Origin: Croceimicrobium hydrocarbonivorans
Lineage (GTDB): Bacteria > Bacteroidota > Bacteroidia > Flavobacteriales > Schleiferiaceae
Length of the DNA stretch: 64,000 bases
Direction: 5' to 3'
Assembly: GCF_014524565.1 (NCBI RefSeq)
Contig: NZ_CP060139.1
Coordinates: 1,681,501-1,745,500 of the forward strand
Positions 1 through 64,000 of the stretch are shown piece after piece. The number at the start of each line of letters is the position of its first letter. The stretch's first letter is position 1. Made by a program: the position numbers and the translations under genes. The notes below the pieces were generated by a model. That model made no database searches. It saw nothing but the letters and a program-made list of their open reading frames with translations, and had not been told where the DNA came from.

Positions 1-1533
1 AATATCGAAGGCATTACTGCGGTGAATTAAGGCCGACAAAGCGTCTACGGGCTCACCATTCAACATCACGTCCACCTTCACCATATCGCTTTCGCGGTAG
101 CCAGTGGGGTGATAATCGAAAGAAGCATAACCACGGGAAATAGACTTTAATCGATCGTAAAAGTCAAATACAATCTCCGCCAAGGGCATATCAAAACTCA
201 ACTCTACCCGCTCGGAAGTAAGGTAAACCTGATTGGTAAGGATACCGCGCTTCTCAATAGCCAAATTCATTACTGCACCAACATAGTCGGCCTTGGTAAT
301 TATCTGAGCTTTGATATAGGGCTCCTCGATATGATCCATTTTAGTTGGATCTGGAAATTCGGTAGGGTTATTTACAATCACGCAGCGCTCCGGATCCTTC
401 TTCATAAAGGAATGGTAGCTTACGTTGGGCACAGTTGTGATAACCGTCATATTAAACTCGCGCTCCAAACGCTCCTGGATAATCTCCATGTGGAGCATAC
501 CCAAGAATCCGCAGCGAAAACCAAAACCTAGAGCTGCCGAAGATTCAGGCTCGAAGGTTAAACTGGCATCATTCAGCTGAAGTTTCTCTAAGGAGGCGCG
601 TAACTCTTCGAACTCATCTGTATCTACCGGATAAATTCCGGCGAATACCATGGGCTTTACGTTTTCAAAACCGGCAATAGGCTTATCTGCTGGGCGCTCT
701 ACGGTGGTGATGGTATCTCCCACCTTCACCTCTTTAGCTTCTTTAATCCCGGAAATAATATAACCTACATTACCGGTGCCAATTTCTTTTTGGGGCTCTT
801 GCCGAAGACGTAAAACTCCAATTTCATCGGCATCATACTTACTTCCGGTATTCATGAACTTTACCGCAGAACCCGATTTCATAGAACCGTTTACCACCTT
901 AAAGAAGGCCTCAATACCACGATAAGGGTTAAAAACGGAATCAAAAATTAGGGCCTGTAAAGGTGCATCGGGATCTCCTTCCGGAGCGGGAATCCGTTTC
1001 ACTACCGCTTCTAAAATATCGGAAATACCAATTCCGGTTTTAGCGGAAGCCATGATAATATCTTCATCTTCACAGCCAATCAAATCAATAATTTGATCCT
1101 TTACCTCCTCGGGGTTGGCACTGGGAAGATCTACCTTATTGAGCACGGGAATAATTTCCAAATCATGCTCTAAGGCTAAATACAAGTTTGAAATGGTTTG
1201 CGCTTGAATACCCTGCGCGGCATCCACCACCAAAAGAGCCCCTTCACAAGCGGCAATAGCCCGAGAAACTTCGTAGGAGAAATCTACGTGTCCGGGGGTA
1301 TCAATCAGGTTGATGGTATAAGTGCTGCCCTCATGGATATAATTCATCTGGATCGCGTGGCTCTTAATGGTAATACCACGTTCGCGCTCCAGGTCCATAT
1401 CATCGAGCAGCTGGTTTTTCGCCTCACGCTCCGTAACCGTCTGCGTATGCTCTAATAAACGATCTGCCAGGGTACTTTTACCATGGTCGATATGAGCAAT
1501 GATGCAGAAATTTCGGATGTTATTCATCTTCAT
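1..1533 (-). CDS. lepA: Elongation factor 4 (LepA), C-terminus cut by window edge
   Basis: Ribosome-associated translational GTPase that acts on stalled or wrongly translocated ribosomes. The frame is open from the ATG at 1533 to the left edge, giving 511 codons of a protein usually near 600, so roughly the last 90 residues lie outside the window. Visible motifs are the P-loop HIDHGKST at residues 14-21, DTPGH at 78-82 and the guanine-specificity motif NKVD at 132-135. Long EF-G-like domains follow. The ATG at 1527 (MNNIRN) is an equally plausible start, and a further in-frame ATG lies at 1548. A variant Bacteroidota -7 box, TACTTTCG, sits at 1564-1557 on the minus strand. The identification is secure; the exact start is not. 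Confidence 0.96.
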
Positions 1534-1655
1534 AGGGCGCAATTTCATTTAAACTGCGAAAGTACGTAAAAGGACGACCTAAAAATCGATTCACATACTA
1601 AGCCCCCTTATCTGTCCCATTTCTTATGGTTTAGTACTGAGAATCAAGTGTATTC

Positions 1656-1686
1656 TTGGGATACTAGGCGCTATCTCTTACATTTA
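1656..1686 (+). promoter_or_regulatory. Bacteroidota-type promoter of first CHU_C gene
   Basis: TTG at 1656-1658, a 20-nt spacer, then TACATTTA at 1679-1686. This is one mismatch from the TAnnTTTG -7 consensus of the phylum. The predicted transcript would start near 1691, just ahead of the ATG at 1708. Confidence 0.45.
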
Positions 1687-1707
1687 CGGTTTATAATGAA
1701 CTGTGGC

Positions 1708-4083
1708 ATGAAATTATTCAAACAACTAATCGCTTTGGCCTTTGTATTTCTCCTGCTGGGAAATCAAAAAGCCGAAGCTTCTCACTTTTCCAGTGGGGAA
1801 ATCTATTACCGCTGGGCACCAACCGCTAACGACTCTAGCCGATACGAAGTTTTTGTAAACTGGTATCGTAATAATGGGGGGATTGCCATTACCCAAACCA
1901 CTCAGGTAGTGTGTATTACCAGCAGTTGTTTCCCCAATGTAAATGTTACTCTCAACCGTCTTATGCCGCCTCCCGGCCAAGCTTCTCCCAATGATAACAA
2001 TGGGGGTTGGATTGTACCTGGATTAGATGAGTGCGCCAATGCTACCGATCCTTCTTATAAAGATCTTTCCGTACATAAATTTTCAGGCTTTGTAAGCTTA
2101 CCCGGTACTTGTGGTGACTTTAAGTTTACGGCTAATGCGATTTGCTGTCGTGATGTTTCCACCAATTTGTCTACCTCACCCAACATGTATCTGGAGGCTA
2201 AATTGAACAATACTTTGGGAGAAAGTTCTTCTCCCGAGATTCAAGCTCCGGCGGGAAAAGCATTCTGCTTAACGCAGCCCGGTGCCAAGCCTTTCCAGTT
2301 TATTCAAGCGGCTATTGATGCAGACAATGACAGTATTTTATACCGTTTTGGACATCCACAATCCGGAGTAGTTTGTGGACCGGGAACCAATATTGCTTTC
2401 TCTGCCGGTTATACCGTAAACGCTCCTTTTCCAAGTTCTACCGGGATTGTGATTGATCAGAGTACGGGTATTTTCACCTTCAGTCCTAACCAACAAGGTT
2501 CCTATGTGGTAAAAATTGTGGTGGAAGACTGGCGTTTTGACCCCATCACTTTGCAGTGGTTAAATATTGGGGAATCAGTACGTGAAATTCAGATTCCGGT
2601 TACGGCTAACTGTAATCCTGCTTCTGCAGAAGGTCCACGATTATCTTTAACGGCCGCTTCTAATAATGCCGCCATTCAAAACTTCACCCAGGCAGAGGTA
2701 GATAGTTTAAAGAACCTCTACAACATGCGAGTTTTCCGTGGTGAAGACAGTATTAGCAATGGTACTGCCACAGTTCACCAGATTCCGATTTTCCAAGGCT
2801 ATCAGTGCTTCGATTCCATTGTATCGATTGAATTCAATAATAATGTTCGCTGTTCTTCGGTAGATCCAACTGACTTCCGTCTGATTGGTCCTGATGGAGT
2901 AGCACGTCCGGTAGTAGATGTAGAAACCAACTGTCAATTCCTGGTTTCACGTAACCTCGATCTCAAATTAAACCAACCTCTGGATGTAGATGGAACCTAT
3001 GTACTGCAGATCCGTCGTGGTAATGATGGTAACACCCTAACCAATGAGTGCGGTATTGAACTTTCAGAATTCTATACCTTCCTGATTCCGGTAAGTGGAT
3101 GTCCTGCTCCTACTTATGAATTGGATGGTCTTACCGTTGAAGGTGATGTGAACGTTCGTTTAGACTGGTCGGGTAATGCAGCCCTGCAAGATCCTTCCAT
3201 CATAGCCACCTTTAACTCTTGGAATATCTACCGTGCTGATGCCGGAAGACGTCCTTTCTCACTGCTCAAAGTGGTGGACGATGCCAATGCTCGTTTCTTC
3301 GTGGATAGCTTTGCGCCCAATGGATACTATGTAGATAACTTCATCTACGATTATCAAGTGCAATTGGTATACAATGGCAAAGGACGTATCCCTAGCCGTT
3401 TCTGCTCAAATATCAACCTGCGCATCGACAGTGCTCAGCGTTCCGATAACAACCTTCCATTGTACTGGAATCATTTCAAGTGTATTGACCCATCCGTAAG
3501 AAACTACGATGTGTTTAATGGTAAGCGCGATACTACCGTTCCTGCTCCTGGCATTAGCTGGACCTTGCAATCGCAAACTACCGATACCATTGCCAATATT
3601 GCGATCCCTGCCGGAGACAGTATCACCCAAGGTACTTATGCCGCTCGCGTAGTAGCACGAAACGTAAATGGTAGCAGTCGTACTGATTCTTCAGAATCCA
3701 ACTGGGTGTACTACTACGTGGTGTACTACCCACCGGTAATTCCAGATCCTCCCCCAACCGTTGGCGAAGTAATCATCCCGAATATTATTACCCCTAATGG
3801 TGATGGATTTAATGACCGCTTCTACATTAAAGCACCCCTTGATGGAGGAGCTCAATACGAAAATATCTCCGTTAGTATTTTCAACCGTCATGGTGAGCGC
3901 GTATACCAAAATGAAGATTTTGCCAGCATTAATGATGAAAATCAAGGTTGGAATGGTGTGAATAATTCAGGGCAAGAATTGGCCTCCGGAGTGTACTTCT
4001 ACATCATCCAAATGGAAAATCCGGCTTCTAACGAATCACAGACCCTACAAGGGAATATTACCATCAACACCGGTGGTCTATAA
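1708..4083 (+). CDS. Secreted CHU_C-domain protein, array copy 1
   Basis: Predicted cell-surface or secreted protein of 791 residues, function unknown. The start at 1708 (MKLFKQ) is preferred over upstream in-frame codons at 1648 and 1696 because it opens a normal signal peptide (hydrophobic core, then KAEAS) and matches copy 2. After the signal comes a beta-rich region starting SHFSSGEIYYRW, with paired cysteines (ITSSC, DECAN, GTCGD, CCRD). A cadherin/PKD-like stretch (DADNDS, FSPNQQGSY) and two Fn3-like segments follow. The last ~100 residues are a gliding-motility CHU_C domain beginning IPNIITPNGDGFNDRFYI. By family knowledge this is a type B sorting signal for the type IX secretion system. 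Much of the middle is nearly identical in DNA to copy 2. It has its own terminator at 4107-4138, so it is probably monocistronic. Confidence 0.88.
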   Translation: MKLFKQLIALAFVFLLLGNQKAEASHFSSGEIYYRWAPTANDSSRYEVFVNWYRNNGGIAITQTTQVVCITSSCFPNVNVTLNRLMPPPGQASPNDNNGGWIVPGLDECANATDPSYKDLSVHKFSGFVSLPGTCGDFKFTANAICCRDVSTNLSTSPNMYLEAKLNNTLGESSSPEIQAPAGKAFCLTQPGAKPFQFIQAAIDADNDSILYRFGHPQSGVVCGPGTNIAFSAGYTVNAPFPSSTGIVIDQSTGIFTFSPNQQGSYVVKIVVEDWRFDPITLQWLNIGESVREIQIPVTANCNPASAEGPRLSLTAASNNAAIQNFTQAEVDSLKNLYNMRVFRGEDSISNGTATVHQIPIFQGYQCFDSIVSIEFNNNVRCSSVDPTDFRLIGPDGVARPVVDVETNCQFLVSRNLDLKLNQPLDVDGTYVLQIRRGNDGNTLTNECGIELSEFYTFLIPVSGCPAPTYELDGLTVEGDVNVRLDWSGNAALQDPSIIATFNSWNIYRADAGRRPFSLLKVVDDANARFFVDSFAPNGYYVDNFIYDYQVQLVYNGKGRIPSRFCSNINLRIDSAQRSDNNLPLYWNHFKCIDPSVRNYDVFNGKRDTTVPAPGISWTLQSQTTDTIANIAIPAGDSITQGTYAARVVARNVNGSSRTDSSESNWVYYYVVYYPPVIPDPPPTVGEVIIPNIITPNGDGFNDRFYIKAPLDGGAQYENISVSIFNRHGERVYQNEDFASINDENQGWNGVNNSGQELASGVYFYIIQMENPASNESQTLQGNITINTGGL

Positions 4084-4106
4084 ACAAGCTTCGAAGACTC
4101 GATTAG

Positions 4107-4138
4107 AAAAGGCCGATTTCACTGAAATCGGCTTTTTT
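4107..4138 (+). terminator. Intrinsic terminator after CHU_C copy 1
   Basis: Nine-base-pair stem GCCGATTTC/GAAATCGGC with a 3-nt loop, preceded by A residues and followed by six T residues, 24 nt after the stop codon. Confidence 0.9.
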
Positions 4139-4242
4139 ACTAGTTGGAAACACCTTTTACTCATTTATATAAGTCAATAAGTATTTTGCTGTCTCAGTAC
4201 TAAGTACATTGTTATACATTAGCGTTCCAAAATTTTCGAGGT

Positions 4243-6612
4243 ATGAAATTTTTAAAATTACTAGGCTTAGTTCTATTATTCTCATTGAGCCTTAGCCCTT
4301 TAGAGGCGTCCCACTATTCCAGTGGTGATATTTATTATAAATGGTCTCCAATCGCCAGCGATTCTAGTCGTTACGAAGTTTTCGTAAACTTTTATCGGAA
4401 TAACGGTGGTGCGACAATTCCCGGTGGTACTTTCCAAATTTGTATTACCAGTAGTTGTTATCCAAACATCAACGTAACCCTTAACAAGCTTTTACCTCCT
4501 ACAGGTCAAGCTTCTCCTAACGATAACAATGGTGGATGGATTGTACCCGGATTGGATGAGTGTGCCAATGCTACGGATCCTTCTTATAAAGATCTTTCCG
4601 TACATAAATGGAGTGGCTTTGTGAGTTTACCCGGTACTTGTGGTGACTTTAAATTTACCGCTGCACCTCCTTGCTGTCGTGACGTATCAACCAATTTGGC
4701 AACTTCTCCGAACATGTACCTCGAAGCCAAATTGAATAATACTTTGGGAGAAAGTTCTTCTCCTGAGATTCAAGCTCCGGCGGGAAAAGCATTCTGCTTA
4801 ACGCAGCCCGGTGCCAAGCCTTTCCAGTTTATTCAAGCTGCTATTGATGCAGACAATGACAGTATTCGTTACCGCTTTGGTCATCCTCAGTCTGGTAACA
4901 ACTGTGGTCCTGGTACCAACATCGCTTTCTCTGCCGGTTATACCGTTAACGCTCCCTTCCCAAGTTCTACCGGGATTATTATTGATCAAAAGACAGGTAT
5001 CTTTACCTTCAGTCCTAATCAACAGGGTTCTTACGTAATTAAGATCATTGTTGAAGATTGGCGTTTTGACCCCATTACCTTACAATGGCTGAACATTGGT
5101 GAGACCGTGCGTGAAATTCAGGTTCCGGTTACGGCTAACTGTAACCCTGCTTCTGCAGAAGGTCCACGATTATCTTTAACGGCCGCTTCTAATAATGCCG
5201 CCATTCAAAACTTCACCCAAGCAGAGGTAGATAGTCTTAAAAACCTCTACAATATTCGTGAGTTTCGTGGTGAAGACAGTATCAGCAATGGTACTGCCAC
5301 AGTTCACCAAATTCCGATTTTCCAGGGTTACCAATGTTTTGACTCTATTGTTTCGATTGAGTTTAGCAACAATATTCGTTGTTCTTCAGTAGATCCAACA
5401 GACTTCCGTCTGACTGGTCCTGATGGAGTAGCACGTCCGGTAGTAGATGTAGAAACCAACTGTCAATTCCTGGTTTCACGTAACCTCGATCTCAAATTAA
5501 ACCAGCCTCTGGATGTAGATGGTACCTATGTACTACAGATCCGTCGTGGTAATGATGGTAACACCCTTACCAATGAGTGCGGTATTGAACTTTCAGAATT
5601 CTATACCTTCCTGATTCCGGTAAGTGGATGTCCGGCTCCTACTTATGAACTGGATGGTCTTACCGTTGAAGGTGATGTGAACGTTCGTTTAGACTGGTCG
5701 GGTAATGCAGCCCTGCAAGATCCTTCCATCGTAGCTACCTTTAACTCTTGGAATATCTACCGTGCTGATGCCGGAAGACGTCCTTTCTCACTGCTCAAAG
5801 TAGTAGACGATGCCAATGCTCGTTTCTTCGTAGATAGCTTTGCGCCCAATGGATACTATGTAGATAACTTCATCTACGATTATCAAGTGCAATTGGTATA
5901 CAATGGCAAAGGACGTATCCCTAGCCGTTTCTGCTCAAATATCAACCTGCGCATCGACAGTGCTCAGCGTTCCGATAACAACCTTCCATTGTACTGGAAT
6001 CATTTCAAGTGTATTGACCCATCCGTAAGAAACTACGATGTGTTTAATGGCAAACGCGATACTACGGTTCCTGCTCCTGGCATAACCTGGACTTTACAAT
6101 CCCAAACTACCGACACCATTGCCAATATTGCGATCCCTGCCGGAGATAGCACCACTCAAGGAACTTATGCCGCTCGCGTAGTAGCACGAAACGTAAATGG
6201 TAGCAGTCGTACTGATTCTTCAGAATCCAACTGGGTGTACTACTACGTTGTATATTACCCACCGGTAATTCCAGAACCACCTGCAACAGTAGGTGAGGTA
6301 ATTATCCCGAATATTATTACCCCTAATGGTGATGGATTTAATGACCGCTTCTACATTAAAGCACCTCTTGATGGAGGAGCTCAATACGAAAATATCTCCG
6401 TGAGTATTTTCAACCGCCACGGAGAGCGCGTGTACAAGAATGAAGATTTTGCCAGCATTAATGATGAAAATCAAGGCTGGAGTGGTGTGAATAATTCCGG
6501 TCAGCAATTAGCCTCTGGAGTGTACTTCTACATCATCCAAATGGAAAACCCCGCCTCTAATGAATCACAAACCCTGCAAGGGAATATTACTATCAACACG
6601 GTTGGTATGTAG
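4243..6612 (+). CDS. Secreted CHU_C-domain protein, array copy 2
   Basis: Paralogue of the preceding gene, 789 residues. It has a signal peptide (MKFLKLLGLVLLF, cleavage expected near LEAS), the same cysteine-containing N-terminal region, two Fn3-like segments and a C-terminal CHU_C domain (IPNIITPNGDGFNDRFYI, then SGVYFYII). The start ATG at 4243 is unambiguous. Protein identity to copy 1 is very high from about residue 100 onward. The regions around residues 60-75 differ (IPGGTFQI here, ITQTTQVV in copy 1). DNA identity is patchy, with near-identical blocks alternating with blocks rich in silent differences. It is closed by its own terminator. No promoter as good as that of copy 1 or 4 was found; TACATTAG at 4215-4222 lacks a correctly spaced TTG. 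Function unknown; probably a type IX secretion substrate. Confidence 0.88.
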   Translation: MKFLKLLGLVLLFSLSLSPLEASHYSSGDIYYKWSPIASDSSRYEVFVNFYRNNGGATIPGGTFQICITSSCYPNINVTLNKLLPPTGQASPNDNNGGWIVPGLDECANATDPSYKDLSVHKWSGFVSLPGTCGDFKFTAAPPCCRDVSTNLATSPNMYLEAKLNNTLGESSSPEIQAPAGKAFCLTQPGAKPFQFIQAAIDADNDSIRYRFGHPQSGNNCGPGTNIAFSAGYTVNAPFPSSTGIIIDQKTGIFTFSPNQQGSYVIKIIVEDWRFDPITLQWLNIGETVREIQVPVTANCNPASAEGPRLSLTAASNNAAIQNFTQAEVDSLKNLYNIREFRGEDSISNGTATVHQIPIFQGYQCFDSIVSIEFSNNIRCSSVDPTDFRLTGPDGVARPVVDVETNCQFLVSRNLDLKLNQPLDVDGTYVLQIRRGNDGNTLTNECGIELSEFYTFLIPVSGCPAPTYELDGLTVEGDVNVRLDWSGNAALQDPSIVATFNSWNIYRADAGRRPFSLLKVVDDANARFFVDSFAPNGYYVDNFIYDYQVQLVYNGKGRIPSRFCSNINLRIDSAQRSDNNLPLYWNHFKCIDPSVRNYDVFNGKRDTTVPAPGITWTLQSQTTDTIANIAIPAGDSTTQGTYAARVVARNVNGSSRTDSSESNWVYYYVVYYPPVIPEPPATVGEVIIPNIITPNGDGFNDRFYIKAPLDGGAQYENISVSIFNRHGERVYKNEDFASINDENQGWSGVNNSGQQLASGVYFYIIQMENPASNESQTLQGNITINTVGM

Positions 6613-6640
6613 TAAATCATAAAACTGAGCGATAACTCAA

Positions 6641-6669
6641 GGCCGTCCAATTTAGGACGGCCTTTTTTT
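6641..6669 (+). terminator. Intrinsic terminator after CHU_C copy 2
   Basis: Stem GGCCGTCC/GGACGGCC with a 6-nt loop followed by seven T residues, 28 nt after the stop codon. Confidence 0.9.
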
Positions 6670-6766
6670 ATGCGAAAAGTGCTAATCCTCAGTCATAAAT
6701 CCCCACAAATTAGTCTGTCTTTACATGGTTGCCTTAGGCTGCTAGCTTGCTTAAAAATTAGCAACC

Positions 6767-9172
6767 ATGAAAATATCAACTTCGGTCTTCCTTCGGTTTC
6801 TTTCCGTTCTATTGCTTCTCACCATAAGCTTTAGCCTAAAGGCCTCGCATTACTCCAGTGGTGAAATATTTTATCGCTGGTCCCCAACTCCCACCGATTC
6901 TTTGCGCTATGAAATCTGTGTCTATTTCTATCGCTATACAGGTTCCCCTGCCACCATTCCCAATCAACCCATCAACATCTGTATCTCCAGCAGTTGCTAT
7001 CCAGATGTTAGCGTAGCTCTAAATAAAAACCTGCCGCCTCCCGGTCAAGCCTCGCCGAATGATAATAATGGCGGTTGGATTGTTAATGGTTTGGACGAAT
7101 GTGCCGATGTAAATGATCCAGATTATAAGGACCTTGCTGCCCATATCTGGTGTGGCTATGCCACTCTTCCCGGTATCTGTGGTGATTTTGAGTTTACCGC
7201 CGGACCACCATGTTGCCGTGATGAAGCCGATAATCTGGTAAACTCCAATGTTCGCAGCATGGTAATTACAGCTAAATTAAACAATACTCTAGGGCATAAT
7301 TCATCCGCCGAAATTCAGGCCCCAGCTGGAAAGGCCTTTTGTTTATCACAACCTGGATCTAAACCTTTTGAATTTTTACAGGCTGCCTTTGATGCAGACG
7401 GCGATAGTTTGGTTTATCGCCTAGGTCATCCAGAAGAGGCCACCGGTTTTCCTGATGCCTTTAACAATGCCTATTGCGGCGGCAAAGCGAACATCCCTTT
7501 TGCTACTGGTTACACGGTAAACAATCCCTTTCCTAGCTCCACTGGTTTTGTGATTGACCAAAAAACCGGAATCTTCCGATTTAGCCCTAGCCAACAAGGT
7601 TCTTATGTAATTAAAATCGTGGTAGAGGATTGGCGATTCGACCCCATTCATTTGCTATGGGTAAAAATCGGTGAGATGGTCCGTGAAATTCAAATCCCGG
7701 TTACCGCGAATTGTAATCCCACCTCGCAGGCCGGCCCACGCTTATCCCTGACCTCTTCTAGCAATAATGCTATTATCCAAAACTTCAGTCAAGCCCAAAT
7801 AGACAGTATGAAGCAGGCATATGACATGCAAGTCTTCTTTGGTGATGACAGTATAAGCAATGGTACCGCTACTATTCATCATATTCCAATCTTCCAGGGC
7901 TATCAGTGCTTCGACTCTATTGTATCGATTGAATTCAATAATAATGTGCGTTGTTCATCTGTAGATCCTACCGACTTCCGTTTAATTGGTCCGGATGGTG
8001 TCGCTCGTCCGGTGGTTGAAGTGGAAACTAATTGCCAATTCCTGGTTACTCGTAACCTTGATTTGAAGTTAAATCAACCCTTAGATGTAGACGGTATGTA
8101 TGTATTGCAGATCCGTCGTGGTAATGATGGAAACACCCTTACTAATGAATGTGGTATTGAGCTCTCAGAATTCTATACCTTCCTAATTCCGGTAAGCGGA
8201 TGCCCTGCTCCTACTTACGAACTGGATGGTCTAACCGTGGAAGGCGATGTAAATGTTCGTCTGGATTGGTCTGGTAATGCCGACCTCACAGATCCTGCGG
8301 TACAAGCTTCTTTCGATGCCTGGAATATCTATCGCGCGGATGCAGGCGTAAGACCCTTCTCTCTCCTTAAGGTTATCAAGGACCCCAGTGCCCGCTTTAT
8401 GGTAGATAGCTTTGCGCCCAATGGATATTATGTAGACAATTTCATTTACGACTATCAGGTGCAATTAGTGTACAACGGTAAAGGACGAATCCCCAGTCGT
8501 TTCTGCTCCAATATCAATTTGCGTATCGACAGTGCTCAGCGATCTGACAACAACCTTCCATTGTACTGGAATCACTTTAAGTGCATTGATCCTTCGGTAA
8601 GAAACTACGATGTGTTTAACGGAAAACGCGATACCTCTGTACCTGCCCCGGGAATTGTTTGGGAGCTGCATTCTCAAACCACCGATACCATTGCCAATAT
8701 AGCTATCCCTGCTGCCGACAGCAATAGCCAGGGAACCTATGCCGCAAGAGTGGTAGCCCGCAATGTAAATGGTGGTAGCCGAACAGATTCATCTGAATCT
8801 AACTGGGTGTATTACTATATCGTGCATTATCCCAAAGATCCAGAACCCAGGGTTGGTGAAGTTCTAATTCCCAATATTATCACACCAAATGGCGATGGCC
8901 TTAATGATCGATTCTACATACAAAGTCCCGCAAATGGGGTACAGTACGAGCATATCTCCTTACGTATATTCAATCGCCATGGTGAGCGAGTTTATCAAAA
9001 CCCCAATTTCGATGCGGTAAATGATGCGGCTCAAGGTTGGGATGGAGTAAACCAATCCGGACAAAGACTGAGCTCTGGGGTGTACTTCTACATCATTGAG
9101 ATGAGCAATCCTTCCAGTGGTGAAGCTCAAAGTTTGGAGGGTACTCTAACTATAAACGCCTACGGATTCTAA
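6767..9172 (+). CDS. Secreted CHU_C-domain protein, array copy 3
   Basis: Third member of the array, 801 residues. The signal peptide (hydrophobic stretch FLSVLLLLTISF, then LKASHYSSG) is followed by the family N-terminal region. It carries a short insertion relative to copies 1 and 2 around residues 220-235 (EATGFPDAF). The central part, about residues 370-700, is nearly identical to copies 1 and 2 at protein level. The DNA there carries many silent differences, so the protein sequence is conserved by selection. The CHU_C domain starts IPNIITPNGDGLNDRFYI. Own terminator at 9192-9224. Function unknown; probably exported by the type IX system. Confidence 0.88.
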   Translation: MKISTSVFLRFLSVLLLLTISFSLKASHYSSGEIFYRWSPTPTDSLRYEICVYFYRYTGSPATIPNQPINICISSSCYPDVSVALNKNLPPPGQASPNDNNGGWIVNGLDECADVNDPDYKDLAAHIWCGYATLPGICGDFEFTAGPPCCRDEADNLVNSNVRSMVITAKLNNTLGHNSSAEIQAPAGKAFCLSQPGSKPFEFLQAAFDADGDSLVYRLGHPEEATGFPDAFNNAYCGGKANIPFATGYTVNNPFPSSTGFVIDQKTGIFRFSPSQQGSYVIKIVVEDWRFDPIHLLWVKIGEMVREIQIPVTANCNPTSQAGPRLSLTSSSNNAIIQNFSQAQIDSMKQAYDMQVFFGDDSISNGTATIHHIPIFQGYQCFDSIVSIEFNNNVRCSSVDPTDFRLIGPDGVARPVVEVETNCQFLVTRNLDLKLNQPLDVDGMYVLQIRRGNDGNTLTNECGIELSEFYTFLIPVSGCPAPTYELDGLTVEGDVNVRLDWSGNADLTDPAVQASFDAWNIYRADAGVRPFSLLKVIKDPSARFMVDSFAPNGYYVDNFIYDYQVQLVYNGKGRIPSRFCSNINLRIDSAQRSDNNLPLYWNHFKCIDPSVRNYDVFNGKRDTSVPAPGIVWELHSQTTDTIANIAIPAADSNSQGTYAARVVARNVNGGSRTDSSESNWVYYYIVHYPKDPEPRVGEVLIPNIITPNGDGLNDRFYIQSPANGVQYEHISLRIFNRHGERVYQNPNFDAVNDAAQGWDGVNQSGQRLSSGVYFYIIEMSNPSSGEAQSLEGTLTINAYGF

Positions 9173-9191
9173 TCTAAATTCGCTTTAACTC

Positions 9192-9224
9192 AATGCCGCC
9201 CCCTAATCGGGCGGCATTTTTTTT
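9192..9224 (+). terminator. Intrinsic terminator after CHU_C copy 3
   Basis: Ten-base-pair stem AATGCCGCCC/GGGCGGCATT with a 7-nt loop, followed by a T run, 19 nt after the stop codon. Confidence 0.92.
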
Positions 9225-9272
9225 AGTCTATCCTCCAAAGCTCAATCGAAAAGCTGCTACACAAAGTGAGGA

Positions 9273-9303
9273 TTGCCCGACCTTAAGCAGCTTTCTACTT
9301 TTA
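9273..9303 (+). promoter_or_regulatory. Promoter in the gap between CHU_C copies 3 and 4
   Basis: TTG at 9273-9275, exactly 20 nt, then TACTTTTA at 9296-9303. The spacing and near-consensus -7 box equal those of copy 1. It points at the small ORF starting at 9318. Confidence 0.5.
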
Positions 9304-9317
9304 AGCAAAATCCAACC

Positions 9318-9449
9318 ATGAAATGTCTTTATTCGCAAAAAGGCCTCGCGACAGTTCTGCTTCTAAATCATTCTGCTCGCCGGGCCTTCTTTTGGATTAA
9401 GAAGTCCCAAGACTCTAAAGTAAGCCTCTTTCAAAATCCTAAAATCTAG
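9318..9449 (+). CDS. Small ORF, 43 residues, unknown
   Basis: ATG at 9318 opens 43 codons beginning MKCLYSQKGLATVLLL and ending at TAG 9447-9449. It lies in the otherwise gene-free 445-nt gap between CHU_C copies 3 and 4. The support is contextual: a promoter 15 nt upstream and a terminator at 9552-9587 bracket it as a separate transcription unit of about 280 nt. The N-terminal third is mildly hydrophobic and the remainder is basic. No family was recognised. The rest of the gap (9450-9551) holds only short repeats (TATCCGG twice) and a weak hairpin at 9520-9537. The transcript could equally be a non-coding RNA. Confidence 0.35.
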   Translation: MKCLYSQKGLATVLLLNHSARRAFFWIKKSQDSKVSLFQNPKI

Positions 9450-9551
9450 CTAATCCAATATCCGGATTTCTAAAGTGTATATCCGGTTCAAATACAGGGC
9501 TGTTTAACTAATCATCCCTAAGGAACTATTATTCCTTTTTCTGTTTCGATC

Positions 9552-9587
9552 AAAAAAGGTGAGCCTTTACTAAGTCTCGCCTTTTTT
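9552..9587 (+). terminator. Intrinsic terminator upstream of CHU_C copy 4
   Basis: Stem AAAAAAGGTGAG/CTCGCCTTTTTT with one G-T wobble and a 12-nt loop. It ends just before the promoter of copy 4, so it must belong to a transcript from the gap and not to copy 3, which already has its own terminator. Confidence 0.75.
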
Positions 9588-9588
9588 A

Positions 9589-9620
9589 TTTGCCCTCAGC
9601 TTCAAGGAGTTCTATTTTTG
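9589..9620 (+). promoter_or_regulatory. Consensus Bacteroidota promoter of CHU_C copy 4
   Basis: TTTG at 9589-9592, a 20-nt spacer, TATTTTTG at 9613-9620. This is a perfect match to the phylum consensus. It places the TTG at 9618 inside the -7 box and makes the ATG at 9636 the real start. Confidence 0.75.
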
Positions 9621-9635
9621 TTGAAATTGATTACT

Positions 9636-11939
9636 ATGCCTACTTCTTCGCGCTTCTGGCTTTCTTTGTGTACTGGCCTTCTATTTTTAAGTACAAGCTG
9701 GAATTTAAATGCCTCCCATTTTTCTAGTGGTGAAATTACCTATCGTTGGGCTCCGACTGCCAACGACTCAAGCAGATATAGAGTTCAGGTTACATATTTT
9801 AGGAATACTGCCGGAGCCACTATTGTTAACACCAGCATTCCAATATGCATAAGTAGCAGCTGCTACGCTAATATCAATGCTACTTTAAACAAGCTTATGC
9901 CACCATCAGGCCTGGCTTCCCCAAATGATAATAATGGTGGTTGGATTGTAGCTGGTTTAGATGATTGTGCTAATACCCAAGACTCATCTTATCGAGATCT
10001 GGCTGCTCATAAATTTGCCGGATATGTATCTCTTCCCGGAGTTTGTTCAGACTTTAAATTTTCGGCCAGTGCTGCTTGTTGCAGAGATATTTCAAGTAAT
10101 CTGAATAGCTCGCCAAACCTCTTTATCTCCGCTCATCTAAATAATACTTTGGGAGAATCCTCATCCCCTCAATTTCTGGATTCAGCAGCGATTGCACTTT
10201 GCGTACAGATGCCAGGCGCTCAACCTATACATTTCTCACAAGCAGCCTATGATCCGGACGGAGATACTATAACCTATTCATTGGGTCAACCTGAGTCAGG
10301 CCTTAATTGCGGGCCAGGCATCCCAATAGCTTATTCCCCTGGATTTACCGCTGCCAATCCAATTCCGAGCAATACAGGATTTGTGCTTAATCCGTTTTCA
10401 GGTGAATTTACATTAAGCCCCTCCCAACAAGGAGTTTATGTCTTAAAACTTGAAGTTCACAATTATCGCTGGGATACGGTTACCTATACTTGGATCTCCA
10501 TTGGAAATGCTGTGCGGGAGTTGATGGTTCCGGTCACTGCTAATTGCAGCAATAATGCGCAGTTTAATAATGGTCTCTTAATTCAAAATGGTACTTATAC
10601 AGAAAGAAACATTAGTTCCAGCCAAAAAGACAGCATACGCAATGCCTATCAGGTTCAAAATGTATATATAGATACTGGTTCTACAACGCATGCTTTAAAA
10701 CTTTTATCAGGCTACCATTGCTTTGATACAGTTATAAGACTTGAATTCAAGAGCCCTATCATCAAATCGTCAGTAACCGCAACTGATTTTCGCATTTTCG
10801 CACCTGGCGCTGTTTCTGTTCCAATTACCTCCGTTTCGGACACAGGAAATTCTCTTTTCACCAATTACTTAGATCTCCATCTTTATAAACCTCTAGTTTA
10901 TAATGGCAATTACCTTTTACAAATAAGACTAGGTAATGATGGAAACACTATTATCGGCAAATGTGGAGTTTCCATACCCCAGTTCAGCAGCTTGATTATA
11001 CCTATTAATGGTTGTCCGGTTCCAGATTTTGAGCTTGATCAAATAAGCGTTCTAGAAGACGAAAAAATCACCCTCCAATGGTCGGCAAACTCCGCTTTAC
11101 AAGACAGTAATGTTCAGAAGTTCTTTGGAAGCTGGAATGTTTTTGCCAGTGAAAACCAAGGTCCCTGGAACCTGATCCATAGTTTACAAAGTCCAGCGGC
11201 CAGAAACCATACCATCGACTTTGGTGGAAGCAACTATCCTGTGGATCACAATAATTACGAGTTCTTTCTTGATTTGCGCTATGCTGGCGAAAACTGGGGC
11301 TCAAGCCGCAGCTGCGAGACCATTCTTTTGGAAGCCAACTCTAGTAAAGACACTGGAAGCAATTATGAAATTGATTTGACTTGGAACGACTATGATTGTC
11401 TGGACCCGAATCAAAGAGGCTATCTAATAGAATATGGGCATTTCTTTAGAGTGGATTCTGTAGTATGGTTAAACAGTATCAGCACGAACCTAAATCAGCA
11501 TTTGCTTAGCATTCCCAAATCTCATGGAACAGGTCTATATGCGATTCGAGTTATAGCAAAGGATCCCCAAAATCAAGCACTACCCTCACAATCAAACTGG
11601 ATTATTTTTGATTCCCAAACTCCTATTGGTTTGTCCGAAAATGCCCTTAATTGGCAGATCCCGAACATCCTTAACCCAAATGGGAATGGTCAAAACGAAA
11701 GCTTTTACATCCAAAACCAAAGTTCCACTGCGCAAGATGTTCACATCAGCTTGAAAGTTTTTAATCAAACTGGTCAGCTAGTTTTTAGTGATGCCCAATA
11801 TCACCACCGAAATACGCCCGCTAATGCATGGAATGGCGGCAGCTTAAGCACAGGGGTCTATTTCTACGAAATTGAGTTTACAGGGCCCGCTAAAGGATCT
11901 CAAGCTCCTTTGCAAGGAAAACTCTTACTGGTTAAATAA
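9636..11939 (+). CDS. Secreted CHU_C-domain protein, array copy 4 (divergent)
   Basis: The most divergent member of the array, 767 residues. The start at ATG 9636 is chosen because the in-frame TTG at 9618 lies inside a consensus promoter. A signal peptide (LCTGLLFLSTSW, then LNASHFSSG) precedes the family N-terminal region, which keeps the PNDNNGGWIV motif and the cysteine pairs. The middle and Fn3-like parts are clearly diverged from copies 1-3 and lack the near-identical block. The C-terminal domain (IPNILNPNGNGQNESFYI, then STGVYFYEIEF) is a recognisable but degenerate CHU_C: the usual NGDG is NGNG. Its promoter and terminator are private. Function unknown; whether the altered C-terminus still works as a sorting signal cannot be told from sequence. 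Confidence 0.85.
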   Translation: MPTSSRFWLSLCTGLLFLSTSWNLNASHFSSGEITYRWAPTANDSSRYRVQVTYFRNTAGATIVNTSIPICISSSCYANINATLNKLMPPSGLASPNDNNGGWIVAGLDDCANTQDSSYRDLAAHKFAGYVSLPGVCSDFKFSASAACCRDISSNLNSSPNLFISAHLNNTLGESSSPQFLDSAAIALCVQMPGAQPIHFSQAAYDPDGDTITYSLGQPESGLNCGPGIPIAYSPGFTAANPIPSNTGFVLNPFSGEFTLSPSQQGVYVLKLEVHNYRWDTVTYTWISIGNAVRELMVPVTANCSNNAQFNNGLLIQNGTYTERNISSSQKDSIRNAYQVQNVYIDTGSTTHALKLLSGYHCFDTVIRLEFKSPIIKSSVTATDFRIFAPGAVSVPITSVSDTGNSLFTNYLDLHLYKPLVYNGNYLLQIRLGNDGNTIIGKCGVSIPQFSSLIIPINGCPVPDFELDQISVLEDEKITLQWSANSALQDSNVQKFFGSWNVFASENQGPWNLIHSLQSPAARNHTIDFGGSNYPVDHNNYEFFLDLRYAGENWGSSRSCETILLEANSSKDTGSNYEIDLTWNDYDCLDPNQRGYLIEYGHFFRVDSVVWLNSISTNLNQHLLSIPKSHGTGLYAIRVIAKDPQNQALPSQSNWIIFDSQTPIGLSENALNWQIPNILNPNGNGQNESFYIQNQSSTAQDVHISLKVFNQTGQLVFSDAQYHHRNTPANAWNGGSLSTGVYFYEIEFTGPAKGSQAPLQGKLLLVK

Positions 11940-11956
11940 CCATTATTATAAGGCAT

Positions 11957-11990
11957 AAAAAAAGGCGGGCCTTTCGGACCCGCCTTTTTT
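11957..11990. terminator. Bidirectional terminator between CHU_C copy 4 and accC
   Basis: Stem GGCGGG/CCCGCC extended imperfectly inward, with an A run on the left and a T run on the right. It sits between two converging genes and can serve both. Confidence 0.85.
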
Positions 11991-12004
11991 GTGTATTCTA
12001 AAAC

Positions 12005-13348
12005 CTAAGCATCTTTATACTTAAAGGTCTCCATAAATTTAGTGGTATAGTTCCCTGCGATATAATCAGGGTCATCCATTAAAGCACGGTGGAAAGGAAT
12101 GGTGGTTTTAATACCCTCAATCACAAATTCATCCAATGCTCTACGCATCTTATCAATGGCCTCTTCACGGGTTTGAGCCGTAGTAATCAATTTGGCAATC
12201 ATTGAATCGTAATATGGAGGAATGCTATAACCCGCGTATACGTGCGTATCCAAACGCACACCATGGCCACCAGGGGCATGGAATGTAGTAATAGTTCCTG
12301 GCGAAGGACGGAAATCATTCGCGGGATCCTCGGCATTAATACGACATTCGATAGAGTGCAATTTAGGCTCATAGTTCTTACCTGAAATGGTAATTCCTGC
12401 GGCTACTTTAATTTGCTCACGGATCAGATCATAATCAATTACCTGCTCAGTAATCGGATGCTCTACTTGAATACGAGTATTCATCTCCATGAAGTAGAAG
12501 TTGCGATGCTTATCCACCAAAAACTCGATGGTTCCCGCGCCTTCATACTTAATATACTCACAAGCTTTTACTGCGGCCTCACCCATTGACTTACGCAACT
12601 TGGCGGTCATAAATGGTGAAGGAGTTTCTTCGGTAAGCTTTTGGTGACGACGTTGAATGGAACAGTCGCGCTCAGAAAGGTGACAGGCTTTACCCGTTTG
12701 ATCTCCTACCACCTGAATTTCAATGTGGCGAGGTTCTTCAATCAGTTTTTCCATGTACATACCATCGTTTCCGAAGGCAGCACCTGCTTCTTGACGAGCA
12801 GACTCCCATGCTTTCAGCAGGTCTTCTGCCTTCCAAACGGCACGCATTCCTTTACCACCACCACCGGCGGTAGCTTTCAACATTACCGGAAAACCGATTT
12901 CCTTAGCAATCTTCAAGGCTTCCTCATAAGAATCGAGTAAGCCCTCTGAACCAGGAATGGTAGGTACACCGGCGGCTTTCATGGTTTCTTTGGCCGTAGC
13001 CTTATCTCCCATGCGCTCGATCATCTCAGGGCTGGGGCCGATGAATTTGATCCCGTTCTCCGAACAAATACGAGAGAAACGAGCATTTTCAGATAAGAAA
13101 CCGTATCCCGGGTGAATCGCATCCGCATTGGTAATCTCTGCGGCAGCAATAATATTGGGAATATTCAAATAAGATTCGCTACTGGCGGCTGGGCCAATAC
13201 ATACAGCTTCATCGGCAAAACGCACGTGTAAGCTGTCCTTATCGGCTTTAGAGTAAACCGCAACGGTAGAAATGCCCATTTCCCTACAAGTACGTAGGAC
13301 ACGCAAGGCAATCTCTCCGCGATTCGCGATGAGTACTTTTTTAAACAT
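12005..13348 (-). CDS. accC: Acetyl-CoA carboxylase, biotin carboxylase subunit
   Basis: Carboxylates the biotin of BCCP using ATP and bicarbonate, the first half-reaction of acetyl-CoA carboxylase, the committed step of fatty-acid synthesis. The 447 residues match the family length. Visible parts are the N-terminal [19 protein letters not shown], the ATP-grasp glycine loop GGGGKGMR, and the carboxylate/metal region [11 protein letters not shown]. It lies 10 nt after accB, in the usual accB-accC pair. The carboxyltransferase genes accA and accD are not in this window. Confidence 0.97.
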
Positions 13349-13358
13349 AGACCGAATT

Positions 13359-13859
13359 TTAAGATGGATCTACCAGGAAGAGCGGTTGATCGTACTCCAC
13401 TGGAGACTGATCATCAACCAAGATCTTAACGATCTTTCCGCTTACTTCACTTTCAATTTCATTGAAAAGCTTCATCGCTTCAATGATACATACTACGGTA
13501 CCTTCAGATACTTCATCACCAACGCTAACGAACAGATCCTTATCCGGACTTGGGCGACGGTAGAAAGTACCGATCATTGGAGATTTAATAGTAATGTATT
13601 TAGAATCGTCTTCTGCAGCAGGAGCAGCAGTAGCGGCTGGAGCTTCAGCAGCAGGGGCAGCGTGAGCAGCAGGGGCATGGTGAGCCGGAGCTGGAGCAGC
13701 CATAGCTTGTGGCATGCTGATTACCTGAGTCTTATTCTCATTCAGTACCGCAGATTCGGTTTTGATAGTGATCTTGAAATCTTCAGTTTCGAGGTTTACC
13801 TCAGCGGCACCGGAACGGGCCACAAACTTTATAAGATTCTGAATTTCTTTTAAGTCCAT
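13359..13859 (-). CDS. accB: Acetyl-CoA carboxylase biotin carboxyl carrier protein
   Basis: Carries the biotin that shuttles CO2 between biotin carboxylase and carboxyltransferase. The 166 residues show the normal layout: an N-terminal domain (1-50), an Ala/Pro/His-rich flexible linker (about 52-84), then the biotinyl domain with EAMK, in which Lys130 is the expected biotinylation site. The Ala/Pro codon run of the linker creates a long serine-rich ORF on the opposite strand, which is not a gene. A perfect -7 box lies at 13894-13901, so accB-accC can be transcribed separately from fabH. Confidence 0.97.
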
Positions 13860-13893
13860 GGAAGGGTGGTGTTTAAATTTTCAGGGTGCAAAA

Positions 13894-13901
13894 CAAAGCT
13901 A
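13894..13901 (-). promoter_or_regulatory. -7 box upstream of accB
   Basis: TAGCTTTG on the minus strand in the 49-nt gap between fabH and accB fits TAnnTTTG. No TTG is found at -33, so the call rests on one element. Confidence 0.35.
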
Positions 13902-13908
13902 AAAAAAT

Positions 13909-14904
13909 TTACTTGGCGTCGATGGCCCACTTGAGGTAGATTGCACCCCAGGTGAATCCTCCGCCAAAAGCAGCAAAAATCAGGTTATCGCCTTTCTTCA
14001 ACTGCTTCTCATAGTCCCATAAACAAAGGGGAAGAGTTCCATTGGTCGTGTTGCCATATCGATCGATATTCAGCATCACTTTATCTGAGCCCAAGCCCAT
14101 TCTCTTGGCTGTGGCATCAATAATTCTTTTATTGGCCTGATGCGGAACTAACCATGCTACATCATCAGAAGTAAGATCGTTGCGCTCCATAATACGAGCA
14201 CTAACATCTGCCATATTGGTCACGGCAAATTTGAATACCTGCTGACCTTCTTGATGCACGAAATGATGTCCCAGTTCTACTGTTTCCTTGCTGGGAGGAT
14301 ACATGGAGCCACCTGCCTTAATATGCAGATATTGGCGGCCAATACCATCACTACGTAAAATGCTGTCTTGTACACCTAAGCCTTCTTCATTAGGCTCGAG
14401 GAGCACAGCACCGCAACCATCACCAAAAATTACGCAAGTGGTACGATCGCTATAGTCGATAATGGAAGACATTTTATCGCCAGAAACGACCAATACCTTT
14501 TCATAACGACCGGATTCGATGTACTGAGAAGCGGCATTTAATCCGAATAAAAACCCGGAACAGGCGGCTTGTAAATCGTAACCAAAAGCCTTGTTCATGC
14601 CCATCTCCGAAATTACAAAGGAGGCAGAGTTGGCTACCGGCATATCCGGGGTTACAGTACAAAAGATTACGAGTTCAATTTCGTCGGGCTTTACATTCGC
14701 CTTGGCCAAACATTCTTCGGCGGCTTTAATGCCCATATAGGAAACGCCTTTGCCCTTCTCACGAAGAATGCGACGTTCTTTAATTCCTGTTCGAGTAGTG
14801 ATCCATTCGTCAGAGGTATCTACCATAGTTTCCAGAACAGAGTTGCTTAGCCGATACTCTGGAAGGTAGCCTCCAACGGCAGTGATTGCTGCGGTTTTTG
14901 CCAT
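13909..14904 (-). CDS. fabH: 3-oxoacyl-ACP synthase III (KAS III)
   Basis: Condenses acetyl-CoA with malonyl-ACP to start fatty-acid chains. The ATG at 14904 ([20 protein letters not shown]) is chosen over an in-frame codon 51 nt upstream because that extension runs into plsX. The resulting 331 residues are normal. The catalytic triad is visible: Cys115 in LQAACSGF, His in VPHQANKRI, Asn in GNTTNGT. The ATG follows the plsX stop by one nucleotide, so the two genes are translationally adjacent, as is usual for plsX-fabH pairs. Confidence 0.97.
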
Positions 14905-14905
14905 A

Positions 14906-15826
14906 TTAAATGGTGCTAGATGCGGAAAATTGCTCAGCAAAATTAGCAAGAGCAAACGATTCGGCGCCTAATATCATGCTTTTTATCGCCTCAGGGCCCG
15001 AAGCCCCGTGTGCTAAAAGGACTTTTCCCTTAATCCCTAAAATGGGGGAAGCCCCGTATTTTTCATAGTTGAGAAGCTCCAGGAAGGAGTGTTCCAAATC
15101 CAATTGTCGACTCAAAGAATAAAAGGATTCGGTTTGTTTGAGGAGCATATTTCCTGTAAAACCATCACATACCAATACCTCCGCTTCGAGATTAAATAAT
15201 TCTCGTGCTTCCGCATTGCCAATAAAAGAAGGTTCTTGCTCCTTTAATATTTGATGGGCTTTCTGATAAAGTAGATTTCCTTTGCTTTCCTCAGAACCGG
15301 TATTGAGTAGTGCTACTCGTGGATCCTTACAAGCTAAAACCGATTGAGCATAGGCTTTTCCTAAACGAGCAAACTCTAAAAATTGCTCGGGCTTGGCGTC
15401 TACATTAATACCCACATCGAGTACCACGGTTTGGCCACCCTTTAATTTGGGGAATAGTGAAACCACCGCCGGACGACTTATACCCTCATGCAAACCCAAA
15501 GCTTGCATAGATGCTACCATTAAAGCTCCGGAATGTCCGGCACTGGCAAAACTATCGATCTTAGCCTGGGCCAAATCGCTGATGCCCTGCAATAGGGTAG
15601 AGTCAGGTTTCTGTTGTAAGGCACGAACCGGATGTTCATCCATGGCAATGGCGCTGCCACAAATCCGGGCTTCACATTGAGCGGGAACTTCTTTAAGATC
15701 TTCTTCTAGACCATAGAGAACCACCTGGGTATCTCCTTTAATTTCACCCAATGCCAGCTGTAAACCGTTCAGCACCACCTGAGGTGCACGGTCTCCGCCC
15801 CTTATGTCAATTCCTATCCTGCTCAT
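14906..15826 (-). CDS. plsX: Phosphate acyltransferase PlsX
   Basis: Makes acyl-phosphate from acyl-ACP for phospholipid synthesis. The start at 15826 ([16 protein letters not shown]) matches the family N-terminus. The longer in-frame start at 15847 falls in the loop of a terminator hairpin and is rejected. It encodes 306 residues. Family motifs include the N-terminal GIDxxGGDxAP, GHSGALM and [11 protein letters not shown] conserved-looking DGFTGN segment lies near residue 220. It is followed by fabH with 1-nt spacing and preceded by rpmF. Confidence 0.95.
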
Positions 15827-15830
15827 AACG

Positions 15831-15857
15831 AAAAAAGGCAGACTCATGGACTGCCTT
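15831..15857 (-). terminator. Terminator or attenuator between rpmF and plsX
   Basis: On the minus strand, stem AAGGCAG/CTGCCTT with a 9-nt loop followed by a run of six T residues, 29 nt after the rpmF stop and immediately before the plsX start. It should reduce read-through from ribosomal-protein into lipid genes. Confidence 0.75.
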
Positions 15858-15885
15858 CTTAAATTCTCTTCTTAGAGAAGCGCCA

Positions 15886-16080
15886 TTAAGCGGCTGCTTC
15901 TTCTTTCTCCATTACCACTTTACCTTTGTAGTAAAGTTTTCCTTCATGCCAGTAAGCACGGTGGTAAAGGTGAGCTTCGCCGGTTACGGAACAAACCGCA
16001 ATAGTAGGCGCTTCAGCCTTGTAATGAGTTCTTCTCTTATCGCGGCGAGTAGTACTTTGTCTGCGTTTAGGATGCGCCAT
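15886..16080 (-). CDS. rpmF: 50S ribosomal protein L32
   Basis: Small basic large-subunit protein, 64 residues, starting [17 protein letters not shown]. Only one cysteine is present, so this is the zinc-free form of L32. It lies 10 nt downstream of the DUF177 gene, the conserved DUF177-rpmF pairing seen across bacteria. A terminator follows before plsX. Confidence 0.96.
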
Positions 16081-16090
16081 CTTCTCTAAT

Positions 16091-16627
16091 TTAGTTCAAT
16101 AAGTCCTTTAATTTATCCCAACGAGGATCAGTATCCTCGCTTTGCTCTTCATTGCTGTGTTCTTCAGGGCTCAGAGCTTCCAGTCTTTCCAGAATTTCCT
16201 GACCCATTTTGCCTGCTTCAACATCGGGATGCACAACTTTTAGGGGCTTTGCCAATACTGCCATTTCGTAGAAGTATTGAGCCACATTAAAGCGATGCTC
16301 TCCATGTGGAAGGATTAGCAAATCTTCTTCGCTATCATCGAAATCATCCCCGAATTTCACCATCACTTCCGCATCAGCCGACAAAGGCAGCCAAAACATC
16401 TCATTGGTTAAATCACAGGGTACCCAAACCTTTCCTTCGAGCTCTAAGTGCAATGCCATCTGCGTTTCACGCTTTAGCAATTTCATCTTCGCCTGAAGGT
16501 CGGCTTTTTCGAAATCCTGATAATCGAAGACTTCAAAGAACGTTGCATCAATCTGAAAATCAAATTGATGCTCTCCTAGTTTCAAACCAGAGAACGCAAT
16601 TTCGAAGTCTTTCAAACGTTTCTCCAT
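16091..16627 (-). CDS. DUF177 (YceD-like) protein
   Basis: YceD/DUF177 family, 178 residues, genetically tied to L32 and to 23S rRNA maturation in other bacteria. The sequence has the family's alternating beta strands, a central CDLTNE segment where C-x-R is more usual, an acidic C-terminal stretch, and the terminal [12 protein letters not shown] signature. The expected partner rpmF follows 10 nt later. The exact role is not established in Bacteroidota. Confidence 0.88.
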
Positions 16628-16683
16628 GCCTGATTTTTTAGGGAGCGCAAATGTATAAATTATTCAACAATCACAAAGGCTAT

Positions 16684-17733
16684 TTACTTTTTTTTGCCTT
16701 TGATTTTTAAGGGGTTGGCCGTCATTTCTGCGGTACCAGATCGGGAACGGTATAAATCGATGGCCGCGAAGACCGCTGATCTAAATGATCCGGGATCCGC
16801 TTTTCCTTCGCCGGCAATGTCGAATGCCGTACCATGATCAGGGCTGGTTCTCACAATAGGTAAGCCGGCCGAATAGTTTACCCCTTCTCCAAAGGTAATG
16901 CTCTTAAAGCCTACTAAACCTTGATCGTGATACATCGCCAAGACCATATCAAAATCCTGATAGGCGGATGAACCAAAGAAGCTATCCGCCGGATAGGGCC
17001 CCATGGCTAAGGCTCCTTTTTCCTTCGCTCTTTCAATTGCTGGCAATACGATCTCTTGATCTTCCTTACCAATAACTCCCTTATCGCCTGCATGAGGGTT
17101 TAATGCCAATACTGCAATGCGGCCTTTCGGCAGATGAAAATCATCTTTCAAGCTTTGATGCAAGGCCATAATCTTTTGCTCGATTAATTCCGGAGTAATT
17201 AATTCCGTTACTCGCGCTAATGGCACATGCACCGTGGCCAGAGCCAAACGTAGTTCAGGCGCCAGGAACATCATAGTTGCCTTGCTTTTAAAGCGGCTTT
17301 CTAAATAATCGGTATGTCCAGAAAAACGAAAATCCTTACTCTGAATACTCTCCTTATTGATAGGAGCAGTAACCAGTGCGTCAATAGTACCGGCTTCCAA
17401 AGCCTCGCAGGCTGCCTCTAAACTTTTTACAGCATAGGCCCCAACTTCCGGGTCTACCTTGCCAAAATCCATTTTCACTTCTTCCTTCCAGCAATTCACC
17501 AAATTGGCCTTGCCTTCCAGAGCATCTTCTGCCTGATTGATAATATGGAAGTTAAAATCCCGTCGATCAATGGCATTGCGATGGTAAGAAACCACTTTGG
17601 TTGAACCGAAAACCACTGGTGTGCAAAGTTCCAGCATCTCGGCATCGCCAAAAGTTTTGATGATGAGCTCCATGCCCACCCCATTTAAATCGCCAATGCT
17701 AATTCCTATCCGTGGTAAAGCCTCTTCACTCAT
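16684..17733 (-). CDS. pdxA: 4-hydroxythreonine-4-phosphate dehydrogenase
   Basis: NAD-dependent dehydrogenase of pyridoxal 5'-phosphate synthesis (DXP-dependent route). The 349 residues include the N-terminal GISIGDLNGVGMELI, the metal-ligand histidine in SGHTDYLE, the second in MYHDQGL, and the C-terminal TSPDHGTAFDIAG. The ATG overlaps the stop of the preceding aminopeptidase gene by 4 nt, which argues for co-transcription. dxs, whose product is also a precursor of this pathway, is at 25372-27030 but is not in the same unit. Confidence 0.96.
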   Translation of the reverse strand: MSEEALPRIGISIGDLNGVGMELIIKTFGDAEMLELCTPVVFGSTKVVSYHRNAIDRRDFNFHIINQAEDALEGKANLVNCWKEEVKMDFGKVDPEVGAYAVKSLEAACEALEAGTIDALVTAPINKESIQSKDFRFSGHTDYLESRFKSKATMMFLAPELRLALATVHVPLARVTELITPELIEQKIMALHQSLKDDFHLPKGRIAVLALNPHAGDKGVIGKEDQEIVLPAIERAKEKGALAMGPYPADSFFGSSAYQDFDMVLAMYHDQGLVGFKSITFGEGVNYSAGLPIVRTSPDHGTAFDIAGEGKADPGSFRSAVFAAIDLYRSRSGTAEMTANPLKIKGKKK

Positions 17734-19124
17734 ACCTTCGACTTTAAGAAGTTATACATCAGGCGAACGCCTACTCCGGTACCACCCTGACTGCGATAGT
17801 GATGGGCCGCATTTAAAAAGGCCGGACCGGCAATGTCGATATGAATCCAAGGATAGTCGGTGAATTTTTGCAAGAACTTACCGGCAGTAATAGCTCCACC
17901 TTCGCGGCCACCAATATTCTTTTGGTCAGCAATCGTGGATTTTAAGAGCTCATCGTACTCTTCCCAGAATGGAAAACGAGCGGTGCGCTCATAGGCCATA
18001 TCTCCGGCTGTGCTTAAGGCATTGAACTCTTCATCCGAGGCAGTACCCATTACTACCACACCGTATTTACCAACGGCCACCGCGGCCGCACCGGTTAGGG
18101 TTGCTAAATCTACCACCAGAGCAGGTTTATAGTTTTTAGCATAGGCCAAAGCATCAGCTAAAAGCATACGACCTTCTGCATCGGTATTTAAAACCTCAAC
18201 GGTTGATCCATCATACATCCTAATTACATCACCAGGCACATAGGCATTTAAGCCCGGGCGGTTATCGGTGGCCGGAACCAAACCAATAACGTGAATGGGT
18301 AATTTATTGGCTGCAGCAGCGGAGATCGCCCCAATAACAGCAGCGGCACCTCCCATATCACTTTTCATGGAGTCCATAGATCCGGGAGTAGGCTTTAAGC
18401 TTAAACCTCCGGTATCGTAAACTACGCCCTTACCCACCAAAACAATCGGTTGACCACTGGCACCTTCGCCTTTGTACTCTAGAATGCTAAAGCTGGGGGG
18501 ATCCTGACTTCCGCGATTTACCGCTAAGAGTCCGCCCATTTTTAAGGATTCGATTTTCTTTTTATTGAAAACCTCCACTTTAAAACCAAATTTCTCACCA
18601 GCCTTTTGGGCTTCTTTCGCCAATTGCTTAGCAGTGAGATACGATAATGGCTCATTTACCAAATCTCTAGCCAGGTAAGTCGCAGATACCACGGCATTCA
18701 ATTCCTGCAATTGCGCTTCACTGAAGGAGGCATCCACTTGAATGGATTCCAAAAGGTCCTCCTTTTTACTGAAGTACTTCTGAAATTTATACGCCGCTAA
18801 GGCTAATCCTTCGGCGAAAGCCATGGCCTTATCCGATGCTTCTGCATGAATGGCGATATGTTTGGCCTTGCAAGATTTTTGAACCTTAGTGGCTAGGATT
18901 CGGGCTTTTTCAAAAGCTTGAGCATCCTCTCCTTCCGGCAAGCAGGCAACGCTAAGCTCCGGTAGGCGACTAAAATGAACAAAGCTATCCGCCTTGAGTT
19001 GATCTGCCAGATAAGCTTTCTCAGCCTCTGTTAAATCGAGCTTAGAATAATCTTCAGGTCGATTGAGTAAATATATTTGGTGATCCAGGTCATGCTTGAC
19101 CTTGCTTTCACTGAAAAACAACAT
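17730..19124 (-). CDS. M17 leucyl aminopeptidase
   Basis: Cytosolic di-zinc aminopeptidase, PepA family, 464 residues. The catalytic C-terminal domain carries the family signature NTDAEGRMLLADAL and the downstream VDLATLTGA. The metal-binding lysine/aspartate region is in VGKGVVYDTGGLSLKP. The N-terminal domain is weakly conserved, as is normal. It heads the minus-strand operon that continues into pdxA with a 4-nt overlap. A perfect -7 box lies 20 nt upstream of the ATG. Confidence 0.94.
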   Translation of the reverse strand: MLFFSESKVKHDLDHQIYLLNRPEDYSKLDLTEAEKAYLADQLKADSFVHFSRLPELSVACLPEGEDAQAFEKARILATKVQKSCKAKHIAIHAEASDKAMAFAEGLALAAYKFQKYFSKKEDLLESIQVDASFSEAQLQELNAVVSATYLARDLVNEPLSYLTAKQLAKEAQKAGEKFGFKVEVFNKKKIESLKMGGLLAVNRGSQDPPSFSILEYKGEGASGQPIVLVGKGVVYDTGGLSLKPTPGSMDSMKSDMGGAAAVIGAISAAAANKLPIHVIGLVPATDNRPGLNAYVPGDVIRMYDGSTVEVLNTDAEGRMLLADALAYAKNYKPALVVDLATLTGAAAVAVGKYGVVVMGTASDEEFNALSTAGDMAYERTARFPFWEEYDELLKSTIADQKNIGGREGGAITAGKFLQKFTDYPWIHIDIAGPAFLNAAHHYRSQGGTGVGVRLMYNFLKSKV

Positions 19125-19143
19125 AAGAATATTTAAATTTGAG

Positions 19144-19151
19144 CAAAGTTA
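19144..19151 (-). promoter_or_regulatory. -7 box upstream of the aminopeptidase gene
   Basis: TAACTTTG on the minus strand matches TAnnTTTG exactly and predicts a leader of about 15 nt. No TTG at -33. Confidence 0.4.
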
Positions 19152-19241
19152 CCAATTCAAAAGCCTCGAAGATAAGAGCTATTGCCCAACACAAAACCTG
19201 CTTTTGAACGTTTAGGTATAGATCGCGGATTTTCCCCAATT

Positions 19242-21902
19242 ATGAGAAAAAGCCTACTGCTTATTTTCCTTTTCGCCGGAATGGCCTTGCATGCCACCCA
19301 TAACCGGGCCGGTGAAATCACCTATCGCTGGATAACTGGCCTTACTTACGAGGTTACGATTACGACTTATACCCGGGCTTGTCAGCTCTGTGCCGATCGC
19401 TGTGAACTGTCTATCGACTGGGGTGATAATTCGGGTGATACTCTCGCTCGATCCAATGGCCCCCGCATTGTTTGCTTGCAAGCCAGGGATGGAGAAATCA
19501 TTGACCCCATCAATCAAATTCGAAAAAATATATACATAGGCACCCATACCTATGATGCCCCAGGGATCTACACCATTAAAATGGAAGATCGGAACCGAAA
19601 TGCTGGGATTAGCAATATTCTCAATTCGGATCAGGTACCCTTTTATATTGAAACTGAATTATACATCAGCCCCAGCTTAGGTGCCAATAGCTCTCCCATT
19701 TTAACCAACCCTCCGGTAGAACGAGGTTGTGTGGGTAAGCGATTTGAACATAATCCCGGCGCCTATGACCCGGATGGGGATAGCTTAGCTTATCGATTGG
19801 TGTATTCCAAAGCTCAAAATGGCGATCCTATTCAAACTATTTACGATCCTCAATATGTGCAGGATTCGATTGAAATTGATCCCAATACCGGATTACTATT
19901 TTGGGACTTACCTCGAAATGTGGGTCAGTTTAACTTCGCCTTCGAAATTGTAGAATTCCGTAAAAATGCCCAGGGTCGCTATGTGCGGATAGGCTACGTT
20001 ACCCGCGATTTACAGGTGGATATCGAAGATTGTGGGAATAATCCTCCGGAAGTTATACCGGTGGGGCCTTTCTGTGTAGAGGCGGGCACCAGCTTAAACT
20101 TTAGTGTCACGGCCACCGATCCGGATACAGATGATTTGATCCTCACCGCTTTTGGTGGCCCCTTCGAAGTACCTACTCCTCCGGCTACTTTTCCTGAAGT
20201 AAATGGCCCCAGCCCATTGAGTGGTTTCTTCAACTGGAATACCCGCTGCCATCATGTGCGCAAACAGCCCTATCAGGTAAGCTTTAAGGCCACCGATATT
20301 CCCCAAGACCCCAATGACATTGCCCTGTCGGACATCTATACCACCGAAATTACGGTTATCGCGCCGGCCCCCAAAAATCCGGATGCCCAAGCAGAAGGTC
20401 TGGCCCTAAGGCTTAATTGGGATGTTTCTTTCTGCACCGAGGCGGATGGTTATTTACTCTACCGCCGCGAATCGCCCTATGGCTTTGTGCCGGGAGTTTG
20501 TGAAACCGGAGTCCCGGCTTATACCGGCTATGAATTTCATGATAGCTTGTTGAATGTAAACAATACTACTTATCTCGATAGCTTCGATGTGGAGCTTGGT
20601 AAGGAATATTGCTATATGGTAGTAGCCTATTTTGAGGATGAGGCTCAAAGCTATGCCAGCGAAGAGTTCTGTGCGGCTCTGCCCTTAACCTTGCCGATGT
20701 TTACCAAGGTGGACGTAGAAAGTACCGACCCTGCCAGCGGAACTATTGGCATTGAATGGATTGAAGCCCCCGAATTCGATAGTACTATTTACCTGCCTCC
20801 TTATCGTTTGGAATTATGGGGACGAGAAAAAGACAATGGCGCCTTTAACCTCTTGAACACCGCCAACAATATTGACGCGGGCAATTTCACCCATAACAAT
20901 CTAAATACTCAGGACCTTTCCTACGAATACCATTTGGATGTGTATGCCGGTCCTAATCAGGATTTTGTAGGCTCCAGCCCCTTGGCTTCTTCGGTGTATG
21001 CAGAGCCTACCGGATCGGATCAAAGTGTAATGCTCGACTTCAATTTTGATACCCCCTGGCAGAACGAACGTTTTGTAATCTATCGGGAAAACCCCACTGG
21101 ATCAGGACAATTTGATAGCATCGGCGAAAGCTTTGTACCCGAATATACCGACACCGGCTTGGTGAACGGCGAAAACTACTGTTACTATGCCGAGAGCTAT
21201 GGCCGCTATACCGCCAGCGACTCCTTGCCCCGGCCTTTGGTTAATCGTAGTCAGATTACTTGCGCTACCGCCAGAGACACCACCGCTCCTTGCCCACCGC
21301 AATTTGCCTTGTACAATGCCTGCCCCGATACTATTTATTTCTCTTGGAAATTAGCGCAGGGCAATGGCTGTAAAAACGATGTTAGTAAAATCAACATCTA
21401 CTTCCGCACCGGTGAAAATGAATTTGGTGATCAACCCTTCTTATCCATTCCGGTAAATGGCGACTCTACCATCCGCTTTGTAAGTGACCAAGCCATATTT
21501 GGCTGCTATGCCATTACCGCGGTAGATGATGCGGATCAAGATCCGGGTGGACAAGCGAATGAAAGTGCCTTTAGCGAAGAGCTCTGCATTGAAAGCTGCT
21601 TTACGATTAAATTCCCGAATATCTTCAGCCCTAATGGCGATGGCTATAATGAGCGATTCCTACCTGTAGAAATTGAGCAGGTGGCCAATCTGGAAATTGA
21701 AATCTACAGTCGTTGGGGTAATTTAATATACCGCACTACCGACTTAGAGGATTTCCTTAGCAATGGCTGGGATGGTAATGTGCAAGATAATGGCAGTCCG
21801 GCGCCCGATGGTGTTTATTATTATGTTTGCCGCTACACCGCCGAAAGTATTGGACCTACCATGGAACAAACCGCTTCGGGATTTGTACATCTTGTGAGAT
21901 AA
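19242..21902 (+). CDS. Secreted multidomain CHU_C protein
   Basis: Predicted secreted or surface protein of 886 residues, function unknown. The start at 19242 (MRKSLLLIFLFAGMALHA) gives a clean signal peptide; the upstream TTG at 19182 does not. The mature N-terminus ATHNRAGEITYRW is the same type as in the four array proteins, but the rest is only distantly related. It then has PKD/cadherin-like stretches (DWGDNSGD, GAYDPDGDSLAYRL, TATDPDTDDL) and several Fn3-like modules. The CHU_C domain starts FPNIFSPNGDGYNERF and ends in a VHLVR tail. It is probably a type IX secretion substrate. It is unlinked in function to the ribE gene that starts 8 nt later, though they are likely co-transcribed. 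Confidence 0.88.
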   Translation: MRKSLLLIFLFAGMALHATHNRAGEITYRWITGLTYEVTITTYTRACQLCADRCELSIDWGDNSGDTLARSNGPRIVCLQARDGEIIDPINQIRKNIYIGTHTYDAPGIYTIKMEDRNRNAGISNILNSDQVPFYIETELYISPSLGANSSPILTNPPVERGCVGKRFEHNPGAYDPDGDSLAYRLVYSKAQNGDPIQTIYDPQYVQDSIEIDPNTGLLFWDLPRNVGQFNFAFEIVEFRKNAQGRYVRIGYVTRDLQVDIEDCGNNPPEVIPVGPFCVEAGTSLNFSVTATDPDTDDLILTAFGGPFEVPTPPATFPEVNGPSPLSGFFNWNTRCHHVRKQPYQVSFKATDIPQDPNDIALSDIYTTEITVIAPAPKNPDAQAEGLALRLNWDVSFCTEADGYLLYRRESPYGFVPGVCETGVPAYTGYEFHDSLLNVNNTTYLDSFDVELGKEYCYMVVAYFEDEAQSYASEEFCAALPLTLPMFTKVDVESTDPASGTIGIEWIEAPEFDSTIYLPPYRLELWGREKDNGAFNLLNTANNIDAGNFTHNNLNTQDLSYEYHLDVYAGPNQDFVGSSPLASSVYAEPTGSDQSVMLDFNFDTPWQNERFVIYRENPTGSGQFDSIGESFVPEYTDTGLVNGENYCYYAESYGRYTASDSLPRPLVNRSQITCATARDTTAPCPPQFALYNACPDTIYFSWKLAQGNGCKNDVSKINIYFRTGENEFGDQPFLSIPVNGDSTIRFVSDQAIFGCYAITAVDDADQDPGGQANESAFSEELCIESCFTIKFPNIFSPNGDGYNERFLPVEIEQVANLEIEIYSRWGNLIYRTTDLEDFLSNGWDGNVQDNGSPAPDGVYYYVCRYTAESIGPTMEQTASGFVHLVR

Positions 21903-21910
21903 ATAAAGAT

Positions 21911-22501
21911 ATGTTTACCGGTATTATTGAAAGCCTCGGCACCCTTCAGGCCAGTCGTCGTGAAGGAAGCAATTTGCATTTCGACTTCAGCTGTGATTTC
22001 ACCTCTGAATTAAAGATTGATCAAAGCCTGGCCCATAATGGGGTTTGCTTAACAGTGGTGGCCATTAATGGCGATGAGTATACCGTAACTGCCATTGAAG
22101 AAACCCTGCAAAGAACCAATTTGGGTCAACTGCAAAAGGGCGATCAGGTAAATCTGGAGCGCTGCATGCAAGCCAATGGCCGCTATGATGGACACATTGT
22201 TCAGGGCCATGTGGATACCATCGCGGAATGCGAGCAAGTCTTAGAGAAAGATGGCAGTTGGGAATTTCATTTCAAGCATGCCCCCGGTAAACAACATTTA
22301 ACCGTTGAAAAAGGCTCCGTTACCATTAATGGAGTAAGCCTTACGGTGGTGCGCTCCGAGCCCGAGCACTTCTCAGTGGCCATTATTCCTTACACTTATG
22401 AGCACACCAATTTCAAGGATTTGAAGCTAGGCTCTCTGGTAAATATTGAGTTCGATATTTTAGGGAAGTATGTAGCGAGAATGTTGGGAGATAGGGCTTA
22501 G
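21911..22501 (+). CDS. ribE: Riboflavin synthase, alpha subunit
   Basis: Dismutates two 6,7-dimethyl-8-ribityllumazine molecules to riboflavin. The start at 21911 (MFTGIIESLG) is the canonical N-terminus; upstream in-frame codons overlap the preceding gene and are rejected. It has 196 residues with two lumazine-binding repeats, the second opening at about residue 96 (GHIVQGHVD). The C-terminal half contains GSVTINGVSLTV. It lies 8 nt after the CHU_C gene. In related genomes riboflavin synthase often sits beside pdxA; here the aminopeptidase and the CHU_C gene separate them. Confidence 0.96.
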   Translation: MFTGIIESLGTLQASRREGSNLHFDFSCDFTSELKIDQSLAHNGVCLTVVAINGDEYTVTAIEETLQRTNLGQLQKGDQVNLERCMQANGRYDGHIVQGHVDTIAECEQVLEKDGSWEFHFKHAPGKQHLTVEKGSVTINGVSLTVVRSEPEHFSVAIIPYTYEHTNFKDLKLGSLVNIEFDILGKYVARMLGDRA

Positions 22502-22543
22502 TCCAACTTTTTGTTTTAACTTCAAAATATCCCTTTGAGCTTT

Positions 22544-23203
22544 TTAGAATACGGCAACTGACGCATTCCAAAAGACGTGAAACAGGATGGCTGGTCCTAT
22601 GGATTTAGAAAAGTGAAATAGACTTGCGGCAATGAAGCCTCCAAAAAGTGAGATATAAGCTGAATGCCAGTTTAAGTCACCTCCAGCTATTATACTCAAA
22701 AGCCCTAGATGAATCAAGGCAAACAAAAGAGCAGATAAAACTATTGATAGCCAAACCGGGTATTTCATCGCCAGCTCCTTTTGCAAAAACTGTCTGAAAA
22801 ATAATTCTTCAGCAATGGGAATAAAGAACACTAAACCGAAAGTATTCAAGCTAAAGTGATCATTCCATTGAAAATCCAGCGCGATTTGATATTCATCCCC
22901 ATTTATAAGGTTATAAACCACATTTAAAGGGATCTGAAGAAAAGAGAAACCAATACCCAAAATCATCGCTAAAGGATAAAAATAGGATTTGGAAGCCTTT
23001 AGGTCCGAAAACCTAAATCGCTTTGTGAAATGCATAAAAAGGAATAGACCAATTAGCTCCAATAATCCATTTCCAAAATAGATATATGGGTAGCCAACAA
23101 AATCAGCGTTCCATGCTTCGCCAATCACTATCCAAAGTGATAGGATCTCAATAAAAACCAGAAAGAAAAGTGTGTACAAAAGAGAACGGAAGACATTCAT
23201 CAA
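22544..23203 (-). CDS. CPBP-family intramembrane metalloprotease
   Basis: Integral membrane protein of 219 residues with about six hydrophobic segments and all three CPBP (Abi/CAAX-protease-like) motifs: EELFFR with Glu132, Glu133 and Arg137; FALIH with His165; and HVFWN with His209 and Asn213. These are the glutamate and histidine residues of the Rce1-type active site. The substrate is unknown. It is oriented away from the region containing the dxs fragment and has no operon partner. Confidence 0.88.
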   Translation of the reverse strand: MMNVFRSLLYTLFFLVFIEILSLWIVIGEAWNADFVGYPYIYFGNGLLELIGLFLFMHFTKRFRFSDLKASKSYFYPLAMILGIGFSFLQIPLNVVYNLINGDEYQIALDFQWNDHFSLNTFGLVFFIPIAEELFFRQFLQKELAMKYPVWLSIVLSALLFALIHLGLLSIIAGGDLNWHSAYISLFGGFIAASLFHFSKSIGPAILFHVFWNASVAVF

Positions 23204-23261
23204 TCAGGATATAATAGAATTGACTCCGAAAATACACAATACTCGAAAAACCCAATTCAAG

Positions 23262-23544
23262 CTAAAATAGCTTCGCTAGCAAGCTCTCCAAACTAAACCC
23301 CGAAGCCGCCAACTGCTCCGTTCTGGGTGCATGTTCACTAAATGGCTTGTCGATTAAAACCGCTTGATACTCGGCCTTAAGCTTTCCGGATTGCAGCAAG
23401 GCCAGTAGATCGCGATGCAAACTACCGCCAGCCGGATTTTCATCCACCAAAATCAAGCGCCGATAAGAGGCCAAAATCTCTACTAAATGCAGCTGATCCA
23501 AAGGCCGGAATTGAGGTATAAGCAAATGACTCCAATCTTTTGCC
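23262..23544 (-). pseudogene. Duplicated 3' end of dxs
   Basis: The frame reads KDWSHLLIPQFRPLDQLHLV and continues to a stop at 23262. It corresponds to the last ~93 residues of the intact dxs at 25372-27030. Homology stops abruptly at 23544, at the same point as position 25663 in dxs. In the ~205 nt nearest that breakpoint only about five bases differ, while the part near the stop codon is more diverged. There is no start codon except a TTG at 23525, no thiamine-binding domain and no transketolase core, so it cannot be an enzyme. Same orientation as dxs. Confidence 0.9.
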
Positions 23545-23813
23545 TTAACCAGTACACATTGAAGTACTCATGAATGTGGCATAAACTAGCGTTAAATGTT
23601 TGTTCGCAAAGCTTGGCAACTGTCAAGTTATAACCTCTACCCAAATAAGTCCTGCTGGCACTTTAATCTCTCTTAACTTAGATCAGCATTAATAAAAGAG
23701 AAGCCTGATATAATCTAGCCCGAAAGACAATTTCACACCTATAAATTACTAAATAAGCTTTTAAAACAATATTTAACTTTATCTTTTATACTTCATAAAT
23801 CTTAACTTTCATA

Positions 23814-24368
23814 ATGAAGTTATCGAGGATTATAACTTTCATTTTAGCCACAAGCTTTTTACAGTCTAGCTGTGAGAAGGACTCTGATAATTCCAAACAG
23901 GATAACAAGCCTCCTTTTCATTGGAGTGTAACCAAAGCGGATGTCAACGGCAAATTATGGGGGGATTGCATTGTTAGTGTACTCACCGGGCTTAATCGCG
24001 AGAAATCTTCGGCAGCAGATTATGGCGGTCAGAGATTTACAATTTCTTCCGCAAATATTTGCAATAGTCACGAGGGTGTGGATACTACTATAGTTAACCT
24101 ATACATGGATATTTCTGAGCCAATGAAAGAAGGCCAAACATACCAACTTGATGATCAAAATTTAGGTGGAGTTGCGGGTTGGATAGAAAACTGGAACCAT
24201 TTTTATGCAACAACAAATCAAAACAGCACCGGTCAGCTGCATATCTCCAAGTTTAAAAACGATAAGATTAGCGGAACTTTCTCATTCGTCGCCCGCATAG
24301 ATTCTCTTGATCTAACTATTAAGGTGGAGCACGGTAGATTTGAGGATATGAATATTCTTAATTTTTAA
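23814..24368 (+). CDS. Small lipoprotein, paralogue A
   Basis: Predicted outer-membrane-directed lipoprotein of 184 residues. The signal ends in a lipobox (LQSSC, Cys20) followed by an acidic-serine stretch. The mature part has VNGKLWGDC near residue 45, GQLHISKFK near 140 and ISGTFSFVARIDSLD at the end. This layout is shared with the next gene and resembles uncharacterised Bacteroidota lipoproteins of about this size. No enzymatic motif is visible. The 270 nt upstream (23545-23813) are AT-rich and hold no recognisable gene or full promoter. Confidence 0.7.
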   Translation: MKLSRIITFILATSFLQSSCEKDSDNSKQDNKPPFHWSVTKADVNGKLWGDCIVSVLTGLNREKSSAADYGGQRFTISSANICNSHEGVDTTIVNLYMDISEPMKEGQTYQLDDQNLGGVAGWIENWNHFYATTNQNSTGQLHISKFKNDKISGTFSFVARIDSLDLTIKVEHGRFEDMNILNF

Positions 24369-24434
24369 GCCGCATTTCGATAAAAAATTGAAAATAAGTA
24401 TCCCTGAAAAACCTTAGCCTCATTAATTTCAGCT

Positions 24435-24986
24435 ATGATCTCTTTCTCTTTCAAACCCAACCTTCATAAGCTCTGTTTGGTGGTTCTAATTATGGTAAGC
24501 ACTGCTTGCGATGAAGAACCCAAACCAGAGGGGCCAAATCTCAGCTTTAGTGAAGTCATTTGTTATGTGAATGGAGAATTATGGCGAGACTGCCGAAAAG
24601 GTATTGCAGGACCTTATGCTAATAATTACGGTCAATACTTTGTTGGAAACTACTTAGACATAGACGCCTTGGATTTTTGCAAGTTGTACACAGATTTAAG
24701 CACTGGTCTGTATCTTAAGTTAAATGTTACGGACACTGGTTATTATCCAATACGGGAACACCATGGTTCATTTATAATCTACAACCTAGATCCAGAAATC
24801 GATACAAAGATTTACGAAACCGATAGCCTCTCTGAGGGCTATGTTCATATCAGCCGCTTTTATTCCAATAACCAAAGATCTTACATCGATGGAGAATTTG
24901 CCTTTACTGCCTATCTTAAAGACTCCAATGAAGTAGTGCAGGTAAGTGATGGAACCATTAAAAATGTTGAGCTTAGTCATTATTAA
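24435..24986 (+). CDS. Small lipoprotein, paralogue B
   Basis: Predicted lipoprotein of 183 residues with lipobox STAC after the signal segment. It shares with the preceding gene the pattern VNGELWRDC, GYVHISRFY and IDGEFAFTAYLKDS in the same order, so the two are tandem paralogues despite low overall identity. Function unknown. The next gene begins 9 nt after its stop. Confidence 0.7.
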   Translation: MISFSFKPNLHKLCLVVLIMVSTACDEEPKPEGPNLSFSEVICYVNGELWRDCRKGIAGPYANNYGQYFVGNYLDIDALDFCKLYTDLSTGLYLKLNVTDTGYYPIREHHGSFIIYNLDPEIDTKIYETDSLSEGYVHISRFYSNNQRSYIDGEFAFTAYLKDSNEVVQVSDGTIKNVELSHY

Positions 24987-24995
24987 AAGCCGCCG

Positions 24996-25229
24996 ATGAA
25001 AAATCCTCTTCACTTAATTCTATTTAGCTGTATCCTTTTACATTCACTAGCATTACCAGGTCAATTTCAGCATAGCGACTCTATTTTCGCAACGATACCC
25101 TATTATGGGGAAGAAACCTGGCCTAATGGCAATTTCGCCAATGGCACTTACAGTTTATATAGCCATACCGCCCAAAACTTAAGTCAGGTAGACCAAGCCC
25201 TTATTATTGTTGAAGGCTGGGAATCTTAA
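24996..25229 (+). pseudogene. Truncated secreted-protein gene
   Basis: ATG at 24996 gives a signal peptide (LHLILFSCILLHSLALPGQ) and about 55 mature residues ending VDQALIIVEGWES. Then a stop codon follows. The ending resembles the first strand-turn of larger Bacteroidota secreted hydrolase-like proteins (pattern 'IIVEGF/W') and makes an unlikely natural C-terminus. The most probable reading is a gene that lost its 3' part at or near the junction with the dxs region. A genuine short secreted protein is the alternative. Confidence 0.55.
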
Positions 25230-25371
25230 AAGTGCTCTTTAGATTGTACTTAAATTCTGAGCTAGAATCCCGATTTTAAAATACTCCACAGACTACTACC
25301 TTCAATCCAAAGGTACTTTGACGCAGAAACAATAACTGCAAAAAGGAAATAATTGCCTTTCATCTTTGGAA

Positions 25372-27030
25372 TCATTCTCCAAAAAACATCCGCTCCAATA
25401 ACTTTTCCAAACTAAATCCCGAAACCGCCAACTGCTCCGCCCTAGGTGCATGTTCGCTAAATGCTTTGTCGATTAAAACCGCTTGATACTCGGCCTTAAG
25501 CTTTCCGGATTGCAGCAAGGCCAGTAGATCGCGATGCAAACTACCGCCAGCCGGATTTTCATCCACCAAAATCAAGTGCCGATAAGAGGCCAAAAGCTCT
25601 ACTAAATGCAGCTGATCCAAAGGCCGGAATTGAGGTATATGCAAATGACTCCAATCTTTTGCCGCGGCCGCGGCCTGGGCCAATGTTGCTTGAGAGCCGT
25701 AAGATAGTATAGCAGAGTTCTGAGTAGATTGACGCCACCAATGGGCCTGCATTCCCTGCCAAAGGCTATCGGTTTGCAAATCGAAACTAGCTTTAGGATA
25801 GCGAATTACCATTGGGCCTTCCGCTTGCATCGCCTCCTCTAACATTGCTTTCAAAGCCCTGCCTCCAGCAGGTGCCATTAAACGCATATTCGGAACATCT
25901 GCCAATAAGGCCTGATCGAATACCCCATGATGGGTAGGTCCATCCTCCCCCACAAAGCCCGCTCGGTCAAAAACAAAAACCACCGGCAATTGCTGTAAGG
26001 CTACATCGTGAATAATCTGATCCAAGGCTCTTTGGGCAAAAGTGCTGTATAAATGCACCAAAGGCTTAAAGCCGGATGCGGCCAATCCAGCGGCCATGGT
26101 CACCACATTTTGTTCGGCAATACCTACATCAATCACCCGCTCCGGAAAAGCCTTTTGAGCTTCCAATAATTGCGCACCGCTCAACATGGCCGGACTTAAT
26201 ACCACCAGTTTTGGATCAGTCTCTAAAAGCTTTAAAATTGTTTCGCCAAATACCGATTGAAAGCTCGGAGCAGCTGGGCTGCCTCTCCGTTCAATGACTT
26301 CATTATAACCAAGCCCTTTTTCGGTTTGGATATGCAAGAACAATGGACCCGAAAGACTATTCAATTCCTTCAGCTTCGCTAATAAATCGGCAATAGAATT
26401 TCCTTTTTCGCAAGTATGATATTGGAAGCCTAAGGATTCTGCCCAGCCCTGATAGCTATTCAGCTTTTGCAATGCTCCCACATTGGGGTCGATGCTTCCC
26501 TTATTATCATTGAGAATCACCAGACAGTCGGCCGCCAAATCACCCAAATAATTTAGGGCCTCAAAAGCCTGACCGCCGGTTAAAGCTCCATCACCAATTA
26601 CCGCCACATGTTTGCGCGGATTTGCTTCCAGCTGGGCCGCTTTTACGAACCCGGCCAGTGCCGAAATGGAAGTTGAAGAATGCCCGGCACCAAAAGGATC
26701 GTAAGCACTTTCACTGCGTTTGGTAAAACCTGAAATTCCGCCTTTTTGACGGTTGCTCTGAAATATTGACCGTCTCTCGCAGAGCACTTTATGGGCATAA
26801 GCCTGATGCCCCACATCCCAAATCAAAATATCATCTGGAGTCTTAAAGTGATAATGCAGCGCGATGCTTAATTCGACTACCCCCAAACTTGAGCGTATAT
26901 GCCCAGCTTTGGTGCGTGTTTGCTCCTGGATAAAGCGACGTAATTCAGCCGCCAATTCTTCCAATTGATGGCTATCTAAAAGCCGTAGATCGGCCGGACT
27001 GTTGAGCTTTTCCAGAATGGGATAGGTCAT
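25372..27030 (-). CDS. dxs: 1-deoxy-D-xylulose-5-phosphate synthase
   Basis: Thiamine-dependent condensation of pyruvate and glyceraldehyde 3-phosphate, first step of the MEP isoprenoid route and source of DXP for PLP and thiamine. The start at 27030 (MTYPILEKL) is preferred; the longer frame crosses a terminator hairpin. Motifs: GDGALTGGQAFEALN for Mg-ThDP, GHSSTSISAL, and the transketolase-like HLYSTFAQRALDQ, DRAGFVGEDGPTHHG. The C-terminal domain carries DENPAGGSLHRD. At 552 residues it is shorter than the usual ~620; the missing length is in the region after the ThDP motif. Its last ~280 nt are duplicated at 23262-23544. Confidence 0.95.
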   Translation of the reverse strand: MTYPILEKLNSPADLRLLDSHQLEELAAELRRFIQEQTRTKAGHIRSSLGVVELSIALHYHFKTPDDILIWDVGHQAYAHKVLCERRSIFQSNRQKGGISGFTKRSESAYDPFGAGHSSTSISALAGFVKAAQLEANPRKHVAVIGDGALTGGQAFEALNYLGDLAADCLVILNDNKGSIDPNVGALQKLNSYQGWAESLGFQYHTCEKGNSIADLLAKLKELNSLSGPLFLHIQTEKGLGYNEVIERRGSPAAPSFQSVFGETILKLLETDPKLVVLSPAMLSGAQLLEAQKAFPERVIDVGIAEQNVVTMAAGLAASGFKPLVHLYSTFAQRALDQIIHDVALQQLPVVFVFDRAGFVGEDGPTHHGVFDQALLADVPNMRLMAPAGGRALKAMLEEAMQAEGPMVIRYPKASFDLQTDSLWQGMQAHWWRQSTQNSAILSYGSQATLAQAAAAAKDWSHLHIPQFRPLDQLHLVELLASYRHLILVDENPAGGSLHRDLLALLQSGKLKAEYQAVLIDKAFSEHAPRAEQLAVSGFSLEKLLERMFFGE

Positions 27031-27034
27031 GGCG

Positions 27035-27042
27035 CAAAAGTA
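27035..27042 (-). promoter_or_regulatory. -7 box of dxs, nearly leaderless
   Basis: TACTTTTG on the minus strand, an exact TAnnTTTG match, ends 4 nt before the ATG at 27030. The transcript would start at or within a few bases of the start codon. Confidence 0.5.
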
Positions 27043-27057
27043 GGATATACACCCCAC

Positions 27058-27083
27058 AAAAAAGGCCCCGGAGAACCGGGGCC
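27058..27083 (-). terminator. Terminator of the tetR-RND efflux operon
   Basis: On the minus strand, stem GGCCCCGG/CCGGGGCC with a 4-nt loop followed by six T residues, 28 nt after the RND stop codon and just upstream of the dxs promoter. Confidence 0.92.
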
Positions 27084-27091
27084 TTGTCAAC

Positions 27092-27111
27092 CAATTAACC
27101 AAACCTTAACC
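27092..27111 (-). repeat. 20-nt motif copy at 3' end of RND gene
   Basis: Minus-strand GGTTAAGGTTTGGTTAATTG, starting in the stop codon and lying 8 nt before the terminator stem. The identical 20-mer occurs at 55562-55581. See findings. Confidence 0.7.
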
Positions 27112-30100
27112 TAATTGCTACTGCGGCCGAACCAAGATCGCACAATGCGATTCAAGCGTTCTAAAACCAGGTACATTACTGGGACCACAATCAGCGTTAG
27201 GAAGGTTGCAAATACCAGACCAAAGATTACCGTCCAGGCCATAGGTGACCAGAACACGGCATTATCTCCACCGAAGTAAATATTAGCACCACGACCATCT
27301 AATAATCCGATGAAATCGATGTTCAATCCAACTGCTAAAGGCAGGAGACCTAGTACGGTAGTAATTGCGGTGAGCAATACCGGACGTAAACGGGTTTTAC
27401 CCCCTAACTCAATGGCATAAACCAAACTTTCATCATCCAATTCCTGACCTTCTTCCAATTGCTTTTCTTCACGCATACGCGCTCTACTCAGCTCAATAAA
27501 GTCGATCAGTACAATACCATTGTTTACTACAATCCCCGCCAGGGAAACGATACCAATACCGGTCATAATTACCACAAACTCCATTTGGAAGATTCCCAAT
27601 CCAAGGAATACACCAATGGTACTGAAGAGTACGGTAAGGATGATAATGAAAGGCTTAAGAGCAGAGTTAAACTGAGACACCAAAATGATGAAGATCAAGG
27701 ATACCGCAATTAACATCGCACGAGTTAAGAACTCAGCACTTTCCTGTTGCTCTTGCTGAGATCCGGTAAACTTCAGATCATAGCCTTCTGGCAATTTGTA
27801 ATCCTTCAATACCTCTTTGATCTCATTGTTGATTTCAGTTTCATTGAAACCTTCCACCACATTCGAGTAAACCGTAATTAAACGCTCAGAATCTTTACGC
27901 TTAATAGAGTTATAAGAGTTCACAAACTCATAGCTGGTTACCGCCGAAATAGGCACCTGAACAATGCGACCACTGGCCTGTGAGCGGAAGGTTACCAACT
28001 GGTTCATTAAGCTGGCTACGTCGTAACGATAATCTTTCTTAAGGCGAATCTCAATCGGGTAGTCGTCCTCACCTTCTTTATACTTACTGGCCTCTGAGCC
28101 ATATAAGGCAGTACGCAGAACCATGGCAATTTGCTGAGTGCTTACACCTAAGCGTCCGGCGCGATCGCGATCAATACGCACCAACATCTCTGGTTTATTG
28201 GTCTCCAAATCAATTTGTAAACCTTCAATTCCAGGAATCTCAGCAGCGTCCACCACCTTTTTCACATCATCGGCAGCGGCAATTAACATATCAAATTCAC
28301 TACCGGTGATTTCAATATTAATCGGACGACCAGTAGGCGGACCATTTTGCTCTTTCTCTACGCTAATGGTTAAACCTGGCAGCCAGTTATTCAATTTTTG
28401 AGTAACCTCTCTTTGAATGGCACTGGTACTTATCTCATTACGGAATTCGTACTCCACAAAAGAAACCGTAATACGGGCTTTGTTCGGGGTATTTTGACCA
28501 CCGCCTCCAAACTCATTCTGAGAGGCAGTTTCCGCACCCACATTGGTTACCACACTTTTTACCAGATCCTGATAAGGCACCAAAATGTTGTTCAACTCCG
28601 ACTCTACACGCTGCGCAATGCTATCGGTTGCCAACACATCCGTACCCAGGGGTAATTCTACGAAAACATTGATATAATTCGGATCATTCTCAGGGAAGTC
28701 AACATACTTAGGATTGGTTCCAAAGTAGAAGTTGATTGAGAATACCATCAAAAAGAGGGTACCTACAATAATGGCCATTGGTCTCCACTTACGCAGGGAG
28801 TAGGCCAAGGTGCGGGCGTAGAAACTCTCCACCCGGGGTAGCAATACCAATTGGAACCAGGCCGAAAGTGGATTCAGGGCATAGGTGAAGGCTAGAACTC
28901 CAAAGGAAATCGCTAAAAGCAAGTTTCCTAAAATGGTACTGGAGGCCATATGTGCTAGTACGCCTAGTACCAGGAATACTGCAAACCAAAGCAATGCCTT
29001 GCGGTGATTTTTATCCGACTCAAAATCCTGATTCTTAATGAAGGAGGCGGCAATTACCGGGTTAATTACCAAGGCTACGAATAGGGATGATCCCAATACG
29101 ATAATCAAGGTACGGGGCAAATAGCCCATAAACTCCCCAATAATACTATCCCAGAATAAGAGAGGGAAGAAAGCAGCCAAAGTAGTAGCGGTTGAGCTAA
29201 TAATAGGCACCGCAATTTCACCCACCCCTTGACGGGATGCCTCCCAGGCCGAGAGCCCTTCTTCGGCATAAAGCCGGTAAATATTCTCAATGGTTACGAT
29301 GGCATTATCTACCAACATACCCAAGGCTAAGATCAGCGAGAAGAGAACGATAAAGTTCAAGGTTACACCCGCCGCACTTAATATCAGGAAGGAGATAAAC
29401 ATGGAGAAAGGAATACTCAATCCCACGAAAGTGGCATTCCGTAACCCTAAGAAGAACAAGAGGGTTAAGGTTACCAGAATTACCCCGGAAATGATACTGT
29501 TCTCTAGGTTCGCAATTTGATTACGAGTTTGAGTACTCTGATCATTAGTAATGGTAATCCGCAGATCTTTAGGCAAGAGGCTCTTTTTAGCCGTCTTGAT
29601 AATCTCGCGAATCTTATCTGTAGCATCAAGGAGGTTTTCACCGCCCTTCTTAATTACGTTCAGGGATACTACCGATTCACCATCCAAGCGCGCCATGCTC
29701 TCTACCTCTTTATAAGTAAAGGCTACATCGGCGATATCTTTCAGGTAAACGATATTATCATTCTCATGCTTAACAATCACATTGCGGATTTCATCCATAG
29801 AGGTAAATTCCGCATCGGTACGAATACTACGTCGGGTTTTACCCAGAAGGATATCTCCTGCTCCAATATTGATGTTCTCAGCCGCCAGGGCATTTTGTAC
29901 ATCATTAAAGCTGAGCTTGTTCTCCTGCATTTTGGGCATATCCACATTGATCTGCACCTCTTTTTCCTTGTCGCCAGTAATGGTAGCTTCCGAAATTTCA
30001 CCCAGTTCTTCAATCTCATCCTGAAGAAGCTCCGCATAGTCTACCAGGTCATCAATAGAATAATCACCGGATAGGTTGATGTTGAGGATCGGAATACGAC

Positions 30101-30527
30101 TCAGGTCGATATCCAATACTACCGGATCCTGATCAAGGTCAGAAGGTAAATCGCTCATCGCGCGATCCACCGCATCCTTTACATCCTGGAGGGCTTTTTC
30201 AGTATCAACATCGATATTAAACTCCACATTAATAATGGATACATCCTGCACCGACTCAGAATTGAGGTTTTTGATACCATCCACCGATTTAATCTCTTTC
30301 TCGAGCGGACGGGAAATCAGGTTCTCAATATCCTGAGGGGTGTTTCCCGGATACGGCGTTTGCACGTAAATCAATGGGAATACAATCTCCGGGAAGGACT
30401 CCTTAGGCATCGTGATGTAGGAGAACACTCCGAAGAGGATCAACAGCGCCGAAAGTATAAAGACGCTGATGCTATTTTTAAGGGCTAGCGTACTAAGCCC
30501 GAAGTTTCGACTGGTATTTGTTGCCAT
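27111..30527 (-). CDS. RND-family efflux pump, inner-membrane transporter
   Basis: Proton-driven tripartite efflux pump subunit, 1138 residues, of the AcrB/MdtB type. Expected 12 transmembrane helices: one near residues 18-40, then clusters near 340-560 and 900-1120, around two large periplasmic loops. The TM4 motif reads LGMLVDNAIVTIEN, so the second aspartate of the AcrB Asp-Asp pair is asparagine here. Operon partners upstream are a membrane-fusion lipoprotein, a TolC-like channel and a TetR regulator. The length exceeds AcrB by about 90 residues, partly from an inserted hydrophobic stretch around 510-555 (LLWFAVFLVLGVL). The substrate cannot be told from sequence. Confidence 0.93.
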   Translation of the reverse strand: MATNTSRNFGLSTLALKNSISVFILSALLILFGVFSYITMPKESFPEIVFPLIYVQTPYPGNTPQDIENLISRPLEKEIKSVDGIKNLNSESVQDVSIINVEFNIDVDTEKALQDVKDAVDRAMSDLPSDLDQDPVVLDIDLSRIPILNINLSGDYSIDDLVDYAELLQDEIEELGEISEATITGDKEKEVQINVDMPKMQENKLSFNDVQNALAAENINIGAGDILLGKTRRSIRTDAEFTSMDEIRNVIVKHENDNIVYLKDIADVAFTYKEVESMARLDGESVVSLNVIKKGGENLLDATDKIREIIKTAKKSLLPKDLRITITNDQSTQTRNQIANLENSIISGVILVTLTLLFFLGLRNATFVGLSIPFSMFISFLILSAAGVTLNFIVLFSLILALGMLVDNAIVTIENIYRLYAEEGLSAWEASRQGVGEIAVPIISSTATTLAAFFPLLFWDSIIGEFMGYLPRTLIIVLGSSLFVALVINPVIAASFIKNQDFESDKNHRKALLWFAVFLVLGVLAHMASSTILGNLLLAISFGVLAFTYALNPLSAWFQLVLLPRVESFYARTLAYSLRKWRPMAIIVGTLFLMVFSINFYFGTNPKYVDFPENDPNYINVFVELPLGTDVLATDSIAQRVESELNNILVPYQDLVKSVVTNVGAETASQNEFGGGGQNTPNKARITVSFVEYEFRNEISTSAIQREVTQKLNNWLPGLTISVEKEQNGPPTGRPINIEITGSEFDMLIAAADDVKKVVDAAEIPGIEGLQIDLETNKPEMLVRIDRDRAGRLGVSTQQIAMVLRTALYGSEASKYKEGEDDYPIEIRLKKDYRYDVASLMNQLVTFRSQASGRIVQVPISAVTSYEFVNSYNSIKRKDSERLITVYSNVVEGFNETEINNEIKEVLKDYKLPEGYDLKFTGSQQEQQESAEFLTRAMLIAVSLIFIILVSQFNSALKPFIIILTVLFSTIGVFLGLGIFQMEFVVIMTGIGIVSLAGIVVNNGIVLIDFIELSRARMREEKQLEEGQELDDESLVYAIELGGKTRLRPVLLTAITTVLGLLPLAVGLNIDFIGLLDGRGANIYFGGDNAVFWSPMAWTVIFGLVFATFLTLIVVPVMYLVLERLNRIVRSWFGRSSN

Positions 30528-30537
30528 AGTTTTCGAA

Positions 30538-31668
30538 TTACTGGATCTCTACCTCCTGTCCTTCGTTTACAGAATTAGCCCCAACCACAATCACTTGTTC
30601 TCCGGCCTTCAGACCTTCGATAATCTCGGCATCTTCTCCAAAGGAGCGACCGATTTTCACATAGCGTTTGCGAGCGACTGGCTTAGCTTCTGATTTATCA
30701 ATTAGATATACATAATCCCCTTTTAAGTCCTTGCGAATAGCCATAGAAGGCAATACCAAGGCATTGGGGTTTTCGTAGTCCTTCAGCTTAATTTCAGCTA
30801 AAAGATTAGGCTTAATCAATGCATTGTTGTTTTTCAAACCTACTTTGATGGTAAAGCTGCGGTTCTCTGGATTGATGTACTGACTGGCGAAAATTACTTT
30901 TTCTGCCTGCTTCAATCCTAAGGCAGGAATACTCACTTCTACGGAGTCGCCCACTTTAACCGCTTTCAAATAGCTTTCGGAGATGTCAGTTTCCAACTCC
31001 AGATTACTAAGGTCTACCACGCGTGCTACCGGAGTACCGGCACCCACAAATTCACCTTTGTTTACGCGGATCACGTCTAAGCTACCGTTTACCGGAGCTT
31101 TCACAAAAGTATGCTCATACTGGGCACGGGCTTGCTTTACGCGATTCTCAGCTGCTTGGAAATTGGTTTTAGCATTGAGGTATTCGATTTCGGAACCAAT
31201 GCTGTCTTTCCATAAATTCTCACGACGCTCGAAGGTGGTTTTGGCCAATTGATAAGCCGCTTCGGCTTCTTTTAACTGACCTTCGATAAAATCACTTTCT
31301 AAACGTAAGATGGTCTGACCTTTAGAAACACGATCGCCTTCTTCGGCATTAACCGAAACTACACGACCATTACCCTCGGCGCTTAAAAGCACATTCTCCT
31401 TAGAGCTTACCGTAGCACTTAAGCGTACGAAGTGACGGAAAGTTTGATTTGCCATGGTGCGCACTTCAACCGGAGTTAAAGAGGCTTCTACCACATGCGT
31501 GGTATCCAGACGTTCAATTTGGGCCTGAATGCTATCGATCTCGATTTGTAAACCTTTTAATGCGGTTTCCTTTTCCTTCAAGCTCGCTTGAAGACCGGCA
31601 AGATCCTTAGGCGATTGCCCGCAAGAGGCCAAAATCGCGAAAATGAATAAGATGCTTAATTTTTTCAT
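30538..31668 (-). CDS. RND efflux adaptor (membrane-fusion lipoprotein)
   Basis: Periplasmic adaptor of the pump encoded 10 nt downstream, 376 residues. The signal ends in a lipobox (LASC, Cys16), so it is anchored as a lipoprotein. A short coiled coil at about 25-55 follows. Then come a biotinyl-lipoyl half (VNAEEGDRVSKGQTILRLES), a helical hairpin, the second lipoyl half (FVKAPVNGSLDVIRVNKGE), the beta-barrel and the membrane-proximal domain ending VGANSVNEGQEVEI. Confidence 0.93.
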   Translation of the reverse strand: MKKLSILFIFAILASCGQSPKDLAGLQASLKEKETALKGLQIEIDSIQAQIERLDTTHVVEASLTPVEVRTMANQTFRHFVRLSATVSSKENVLLSAEGNGRVVSVNAEEGDRVSKGQTILRLESDFIEGQLKEAEAAYQLAKTTFERRENLWKDSIGSEIEYLNAKTNFQAAENRVKQARAQYEHTFVKAPVNGSLDVIRVNKGEFVGAGTPVARVVDLSNLELETDISESYLKAVKVGDSVEVSIPALGLKQAEKVIFASQYINPENRSFTIKVGLKNNNALIKPNLLAEIKLKDYENPNALVLPSMAIRKDLKGDYVYLIDKSEAKPVARKRYVKIGRSFGEDAEIIEGLKAGEQVIVVGANSVNEGQEVEIQ

Positions 31669-31690
31669 GGTTTAATTGAAGAGCTTAAAA

Positions 31691-33034
31691 TTATTGGCCC
31701 AATGCGTATTCCAGGGCTTCTTTGGCGTTTAGAACGTTTAAAATTGCGTTGATGTAATTGCGTTCGGCATCGAGATATTGATTCTCAGCCTGCGTTAATT
31801 CGAGGCTGCTAGCCAAACCTTCTTTGTATTTGCGCAGCATACGGTCGCGCACTCTTTCACTTAAGGTGCGGTTGCGCATTTGATTACTCAAGTTATCCAA
31901 GGCAAAGTCATAGTCGCTTTGCGCTTGATGGAACTGTAATTCCAATTGACTTTCGGTAGCAGTTTTAGCTAGGCGGATGCGTTCTAAATCAATTTTCGCT
32001 TTTTGCACTCTGGCCGTACGCGCCAAGCCGGTAAAAATGTTCCAGCTTAAGCTTGCGCCGATGGTGGTTCCCGGAATCCAATAGGTATCGAAACTGAAAG
32101 CCTGACTGGCTTCATTCGAGAAATTACTCTGGCTATGTGTTACAAATCCGCTTAAAGTAGGGAAGTACTTCGCTCTTTCATTGGCCAATTGAAGGCTGGC
32201 GCCTTTCTCCTGACTCAAGAGATTACGGAAGCTGATATGCTTATCTACCTGAAAAGGGTTTTGAGCTAAAGTCGCATCCGAACGAACGGGATTTATTACT
32301 TCTTCCAATCTGGAGCTCAGAGTGATTTCTTCTTCCAAAGAAATACCCATATTAAACTTGAGTAATTGGTAAGCCAAGTTCACTTGACGCTCAGCATTAT
32401 TCACATTGTTCTGCAAATTATTGTAAAGCAGTTCCATCTGACTTACATCCTGATCTTCTACAAATCCGTTTTCAAAAAGTTTTTGGGTTTCATCAAAATT
32501 GGATTTAACCGTTTTCAGGTTTTCTTTCAAGATTTCCAGGGTTTCTTCGGCTACCAGGACACCATAATAACTCTGAGCCGTATTGCGGCGAGCGTTAATC
32601 TCTGCCTCCTCACGCTCCAAAGCTTTGGTTTCCTTTACCACTCGGGTAGCTTGCAAAGCCACGAAGTAAGATCCGTCGATCAAGAGCTGGCTTAATTGAA
32701 ACTGCGCTTGATTGGAATGTGCTACTCCAAAAGCTACATAGGCAATATCATCTTCACCAGCATTAGGATCGAAAAACTGCGCCGGAATAGGTTGCTTTGG
32801 AACCTGCGCATTGTAGCTGTATCCAAAGGAACCTGAGATTTGGGGCAATCCCATGGCTGCCGTTTCCTTAATGGTTTTCCGGGCTTTTTCGTAGTCCAGA
32901 ATTTTATCCTGGACCGTGTAGGAATTCCGGGCGGCATAGTCCTGGGCCTCCTGAAGTGAAAATTGCTTGGCCTCTTGCTGTGCCCATAAAGGTGCACTTA
33001 AAAGGGCTAATCCAAGCACCAGGTGTTTTTTCAT
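31691..33034 (-). CDS. TolC-family outer-membrane channel
   Basis: Outer-membrane factor of the same pump, 447 residues. Signal peptide MKKHLVLGLALLSAPLWA, then two internally similar outer-membrane-efflux repeats rich in coiled coil, each with a conserved tail (NLQNNVNNAERQVNLAYQLL; LDAERNYINAILNVLNAKEAL). It overlaps the tetR stop by 4 nt, placing regulator and channel on one transcript. Confidence 0.93.
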   Translation of the reverse strand: MKKHLVLGLALLSAPLWAQQEAKQFSLQEAQDYAARNSYTVQDKILDYEKARKTIKETAAMGLPQISGSFGYSYNAQVPKQPIPAQFFDPNAGEDDIAYVAFGVAHSNQAQFQLSQLLIDGSYFVALQATRVVKETKALEREEAEINARRNTAQSYYGVLVAEETLEILKENLKTVKSNFDETQKLFENGFVEDQDVSQMELLYNNLQNNVNNAERQVNLAYQLLKFNMGISLEEEITLSSRLEEVINPVRSDATLAQNPFQVDKHISFRNLLSQEKGASLQLANERAKYFPTLSGFVTHSQSNFSNEASQAFSFDTYWIPGTTIGASLSWNIFTGLARTARVQKAKIDLERIRLAKTATESQLELQFHQAQSDYDFALDNLSNQMRNRTLSERVRDRMLRKYKEGLASSLELTQAENQYLDAERNYINAILNVLNAKEALEYALGQ

Positions 33035-33654
33035 GATTGTGTTTTAGTAGTTGTCATTAGTTTTTCCTGCAAATAGGCAATCCCCTTGGCATTTGCCACT
33101 CCGCGCACATGATAAATCAAGATTTCGCGCATGAGCTCGGGCATGCTCATTTGTTCAAATTCCGCAATGTCGGATTCGGTCATTAGGCGAGCCCGACTGT
33201 AATATAAGAAGGCCACCACATCGTTATTCAGTTCTTCGCGAAACAAGCCCTCGCGCTTCCCTTGTTCGATATTAGCGTGCATCATTTTTAAAACCATCTC
33301 ACGCTTGCGGCCTTCCAATTTGGCGTACAATTCGGGGTAGTAGCGTTCCAGCTGAAATTGCATGCTGTGATCATGCGCCTCAATATTGGCACACACCACT
33401 TCGTCCATCGCAAAAAGCATATCAATCGCATTGCCTTCTGCTTTTAAGAGCTCAACCATGCGAGCGCTTACTTTGTCCATTACCCGCTCCACTGCGCGCT
33501 CCACTAATTCTTCCTTGTTGGCAAAGTATTTATACAAGGTTTTCTTAGATACGCTCAGCTCCTTGGCAATGTCATCCATCGTTACCGGCCTTAAACCGTA
33601 ACGCTGAAACATTTCATGGGCCTTCCCAATTATTTCAATCTCCATTGTCTCCAT
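33031..33654 (-). CDS. TetR/AcrR-family transcriptional regulator
   Basis: First gene of the efflux operon, 207 residues from the ATG at 33654; a second ATG at 33645 is possible. The N-terminal helix-turn-helix is clear (MDDIAKELSVSKKTLYKYFANKEEL in part: DDIAKELSVSKKTLY). The C-terminal half is an all-helical ligand/dimer domain of unknown specificity. By analogy to AcrR-type systems it probably represses its own operon. An inverted repeat in the promoter region (33689-33713) is a candidate operator. Confidence 0.92.
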   Translation of the reverse strand: METMEIEIIGKAHEMFQRYGLRPVTMDDIAKELSVSKKTLYKYFANKEELVERAVERVMDKVSARMVELLKAEGNAIDMLFAMDEVVCANIEAHDHSMQFQLERYYPELYAKLEGRKREMVLKMMHANIEQGKREGLFREELNNDVVAFLYYSRARLMTESDIAEFEQMSMPELMREILIYHVRGVANAKGIAYLQEKLMTTTKTQS

Positions 33655-33662
33655 AACGGCGG

Positions 33663-33670
33663 CAAAACTA
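33663..33670 (-). promoter_or_regulatory. -7 box of the tetR efflux operon
   Basis: TAGTTTTG on the minus strand, exact TAnnTTTG match, ending 8 nt before the ATG at 33654. No clear TTG at -33. Confidence 0.45.
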
Positions 33671-33688
33671 GGAAACAAAATGCACTCG

Positions 33689-33713
33689 GAAACTATTTTC
33701 TAAAAAAAGTTTC
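33689..33713. promoter_or_regulatory. Candidate operator between tetR and asnS
   Basis: Inverted repeat GAAACT-N13-AGTTTC. It is flanked by a second pair of the same half-sites (GGAAAC at 33671, GGTTTC at 33724). It lies about 20-40 nt upstream of the tetR -7 box. The repeat is seen; its function as a TetR site is inferred. Confidence 0.3.
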
Positions 33714-33790
33714 TTGGTGTTAAGGTTTCTTATTGATAGGCCTGTTTACAGTGGAAAATTTGTGAAATTTGCGGCCCAAACCGGAAGAAA

Positions 33791-35215
33791 ATGAGTTTAT
33801 CCATTAAAGATATTTTACAGCAAAAACCCATTGGTACCACCCAAGAAGTAAAAGGCTGGGTAAGAACCTTTCGCAGCAATCGTTTTATTGCCCTTAGCGA
33901 TGGTTCTACCATTAAAACTTTGCAGTTAGTTGTGGACTTTGAAAACCTCGAAGAAGGTCTGCTGAAAAAAATCGCGACCGGTGCGGCTATCCGCGCCAAA
34001 GGTGATTTATTAAGCTCCCAAGGTAAAGGTCAGGATGTTGAAATCCACGTAACTGACTTAGAGGTTCTCGGTGAGAGCAATCCGGAGGAATATCCTTTGC
34101 AGCCTAAGAAACACTCTATGGAGTTCTTGCGTGATATCGCTCATTTGCGGATGCGTACCAATACCTTTGGTGCCGTAATGCGAATTCGTCATCACTTGGC
34201 CTATGCCGTGCATGACTACTTCCATAAAAAGCAATTCTTCTATCTGCACACGCCTATTATTACCGGTAGCGATGCCGAAGGGGCAGGGGAAATGTTTAAT
34301 GTATCCATACTCGACAAAAAAAACCCGCCTTTAACTGAGGAGGGCAATATCGATTATAGCAAAGACTTCTTTGCCAAGGAAACCAACCTTACCGTATCTG
34401 GCCAGCTGGAAGCCGAATTAGGAGCCATGGCCCTTTCTAAGGTTTATACTTTCGGACCAACTTTCCGGGCCGAAAACTCGAATACCTCACGCCACCTCGC
34501 TGAGTTTTGGATGATTGAACCCGAAGTGGCTTTCAATGATCTAAATGCCAATATGGATTTGGCCGAGGATTTCTTAAAACATGTGATTCGCTACACCCTC
34601 GAAAACTGCGGCGATGATCTGGAATTTTTGGAAAGCCGTTTAAAGGAAGAAGAAAAGTCCAAACCCGAAAAAGACCGCAGCGAGCCCTTGCGCGAAAAGC
34701 TGCAATTTGTGGTTGATAATAACTTCCGCAGAGTAAGCTATACCGAGGCCATCGACATTTTACGCAATTCGAAGCCAAACAAGAAAAAGCGTTTCAACTA
34801 CCTCATCGACGAATGGGGCGCTGATTTACAATCGGAACACGAAAAATATCTGGTACAGCACTTCAATGCGCCGGTAATTTTATTCGATTATCCCGCCAAA
34901 ATTAAGGCCTTCTACATGCGCCTAAATGAGGATGAAAAAACCGTGCGTGCTATGGATATCCTTTTCCCAGGCATTGGCGAAATTGTAGGGGGATCGCAAA
35001 GGGAAGAACGCTACGATGTACTGCGTGGTAAGATGAATGATTTCGGTATCGACGAGAAAGAATTAGACTGGTATCTCGATACCCGAAAATTTGGCAGCTG
35101 CGTACACAGTGGATTCGGATTAGGCTTTGAGCGATTGGTATTATTCGTAACCGGAATGACCAATATTCGTGACGTAATTCCTTTCCCACGTACTCCGGGC
35201 AACGCCGAGTTTTAA
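33791..35215 (+). CDS. asnS: Asparaginyl-tRNA synthetase
   Basis: Charges tRNA-Asn. 474 residues, class IIb synthetase: an N-terminal OB-fold anticodon domain ([20 protein letters not shown]), then the catalytic core. Motif 2 is [20 protein letters not shown] and motif 3 is [16 protein letters not shown]. The N-terminal sequence and the insertion near 280-320 are those of AsnS and not AspS. Divergent from the tetR operon with a 136-nt gap. Confidence 0.97.
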
Positions 35216-35283
35216 GGCACTGATCCTTTAAAATCGGGGGCTGGCACGCAGTTTGTTAAGCTTGAGCAAAAACGGCAAAATCT

Positions 35284-35315
35284 TTGATAGGTCGAGCCGC
35301 TTTTTCTTAACTTCA
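35284..35315 (+). promoter_or_regulatory. Candidate promoter of rpoN
   Basis: TTG at 35284-35286, 21-nt spacer, TAACTTCA at 35308-35315, then the ATG at 35333. Two mismatches to the -7 consensus. Confidence 0.35.
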
Positions 35316-35332
35316 CCCAGCCAAATTGCACC

Positions 35333-36793
35333 ATGCTTAAACAACAGCTCAACCAAAAATTACTGCAAAAACTCAGTCCGCAGCAGATTCAGCTCATGAA
35401 GCTGATTCAGTTGCCTACCCTGGCTTTTGAGCAAAAAATTAAGGAAGAGTTGGAAAGCAACCCCGCCTTGGAAGAAGGCAAAGAGGAAAGCGAAAACGAC
35501 AGCGAGGATCTCGAGTTCGACAATCAGGAAAACGAAAGAGAAGAGGAACGCATTGAGGCGGAAGACATCAATGTGGATGAATATCTGAGTGATGATGAAA
35601 TTCCTGACTATCGTTTACAAGCCAATAATTATTCGCCCGACGATGAAGAAAGCAAGGTGCCCATTACCGGTGGTAAAAGCTTTCACGAATTTCTATTGGA
35701 GCAATTAGGCACCTATCCCCTCGATGAGCAAGGACGGCAGATCGCCGAATATTTGGTTGGGAATATTGATGATGATGGCTATATCCGTCGTGAGCTAAGT
35801 GCCATTGTTGATGACCTGGCCTTTACCCAAAACATTTTTGTGGAGGAGGAGCAATTGGAGCGCTACCTAAAACTTATTCAGGCCCTGGAGCCTGCCGGAG
35901 TGGGAGCGCGCAATTTGCGGGAATGCCTGATCATTCAACTGCGTCAGGAAGAGAGTAGCTACCATCAAAGACTGGCCTTGGAAATTCTGCAGGACTTCTT
36001 CGATGAGTTTACCAAAAAGCATTACGAAAAGTTAATTCAACGCCTGGAGTTGGATGAGGAGGATTTGCGACTGGCAATACTTGAAATCACCCGCCTAAAT
36101 CCAAAGCCCGGCAATAGCACCAGTAATAGCAATCGCGAAGTACAGGTTGTAGTGCCTGATTTTACCCTTCGCATTGTGGAAGGTGAATTGGAATTAACCC
36201 TTAATAGTCGCAATGCTCCGGAGCTAAATGTAAGTCGGGAGTACCGCGAAATGCTCGAGACCTATCGTCAGGGCCAAAAAGAAAACAAAGCACAAAAGGA
36301 AGCTGCCCTCTTTGTGAAGCAAAAACTGGATGGGGCCAAATGGTTTATCGAAGCCATCAAGCAAAGACAGCAAACCCTGATGCTCACCATGGGGGCCATC
36401 ATGGAATATCAAAAAGAATATTTCGAGACCGGCGATGAATTAAAGCTTCGCCCCATGATCCTGAAGGACATTGCCGATGAAATTGGAATGGACATTTCTA
36501 CCGTATCCCGGGTGGCCAGTAATAAATATGTAAGCACTCCTTATGGTACTTTCCTGATCAAAGAATTTTTCAGCGAAAGCATGAAGAATGATGCCGGAGA
36601 GGATGTAAGTACTCGTGAAATCAAGAAAATCTTAGAAGTTTCCGTTTCTGAAGAAGATAAGCGTAAACCTCTTACCGACGATAAGCTGGCCCAGCTCCTA
36701 AAAGACAAGGGCTATCCCATTGCCCGCCGTACTGTAGCCAAATACCGGGAACAACTGGATATTCCGGTAGCCCGCTTACGCAAGCAACTCTAG
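35333..36793 (+). CDS. rpoN: RNA polymerase sigma-54 factor
   Basis: Alternative sigma factor for -24/-12 promoters, 486 residues. Region I is the glutamine/leucine-rich activator-response segment (LSPQQIQLMKLIQLPTLAFE). Region II is strongly acidic (about 48-105). The core-binding domain and HTH follow (MDISTVSRVASNKYV). The RpoN box ARRTVAKYRE lies near residues 465-475. No enhancer-binding activator is encoded in the window. The next gene starts directly after its stop codon. Confidence 0.97.
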   Translation: MLKQQLNQKLLQKLSPQQIQLMKLIQLPTLAFEQKIKEELESNPALEEGKEESENDSEDLEFDNQENEREEERIEAEDINVDEYLSDDEIPDYRLQANNYSPDDEESKVPITGGKSFHEFLLEQLGTYPLDEQGRQIAEYLVGNIDDDGYIRRELSAIVDDLAFTQNIFVEEEQLERYLKLIQALEPAGVGARNLRECLIIQLRQEESSYHQRLALEILQDFFDEFTKKHYEKLIQRLELDEEDLRLAILEITRLNPKPGNSTSNSNREVQVVVPDFTLRIVEGELELTLNSRNAPELNVSREYREMLETYRQGQKENKAQKEAALFVKQKLDGAKWFIEAIKQRQQTLMLTMGAIMEYQKEYFETGDELKLRPMILKDIADEIGMDISTVSRVASNKYVSTPYGTFLIKEFFSESMKNDAGEDVSTREIKKILEVSVSEEDKRKPLTDDKLAQLLKDKGYPIARRTVAKYREQLDIPVARLRKQL

Positions 36794-37399
36794 ATGAATA
36801 TTCGCTTAGCCAAGTTTATCTCCATCCTCTTCCATCCGGCGATATACCCTTTAATAGGCCTGTATTTCATTTTCGAATATCTGCCCTATCACTATCCACG
36901 CCAGGTAGTGCTGCTCTCTTTATTGATGGTGTTTTGCGGCACCTACCTCATCCCGGTTTTGATTAGCATTTTACTCTACCGCTTTCGCGTGATTAGCAGC
37001 TTGATGATGAACAAGGCTGAAGATCGACGTTGGCCCTATACCATTGGAGCACTGAGCTTTTACCTTACCTCTCAACTCATAAAAAATGCCGGCCTGGCCG
37101 CCGAAGCACATCAATATTTGGCCGGAGCCGCTTATGTAATTCTACTGCATTTAGTCTTGCTTAGCTTCTTAAAATCCAGTGCTCATTTAGGAGGCCTAGG
37201 CGGCTTTTTAGGAATGTTAATGGCAGTTTCTGCCAAGTACAGTTTAAACCTGCTACCCTTTATTGGAGCCCTAATATTAGTAGCGGGAATTGTGGCTTCG
37301 GCCCGCTTAAGTCTCAAGGCCCATAATGGCAAAGAACTGGTGCTGGGATTTAGCAGTGGACTGCTCATCGTGTTCAGCACGGTATACTTCCTTCATTAG
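36794..37399 (+). CDS. Uncharacterised integral membrane protein
   Basis: 201 residues, about six hydrophobic segments, starting immediately after the rpoN stop, so translationally coupled. It has a KAEDRRWPY loop after the second helix and a glycine-rich SSAHLGGLGGFLGML stretch in the middle. Both resemble uncharacterised Bacteroidota membrane proteins distantly like PAP2 phosphatases. The PAP2 catalytic histidine/arginine set is not complete, so no enzyme function is claimed. Confidence 0.75.
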   Translation: MNIRLAKFISILFHPAIYPLIGLYFIFEYLPYHYPRQVVLLSLLMVFCGTYLIPVLISILLYRFRVISSLMMNKAEDRRWPYTIGALSFYLTSQLIKNAGLAAEAHQYLAGAAYVILLHLVLLSFLKSSAHLGGLGGFLGMLMAVSAKYSLNLLPFIGALILVAGIVASARLSLKAHNGKELVLGFSSGLLIVFSTVYFLH

Positions 37400-37454
37400 A
37401 CTAAGTCCAATAAAAGCGCATCCGCTATAGCTAAAACCAATGGCCCATTAAAGC

Positions 37455-37487
37455 TTGAGGTCAGGCATTAGAAATTCGGTACTTTTG
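37455..37487 (+). promoter_or_regulatory. Candidate promoter of lysS
   Basis: TTG at 37455-37457, 22-nt spacer, exact -7 box TACTTTTG at 37480-37487; ATG at 37504. Confidence 0.5.
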
Positions 37488-37503
37488 CGCGAAATTTCAG
37501 GTC

Positions 37504-39234
37504 ATGAGTCAACATCTTTCCGAACAGGAAATCCAAAGACGCGAATCGCTGGCCGCCTTAAGGCAGATGGGCATAGAGCCCTATCCTGCTGCACGTTATG
37601 AGGCCAGTCATTTTTCAAGCTCCATTCTCGAAGGTTTCGAGAAATCGGAAGAAGCTGAGGAATGGAAACAGATTAAGATTAGCGGGAGGATCATGACTAA
37701 ACGCATCATGGGAAAGGCTTCTTTCCTAGATGTGATGGATAGCAAAGGCCGTATCCAGGTTTACCTGAACCGCGATGTGCTTTGTCCGGATGAGAATAAA
37801 GATCTCTACAATATTGTATTTAAACGTCACCTTGATATTGGTGATTTTATTGGCATCACCGGTAAGGTATTCCGCACCCAAATGGGCGAAATCACCATTG
37901 AGGCCGATAGTCTAACGGTATTAAGCAAAAGCCTTAAACCCCTTCCGATCGTTAAAAAAGACGATGAAGGAAATGTTTACGATGCCTTTACCGATCCTGA
38001 GCAGCGCTACCGTATGCGCTATGTGGATTTGGTGGTGAATGACAAGGTGAAAGAAACCTTTATTACTCGTACGCGCATTATTAATGCCATGCGAGAATTC
38101 TTCAATCGCTTTGACTATTTGGAGGTAGAGACCCCCATTTTACAGCCCATTCCTGGTGGAGCAGCGGCTCGTCCATTTATTACGCATCACAATGCGCTGA
38201 ATATGCCATTGTACCTGCGAATTGCCAATGAGCTTTATTTGAAGCGCCTGATTGTAGGGGGCTTTGAAGGAGTTTATGAATTTGCGAAGGACTTCCGTAA
38301 CGAAGGAATGGACCGCACCCACAATCCGGAGTTTACCGTAATGGAAATCTATGTAGCCTATAAAGACTACTTCTGGATGATGGACTTCACCGAGCAAATG
38401 CTGGAGCATGTGGTGAAAACCGTGCATAAAGGCAATACTACGGTTAGCCTGGGTGGTAAAGAGATTAGCTTCAAAGCGCCTTTCCCAAGGGTGAGCATGC
38501 GTGAGGCTATTTTGGAGCATACCGGCTTTGATATTGACGGTAAGAGTGAGGACGAATTACGTGCAGCTTGCGCCGATTTGGGTATTGAAACCGACCCCAG
38601 CATGGGTAAGGGCAAATTGATTGATGAGCTCTTTGGTGAGAAGTGTGAGCCCAATTATATCCAGCCAACCTTTATTACCGACTATCCGGTAGAGATGTCG
38701 CCGCTTTGTAAAAAGCACCGCGATAATCCTGAATATACCGAGCGCTTTGAGCTGATGATTAATGGTAAAGAAGTGGCCAATGCCTATTCGGAGCTTAATG
38801 ATCCTATCGATCAACGCGAACGTTTTGAAGAGCAATTACGCCTAAGTGAGAAAGGAGATGATGAGGCGATGTTTATCGACCAGGACTTTTTACGTGCTCT
38901 GGAATATGGTATGCCTCCAACCTCAGGAATGGGAATTGGAATTGATCGTTTAACTATGATGTTAACCGATAATGCCTCTATCCAGGAAGTTCTCTTCTTC
39001 CCTCAGATGAAGCCGGAGAAGAAAGCCGAAAAGAAAGTAGAGCTTGCCGATAACGAGAAGGCCATTTTTGAAATCTTGAAAGAGAAAGAAGAAATGGACT
39101 TAGACGAATTAAAATCAGCAGTAGGCCTATCCAATAAACAATGGGACAAAGGCTTAAAAGGATTAGCCAAGCATGGATTAACAGAAGTAACTAAGACCGA
39201 TGCCGGACTGCGCATCGCCATTAAGGCTTCTTAA
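37504..39234 (+). CDS. lysS: Lysyl-tRNA synthetase, class II, with C-terminal extension
   Basis: Charges tRNA-Lys. The first ~505 of 576 residues are a standard class II LysRS: an OB-fold anticodon domain (about 60-160), motif 2 [15 protein letters not shown] and motif 3 [13 protein letters not shown]. After [10 protein letters not shown] comes a lysine-rich linker and about 60 residues ([17 protein letters not shown] to the end) that look like a small winged-helix domain. Extended LysRS proteins are found in Bacteroidota; what the added domain does is not known to me. A structured RNA candidate follows the gene. Confidence 0.96.
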
Positions 39235-39287
39235 TTTCCGCTCTATTCATTGCTTGATTGTTATATTCCCAAAAAGACTATTCTGTA

Positions 39288-39305
39288 GTTAAAGTTTAGG
39301 TTAAT
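39288..39305 (+). repeat. Degenerate copy of the 20-nt 3'-end motif
   Basis: GTTAAAGTTTAGGTTAAT, 53 nt after the lysS stop, resembles the exact 20-mer found at 27092-27111 and 55562-55581 with a substitution and a one-base insertion. Confidence 0.35.
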
Positions 39306-39343
39306 CCCCAACAAAGAGCTACAGTCTAAAAGGCTTGAAGTCC

Positions 39344-39504
39344 CTTACTTTGATTCCATCAAACACCTCTCCTGATGGAATCTGCGGATGAAAGTTATTT
39401 AGGGGGTAAAGAACAACACATCTCAGGTGAACTGTAATGGTTCGAGGTGTTTGATATATAAAAGTAAGTACAGGCAGGGATCTTTTTAGGTCCCTGCTTT
39501 TTTT
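39344..39504 (+). ncRNA. Structured RNA candidate (6S-like architecture)
   Basis: The 369-nt gap 39235-39603 has no credible ORF but strong pairing potential. ATCAAACACCTC (39358-39369) pairs perfectly with GAGGTGTTTGAT (39444-39455). Outside it CTTACTTT (39344-39351) pairs with AAAGTAAG (39461-39468), leaving internal loops of 6 and 5 nt. GATTCCATC (39352-39360) can instead form a 9-bp hairpin with GATGGAATC (39374-39382), which competes with the long stem. A strong terminator ends the unit at 39474-39504. TTACTTTG at 39345-39352 could be a -7 box, placing the RNA 5' end near 39357, exactly at the 12-bp stem. A long closing stem with a large internal bubble and a terminator recalls the 6S RNAs of Flavobacteria; that assignment is inference. 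A cis-regulatory leader is the alternative. Confidence 0.55.
39474..39504 (+). terminator. Terminator of the RNA candidate after lysS
   Basis: Stem GCAGGGA/TCCCTGC with a 10-nt loop and seven T residues. Confidence 0.9.
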
Positions 39505-39577
39505 GTCCTAACATTACCGATAATCGATATTAATAGGACTTTAAGCTTAGGATTTTTATTCCTGTACTTTTCTTTAA

Positions 39578-39585
39578 TACTTTCG
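39578..39585 (+). promoter_or_regulatory. -7 box variant upstream of second efflux operon
   Basis: TACTTTCG, the same variant as seen before lepA, 18 nt upstream of the TTG start at 39604. No TTG at -33. Confidence 0.3.
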
Positions 39586-39603
39586 CGCCGTAATTCTCAT
39601 GCT

Positions 39604-39999
39604 TTGAAAAGAGCTTTTGGACGGATACTCTTCTTATTAACTGGACTCTCTCTATTGGGCGAGCTCGGTCTGTCCCTTGCCCTGGCTCATTTTAGCGGTT
39701 CCGGAAGCACAGTAGAATCTGACTTAATTCTGCTTGAAAAAACCGAATCTAGCTACATTCAAAAGCTGGATAAGGAGAATAGCATTCACGCCTTATTCCA
39801 AAGTCTCACCTCGGAAAACGAGTCGGAAGAAGATTTATTAGACTGGAGCCTTTTTGCTTGGCCTCAGCAAATCGAAGATTTCATCTTTGCCATTTCAGAA
39901 GAGCATATCAGCCTTCTGGAATGCCCTATTTCATTCAGTAGGGATATTCCTCTCTATTTGCGATTCTGCAGTTTAAAAATTCCATCTGCCAGGATTTAA
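39604..39999 (+). CDS. Small exported protein preceding RND operon, unknown
   Basis: 131 residues from a TTG start (KRAFGRILFLLTG follows). No in-frame ATG is available, and the ATG at 39599 is in another frame and stops after two codons. The N-terminal ~28 residues form a signal peptide or membrane anchor. The mature part is acidic in the middle (ESEEDLLDWSLF) and ends LRFCSLKIPSARI. No family recognised. Position at the head of an adaptor-RND-OMF operon suggests a link to the pump, but this is only context. Confidence 0.6.
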   Translation: MKRAFGRILFLLTGLSLLGELGLSLALAHFSGSGSTVESDLILLEKTESSYIQKLDKENSIHALFQSLTSENESEEDLLDWSLFAWPQQIEDFIFAISEEHISLLECPISFSRDIPLYLRFCSLKIPSARI

Positions 40000-40010
40000 T
40001 CATTCTGAAA

Positions 40011-40079
40011 CCGGAGCTCCGGACTCCTTTTGCATTCTGCAAATAAGCACCGGAAGGATTAAGAATTAGCTAATTCTTA
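40011..40079. promoter_or_regulatory. Three palindromes in leader of efflux operon 2
   Basis: In the 119 nt between the small exported protein and the adaptor gene are CCGGAGCTCCGG (40011-40022), TTTGCA-TTC-TGCAAA (40029-40043) and the perfect 20-bp palindrome TAAGAATTAGCTAATTCTTA (40060-40079). The last ends 39 nt before the adaptor ATG and lacks a T run. Operators for a regulator encoded elsewhere, or RNA hairpins adjusting expression, are both possible. Confidence 0.45.
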
Positions 40080-40118
40080 GTTCAACCCCATCCATTATTC
40101 AATTCAAAAATTCTCAAA

Positions 40119-41201
40119 ATGAGACGAATCATTGGCTTCGGAATCCTGGCCTTAAGCATTTTAAGTGCCTGCGAATCTGAGCATTCTGAAAACCACCATT
40201 CTGAAACTGTCTTTACTGCCACCACGGCATTGCGAGTAGACACCGCACTTTCCAAAGAATACGTAAGTCAAATTCACTCCATCCGCCACATCGAATTGCG
40301 GGCCCTCGAAAGAGGTTATCTGCAGCACATCTATGTGGATGAGGGTGATCAAGTAAAAGAAGGGCAATTGTTGTTTCGCATTATGCCTAATATCTACAAA
40401 GCCGAATTGGAGAAAGCCAAAGCAGAGGCCGAACTCGCGCGCATCGAATACGAGAATACCAAATCTCTGGCCGATCGCGACGTGGTTTCTTCGGCCGAAT
40501 TAGCCATGGCCAAGGCCCGCTATACCAAAGCCAAAGCGGAGCTTTCATTGGCTGAAACACATATGTCATTCACCGAAATTAAAGCGCCTTTTGGTGGGAT
40601 TATCGACCGCTTCCACGTTCGAGAAGGTAGCTTAATCGACGAAGGGGAATTGCTAAGCACCCTTTCCGATAACAGTGAAATGTGGGTATACTTTAATGTG
40701 CCTGAAGCCGAATATCTCGACTACCAGGAACGCCTGAAAGAAGAGCATATCTTGCCCGTTCAATTACGAATGGCTAATGATCGCATCTTCCAACATGAAG
40801 GAAAAGTAAGTGCCATTGAGGCTGACTTCGATAATGAGACTGGGAACATTCCCTTCCGGGCCACCTTCGCCAATCCCAGTGGATTGCTGCGCCACGGTGA
40901 AACCGGGAACATCATTATGCAAGACAAGCTCGAAAGCGCTTTGATTATTCCTCAAAAAGCCACCTTCGAAATTCTCGATAAACACTATGTTTTTGTGATC
41001 GACGAAGAGCATGTGGTACATCTGCGTGAGCTAAAAGTAGCACATGAGTTGGAAGACCTCTACCTCATTTCAGGTGGCTTGCTAGAAGGTGAGCACATCT
41101 TATTGGAAGGACTCCGAAAAGTGCGTAATGGCGATCATATCAACTTCGAATTGAAGGATCCCAAAGCGGTTTGGAAAGAATTGAAACTGTACGCCGAATA
41201 A
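40119..41201 (+). CDS. RND efflux adaptor lipoprotein
   Basis: Membrane-fusion protein of the second pump, 360 residues. The signal ends in lipobox LSAC (Cys18), followed by a His/Glu-rich start (ESEHSENHHSE). Lipoyl halves are IYVDEGDQVKEGQLLFRI and FTEIKAPFGGIIDRF, around a helical hairpin. The beta-barrel (LPVQLRMANDRIFQHEGKV) and membrane-proximal domains complete it. It lies 12 nt before the RND gene. AcrA-like class; substrate unknown. Confidence 0.92.
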   Translation: MRRIIGFGILALSILSACESEHSENHHSETVFTATTALRVDTALSKEYVSQIHSIRHIELRALERGYLQHIYVDEGDQVKEGQLLFRIMPNIYKAELEKAKAEAELARIEYENTKSLADRDVVSSAELAMAKARYTKAKAELSLAETHMSFTEIKAPFGGIIDRFHVREGSLIDEGELLSTLSDNSEMWVYFNVPEAEYLDYQERLKEEHILPVQLRMANDRIFQHEGKVSAIEADFDNETGNIPFRATFANPSGLLRHGETGNIIMQDKLESALIIPQKATFEILDKHYVFVIDEEHVVHLRELKVAHELEDLYLISGGLLEGEHILLEGLRKVRNGDHINFELKDPKAVWKELKLYAE

Positions 41202-41213
41202 ATTTCAGCCATC

Positions 41214-44200
41214 ATGTTTAAGCAATTCATTCGCCGACCAGTACTGTCGATCAGTATTTCGTTGGTAATCATATTCATGGGAGTGCTGGCCATCCAGTCC
41301 CTACCCATTTCTCAGTTCCCCTCCATTGCCCCTCCACGGGTAAATATCTTTATCGCTTATCCCGGTGCCAGTGCAGATGTATTGGTGAAGTCGGTACTTA
41401 TTCCTCTGGAAAAGTCCATTAACGGTACACCGGGGATGAACTATATGACCTCCGATGCCACGTCGGCTGGTGAGGCCACCATTCAGGTAGTTTTTGATTT
41501 GGGCACCGACCCCAACCAGGCGGTAGTAAGTGTTAAAAACCGCATTGAGCAGGTTACCAACCGACTGCCGCCACTGGTGCAAAGGGAAGGTATTATCGTA
41601 AGTCGATCCCAACCTAACATGCTGATGTATGTGAACCTCTACAGTGAGGATGAAAGGGCTGATCAAAAATTCCTCTATAACTACGCCAGTGTAAACATCC
41701 TCCCCGAGCTGAAACGCTTGAAGGGGGTTGGGCAAGCTAAAATTCTCGGTAGCCGCCAATATGCCATGCGTATCTGGTTAAAACCGGATCGGATGCGAGC
41801 CTACAATGTGTCTACCGAAGAAATTATGGAGGCCCTATCGGAACAAAGCGTAATTGGCTCTCCCGGCCGGATTGGTCGAAGCTCAGGTAAAACTTCCCAA
41901 TCCCTGGAATATGTACTTACCTACCCCGGGCGCTATAATGAGCCAGAGCAATATGAGGATGTAATTATCCGCGCCAATGCCGAGGGCGAAATCCTGCATT
42001 TAAAGGACATCGCCGAAGTTGAATTTGGTAGTGAGTTCTACGATATCTATTCCAATCTCGACAACCGCCCTTCTGCGGCTATTACCCTTAAACAAACCTA
42101 TGGTAGTAATGCCTCTAAGGTTATTGAAGAGGTAAAAGAAAAACTGGAGGAACTCAAGATTGAAAACTTCCCTCCTGGAATGGATTATGAGATTAGCTAC
42201 GACGTTTCAGGCTTCCTCGATGCCTCCATCGAAAAGGTGCTGCATACCCTGGGCGAAGCTTTCGTTCTGGTAGCTTTTGTGGTATTCCTCTTTCTGGGTG
42301 ATTGGCGTTCTACCTTAATTCCCACTCTGGCGGTACCCGTATCGCTGATCGGTACCTTCATCTTTATGCAGGCTTTTGGCCTCACGATTAACCTCATCAC
42401 CCTCTTTGCTTTGGTATTGGCCATTGGTATTGTGGTGGATGATGCAATCGTAGTGGTAGAAGCGGTGCACGCCAAAATGCACGACTTCCCGGAACTGAAC
42501 CCCTTCCGAGCAGTAAAGCTGGTACTGAATGAGATTAGCGGTGCTGTAATCGCCATTACCCTATTGATGGCCGCGGTATTCGTACCGGTAGCCTTTATGT
42601 CGGGTCCGGTAGGTATTTTCTACCGCCAGTTCTCCATCACCATGGCCACGGCAATTATCCTCTCCGGGGTAGTAGCGCTTACCCTAACTCCGGTATTAAG
42701 TGCCATGATCTTGAAGAACAATCACGGTAAGGAGCGCAAGATGAATATTCTGGAACGCGGTCTGGATGCCTTTAATAATGCCTTCGATCGCCTTACCGGC
42801 AAATACGCTGCCCTACTGAAGAAGATTGTAAACCGTCGCTTGGTAACCTTCGGAATGTTATTGGCCTTCGGGGTAGGAATTATTGGTGTTAGCAATATTC
42901 TTCCGGCCGGATTTATCCCTAGTGAAGATCAGGGGATGATCTATGCGATTATCCAAACTCCTCCCGGATCTACATTGGAACGTACTAATGATGTTTCACG
43001 CCAATTGCAAGAGATCGCTGAGGAAATTGACGGAATTCAATCGGTTTCAGCTTTGGCCGGATATGAGGTACTTACCGAAGGTCGGGGTTCCAATGCCGGT
43101 ACCTGTTTGATTAACCTTAAACCCTGGTCGGCCCGGAAACAAAACGTTTGGGAAATCATCGAAGAACTGGAGGTAGAAGCCCATAAAATTCCGGGTGCTA
43201 CTATCGAATTCTTCCAACCTCCTGCTGTACCAGGCTATGGTGCCGCCGGTGGTTTTGCCCTGCGACTTTTAGATAAAACCAATAGTGGCGACTATAAAGC
43301 CTTTGAGAAGGTGAACGATGAGTTTATGGCCAAGCTTTATGAGCGGCCCGAGCTTAGCGGTCTCTTTACCTTCTTCGCCGCCAACTACCCACAATACGAA
43401 TTGGAAATCGACAACCAGGCTGCCATGCAAAAAGGGGTATCCATCGGTAAGGCCATGGATAACCTGGGAATTTTAATTGGTAGTACCTACGAGCAAGGTT
43501 TCATTCGCTTTGGTAGTTTCTACAAGGTTTATGTGCAGGCGGCACCGGAATACCGTCGTTTGCCTGAAGACTTGATGAAGCTTTACGTGAAAAACGATCG
43601 AGATGAAATGGTGCCCTATTCTTCCTTTATGAAAGTGAAGAAAACTCAGGGTTTGAATGAGATCACCCGTTTCAATATGTATACCTCATCCGCCATTAAC
43701 GGTGCTCCTGCCGATGGTTACAGTAGTGGTGAGGCCATTGCCGCCATTCAAGAAGTGGCTAAAGAGCTACCACGCGGATTTGATATCGACTGGATTGGTT
43801 TATCCCGCGATGAGGTAAAAAGGGGTAATGAAGCACTGTACATCTTCCTGGTGGTACTCGGTTTCGTGTACTTAGTACTGGCTGCTCAGTACGAGAGCTT
43901 TATCCTGCCATTAGCAGTAATCTTCTCTTTACCGGCCGGGGTGTTTGGCTCCTTCCTCTTACTTAAAACCTTAGGATTGGCCAATGATATCTACGCGCAG
44001 GTGGGATTGGTAATGCTGGTAGGTCTCTTGGGTAAAAACGCGGTTCTGATCGTAGAATTTGCGGTACAGAAAAACCAGCAAGGCTTTAGCGTATTAGAAG
44101 CGGCTATTGAAGGAGCGAGAGTTCGTTTCCGACCTATTCTTATGACCTCCTTTGCCTTTATCGCAGGTTTGATTCCTCTGGTTATGGCCCATGGACCTGG

Positions 44201-44396
44201 TGCTGTTGGTAACCGTACCATTGGTGCTTCGGCTCTGGGCGGTATGTTGTTCGGTACCCTCTTCGGGGTGATTATCGTACCGGGTCTCTACTACATATTT
44301 GGTAGTCTGGCCGAAGGTAAAAGCCTGATTAAGGATGAAGATAACCGTCCTTATACCGAGAGTTATGCGATTGAAACGGATGAATCAGAATCTTAA
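41214..44396 (+). CDS. RND-family efflux pump, AcrB-like (HAE1)
   Basis: Inner-membrane proton/drug antiporter, 1060 residues, of normal AcrB length. It opens MFKQFIRRPVLSISISLVI and keeps the TM4 proton-relay pair in IGIVVDDAIVVVEAVH (Asp-Asp). Porter-domain features include the PPGSTLERTND region and EFFQPPAVPGYGAAGG. The second TM cluster has LAAQYESFILPLAVI and GLLGKNAVLIVEF. It is closer to classical AcrB than the pump at 27111-30527. Flanked in one operon by its adaptor and OMF. Confidence 0.95.
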   Translation: MFKQFIRRPVLSISISLVIIFMGVLAIQSLPISQFPSIAPPRVNIFIAYPGASADVLVKSVLIPLEKSINGTPGMNYMTSDATSAGEATIQVVFDLGTDPNQAVVSVKNRIEQVTNRLPPLVQREGIIVSRSQPNMLMYVNLYSEDERADQKFLYNYASVNILPELKRLKGVGQAKILGSRQYAMRIWLKPDRMRAYNVSTEEIMEALSEQSVIGSPGRIGRSSGKTSQSLEYVLTYPGRYNEPEQYEDVIIRANAEGEILHLKDIAEVEFGSEFYDIYSNLDNRPSAAITLKQTYGSNASKVIEEVKEKLEELKIENFPPGMDYEISYDVSGFLDASIEKVLHTLGEAFVLVAFVVFLFLGDWRSTLIPTLAVPVSLIGTFIFMQAFGLTINLITLFALVLAIGIVVDDAIVVVEAVHAKMHDFPELNPFRAVKLVLNEISGAVIAITLLMAAVFVPVAFMSGPVGIFYRQFSITMATAIILSGVVALTLTPVLSAMILKNNHGKERKMNILERGLDAFNNAFDRLTGKYAALLKKIVNRRLVTFGMLLAFGVGIIGVSNILPAGFIPSEDQGMIYAIIQTPPGSTLERTNDVSRQLQEIAEEIDGIQSVSALAGYEVLTEGRGSNAGTCLINLKPWSARKQNVWEIIEELEVEAHKIPGATIEFFQPPAVPGYGAAGGFALRLLDKTNSGDYKAFEKVNDEFMAKLYERPELSGLFTFFAANYPQYELEIDNQAAMQKGVSIGKAMDNLGILIGSTYEQGFIRFGSFYKVYVQAAPEYRRLPEDLMKLYVKNDRDEMVPYSSFMKVKKTQGLNEITRFNMYTSSAINGAPADGYSSGEAIAAIQEVAKELPRGFDIDWIGLSRDEVKRGNEALYIFLVVLGFVYLVLAAQYESFILPLAVIFSLPAGVFGSFLLLKTLGLANDIYAQVGLVMLVGLLGKNAVLIVEFAVQKNQQGFSVLEAAIEGARVRFRPILMTSFAFIAGLIPLVMAHGPGAVGNRTIGASALGGMLFGTLFGVIIVPGLYYIFGSLAEGKSLIKDEDNRPYTESYAIETDESES

Positions 44397-44414
44397 GCCC
44401 TAAGAATTAAGATC

Positions 44415-45842
44415 ATGAAAAATACAGCAAAACGAATCCTAGTTCTCAGCTTACCGGCTCTACTGCTTTTTAGCTGTGCCCCCGTGCATGAGCTAAAAGA
44501 AGAGAACCGGACAGTACCTGAAAATTTTCAGGCTGAGACCGATACCCTGAACAGCGCCCAAATTGCCTGGCGCGAATTTTTCCAGGATAGCAATTTGGTA
44601 GCTCTGATTGATACCGCTTTAAAGTACAATCAGGAATTCAATATCAATCTCCAGGAAATGGCGCGCCGCAATAACGAAATCCTGGCCCGTAAGGGGGAAT
44701 ACCTTCCCTTTGCTGGCGTGCAGGCCGGAGCCGGAGTAGACAAAACCGCTCGTTATACCCCACTGGGGGCGAATGAGGCAACTACTGATATTGCTCCCGG
44801 ACGTGCTATGCCGGATCCGGTGCCCGATTTACTTTTCGGGGCCACCGCCTCTTGGGAAATTGATATCTGGCACAAATTGCATGATGCAAAAGATGCCGCC
44901 GTGGCCGAATATATGGCTAGCATCGAAGGGCGTCACTTTATGCAAACTGAGCTTATCGCTGAAATCGCCTCTAGCTATTATGAGTTATTGGCATTGGATA
45001 ATCAGCTTAAAATTCTGGATCGCAACATCGCCCTGCAGAATAATGCTCTGGAAATTGTGAAGCTTCAGAAAATCGCCTCCAAAGTGAATGAGTTGGCAGT
45101 ACGCCGATTTGAAGCTCAGGTACTCCGCACTAAGAGCCTGCGCTTTGGCGTGCTTCAGCAAATTCGGGAAACCGAAAACAAATTGCACTTCCTCTTAGGT
45201 TCCTACCCCGGACCGATCCGACGTAGCTCTGAGGAACTCCTCAATATTAAGCCCGCCGAAATTCATTATGGTAAGCCGGTTGACTTATTAGCGAACCGTC
45301 CCGATATCCGAGAAGCAGAGAGAGAATTAGAAGCGGCTGAACTACAAGTGAAAGTAGCCAGAGCCCAATTCTATCCTTCCTTAGATCTGAGTGCAGGATT
45401 AGGCATGCAGGCTTTTAATGCCAGTTATCTGGTAACCGGTCCGGAGTCTATGCTCTACAATTTGGCTGGCGATTTAAGTGCCCCCCTTATAAACCGAAGA
45501 GCACTTAAGGCCTCCTACGCCAATGCATCGGCCACCCAAATTGAAATGGCTTATCGCTATGAAATGCAGTTGCTGCAAGCCTATCTCGAGGTTTCGAACC
45601 AGGTTTCGAAGATTACCAATCTCAATGAGAGCCTGAAATTCCAATCACTGGAAGTGGATGCCTTGAACGAATCCATTACCATTTCCAATGATTTGTTTAA
45701 ATCGGCTCGCGCTGATTATATGGAGGTATTAATGACCCAACGCGATGCGCTGGAGTCCAAGTTTGAATTAATAGAAACGAAGAAAGAACAATTAATCGCT
45801 CAGGTGGTGCTATACCAAACCCTGGGTGGAGGATGGCAATAA
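44415..45842 (+). CDS. Outer-membrane factor lipoprotein (NodT/OprM type)
   Basis: TolC-like channel, 475 residues. Lipobox LFSC (Cys21) marks it as the lipidated OprM/NodT class, unlike the non-lipidated channel of the other pump. Two outer-membrane-efflux repeats follow, the first with the family motif WEIDIWHKLHDA and the second with LLANRPDIREAERELEAAE. It completes a three-gene tripartite pump and is followed by a terminator-like hairpin. Confidence 0.94.
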   Translation: MKNTAKRILVLSLPALLLFSCAPVHELKEENRTVPENFQAETDTLNSAQIAWREFFQDSNLVALIDTALKYNQEFNINLQEMARRNNEILARKGEYLPFAGVQAGAGVDKTARYTPLGANEATTDIAPGRAMPDPVPDLLFGATASWEIDIWHKLHDAKDAAVAEYMASIEGRHFMQTELIAEIASSYYELLALDNQLKILDRNIALQNNALEIVKLQKIASKVNELAVRRFEAQVLRTKSLRFGVLQQIRETENKLHFLLGSYPGPIRRSSEELLNIKPAEIHYGKPVDLLANRPDIREAERELEAAELQVKVARAQFYPSLDLSAGLGMQAFNASYLVTGPESMLYNLAGDLSAPLINRRALKASYANASATQIEMAYRYEMQLLQAYLEVSNQVSKITNLNESLKFQSLEVDALNESITISNDLFKSARADYMEVLMTQRDALESKFELIETKKEQLIAQVVLYQTLGGGWQ

Positions 45843-45864
45843 GTCATAATTGTTTGGATGGGGG

Positions 45865-45903
45865 ACCCCGGGAGCTGAGCCATTGGTATCTTCCGGGGTT
45901 TTT
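45865..45903 (+). terminator. Terminator after efflux operon 2
   Basis: ACCCCGGGA (45865-45873) pairs with TTCCGGGGT (45891-45899) with one G-T, 17-nt loop, followed by a short T run. Confidence 0.65.
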
Positions 45904-45921
45904 CACTTTCTTGGCGAAGAT

Positions 45922-46467
45922 TTGCAGAGGACCGAAATCATACCCAAAATTGCAGGCCTATTCCTGGTCTTTTTACTGCTGTTTCACATCGGTGGGAATG
46001 GTCTTTTTTTCCAAATTCAGCGCCAGCAAATCCGCAGAGCGGTTAAGACTCGGATAAAAACCGGAGTTCCGCAAAAGGAACTGCATGCCCTTAAAATCAA
46101 CAACGAAAATACCCGAGAATTTCACTGGGTAAACGACCATGAACTGCGTTATAATGGCAGCATGTACGATGTTGTACGCGAAGAAAATCGCCCCTCAGAA
46201 CGCATCCTTTGGTGTATCGAAGACCGTGAAGAAGAAGCGCTCTTTGTACAGCTCGACCAAATCTGTCGCCTGCAATACCATTCTGGGCCCGCCAAAGAGG
46301 AACGTCAAATGGCCCAATTAATGCTCAGCGACCTCTTTTTAATCTTCTCAGGCGAAAGCCTCAATTATCAACTGGATTCTAAGCTCCACCCATCTTTGCC
46401 TGGAGCTTTTCCCTTATTGGAGAAATACTTAGGAGTCGAAACTCCACCTCCCGAATTTCCGGCCTAA
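45922..46467 (+). CDS. Single-helix membrane protein, unknown
   Basis: About 181 residues. The frame is open from 45850 (TTG), but that start lies upstream of the terminator hairpin. The TTG at 45922 (then QRTEIIPKIAGLFLVFLL) gives a sensible N-terminal membrane helix, so it is preferred with low certainty. After the helix the protein is basic (QQIRRAVKTRIKTG), then a mixed beta-like domain ending LEKYLGVETPPPEF. Similar one-helix proteins are found beside TonB-dependent receptors in Bacteroidota, as here, but their role is unknown. Confidence 0.65.
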   Translation: MQRTEIIPKIAGLFLVFLLLFHIGGNGLFFQIQRQQIRRAVKTRIKTGVPQKELHALKINNENTREFHWVNDHELRYNGSMYDVVREENRPSERILWCIEDREEEALFVQLDQICRLQYHSGPAKEERQMAQLMLSDLFLIFSGESLNYQLDSKLHPSLPGAFPLLEKYLGVETPPPEFPA

Positions 46468-46572
46468 ATATCCGCCTTAACGCGAATCTGTTTCCGTTTT
46501 TCCAATAATCGCCCTTGGAAAAGGGCAAGGCTTGCTATGGCTATATGCCTGCGAGTCTTAAAAAATGAATCA

Positions 46573-48924
46573 ATGAAACGATTATTATTAATTGTGTTGA
46601 TGCTCAGTCCTATTTTGAGCTTCGCACAGAATGTCCGTGGCCGCATCAGCGACGCGGAAAATCGCCAGCCCCTAGCCGGAGTGCTGGTAAGCAATGCCGA
46701 AGGTCAAGAGGTACGCAGTGATATAGAAGGTCTCTTTAGCCTAAACTGCAGTGCTGAAATTCGCATCAGCCATCCTGACTTTATCACACAAACCGTAGAA
46801 ATTGATGATTGCAATCAATTTTACGAAATAGCCCTTTTAGCCTCTAATGAAGAACTACCCATGGTAGAGGTTAGTGCGCCACGCAAGGCCAGCTATCAGG
46901 AAAGTCAGGCGGTGCAAAACCTCGATCCCCGTGAATTACAAATGGGCAAAGGCCTTTTTATGGACGAAGCCATTAATACCCATGTTCCAGGTGTTAATAT
47001 GTGGCGTCGTACAGTATCCGGGGGCCAACAATTCAATATTCGAGGTTATGGAAATGGTGTTGGTTTCCGTGGTGCCAGCAATAACTTCAATACTCAGGGA
47101 ACCAAGGTTTATTTAAATGGTATTCCCCTTACAGACGCAGAAGGTTTAACCGTTTTGGATGATATTGACTTCGCCAGCATCAGTGCGGTGAATATCCAAA
47201 AAGGACCGGCCGGCTCTAAATATGGTTTTGCCATTGCCGGAGCCATTAATCTGAGCATTCTTCCCGCCAAGGAAGGCGAAAGCTATGTACAGCAAAGTGC
47301 TACCATTGGTGACTTTGGTTTACAACGCTATACCACTACCATTGCCCGAGGTACCGAAAATGGCTCCTGGCTTTTAAACTATGGTCATCAAAAAGCGGAT
47401 GGTTATATGGAGCATACTGCTTCTCGCAAGGACTTTGTGAATTTGGTTGGCTCCTTCCGAATTTCGGCAAAACAAAGAGTAGAAACTTATTTCGGATATA
47501 GCGATAGTTATGATGAAAGAGGTGGAGAACTCACCATCGCGCAGTTTGAAGCGGGAGACAATACCGGAAACGCCCGTTATATCAAGAATAACGCGCACAG
47601 CAAGGTAGAACGCCTTCGCTTCGGCCTTAGCAATCACTATCAATTCAACAGCCACTGGAATAACCAAACTACCGTATTTGGATCCGGAGCTAGCAGCACC
47701 TCGAGTTCTGCCGGTGGTTGGAATGATGAGCAGCCTATCAATTTCGGACTGCGCAGTGATTTTGGCAGCTCTTTTAAACTGGCCGAAGACTATCTGCTTT
47801 CCGGACATACCGGTATTGAAATTCAGTTTCAGCGCAACCATGCCTTAAGTCATAGTATGATTGAGGACAGCCTTTATCCCTCAGGCTATAATATCGTGGG
47901 ACCATTAAAGAGCAACCAATTTGTTCGCAATCAAAATCAGGTGTACTTCAGTCAATGGGAATTGCAAATGCCCCATGACTGGTCTTTCGAAGCCGGCATC
48001 AGCTTAAGCTCCTTAAGCATTGACCTCGAAAATCGCATGTACCAAAATGGCAATGATTTGGATCCGCGCTATCAGATAGATTATAAAAATTACTGGTCGC
48101 CCCATATTGCTCTGCGTAAAAGCTTTGCTAAAAAATGGAGCCTCTTTGCCTCTTATAATCGTTCCTATAAAACACCCTTAAGCGGGAATATTATAATCGG
48201 CGCAACCGGTGAACTGAATACCGATCTGGTACCCGAAAGTGGCAGTCAAATTGAAATTGGCGCCCAGGGGAATTTGCTTAATGGCCGACTCAATTTCCAG
48301 ATTGCAGCCTTTAGTACCCAATTCCGTAATAAGATGACCTCTGTTGCAGTACCATTGGATAGTGTTACCACCGCGTATACTTATTTGATTAATGCTGGTG
48401 GGCAGGATAATCAAGGACTGGAAGCCAGCCTGCGCTATGAGATAATCGGCTCTAAAAACCGCATCTTTAAGCATGTACAGCCCTGGGCCAATGTTACCGC
48501 CAATGATTTCGTTTACCGCGATTTCTATTATGAAGGGGTACCCCGTGGTGCCAGTCAGGCAGTGACCGAAGTATACGATGGTCAGGCAGTAGCCGGCGTA
48601 AGTCCCTTAAGTTATAATGCGGGGATTGACGTTCAAGGTACTGCCGGTTGGTATACCAAACTAAGTCTTCGCCATCAAGGTGCTATGAATATTACTTCGG
48701 ATGGCGCCAATAAAACTGAGGCTTTTGATGTGCTCAATTTAAAGGCGGGCTATAAGATTGCCTTAGCAGCAGGCTTTAATCTGCATGTCTTTGCGGGCTT
48801 AAATAATATGCTCAGCAGCCGCTATTACTATATGGTTTTTGTAAACCAATTAGCGGATGCCTACTTACCCGCTCCGGATCGCTTAAACAGCTATGGAGGG
48901 ATTGAGTTACGCTACAATTTCTAA
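46573..48924 (+). CDS. TonB-dependent outer-membrane receptor
   Basis: Outer-membrane gated uptake channel, 783 residues. The start at 46573 (MKRLLLIVLMLSPILSFA) gives the signal peptide; the upstream frame does not. Residues ~22-100 are a carboxypeptidase-regulatory-like domain (GRISDAENRQPLAGVLVSN). The plug domain follows (EAINTHVPGVNMWRRTVSGG, FNIRGYGNGVG). The beta-barrel ends in the typical aromatic LRYNF. No SusD-like partner is present, so it is more like a siderophore or metal receptor than a SusC. The adjacent efflux operon may hint at metal handling, which is speculative. Confidence 0.93.
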   Translation: MKRLLLIVLMLSPILSFAQNVRGRISDAENRQPLAGVLVSNAEGQEVRSDIEGLFSLNCSAEIRISHPDFITQTVEIDDCNQFYEIALLASNEELPMVEVSAPRKASYQESQAVQNLDPRELQMGKGLFMDEAINTHVPGVNMWRRTVSGGQQFNIRGYGNGVGFRGASNNFNTQGTKVYLNGIPLTDAEGLTVLDDIDFASISAVNIQKGPAGSKYGFAIAGAINLSILPAKEGESYVQQSATIGDFGLQRYTTTIARGTENGSWLLNYGHQKADGYMEHTASRKDFVNLVGSFRISAKQRVETYFGYSDSYDERGGELTIAQFEAGDNTGNARYIKNNAHSKVERLRFGLSNHYQFNSHWNNQTTVFGSGASSTSSSAGGWNDEQPINFGLRSDFGSSFKLAEDYLLSGHTGIEIQFQRNHALSHSMIEDSLYPSGYNIVGPLKSNQFVRNQNQVYFSQWELQMPHDWSFEAGISLSSLSIDLENRMYQNGNDLDPRYQIDYKNYWSPHIALRKSFAKKWSLFASYNRSYKTPLSGNIIIGATGELNTDLVPESGSQIEIGAQGNLLNGRLNFQIAAFSTQFRNKMTSVAVPLDSVTTAYTYLINAGGQDNQGLEASLRYEIIGSKNRIFKHVQPWANVTANDFVYRDFYYEGVPRGASQAVTEVYDGQAVAGVSPLSYNAGIDVQGTAGWYTKLSLRHQGAMNITSDGANKTEAFDVLNLKAGYKIALAAGFNLHVFAGLNNMLSSRYYYMVFVNQLADAYLPAPDRLNSYGGIELRYNF

Positions 48925-48930
48925 AATGGA

Positions 48931-48959
48931 AAGGGCCCCGAAATGGGGCCCTTTTTTTT
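48931..48959. terminator. Bidirectional terminator, receptor gene and iron-sulfur gene
   Basis: Stem AAGGGCCCC/GGGGCCCTT with a 5-nt loop and a T run; A residues on the opposite side let it serve both converging genes. Confidence 0.88.
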
Positions 48960-49380
48960 ATCCTTCAAAACCGATTCGCTTATGCGTGCCGTCGCAGAAA
49001 GGCTTATTGGCTGATCCGCCACAGCGACATAAAACGGGATTCTTTTCTATGGAACTACTGCCATCGGCATGGCTAAACATAATGCTACCTTGTACCATAA
49101 TGGGGCCATTGGGAATAACCTTGGCTTTCAAATCTCCATCTTCTATAGATAGGCCCTTCTCCTGACCCACATAAGTGAGGGCTCCGGAGGGACATTGCTC
49201 TATTTGATGGCGAATTTTTTCTCCTTCCGCTCCATCGGGATCTACCCAGGGTCTTTGCCCATAGCGAAATACTTCGGGTAAATTTCGCCAGCAGCGCTCG
49301 GAATGTATGCATTTATGGGCCTGCCAGATGATAGTCACCTCCTGACCGGCATATTCTTTCTTAGTGGGTTTCACGCGCAT
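48958..49380 (-). CDS. YjdI-type and CDGSH iron-sulfur domain fusion
   Basis: 140-residue protein with two cluster-binding modules. Residues ~11-70 resemble the YjdI / Fer4_19 domain (Cys24, Cys30, Cys63 in CIHSERCW and EQCPSG). Residues ~112-135 are a CDGSH domain with the 3Cys-1His ligand set Cys118, Cys120, Cys129 and His133 (CRCGGSANKPFCDGTH), which binds a 2Fe-2S cluster. The two domains are linked by a beta segment (IPNGPIMVQGSI). Function is unclear; redox or cluster transfer is likely. It shares a terminator with the receptor gene on the other strand. Confidence 0.9.
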   Translation of the reverse strand: MRVKPTKKEYAGQEVTIIWQAHKCIHSERCWRNLPEVFRYGQRPWVDPDGAEGEKIRHQIEQCPSGALTYVGQEKGLSIEDGDLKAKVIPNGPIMVQGSIMFSHADGSSSIEKNPVLCRCGGSANKPFCDGTHKRIGFEG

Positions 49381-49429
49381 CTTAGCCTGTTTTGTTGCCT
49401 CACAACAGCAGGCCTTCCTTTTTGTTCAA

Positions 49430-50212
49430 TTAGCAGTTTTCAAGATCCTCCGCAAATTCGGTATAGGCCAAGCATTGCTTCAGAGCCTCCCAGTTTTCTA
49501 CGAAGTCTCCGATATGATCAGCGCTGATGCGCTTTAAACGATTTTCAGGCTTAAAGAGGCGAACCCCCAAATAATGGTACAAACGATCCACTAATTTAAA
49601 TCGGTCGGAGGCCTTCATTAAATCCTTCTCATAGGAAACCTTGAAGTAATTCAGTCCTTCCAAGCATCTCTCTTCATACTGCTCCAGCTCCTTACCCGCA
49701 CGAAGTTCAGTCATAAAAGCGGGGATGTCCACTCTCATTTTAGGGCGACTTTTTAAACTTTGGGTTTCATGCCATGACATCCGAAATCGGGCGTAATGCT
49801 TGGATAAGGTTTGGCGCACCAAATTATCCCGAGTAAGGTAAATCAATTTATAGCCCTGCTTCTCCACCAAATATTTTAAGAAATCCCGACCATCTTCCTG
49901 GCCCAGCTTTTCCCGCAATTGATAAGAGAGTAATTTAAATCCATACACCTTACTTCTAAAAACGCGGTTGCGGTGCTTCAAGAACAATTTTGGGAAAAGC
50001 ACTTTGCGATTGTAAATCTCCTTATCGCAATCAATATCGGTACTCTGATTTAGCAAATCACTTAATAAAGTACTTCCGGTGCGTCCTCTGCCAAATAAAA
50101 CAAAGCGCTCTGTATGCGTGGTTTTAGGATAGGCTTTCGCCCGATAAGCCGCCATTGCTTCACGGAGGTACCCCCCTAGTGACTGGTTTAAAAGTGGGAT
50201 TAAGCTTGCCAT
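49430..50212 (-). CDS. Sulfotransferase-like protein
   Basis: 260 residues from the ATG at 50212. The N-terminal FVLFGRGRTGSTLLSDLL matches the PAPS 5'-phosphosulfate loop. KLIYLTRDNLVRQTLSK matches the 3'-phosphate region of Stf0-like sulfotransferases. The C-terminus has NYFKVSYEKDL and VENWEAL segments typical of the family. The acceptor is unknown; no PAPS-synthesis genes (cysD/N/C) are in the window. It is divergent from the MutS2-like gene. Confidence 0.85.
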   Translation of the reverse strand: MASLIPLLNQSLGGYLREAMAAYRAKAYPKTTHTERFVLFGRGRTGSTLLSDLLNQSTDIDCDKEIYNRKVLFPKLFLKHRNRVFRSKVYGFKLLSYQLREKLGQEDGRDFLKYLVEKQGYKLIYLTRDNLVRQTLSKHYARFRMSWHETQSLKSRPKMRVDIPAFMTELRAGKELEQYEERCLEGLNYFKVSYEKDLMKASDRFKLVDRLYHYLGVRLFKPENRLKRISADHIGDFVENWEALKQCLAYTEFAEDLENC

Positions 50213-50372
50213 AATCTTCGAATTTTCCCGAAAAGTAGAATCTGAGCTTAGGCTGCACATAAATCTTCGTTAGACCGTCTTTCTCTCACTGTGAATTACC
50301 CCATCGGCCCGATAAAGCAAATTGCTATTTACTGGCTTTCAAAGACCATAATCCCGCTAAACTGTCTTTATT

Positions 50373-52685
50373 TTGCCAAAAATTTCCCTTTTGCAGCTCT
50401 ATCCACCTGATCTGGCCCAAGCTTTAGACTTTCCTTTTATACAGCGAGAGCTAGCTCGTTATTGTTCCAGTCGCAAAGCCAAAGACCTAGCCCTGGCCTT
50501 GAAGCCCGAGCCACAGGCCGATTTACTCGCGCAAAAGATTGCGGAAAGTGATCAAATACTGTCCTTATTATTGAGCGACGAGAGCTTTCCCAGTGCGGAA
50601 CATCCTGATTTAAGTGAGTTTCTAAGTAAATTAAAGGTTAGAGGTCACGCTTTACGCGAAGAGCAATTTGCGGATATCCGCAGCTTGGCGATTAATTACC
50701 GCCATATACACCAGTTTGTTGCCAATAAACAAGAACGTTTGCCGGCAATTTGGGCACCCCTGGAATATTTGCTTCCCGAAAAATTTGTGATTGAGGCGAT
50801 TGATAAAGTCCTGGATGAAAGGGCTCAGGTACGCTCCTCGGCCTCAGCCGAATTAAGCCATATCCGCCGCGAGCTTACCCGAAAAAGAGCTTCTGCCGAT
50901 CGCATCTTTAACCGCATTTTAAAGAAATACCGGGACAAAGGTTATATCGCCGATTTCGATGAAAGCGTATCCGAATCGCGCAGGGTATTGGCCATTGTTG
51001 CTTCTTATAAAGGACAAATTCAAGGGATCTTACACGGCAGCTCCAGCAAACACAGCATCGCCTACATTGAACCGGGAGAAACGGTAGAAATCAATAATGA
51101 GATTTCGGAACTTCTGGAAGCAGAAAAGGAAGAGATCAAACGCATTTTAAGGCAATTAAGCACCGACCTTAGCCCCTATCACGATTATTTAGATGCGGTT
51201 TGTAAAACTCTGGTATGGTTGGATCTTAGTCGGGCCAAAGCCATTTTCGCCTACCAACAAGAAGCCTGTTATCCCGAAATTTTATCTGAAAAGAAAATCT
51301 TCCTCAAGGATGCCTATAATCCGGTATTAAGACATTTCAATAAAGAGAAAAATAAAAGCACGGTTCCCCTTGATTTGACGCTCGATGCGGAGCAACGGAT
51401 CCTGGTAATTAGCGGACCTAATGCTGGCGGAAAGTCCCTATCCTTAAAAACAGTCGGCCTTTTACAAATCATGTTGCAAAGTGGATTGGCAATTCCAGTG
51501 CACCCCGACAGCCAATTTTGCCTCTTTGATCAATTGCTGGGCGACATCGGCGATGCCCAGAGTATCGAGAATGAACTGAGCACCTATAGCTCCAAGCTGC
51601 AAAAGATGGATCACTTCCTCACCTATACCGATTCATCCACCTTATTGCTGATAGATGAGTTTGGTAGTGGTTCGGATCCCGAATTGGGTTCGGCTTTAGC
51701 TCAGGTATTCCTCGATCGACTCAATGCCTATGGCGCTTACGGTATCATCACCACTCACTTTAATGCGATTAAGGCCTTGGCGGCTGAAATGCCCGGAGTG
51801 GTAAACGGCGCCATGCTCTTTGATCAAAAATCTTTCGATCCTCGCTACGAATTGCAAATCGGGCAACCAGGTAGCTCTTATACCTTCGAAGTAGCGCAAC
51901 GCAGTGGCATTCCCAGTCATTTAATTGATGATGCTCGCGGTCGGGTGCAGCAAAACACCCTGGAAGTAGATAAGTTGTTGGTGCAAATTCAGCAGGATAA
52001 GGTGGCGATTGAAAAAGTGCGCAGCGCCCAGGAAAAAGAATTGCAGAAGCTACGCAAGCTGGAAAGGATGCAGCAGGATCGCATTTTGAAATTAGAAGAG
52101 AAAGTACAGAAGCATAGCCGCATTAATGAGGAGCAAGATCGCTTGATGTACTGGGGTCAGAGGTTCCAAAAGCTTATTGATAGCTGGATGGATCAAAAAA
52201 CCCAAAAAGATAAGAAGGCCATTGTAGCTCGCTTCATTGCTATGCTTAACCAGCGCTCTGGCGAAGTGGAAGTGGAAGAGCAAAAAAGTCACCGCAAGGA
52301 AGTAAAGCAACATCATAAAGACTTGGACCGCTACCTTCAGGAAGAGGTTAAGATGGGCATGGAGGTGCGCATCCTTGAATCGGGTATCAAGGGCAGCATT
52401 TTGGAACAAAAGGGCGACAAATTTCTATTAGCCCTGGGTGGAAATATGACCGCCTTAATGGAACGCAGCAAATTTGTGCGTGCCGATGCACCCTTAGGCC
52501 AGAAGCCTCGAAAAAAGCAGAGGCAGAAGAATTTCCGCAAGCCAAATACGGCCAAAGCTGATACCGCCCAAGCTAAGGAGAAGCAAAGCGTTCAAACTGA
52601 GGGAAAGAAGAAAAATGCTCCCCAAGCAAAAGGTAGAAAAGCGCAAAATCAAGCAAAGCCCGGATCGAAAAGCGGCGAGCAGTAA
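50373..52685 (+). CDS. MutS2-like ATPase without a visible Smr domain
   Basis: 770 residues. N-terminal MutS core/lever helices, then the ATPase with Walker A GPNAGGKS near 350, Walker B LLLIDEFGSGSD near 430 and the THF switch in TTHFNAIKAL. A long coiled coil (about 520-640) and a KOW-like segment (LESGIKGSILEQKGDKFLLAL) follow. The protein ends in a Lys/Gln/Ala-rich low-complexity tail. The Smr nuclease domain usual in MutS2 of Gram-positives is not seen. The start is a TTG at 50373, but TTATTTTG at 50368-50375 looks like a -7 box; if so, translation starts at the TTG at 50391. Probably acts on stalled ribosomes or recombination intermediates, as in other MutS2 proteins. Confidence 0.88.
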   Translation: MPKISLLQLYPPDLAQALDFPFIQRELARYCSSRKAKDLALALKPEPQADLLAQKIAESDQILSLLLSDESFPSAEHPDLSEFLSKLKVRGHALREEQFADIRSLAINYRHIHQFVANKQERLPAIWAPLEYLLPEKFVIEAIDKVLDERAQVRSSASAELSHIRRELTRKRASADRIFNRILKKYRDKGYIADFDESVSESRRVLAIVASYKGQIQGILHGSSSKHSIAYIEPGETVEINNEISELLEAEKEEIKRILRQLSTDLSPYHDYLDAVCKTLVWLDLSRAKAIFAYQQEACYPEILSEKKIFLKDAYNPVLRHFNKEKNKSTVPLDLTLDAEQRILVISGPNAGGKSLSLKTVGLLQIMLQSGLAIPVHPDSQFCLFDQLLGDIGDAQSIENELSTYSSKLQKMDHFLTYTDSSTLLLIDEFGSGSDPELGSALAQVFLDRLNAYGAYGIITTHFNAIKALAAEMPGVVNGAMLFDQKSFDPRYELQIGQPGSSYTFEVAQRSGIPSHLIDDARGRVQQNTLEVDKLLVQIQQDKVAIEKVRSAQEKELQKLRKLERMQQDRILKLEEKVQKHSRINEEQDRLMYWGQRFQKLIDSWMDQKTQKDKKAIVARFIAMLNQRSGEVEVEEQKSHRKEVKQHHKDLDRYLQEEVKMGMEVRILESGIKGSILEQKGDKFLLALGGNMTALMERSKFVRADAPLGQKPRKKQRQKNFRKPNTAKADTAQAKEKQSVQTEGKKKNAPQAKGRKAQNQAKPGSKSGEQ

Positions 52686-52704
52686 ACCCTTCGGCGGCAA
52701 TCCT

Positions 52705-52712
52705 TACATTTG
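52705..52712 (+). promoter_or_regulatory. -7 box upstream of the DUF819 gene
   Basis: TACATTTG, exact TAnnTTTG match, just after the MutS2-like stop and 21 nt before the ATG at 52734. It contains the alternative TTG start at 52710. Confidence 0.45.
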
Positions 52713-52733
52713 GGCTCCAAAGAAAACACGCCC

Positions 52734-54137
52734 ATGGAAGAAGTCGTTTCGGATATTCCCTTAATCACCAATGATGCCGTGGTATTTGGCATCCTGATGG
52801 CCCTATTACTCTTTATTTTTCGCAGTAGCGAAATGCCGGCCTTCAAGAAGTTTTATGCGGTAATACCCACCCTTTTACTTTGTTATTTCCTTCCATCGGT
52901 ATTCAGTACCCTGGGAATTATTTCTCCGCAGTGGATCGACGTTACCGCCGCCAAGGCCTTTCTTTTAGAGCAAGGTTATGCGGTTGAAGGCCTAAACAGT
53001 TTTAAGGCCTTCAAAAATTTTGTGATAAACCAGGAGATTGACGCGGCCCTGCTAAAACCCTTTATGGGCAAGTCGCAGCTCTACTTTATGGCCTCTCGCT
53101 ATTTATTACCCGCCAGTTTAATCCTGCTAACCTTGAGCATCGACCTTAAAGAAGTGTTCCGCTTAGGGCCAAAAGCTCTTATCATGTTTGGAACCGGAAC
53201 TTTAGGGGTTATTATCGGTGGCCCCTTGGCGCTCTTGTTTTTTGGCGCGGTGGCCCCGGATGTCGTAGGAGCTGGCAGCGAAGAAATTTGGCGCGGTATG
53301 ACCACCATTGCCGGTAGTTGGATTGGAGGTGGTGCGAACCAGGCCGCCATGTTCGAAGTTTTTGGTGAAAATGGCGCTATTTCTGGCAAGATTTATTCGG
53401 TGATGATTACCGTAGATGTGATCGTTGCCGAGATCTGGATGTTCTTCCTCCTCTTAGGTGTGGGTAAGTCCGATAAGATTGATAAATTTTTCAAGGCCGA
53501 CGCCTCAGCCGTTACTACGCTTAAGAATCACATGCAGGAATTTTCGTCCCGCATTTCGCGTATCGCTACAACTATCGACCTTTTTGTGATTTTAGGGATC
53601 GCTTTTGGCCTTACCGGACTAGCCCATTTACTCTCTGACATTATCGCACCGGCCATTGCCGAAGCTTCTCCCTTCTTAGCTGAAACCTTTAGCCTGGGAA
53701 GTGGCTTTTTCTGGTTAATCGTATTGGCCACCACTGCCGGTATTATCATGTCCTTTACTTCCCTTCGCAATTATGAAGGTGCAGGGGCCTCTAAAGTAGG
53801 TTCGGTTTTCATTTACATTCTGGTGGTAACCATCGGTATGAAAATGAATATCATGGGGATATTCGAAAACCCCGGACTCTTCTTGGTAGGGTTAGTATGG
53901 ATGGCCATTCACGTTGGACTACTCTTTATAGTTGGAAAAATTATTCGAGCCCCCTTCTTCTTCCTGGCGGTAGGCTCCAAAGCCAATATTGGTGGGGCCG
54001 CTTCAGCTCCCGTGGTAGCAGCTGCTTTTCACCCATCATTGGCTCCGGTAGGCGTACTGCTGGCGGTATTAGGTTATGCCGTAGGAACCTATGGCGCCTA
54101 TCTCTGTGGATTATTAATGCAAATGGTTGCTTCTTAA
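52734..54137 (+). CDS. DUF819 family membrane transporter-like protein
   Basis: 467 residues with about 11-13 hydrophobic segments, from the ATG at 52734. It matches the DUF819/YjcL family: the first helix (VFGILMALLLFIF), the GTGTLGVIIGGPLALL and GSWIGGGANQAAMFEVF glycine-rich signatures, and the GSKANIGGAASAPVVAAAF loop near the C-terminus. The internal similarity of the two halves suggests a secondary transporter fold. The substrate is unknown. The next gene starts with no gap after its stop, so the transported compound may relate to peptides, but this rests on position only. Confidence 0.88.
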   Translation: MEEVVSDIPLITNDAVVFGILMALLLFIFRSSEMPAFKKFYAVIPTLLLCYFLPSVFSTLGIISPQWIDVTAAKAFLLEQGYAVEGLNSFKAFKNFVINQEIDAALLKPFMGKSQLYFMASRYLLPASLILLTLSIDLKEVFRLGPKALIMFGTGTLGVIIGGPLALLFFGAVAPDVVGAGSEEIWRGMTTIAGSWIGGGANQAAMFEVFGENGAISGKIYSVMITVDVIVAEIWMFFLLLGVGKSDKIDKFFKADASAVTTLKNHMQEFSSRISRIATTIDLFVILGIAFGLTGLAHLLSDIIAPAIAEASPFLAETFSLGSGFFWLIVLATTAGIIMSFTSLRNYEGAGASKVGSVFIYILVVTIGMKMNIMGIFENPGLFLVGLVWMAIHVGLLFIVGKIIRAPFFFLAVGSKANIGGAASAPVVAAAFHPSLAPVGVLLAVLGYAVGTYGAYLCGLLMQMVAS

Positions 54138-55505
54138 ATGAAAAAGACTTGGCTCCTTGGCCTATTGGCCTTTGCCGGCTTCCAGCTTAGTGCTCAAACA
54201 GAAGCCGAAACCTTCAGGGAAATTTATTCCCAGGCCTTAACTGAACAACAGGGCTACGAATGGCTGCGAGAGCTTTGCAGCATGGGACCACGCTTTGCGG
54301 GTAGTGATCAGGCCACAGCCTCCGTATTACATTTCAAGGCTAAATTAGATTCCATGGGTTTCGAAACCCGCTTGCAAGCAGTGAAAGTACCCCGCTGGGT
54401 TCGCGGCCCGCAGGAACAAGCCTGGCTTATTCAGGGCATCGATCAAACAGCTATGGCAGTTACCGCGCTGGGTGGATCAATTGCCACCCCCGCTGGAGGA
54501 TTACGCGGCAATGTGGTTGAAATCCCTTCCTTCGAAGCCCTAGACAGTTTGGATCTTAAAGGAAAAATTGCCTTTTTCAATATCCAAATGGACCCCAGCT
54601 TTATTAGCACGGGCTATGCCTATGGATCAGCTGTAAAGCAACGCTGGGCCGGCGCTATTGAAGCTTCTAAAAAAGGGGCTATTGGAGTAGTAATCCGCTC
54701 CCTAAGCAGCAGCATTAATAAATATCCACATACCGGCAGTATGGCTTATGCCGATGAGGTTAAGCGTATTCCTGCTGCCGCCCTAAGTACCTTCGACGCG
54801 GAGCTTTTAAGCAAATCTTTGAAAAAGGATCCCGGCTTGCAAATCAAATTGCAGATGGCCTGCGAATGGCAAGATTCCGTTTATTCCTATAACCTTATTG
54901 CCGACCTTAAAGGCAGTAGTAAGCCCAATGATGTAATTGTGGTATCCGGCCATATCGACTCATGGGAATTAGGAACTGGAGCTCACGATGATGGCGCTGG
55001 GGCTATGCATGCCCTGGAAAGTCTCTACCTTTTAAAAGAGATGGGCTTTAAAACCAAGCGCACCCTTCGCATGGTCTGGTATATGAATGAAGAATTCGGT
55101 TTAAATGGCGCCCGTGTTTATGCTAAGGCGGCAAAAAGTGCGAAAGAAAAACATGTGATTGCCATTGAAAGCGATGGCGGTGGCTTTACCCCCAAGGGCT
55201 TTAGCATTGATGCCTCGGATGAAATGGTGGAAAAGCTGAAAGCCTACCGCAAATTATTTGAGCCCTATGGAATATACCAGTTCTCTAAAGGCGGCTCGGG
55301 GGCCGATATTGGTCAGCTTAAGAACGATGACATTATTTTAATAGGGCTGCGTCCCGACAATCATCGCTATTTCGAAGTGCATCACTCAGCTTTGGATAAT
55401 ATCAACTCAGTTAATGCACGGGAATTTACCATGGGCTCTGCCAGCCTCGCTGCATTAATTTGGTTGATGGATCGCGATGATCTTTGTGTGGGCTGTAAAT
55501 CCTAG
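54138..55505 (+). CDS. Secreted M28-family zinc aminopeptidase/carboxypeptidase
   Basis: 455 residues, signal peptide MKKTWLLGLLAFAGFQLSA. A PA-like domain (about 110-240) precedes the M28 catalytic domain. Di-zinc ligands are visible: His in SGHIDSWELG, bridging Asp in HDDGAGA, the catalytic/ligand Glu pair in MNEEFGLNGA, Asp in ESDGGG, and His in FEVHHSALDN. It is closest in layout to plasma glutamate carboxypeptidase-like (M28.014-type) enzymes. No CHU_C or other type IX sorting domain, so it is probably periplasmic. Its start codon directly follows the DUF819 stop. Confidence 0.92.
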   Translation: MKKTWLLGLLAFAGFQLSAQTEAETFREIYSQALTEQQGYEWLRELCSMGPRFAGSDQATASVLHFKAKLDSMGFETRLQAVKVPRWVRGPQEQAWLIQGIDQTAMAVTALGGSIATPAGGLRGNVVEIPSFEALDSLDLKGKIAFFNIQMDPSFISTGYAYGSAVKQRWAGAIEASKKGAIGVVIRSLSSSINKYPHTGSMAYADEVKRIPAAALSTFDAELLSKSLKKDPGLQIKLQMACEWQDSVYSYNLIADLKGSSKPNDVIVVSGHIDSWELGTGAHDDGAGAMHALESLYLLKEMGFKTKRTLRMVWYMNEEFGLNGARVYAKAAKSAKEKHVIAIESDGGGFTPKGFSIDASDEMVEKLKAYRKLFEPYGIYQFSKGGSGADIGQLKNDDIILIGLRPDNHRYFEVHHSALDNINSVNAREFTMGSASLAALIWLMDRDDLCVGCKS

Positions 55506-55561
55506 AAGAAAATATTTCTCAAAACCGTGAACCTATTGCCTTAGGCACCGTTATTTACTGT

Positions 55562-55581
55562 GGTTAAGGTTTGGTTAATTG
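55562..55581 (+). repeat. 20-nt motif copy after M28 gene
   Basis: GGTTAAGGTTTGGTTAATTG, identical to the minus-strand copy at 27092-27111. It lies 56 nt after the M28 stop and 22 nt before a terminator stem. Confidence 0.7.
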
Positions 55582-55603
55582 TTTTGATTTAGTTTGAAAC
55601 AAG

Positions 55604-55633
55604 GGGAGGCAATAAGCCTCCCTTTCTCTTTTT
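55604..55633 (+). terminator. Terminator after DUF819-M28 unit
   Basis: Stem GGGAGGC/GCCTCCC with a 5-nt loop followed by a T-rich tract. Confidence 0.85.
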
Positions 55634-55691
55634 AACCTTTCGGTAAAGGCCCTTCGCTCACATTTTCCTAAATTCTCCCAAATATTTGAAA

Positions 55692-56153
55692 ATGAGGGCC
55701 ATTCCAAATCCTGTATTCCGTAACTACGACGATAAAGTAATTGAAAATCCTCGCGCCTATGTAGCCACTTGGCTTAATAAGCATCCGCGAGGTAAGATTT
55801 TCGTGGGCTGCGATTCCAAAGTCAGGGGCCATCAAACCAAATACAGCACCGCCATTTGTATGTGGGACATTGGCCGAGGCGTAAGTGAGATTTACAAGAA
55901 TGAAGTCGTGAAAACTCCACCCGATCAATATACCCGATTATGGACAGAAGTAGAAAAGGCGGTGGCAGTAGCTTCGGAGCTCAAAGGCCTGACTGCAATA
56001 ACGGTACACGTTGATATTAACTCGAATCCTCGTTTTCGATCTCATCAATTATATGATGCTTCTATAGGCCTAATTAGTGCTATGGGCTTCGAAGGAGCCG
56101 GAAAACCCCATTCCTGGGCAGCAAGTTGTGGTGCGCATCGCCACTGCCAATAA
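55692..56153 (+). CDS. YkuK-like (DUF458) RNase H-fold protein
   Basis: 153 residues from the ATG at 55692; the in-frame TTG at 55686 is rejected. It belongs to the DUF458/YkuK group of predicted RNase H-like nucleases: first strand with acidic residue in IFVGCDSKV (Asp41), the second-strand segment YSTAICMWDI, and later HVDINSNPRFRSHQLYDASIG with further acidic residues. The C-terminus contains KPHSWAAS. Activity in the family has not been firmly shown to my knowledge. It stands alone between two terminators. Confidence 0.82.
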   Translation: MRAIPNPVFRNYDDKVIENPRAYVATWLNKHPRGKIFVGCDSKVRGHQTKYSTAICMWDIGRGVSEIYKNEVVKTPPDQYTRLWTEVEKAVAVASELKGLTAITVHVDINSNPRFRSHQLYDASIGLISAMGFEGAGKPHSWAASCGAHRHCQ

Positions 56154-56262
56154 TCTACTAACAGAAATTCGAACCTGTTGATAAACCGTTAGTAAAATAG
56201 GCGCTTTTTAACTATATAAATTTTTTTACCAAAATAATTTACTGATAAATAACGATTTAAGC

Positions 56263-56293
56263 TTGTGATTCTAAATCGTACTTTTTACATTAG
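56263..56293 (+). promoter_or_regulatory. Promoter of small ORF at 56315
   Basis: TTG at 56263-56265, 20-nt spacer, TACATTAG at 56286-56293, one mismatch to the -7 consensus. Correct spacing to the ATG at 56315. Confidence 0.5.
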
Positions 56294-56314
56294 GCCTCCA
56301 ATATACGGGGAGAC

Positions 56315-56488
56315 ATGGGAATATTTACAAATCACAAATCAGGATCGAAGGCCAGCGACAAAGGCGGCCAAGTGTCTTTGATTAACAATCGTTGCAGCGG
56401 ACCTAGTATTACCAGCAATCGACGGGTGCTGTTTAAACAGTTCAACTACCAGTTCCGCTTAAAGAAATTTGAACCAATTGCGAGTTAA
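56315..56488 (+). CDS. Small basic protein, 57 residues, unknown
   Basis: ATG at 56315 opens 57 codons (MGIFTNHKSGSKASDKGG, ending KKFEPIAS), too short for most ORF lists. The case is good: a promoter with 20-nt spacing upstream, a Shine-Dalgarno-like GGGGAG 2 nt before the ATG (rare here, where leaders lack SD), and a terminator 6 nt after the stop. The protein is basic (several Lys/Arg, one Cys), with no signal peptide or hydrophobic segment. No family recognised. The rest of the 393-nt gap upstream (56154-56262) is AT-rich with nothing identified. Confidence 0.6.
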   Translation: MGIFTNHKSGSKASDKGGQVSLINNRCSGPSITSNRRVLFKQFNYQFRLKKFEPIAS

Positions 56489-56494
56489 ATAAAG

Positions 56495-56526
56495 AAAAGG
56501 GCCCCTGAATATCAGCGGCCCTTTTT
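56495..56526. terminator. Bidirectional terminator, small ORF and E1 gene
   Basis: AAAAGGGCC (56495-56503) pairs with GGCCCTTTT (56517-56525). The inner CTGA/TCAG extends the stem. It serves the small ORF on the plus strand and the E1 gene on the minus strand. Confidence 0.85.
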
Positions 56527-56546
56527 ATTTTGATTGAAGCTCCAGC

Positions 56547-58622
56547 TTAATATGCTGCGAGCTCTTCTAATTTCGCCTGTACCTTTTCTGCATTAGGGAT
56601 CATTGTGGCTTCCAATGTGCTGTTCAAGGGAATGGCCGGCATATTTTCGGAACCCAGCACCATTACGGGTGCATCCAGGTCACGGAAAGCTTCTTGTTGA
56701 ATCCATCCTGCCAATCCTTGAGAGAAGCCATTGCGAGAAGGTTCCTCAGTTACGATCAATACCTTACCATGCGCTTTTACACGTTCCAGGATTAGTTCTT
56801 CATCCAAAGGATAAAGCGTTCGAAGGTCAAGCACCTCAACTTTATTGTTTAGGGCCTGACGCGCTGCTTTAGCCCAATACACGCCCATTCCATAGGTGAC
56901 AACTAATAAACTGCTATTATTTGCCATGCTTTCTGCACTGGCTTCATAAGCGATGCGTCCTTTACCAAAGGGTAATACATAATCTGCCGAAGGCTCAACG
57001 GTTTTAGCATCTTCAGTTCCCTTCACCTTAGACCAGTACAATCCTTTATGCTCCAACATCACTACCGGATTCGGATCATAATAAGCAGCCTTCATCAAAC
57101 CTTTTAAATCGGCTCCCGTACTGGGATAGGCAATCTTAATTCCACGGATATTGGTCAACACACTTTCTACTGAGCTAGAGTGGTAAGGACCACCACTTCC
57201 ATAGGCGCCAATAGGCACACGGATTACCGAGCTTACCGGCCATTTGCCATTGGATAAATAGCTACTGCGACTTACCTCCGTAAAAAGCTGGTTTAAACCG
57301 GGCCAGATATAATCTGCAAATTGAACCTCCACAAAAGGCTTAAGGCCAGTAGCACTCATCCCTACCGTAGAACCAATAATAAAGGCTTCTTGTATAGGCG
57401 TATTGAATACTCGGTCATCACCGAATTTTTGTGCAAGGGTTGCGGCTTCGCGGAACACACCGCCCAGGCGACCACCAACATCCTGACCATATAATAAGGC
57501 CTCTTTATGCTCGGCCATAATTTCTTGAATCGCAAAAAGTGCTGCGTCTACCATCACGGTTTTTTCCTTGCCCTGTGGACTGCGTTCCCCTTTTTCTTCG
57601 GTGATGGGGCTGGGGGCAAAATCGTGGGTAAATAAATCTTCGGGACGAGGATCTTCTTGAGCCAGGGCCTCATTATAATCGGCTAAAACACGCTCACCTT
57701 CCTCTTTGTAAATAGTATCTAACTCCGCTTCCTCAAGTCCATGCTCCGCAAGCCAGGCACGTAACTTAGGCCAGGGATCACGTAAAGCATGTTCTTCCAA
57801 ATCATCGCGGTAAAACTCCTTACGCACTCCGGAGGTATGGTGTCCTAATAAAGGCACCTTAGCGTGTACGAGGAATGGTCGACGCTCCTTACGCATCAAT
57901 TCAATTACCTCTTCCAAGGTAGCGTAAGACTCTTCGAAATTGCTACCATCTATACTGCGAACTTCAATGCCTTTAAATCCCTGAGCGAATTCGGCGGCAT
58001 TTTGCGCACGAGTTTCCTTGGCATTCGCCGAAATATCCCATTCATTATCCTGCACTAAAAAGAGCAAAGGGAATTGCTTCAAAGCCGCCATCTGCAAAGC
58101 TTCGGAAACCTCACCTTCGGTCATGGCTGCATCTCCAATAGAACATACCGCAATAGCCTTTTCATCTCCTTCCGTAAGGCCCATCTTTTCGCGGTACTGA
58201 ATTCCCATCGCTACCCCAGCGGTAGGAATAGCTTGCATACCGGTAGCCGAAGATTGATGTGGAATCTTAGGTTTATCCGCATCATTTAAACTGGGATGCG
58301 AATAATAGGTACGTCCACCACTAAAAGGATCATCGCGCTTCGCCAATAATTGCAACATGCAATCGTAGGGACGCATTCCAATTGACATCAGAATAGAATC
58401 GTCGCGGTAATAAGGGGCAACATAATCGTAAGACTGAAGCTGTAAGCCTAAAGCTATCTGAATCGCCTCATGACCGCGAGAAGCCGCGTGTACATATTTA
58501 GCTGTGATCGCTTTATTCTCTTCATAGAGCTCTGCCATTTGTTTGGCAGCACTCATCAGGCGGAAAGCCTTTTTTGCAATATCGATAGAAACCAGAGGTG
58601 CTTTTTCGGTAGGTGCAGACAT
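56547..58622 (-). CDS. 2-oxoacid dehydrogenase E1, fused alpha-beta
   Basis: ThDP-dependent decarboxylating subunit of a branched-chain 2-oxoacid-type dehydrogenase complex, 691 residues. Residues ~1-330 are the E1-alpha part with the ThDP/Mg motif GDAAMTEGE...QDNEWDIS. Residues ~350-691 are the E1-beta part (LYGQDVGGRLGGVFREA, EVQFADYIWPGLNQLF, LVVTYGMGVYWA). Fused E1 of this kind is common in Bacteroidota. Substrate preference (branched-chain versus pyruvate) is inferred from the family. The E2 and E3 genes are not in the window. A -7-like GATATTTG lies just upstream on the minus strand. Confidence 0.92.
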   Translation of the reverse strand: MSAPTEKAPLVSIDIAKKAFRLMSAAKQMAELYEENKAITAKYVHAASRGHEAIQIALGLQLQSYDYVAPYYRDDSILMSIGMRPYDCMLQLLAKRDDPFSGGRTYYSHPSLNDADKPKIPHQSSATGMQAIPTAGVAMGIQYREKMGLTEGDEKAIAVCSIGDAAMTEGEVSEALQMAALKQFPLLFLVQDNEWDISANAKETRAQNAAEFAQGFKGIEVRSIDGSNFEESYATLEEVIELMRKERRPFLVHAKVPLLGHHTSGVRKEFYRDDLEEHALRDPWPKLRAWLAEHGLEEAELDTIYKEEGERVLADYNEALAQEDPRPEDLFTHDFAPSPITEEKGERSPQGKEKTVMVDAALFAIQEIMAEHKEALLYGQDVGGRLGGVFREAATLAQKFGDDRVFNTPIQEAFIIGSTVGMSATGLKPFVEVQFADYIWPGLNQLFTEVSRSSYLSNGKWPVSSVIRVPIGAYGSGGPYHSSSVESVLTNIRGIKIAYPSTGADLKGLMKAAYYDPNPVVMLEHKGLYWSKVKGTEDAKTVEPSADYVLPFGKGRIAYEASAESMANNSSLLVVTYGMGVYWAKAARQALNNKVEVLDLRTLYPLDEELILERVKAHGKVLIVTEEPSRNGFSQGLAGWIQQEAFRDLDAPVMVLGSENMPAIPLNSTLEATMIPNAEKVQAKLEELAAY

Positions 58623-58733
58623 GCGTATTTTTTTGCTGCTGCAAATATCGGAAATGCACAGCGAAGGATGGCCCCTCAGCCGAAAGGCTTTATAGGACAG
58701 GCTTAAAAAAGAAAAATATCTGCTAAGATGGCC

Positions 58734-59708
58734 TTATTCGTCTTTGGCTGCAGCGCCAAAATCGTAGCTAAAGCCAATGCTCAATACCTGCTTAAACTGG
58801 GAGCGAGGAACACCTAAATCTGGATTATTCTCATCCAAATAGAACTTCACATCATGGTCATAGATGTAGGCCAAAGAAATATTCGCTTTGATAAACTTAT
58901 TGACCTTAAAGAACATGATCAGCTCGGAGTTGATATCGATTAAGCTTGGGTCTTCCACATAATTGGAGAAGAGATCAATTCGACCTTGCAAATCCACATT
59001 CATCCAAAGCTTGCGCTTATAGGTGATATTGGCATAAGCCCCTGCTTCCAAACGGTAACTACTTCCTGGATCAACACCATAGGCTCCTTCATCTGCTAGT
59101 CTTTGAACCGTAACGATAGTAGCCTTTGCGGTAATTGGAGACAAGAACATGGTAAAACGCTTATTCGGCTTATTGGTAGCTCCTAAACCAAAAAGAAAAT
59201 AGCCCGGGGCCATAAAATCCGAAATCTTAACATCGTCACCTATATCTCCGGGGTTTTCGTAACCGGGACGAAACTGAGTACGGAAATTAAGTAAAGCCGA
59301 ATAGCTCCATTTTTTGCTGTGGAGGTAATCTAAGCGTGATTCGATTTCAATTCGATCGTCGGTTTTATTGAAAATGGTATCCTGAAAGTTAACCCCATAG
59401 GCCAAGGTCATGGCATTGCTCCACACCCATTTGCCCTTACCGGTATAATTAGCAAAACCCGTGAAAATGGTATTCCCGGCAATCGAGTTCACACCACCCG
59501 CCTGCCAATTGCTGTAGCTGGCTTGGGTAAATTGAATCCCGAAATTTCCTCCTAAATCCCACTTGGTGGTGTCCAGAGCATCTTGCCCCAAACGTTGAAT
59601 GGAGAGTTTCCGAAACTCCAGAACATCTTTTTCTTTTACCAAAGCATTATTCTGAGCGTGGAGGGACAAGCTCAAGAGGCTGATAATAAGGAGGGCGGCC
59701 TTTGGCAT
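58734..59708 (-). CDS. DUF3078 outer-membrane-type protein
   Basis: 324 residues. The ATG at 59708 (MPKAALLIISLLSLSLHA) gives the signal peptide; the in-frame TTG at 59726 lies inside a -7 box. The mature part is a string of amphipathic beta strands with WDLGGNFGIQFTQASYSNWQAGG, the characteristic opening of DUF3078, and ends in an aromatic-rich strand (LSIGFSYDFG). It is probably a beta-barrel in the outer membrane of unknown function. It starts 23 nt after the neighbouring hydratase gene on the same strand but has its own promoter element. Confidence 0.88.
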   Translation of the reverse strand: MPKAALLIISLLSLSLHAQNNALVKEKDVLEFRKLSIQRLGQDALDTTKWDLGGNFGIQFTQASYSNWQAGGVNSIAGNTIFTGFANYTGKGKWVWSNAMTLAYGVNFQDTIFNKTDDRIEIESRLDYLHSKKWSYSALLNFRTQFRPGYENPGDIGDDVKISDFMAPGYFLFGLGATNKPNKRFTMFLSPITAKATIVTVQRLADEGAYGVDPGSSYRLEAGAYANITYKRKLWMNVDLQGRIDLFSNYVEDPSLIDINSELIMFFKVNKFIKANISLAYIYDHDVKFYLDENNPDLGVPRSQFKQVLSIGFSYDFGAAAKDE

Positions 59709-59723
59709 TAGTGCAATTTTTTG

Positions 59724-59731
59724 CAAAATTA
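59724..59731 (-). promoter_or_regulatory. -7 box of the DUF3078 gene
   Basis: TAATTTTG on the minus strand, exact match, abutting the stop codon of the upstream gene and 16 nt before the ATG at 59708. Confidence 0.45.
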
Positions 59732-60502
59732 TTATTTCTTCTTAAAGGCATTGATGGCATTGCGGGTAAATTCTGATAAAACCAATTCACCGCTAATCGC
59801 CGCACGATCTGCTAATAGCTGATCCCAGTTTTCGCATCCTTGCCAGAAAACCTCTTTCAACTGACGCATCGCTTCGGGGTTAAAGCCTTTTAAACGTTCT
59901 ATTAATTCGGCCATTGCCTGATCCATCTCGGCCACTGTATCATGTAAATGATAATAGAGCCCTTTTTGATGGGCCCATTGTGCATCGCGCCATTCGGTAG
60001 CATTAATTGCTAATTCACTCATAGCGCTTAAGCCCACTTTGCGTTCTACCGCTGGTCCAACTACAAAAGGCCCGATACCAACTGCCAGCTCTGATAATTT
60101 TACCGAAGCAAATTTTGTGGCAAAACAGTAATCTACCGCCGAGGCCAAGCCTACCGCTCCACCCACAGCCTTGCCATGCACGCGACCTACAATAAACTTG
60201 GGGCATTTGCGCATGGCATTAATCACATTGGCAAAGCCACTGAAGAACTTCTTGCCTTGATCTAAATCCTGAATGGAAATCAATTCATCGAAAGAGGCAC
60301 CCGCGCAAAAAGCACGCTCACCTGCAGAACGCAATACAATTACTTTCACGGTATCATTCGTACCGGCCTCAGTAATGGCCGCCGCCAATTCTGATAAAAG
60401 TTTGCTGGGCAGCGAATTGCTCATTGGGTGAAAAAACTCAATGCTCGCTACACCTTCTTCAATGCTGGTTTGAATGTATCCTTGTTGTAATGCGTCCGAC
60501 AT
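59732..60502 (-). CDS. Enoyl-CoA hydratase/isomerase family protein
   Basis: Crotonase-fold protein, 256 residues. The oxyanion-hole loops AFCAGASFDEL and KAVGGAVGL are present. In the first catalytic position of hydratases (Glu144 in rat enzyme, GGGCEL) the residue is Gly118 (GGAVGL). The second (Glu164) is kept as Glu138 in LSELAVGIGP. A single catalytic glutamate is more usual for isomerases or other crotonases than for hydratases. The reaction is therefore uncertain. No beta-oxidation partner lies next to it; the fused E1 gene is nearby on the same strand, which would fit branched-chain amino-acid breakdown. Confidence 0.85.
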   Translation of the reverse strand: MSDALQQGYIQTSIEEGVASIEFFHPMSNSLPSKLLSELAAAITEAGTNDTVKVIVLRSAGERAFCAGASFDELISIQDLDQGKKFFSGFANVINAMRKCPKFIVGRVHGKAVGGAVGLASAVDYCFATKFASVKLSELAVGIGPFVVGPAVERKVGLSAMSELAINATEWRDAQWAHQKGLYYHLHDTVAEMDQAMAELIERLKGFNPEAMRQLKEVFWQGCENWDQLLADRAAISGELVLSEFTRNAINAFKKK

Positions 60503-60518
60503 AGTTCAAATTTTGCCG

Positions 60519-60526
60519 CAAAGGTA
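60519..60526 (-). promoter_or_regulatory. -7 box of the enoyl-CoA hydratase-like gene
   Basis: TACCTTTG on the minus strand, exact TAnnTTTG match, 17 nt upstream of the ATG at 60502. A TTC instead of TTG is found at -33. Confidence 0.45.
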
Positions 60527-60624
60527 AAGCGCTTAGCGCGAATGCCGAAGATGATTTACATTTTCAGCCCGAATAGATATTTGCCCTTAACCTCTGGCTA
60601 ACCTTAGTTTAGTTCCTTTGATCT

Positions 60625-62448
60625 ATGAAAAAAGTGCTTTTTTACTTTTCCGTGCTCTGCTTTGGATCGATGCAAGCCCAGGAAAACTGTTCTACTGATT
60701 TTAACTTTTCGGTAGATACCACTAAGGCGGCTCAGCCCTTTAATCACCTGGCTTTTCAGAATGATCCTTGTCGTTTTCAATTTGCGATTGTAACCGATCG
60801 TACTGGCGGTCATCGTCCCGGAGTTTTTATGGATGGGGTAAATAAGCTCAACCTAATGCAGCCCGAATTTGTGATGAGCGTTGGCGACCTCATCGAAGGC
60901 TATACCCTGGATACCATCGAGCTGGCCCGCCAATGGAATGAGTTCAATTCTTTTGTGGGTCATCTGCAAATGCCTTTCTTCTATGTGCCGGGTAACCACG
61001 ATATCACCAATGCGGTAATGGAGAAAGAGTGGCTTTCGCGCTTTGGATCTACTTATTACCACTTCACCTATAAAGATGTTTTATTCCTCTGCCTCAATTC
61101 CGAGGACCAACAAAGAGGAGCCGGACATGGCACTATTTCCGATGCCCAATTTGAATATGCCGCCAAAGTTTTGAAGGATAATCCCGATGTGCGCTGGACT
61201 TTGATCTTCATGCATCAGCCCCTTTGGCATCAGAGAAATACAGTACGTTGGCAAGAGCTGGAAGCCCTTTTAGGCGATCGCAATCATACTGTTTATGCCG
61301 GGCATGAGCATCGCTATGTGAAGGAAAAGCGCAATAATGGCAAGTACTTTACCCTGGCTACTACCGGTGGAGGATCAGGCCTGCGCGGACCTAAATTGGG
61401 GGAGTTCGATCATATGATGTGGGTGACCATGACCGATCAAGGCCCCATTATGGCCAATTTGGCTTTGGATGGTATTTGGACCGAAGATGTGGTTACCCAA
61501 GACACCAAAAATCTAATTGAGAAATTTAGTGCCCATTCACCCATCGAAATTGAACCTCTCTTTTTTGAAGGTGAGCGTTTTGAATCAGGCAGTCTAGGCC
61601 TGAAGATCACCAATGATGAAAATGTTCCGATGCGCTTGAATTTCCGCACCCAGAACAGTCCTAACTTGGCGCTCTTTGCAGATAGCAGCCAAATTTCGGT
61701 CGCCCCGAATAGCGTGGCTTTCATGAATCTTAAGCTCCTCTCCCAAGAGGGAGACTCCTTAATTCCCGCCCAATTGTTTGCCGATTTAGAACTGGGCGCT
61801 GAAGGCGAGCCCGCCCATATCTCCTACCCCTATGTTTACAGGATTAAGCCCCTGCGAAAAAGAGCCTTGAAACAATGTTCCCAAAAGCCTAAAGTGGATG
61901 GCTCCACCCAAGAGTGGGGTGCCATGAGCTATGCTTTCGAACGCAATGCCGGTACAGTAAAAGTAGAATTCGACCTGGCTTATGATGAGCAATACGTTTA
62001 CGTTGCAGCGCGAGTTACAGACGACACCATTCAATCTTATGGCGGTGGAGCTACCTGGCAGCAAGACAATTTAAGCTTTGTGGCCAATGCTGAAAAGATG
62101 GGACGCAGTGCGGTAAGTGTAGGTCATGATTGGTATGCCCAAGACTTCGTTCAGCAGCTTAGCCCGGCGAATGATACCACGCCTTCCGTGGCCTATCGCA
62201 ATAATCTCCCCAAAGGCACAAAAATGATTTGTCGCCAAACCGACTATGGTTATGAAGGTGAGCTAGCCCTGCCCATTTCCTATATCCAAAGCTTCCAAGG
62301 TGAAAACTGGCAATACCTACGCTTGAATGTGGGGATTGATGATAAAGATGGTGGGGAGGTTGTCCGCTATAGTTGGCTTCCTATCTGGCGAAACGCCGAC
62401 AACTATGTGGGATCGGGGTATTTCTTTAGGGTGGAGGAGAAAAGGTAA
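60625..62448 (+). CDS. Secreted metallophosphoesterase with CBM9-like domain
   Basis: 607 residues, signal peptide MKKVLFYFSVLCFGSMQA. The calcineurin-like phosphoesterase domain (about 50-270) has GDLIEG (87-92), GNHD (123-126), MHQPLWH and GHEHRY. The first metal motif is TDRTGGHR (Asp58), not the usual D-x-H. A beta domain follows, then a C-terminal CBM9-like domain (about 410-607: KVDGSTQEWG, YDEQYVYVAARVTDD). The latter suggests binding to a carbohydrate or polymer. No CHU_C tail. The substrate is unknown; the architecture would fit a periplasmic or surface phosphodiesterase. Confidence 0.86.
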   Translation: MKKVLFYFSVLCFGSMQAQENCSTDFNFSVDTTKAAQPFNHLAFQNDPCRFQFAIVTDRTGGHRPGVFMDGVNKLNLMQPEFVMSVGDLIEGYTLDTIELARQWNEFNSFVGHLQMPFFYVPGNHDITNAVMEKEWLSRFGSTYYHFTYKDVLFLCLNSEDQQRGAGHGTISDAQFEYAAKVLKDNPDVRWTLIFMHQPLWHQRNTVRWQELEALLGDRNHTVYAGHEHRYVKEKRNNGKYFTLATTGGGSGLRGPKLGEFDHMMWVTMTDQGPIMANLALDGIWTEDVVTQDTKNLIEKFSAHSPIEIEPLFFEGERFESGSLGLKITNDENVPMRLNFRTQNSPNLALFADSSQISVAPNSVAFMNLKLLSQEGDSLIPAQLFADLELGAEGEPAHISYPYVYRIKPLRKRALKQCSQKPKVDGSTQEWGAMSYAFERNAGTVKVEFDLAYDEQYVYVAARVTDDTIQSYGGGATWQQDNLSFVANAEKMGRSAVSVGHDWYAQDFVQQLSPANDTTPSVAYRNNLPKGTKMICRQTDYGYEGELALPISYIQSFQGENWQYLRLNVGIDDKDGGEVVRYSWLPIWRNADNYVGSGYFFRVEEKR

Positions 62449-62461
62449 TAAAGCTTTATAG

Positions 62462-62525
62462 GGTTGCTTCACCGCCCGCTCCTTCGTCGCTCGAGACTCG
62501 GTGGGCGCAGAGGTACACAGAGGGG
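62462..62525 (+). repeat. Dispersed intergenic repeat, copy A
   Basis: TTGCTTCACCGCCCGCTCCT followed by CGTCGCTCGAG and CGCAGAGGTACACAGAGG. The same string, slightly varied, recurs at 63671-63730 (copy D). Confidence 0.7.
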
Positions 62526-62547
62526 TTTTGCTGTTGATTGATCTTTT

Positions 62548-62614
62548 CACCGCCCGCTTCGCTAATGGTGCAAAGAAGCTCCTGCCTGCCGGTAGGCGGG
62601 AAGGGACGCAAAGG
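62548..62614 (+). repeat. Dispersed intergenic repeat, copy B
   Basis: CACCGCCCGCTTCGCTAATG, then GCAAAGAAGCTCCTG and the near-palindrome CCTGCCTGCCGGTAGGCGGG (62581-62600), then ACGCAAAGG. The reverse complement of copy D shares most of GCAAAGAAGCTCCTGCCTGC (one change in 20) and the following CGGTAGGC. Confidence 0.7.
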
Positions 62615-62695
62615 TTTAGACCTTGCAAAAATGAAGATTCATAGGTAAGCCAGACGCTTTGAAGTACCTTCCCTTTCGATTAAAGGAATAAATAC

Positions 62696-63049
62696 ATGAA
62701 AAGCCTTCTCTTATCGCTTCCCTTTATTTTCGGTCTTTCAGCGCTTGCGCCCTCATCTGCTCTGGTGGTGGAAGCCCGGCTAATTGACAAATTCAAGCTT
62801 GAGCTTGCTGATGAAACTGGCAAACTTGAATTCTTAAAGTTTCAGTCTACGGAGACGGACGACATCTTTTTACTGCAGCCTGATTATGTAAATCACCCTA
62901 AAAGTTTTTATCGGAAGAATAAAGTCTATGAAATCACATATGGGCCAGGCGATTTATGGGCCAACTTTAGACATGATATAGATCTGAAAGTTAGTGATGA
63001 ACTGGAATACTATCCACTTCATTTTTTACTAGAGATTAAAAGGTTGTAG
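62696..63049 (+). CDS. Hypothetical exported protein
   Basis: 117 residues with an N-terminal signal (LLLSLPFIFGLSALAPSSA). The mature ~95 residues are mixed charged and aromatic (LQPDYVNHPKSFYRKNKVYE, ending HFLLEIKRL). No family recognised. It sits between copies B and C of the repeat family, without visible promoter or terminator. Confidence 0.5.
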   Translation: MKSLLLSLPFIFGLSALAPSSALVVEARLIDKFKLELADETGKLEFLKFQSTETDDIFLLQPDYVNHPKSFYRKNKVYEITYGPGDLWANFRHDIDLKVSDELEYYPLHFLLEIKRL

Positions 63050-63055
63050 AAGGTG

Positions 63056-63133
63056 ATTCACCGCTCGCCCTTAATCTGCTTCAAGCAAGCCATCAGCTCT
63101 TTGCGAAGCTTCCCGCCTACCGGCAGACAGGTG
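63056..63133 (-). repeat. Dispersed intergenic repeat, copy C
   Basis: Read on the minus strand it has CCTGTCTGCCGGTAGGCGGG (63131-63112) followed by AAGCTTCGCAAAG, matching copy B (CTGCCGGTAGGCGGGAAG, then CGCAAAG). On the plus strand it begins with a variant of CACCGCCCGC (CACCGCTCGC). The remainder of the gap up to 63249 holds short TCTACTATCTACT-type simple sequence and nothing else recognised. Confidence 0.6.
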
Positions 63134-63249
63134 CATCTCCGGGGTAAAGCCATTAAAGTTGTATCCGATAGATCAACAGTCATTAGCATCTAAAGTCTAC
63201 TGACTAAATTCTATTGTCTCAGCTCCAACTACCAGCTACTATCTACTAT

Positions 63250-63600
63250 CTACTGAATTCCCTCCAACCACTCTCCGTGGATTACACTACGCTCTACCTT
63301 GGCGATGATGCTGTGGTAATAGTTATACCAGGATTGCTTACCGTTCTGCTTGGCCTGAATATGCCCGCTATGCGCACGCCATTTTTGAATAGACTCCTGA
63401 TCTTTCCAATAGGAAATGAAGATTCCTTGCTTGGGCTCCCCGGAAGAAGAATAACCTAAATAGCCCTCCTGCTTTTGGGCTTCCGACATCATCTCGGCAT
63501 CCGCCTCGGCATAGCCATCCAATTGCTCCGATTTTTGAGAAATAAAAATCACCGCATAATAGGGTGCTGTGGGTGGGTCGCCTTTCCAGTGGGTTATCAT
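63250..63600 (-). CDS. Antibiotic-biosynthesis-monooxygenase-fold protein
   Basis: 116 residues, small ferredoxin-like alpha-beta barrel of the ABM superfamily: first strand YYAVIFISQKS, helix with AEADAEMMSEAQKQEGYLG, strand GIFISYWKDQESIQKWRAHSGH, and a C-terminal strand IAKVERSVIHG. The arrangement is that of YqjZ/heme-degrading-like ABM proteins. Members range from quinol monooxygenases to non-enzymatic proteins, so the activity is open. Monocistronic. Confidence 0.82.
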   Translation of the reverse strand: MITHWKGDPPTAPYYAVIFISQKSEQLDGYAEADAEMMSEAQKQEGYLGYSSSGEPKQGIFISYWKDQESIQKWRAHSGHIQAKQNGKQSWYNYYHSIIAKVERSVIHGEWLEGIQ

Positions 63601-63670
63601 AATTGCTATTTTTTAGGTAAAAACGGAAGGGAGCTAAGATACGCTTTGGCTTATGGTCTGAATCATTGTG

Positions 63671-63760
63671 AGGTTGCTTCACCGCCCGCTCCTACGTCGC
63701 TCGAGGCACAGAGGACGCAGAGGTTCACAGCTGCCTACCGGCAGGCAGGAGCTTCTTAGC
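63671..63760 (+). repeat. Dispersed intergenic repeat, copy D
   Basis: TTGCTTCACCGCCCGCTCCT, CGTCGCTCGAGGCACAG, CGCAGAGGTTCACAG, then the near-palindrome CTGCCTACCGGCAGGCAGG (63731-63749) and AGCTTCTTAGC. It combines the left part of copy A with the inverted core of copy B and abuts the transposase reading frame. Confidence 0.7.
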
Positions 63761-63772
63761 GCCGCTGCGGTA

Positions 63773-64000
63773 AAACAATCCACCAAAGCTCCACTCGAAG
63801 CAACAACCATTTTCAGGCGGCATCAGACCTTGCGCAAGGAAGTGGTCAAACAGATTGAATCGGGAGAACTTCGGGTATATCAAGCCTGTAGGATTTTCGA
63901 GATTAAATCACCGCAAACGGTTTATAACTGGTTAAACAAGTATTCTCGTACCTTGAAGACACAAACACGCATAGTAGTGGAAAACAATAGTGTTGACAAA
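63773..64000 (+). CDS. IS3-type transposase OrfA, partial
   Basis: From about 63773 the frame reads KQSTKAPLEATTIFRRHQ, then LRKEVVKQIESGELRVYQAC, KSPQTVYNWLNKYSRTLK and VVENNSVDK to the right edge, with no stop. This matches the N-terminal helix-turn-helix part of IS3-family OrfA proteins common in Bacteroidota. The frame is open upstream through repeat D to a TGA at 63659, with only GTG (63668) or TTG (63674) as in-frame starts, so the true start is unclear. The rest of OrfA, OrfB and the right end lie outside. It may be intact or a remnant. Confidence 0.7.

Follow-up and report, generated by a model that had tools for sequence, protein, structure and literature searches.

A tandem array of CHU_C surface-protein genes with probable segment-restricted concerted evolution in Croceimicrobium hydrocarbonivorans

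Background

The HMW adhesins of Haemophilus use two-partner secretion. HMW1 and HMW2 are paralogous surface adhesins that differ most in the binding domain (36% identity), and gene conversion between their loci has been suggested (PMC8262952). The two loci occupy separate chromosomal positions, are subject to repeat-driven phase variation, and are suggested to swap binding domains with one another (PMC8262952). Kgp and other surface proteins of Porphyromonas gingivalis are reported to owe their diversity to rearranged domains and to alleles exchanged between strains of that species (PMC5266723). In Flavobacterium johnsoniae, substrates with type B sorting domains are linked with SprF/PorP-like shuttles (PMC12618676, PMC9143113), and one shuttle serves three orphan type B substrates (PMC12618676).

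The locus described here shares with HMW1/HMW2 its paralogous surface proteins with divergent presumed binding domains, and with the gingipains a type IX secreted (T9SS) surface protein, predicted as such in the present case, diversified by exchange. Unlike the HMW loci, the present genes form a tandem array in which the N-terminal region (head) of the first copy stays in place while the remainder (rear) is homogenised; unlike the P. gingivalis case, exchange takes place within a tandem array whose copies have a common rear and whose first head keeps its position. The F. johnsoniae comparison is confined to type B sorting and the shuttle, whereas our subject is conversion within an array. P. 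gingivalis aside, none of the open-licence papers listed was, by title or abstract start, about gene conversion in tandem T9SS paralogues. The kind is a known one, paralogous adhesins that combine divergent binding domains with gene conversion, and this array adds a case to it; it is unusual in being replicated, in two arrays and several species, and in having copy-1 heads fixed in position. It represents a known evolutionary process and is not evidence of a switching system.

The array and its products

The window, a stretch of 64,000 nucleotides from Croceimicrobium hydrocarbonivorans, comes from a genome (G000) assembled as a single 4.04 Mb contig. Four tandem CHU_C paralogues, c1 to c4, lie there on the plus strand between minus-strand genes that we take to be lepA (EF-4) on the left and accC, with accB, on the right (Table 1). 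As a preliminary description of this DNA had proposed, all four belong to the CHU_C family, at 76.5, 76.4, 78.8 and 53.1 bits for c1 to c4 against a cut-off of 27 (Pfam PF13585). c1 to c3 also pass the type B sorting model (NCBIfam TIGR04131, 40-47 bits, cut-off 35); c4 is not classed as type B because it misses that model (20.8) and passes the type A model TIGR04183 (28.3, cut-off 23). All four proteins have a hydrophobic N-terminal start, judged by eye. At the DNA level c1 and c2 are 87.7% identical.

Table 1. Positions of array features within the window
Feature	Position	Strand	Remark
lepA (EF-4) gene, cut by window start	1..1548	-	left array flank, kept in relatives
c1, copy 1, 791 aa	1708..4083	+	head, beta-domain stalk and type B (CHU_C) sorting domain
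Head region of c1, residues 25-240	1780..2427	+	measured on 26-240
c1 part of near-invariant middle region, residues 361-500	2788..3207	+	silent identity to c3 raised
c1 side of 71-codon difference-free run	3304..3519	+	partner 5833-6048 in c2
c2, copy 2, 789 aa	4243..6612	+	92% aa identity to c1
c2 side of 71-codon difference-free run	5833..6048	+	partner 3304-3519 in c1
Terminator-like hairpin after c2	6639..6664	+	hairpin scan
c3, copy 3, 801 aa	6767..9172	+	76% aa identity to c1
c3 counterpart of middle region	7889..8308	+	silent likeness to sister-species orthologue lower than elsewhere
Terminator-like hairpin after c3	9192..9218	+	hairpin scan
c4, copy 4, 767 aa	9636..11939	+	43% aa identity to c1; sorting domain over type A model only
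c4 segment, residues 10-468, diverged/non-orthologous relative to G001 within orthologous flanks	9663..11039	+	two-break scan
accC-like biotin carboxylase gene	12005..13348	-	right array flank

The genome encodes the SprA translocon (SprA_N match, 542 bits). It holds 21 CHU_C matches against 3 PorP/SprF-family matches over cut-off, a rough ratio in that the CHU_C model is not equal to type B, and none of the three adjoins the array; many CHU_C substrates may share shuttles or use shuttles missed by the PorP/SprF model. Promoter-like signals in the array region were in no excess over shuffled sequence, nor were terminators in that region as a whole (7 found, shuffle mean 9.3).

A structural model of c1 is a chain of beta domains (pLDDT 80, pTM 0.44). 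Its residues 467-568 form a predicted fibronectin-III domain, which superposes on Robo3 FN2-3 with Z 12.3 and an rmsd of 2.0 across 89 residues. The head modelled alone reached a moderate pLDDT of 70.6 and had no clear fold match: the lowest Foldseek E value was 7e-4 (TM 0.26) and the highest Z 6.2. Residues about 170-302 have a weak cadherin-like or beta-sandwich match, with Z about 6, in the range of common arrangements. Matching solved structures by sequence gave weak hits only (best E 0.01).

Relatives were sought in 59 genomes, the window genome included, at a threshold of 1e-20; 38 hold a match. Array copies are present in all seven genomes of the genus, again counting the window genome; the other six, found by name, are metagenome assemblies (Flavobacteriales or Bacteroidetes), G001 being the sister species, and one genome per species was compared. 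Array structure differs among relatives: the order lepA, copies, accC with both flanks is found in 7 of the 15 extracted regions, with 1 to 4 copies, and a further locus (L008) has it too, while the remaining regions stop short, are without one of the flanks or have another arrangement.

Mosaic divergence between copies in the window genome

c1 and c2 differ at 167 of 714 comparable silent codons. Clustering of these differences is strong, with a block variance of 17.31 compared with 3.5 when shuffled (0 of 2000 shuffles as high). The longest run free of silent differences covers 71 codons, a length reached in 0 of 5000 shuffles, and a second covers 33 codons (2872-2973, p 0.023), so synonymous divergence between the two is not uniform. 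The near-identical block first described in c1 at 2881-3520 is real, its partner in c2 lying at about 5410-6049 rather than 5421-6060, which is about 11 bases out of register; the neighbouring stretch 2701-2880 is, as had been stated, dense in silent differences (22-54% in 30-codon windows). The further suggestion that c1 is nearer to c3 than to c2 around 2800-2850 is visible to the eye, without reaching significance. Between 2788 and 2907, c1 agrees with c3 alone at 13 sites, with c2 at 10, and c2 with c3 at 4, all three differing at 2 (9, 9, 4 and 2 at silent sites only); the longest c1-c3 run (9 codons, 2818-2844) has p 0.33 and the c1-c3 block variance p 0.35, that of c2-c3 being mildly raised (p 0.015).

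The middle third of the protein is nearly invariant in c1 to c3, as had also been noted: over residues 361-500 and 551-610, c3 is identical to c1 at 191 of 200 positions and to c2 at 188 of 200. Silent identity between c1 and c3 is 59% in these residues against 43% elsewhere (p 2.6e-4); for c3 and its G001 orthologue it is 57% here and 73% outside them (p 5.6e-5). These p values are indicative, the region having been picked after viewing the protein alignment. When eight further pairs of species were put to the same test, odds ratios ranged from 0.67 to 1.32, and two of these ran the other way with p 0.03-0.05. The values for c3 suggest an older conversion, which may have been into c3 or into its G001 counterpart.

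Opposite behaviour of head and rear across species

Across the genus, head was taken as residues 26-240 and rear as residues 361-791; copy 1 of G001 ends at residue 410 and was excluded from the pair counts. Among copy-1 orthologues (10 pairs from 5 species) the head is 84-93% identical in amino acids and the rear 68-84%, the head being higher in 10 of 10. Within genomes the relation between copies 1 and 2 is reversed in G000, G003 and G005, with heads at 83-94% and rears at 97-100%. Silent identity of the rear in these pairs is 84% (G000), 98% (G003) and 100% (G005), against 50% for the head in G003 and 76% in G005. Change points between copies 1 and 2 fall at residue 236 in G003, 250 in G005 and 388 in G000, and 0 of 1000 shuffles equalled any of them; among five species pairs, three have no change point, and the remaining two correspond to c3 (p 0.007) and to the c4 exchange described below. 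In G003 and G005 the identical tract crosses the stop codon and the terminator, and then stops.

The rear is not homogenised between copies 1 and 2 of G004 (67% head, 69% rear) or of G002 (61-71% head, 74% rear; its copy 2 lies on two contigs, 2n and 2c), the second copy in both genomes bearing a c3-like head, nor between copies 2 and 3 of G006 (84% head, 83% rear). The reversal thus holds in 3 of 3 genomes if those bearing a c3-like head on copy 2 are left aside, and in 3 of 5 when copies are paired by position. Copy 2 compared between G000 and G003 has a head no better conserved than its rear (85% and 84%), and c3 against the second copy of G004 gives 73% and 68%; because copy-2 heads are about as conserved as rears, the claim of conserved heads is carried by copy 1, and less by copy 3.

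Outside the genus, the rear is more alike than the head in 4 of 5 within-genome pairs (G024, G035, G019 and G008; head/rear identities 43/70, 42/61, 78/86 and 86/91%), the fifth, in G009, being about equal (42/45). Because silent sites are mostly saturated in these pairs, signs of recent conversion outside the genus are limited to the parts of G019 and G008 where silent identity is high. In yet another genome, two c1 relatives (G027:C38 and G027:C18) both end at residue 563 beside contig ends. This would fit a collapsed identical 3' repeat and may be a sign that the process also acts in another genus.

The pattern recurs in a second array of the window genome. At G000:C1:3741039-3751586 (L052:2040-12587) lie three CHU_C genes of about 1135 aa each, unlike the first array in length, copy number and locus, and only distantly related to it (25% aa identity over 569 columns, E 4e-16). 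The first 100-180 residues of its copies 1 and 2 are divergent and the rest is near-identical. In G000, G003, G004 and G005, identity of copies 1 and 2 is 68-93% over residues 23-180 and rises to 96-100% over 481-1080 (4 of 4 genomes), whereas between species residues 23-180 of copy 1 are the more conserved in 15 of 15 pairs. Within-genome change points, at residues 428-609, were unmatched in 1000 shuffles in 4 of 4 pairs, with likelihood gains of 20.8-131.8; change points in species pairs reached p about 0.01 in 2 of 10, with gains of 6.8 and 7.9. These counts exclude copy 2 of G006, with its end out of frame, G001, with one full copy, and the split second copy of G002.

Trees of the two segments disagree as well. 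In the head tree, copy-1 sequences cluster across species, though weakly supported (82/75); a second group (93/88) takes in copy-2 and c3-type heads, so that the copy-2 heads of G000 and G003 fall outside the copy-1 group, and copy-4 types form a third (99/98). In the rear tree, which bears a long-branch warning from the program, c1, c2, c3 and the G001 copy 3 cluster together (99/98), the G003 pair and the G005 pair are each identical, and many other forks are unresolved. AU tests bear the conflict out, four of five having p < 0.05. For the head, the clades {c1, c2} (p 0.023) and {G003_1, G003_2} (p 0.031) are rejected, both moderately, as is a clade uniting the five copy 1-3 rows from G000 and G001 (p 7e-7); for the rear, the clade {c3, G001_3, G004_2} is rejected (p 1.2e-7), and p weakens to 0.06 when G002_2c is added.

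Segment-restricted concerted evolution

Our preferred and probable reading is of a family of predicted type IX secreted surface proteins whose concerted evolution is restricted to one segment. The comparisons show that recombination between copies, by gene conversion or equivalent crossing-over, recurs and homogenises the 3' half to two thirds of the genes, comprising the stalk domains and the sorting domain and, in G003 and G005, the terminator, and that the heads escape it, that of copy 1 keeping its place and staying well conserved across species. Silent-site tracts in which paralogues are more alike than orthologues occur in the first array of G000, G003 and G005 and in the second array of G000, G003, G004 and G005, and are absent from the first array of G004, G002 and G006. 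The repeated gene conversion proposed in the preliminary description is thereby supported, and is replicated in other species and in the second array. The heads may be copy-specific binding modules, and the rears may be kept alike by shared stalk contacts and a single SprF/PorP-like shuttle; diverged heads could resist conversion either through homology that is too low or through selection removing converts.

A neutral version of the same process, in which conversion occurs wherever homology suffices, without functional meaning, and heads escape through earlier divergence, is a possibility to be taken seriously, if short of probable. Such a process would be self-reinforcing through homology, and it agrees with copy-2 heads that are no better conserved than rears and with change points in G003 and G005 (236-250) that appear to fall inside the second predicted head domain rather than at its edge, domain boundaries having been drawn by eye. 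The greater conservation of copy-1 heads over rears between species speaks against it, suggesting copy-specific purifying selection, as does the recurrence of the same head/rear split in the second array.

It is tempting to go further and picture a display system in which position-fixed heads are carried on an interchangeable, continually re-synchronised stalk and sorting signal, whose uniformity would let several orphan substrates use one shuttle, the last copy being a free slot whose head can be replaced from outside; we regard this extension as rather unlikely as a whole. More generally, the arrays amount to a replicated natural experiment that separates the specific part of a type IX protein, the head, from the generic stalk and sorting signal, and the split predicts which parts bind ligands and which match a shared shuttle.

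Exchange of the copy 4 head and the question of variation

Copy 4 represents the opposite unit of change, its head and middle domain having diverged from the sister species. Proteins of the locus are otherwise close between G000 and G001 (lepA 99.6%, accC 98.7%, c3 95.6%), yet c4 and its G001 counterpart agree at 226 of 444 positions in residues 21-465 against 258 of 301 in residues 466-767. A two-break scan places the diverged DNA at 9663-11039, where 598 of 1374 positions differ, against 112 of 470 and 167 of 965 (279 of 1435) in the flanks, a contrast that 0 of 100 shuffles equalled. In c1 numbering the right break is at residue 473, or at 484 from silent sites alone, and so lies 6-17 residues into the predicted fibronectin-III domain. 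We read the segment as a head-module exchange, whichever of the sister species changed. A search for the donor in 88 family genomes gave a nearest match of 53% (G003), and the source is therefore not among the sampled genomes. DNA just upstream of the c4 start codon is orthologous (54/59 and 48/60), and 9399-9517, farther upstream, aligns poorly (21/47 and 29/53). Gene loss with fusion was considered as an origin of c4 and is less likely, the DNA directly upstream of the start being orthologous. Copy 4 of G001 (L042:3091-5391) has an in-frame stop at codon 556, either real or a draft-assembly error.

That the array generates variants of a surface protein, with recombination among copies reshuffling surface epitopes within a population by antigenic or phase variation, appears improbable. 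Tandem copies with converted tracts and the diverged c4 head are what such a system could leave, and residues 60-75, a patch reported to differ among all four copies, do so (6-12 of 16 identical); in copy 2 the patch is just 9/16 identical between G000 and G003. Against this, all 10 pairs of copy-1 orthologues agree at 13-15 of the 16 patch residues, and between G000 and G001 the patch is 16/16 identical in copy 1 and 15/16 in copy 3, with 5/16 in copy 4. As far as these alignments go, the patch is, in copies 1 and 3, a marker of the copy and not of the strain, and in copy 1 it is not hypervariable. Antigenic variation of copies 1 and 3 is accordingly unsupported, the patch being conserved between species, with copy 2 giving a less clear-cut signal. 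In 6 of the 7 genus genomes, moreover, the copy next to lepA bears a class-1 head, from which we conclude that heads are not freely shuffled within the array. The originally proposed arrangement of a conserved scaffold with variable patches is largely reversed, the scaffold being what recombines and the copy-1 rear changing the faster; what stands of it concerns c4 only, on an evolutionary time scale. Mosaic paralogues viewed without their relatives thus call for caution before antigenic variation is read into them.

An origin in assembly, through repeats collapsed or joined into chimeras in draft metagenomes, is very improbable. Some local features do have that look: the G001 copy-1 contig ends just within the block that is near-identical between c1 and c2, the two G027 copies end at the same residue, and copy 4 of G001 carries its stop. 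The window genome is one contig, however, and its c1/c2 mosaic contains the 167 silent differences, while the tract in G003, likewise on one contig, has 26 silent differences over its 540 codons. The c4 break at 11039 precedes the G001 stop by about 260 bases, with high identity between the two.

Least probable of all is a history in which the whole gene was recently duplicated in tandem and heads alone then diversified fast under selection, without gene conversion. It would account for copy 1/2 heads that differ over near-identical rears in G003 and G005, yet needs silent divergence to be uniform along copy pairs, which it is not, cannot by selection on amino acids yield the head/rear difference in silent identity in G003, and is at odds with the copy-2 heads of G000 and G003 falling outside the copy-1 group and with the alternating c1/c2 blocks.

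Two further genes may be recorded. Copy 2 of the second array in G006 (L056, reverse-strand 4968-8534) is 1188 aa long and ends out of frame, the usual sorting end being absent. On the plus strand of the window, 19182-21902 encodes a lone type B (CHU_C) protein; its start is similar, and in the second head domain it bears a weak likeness to c1.
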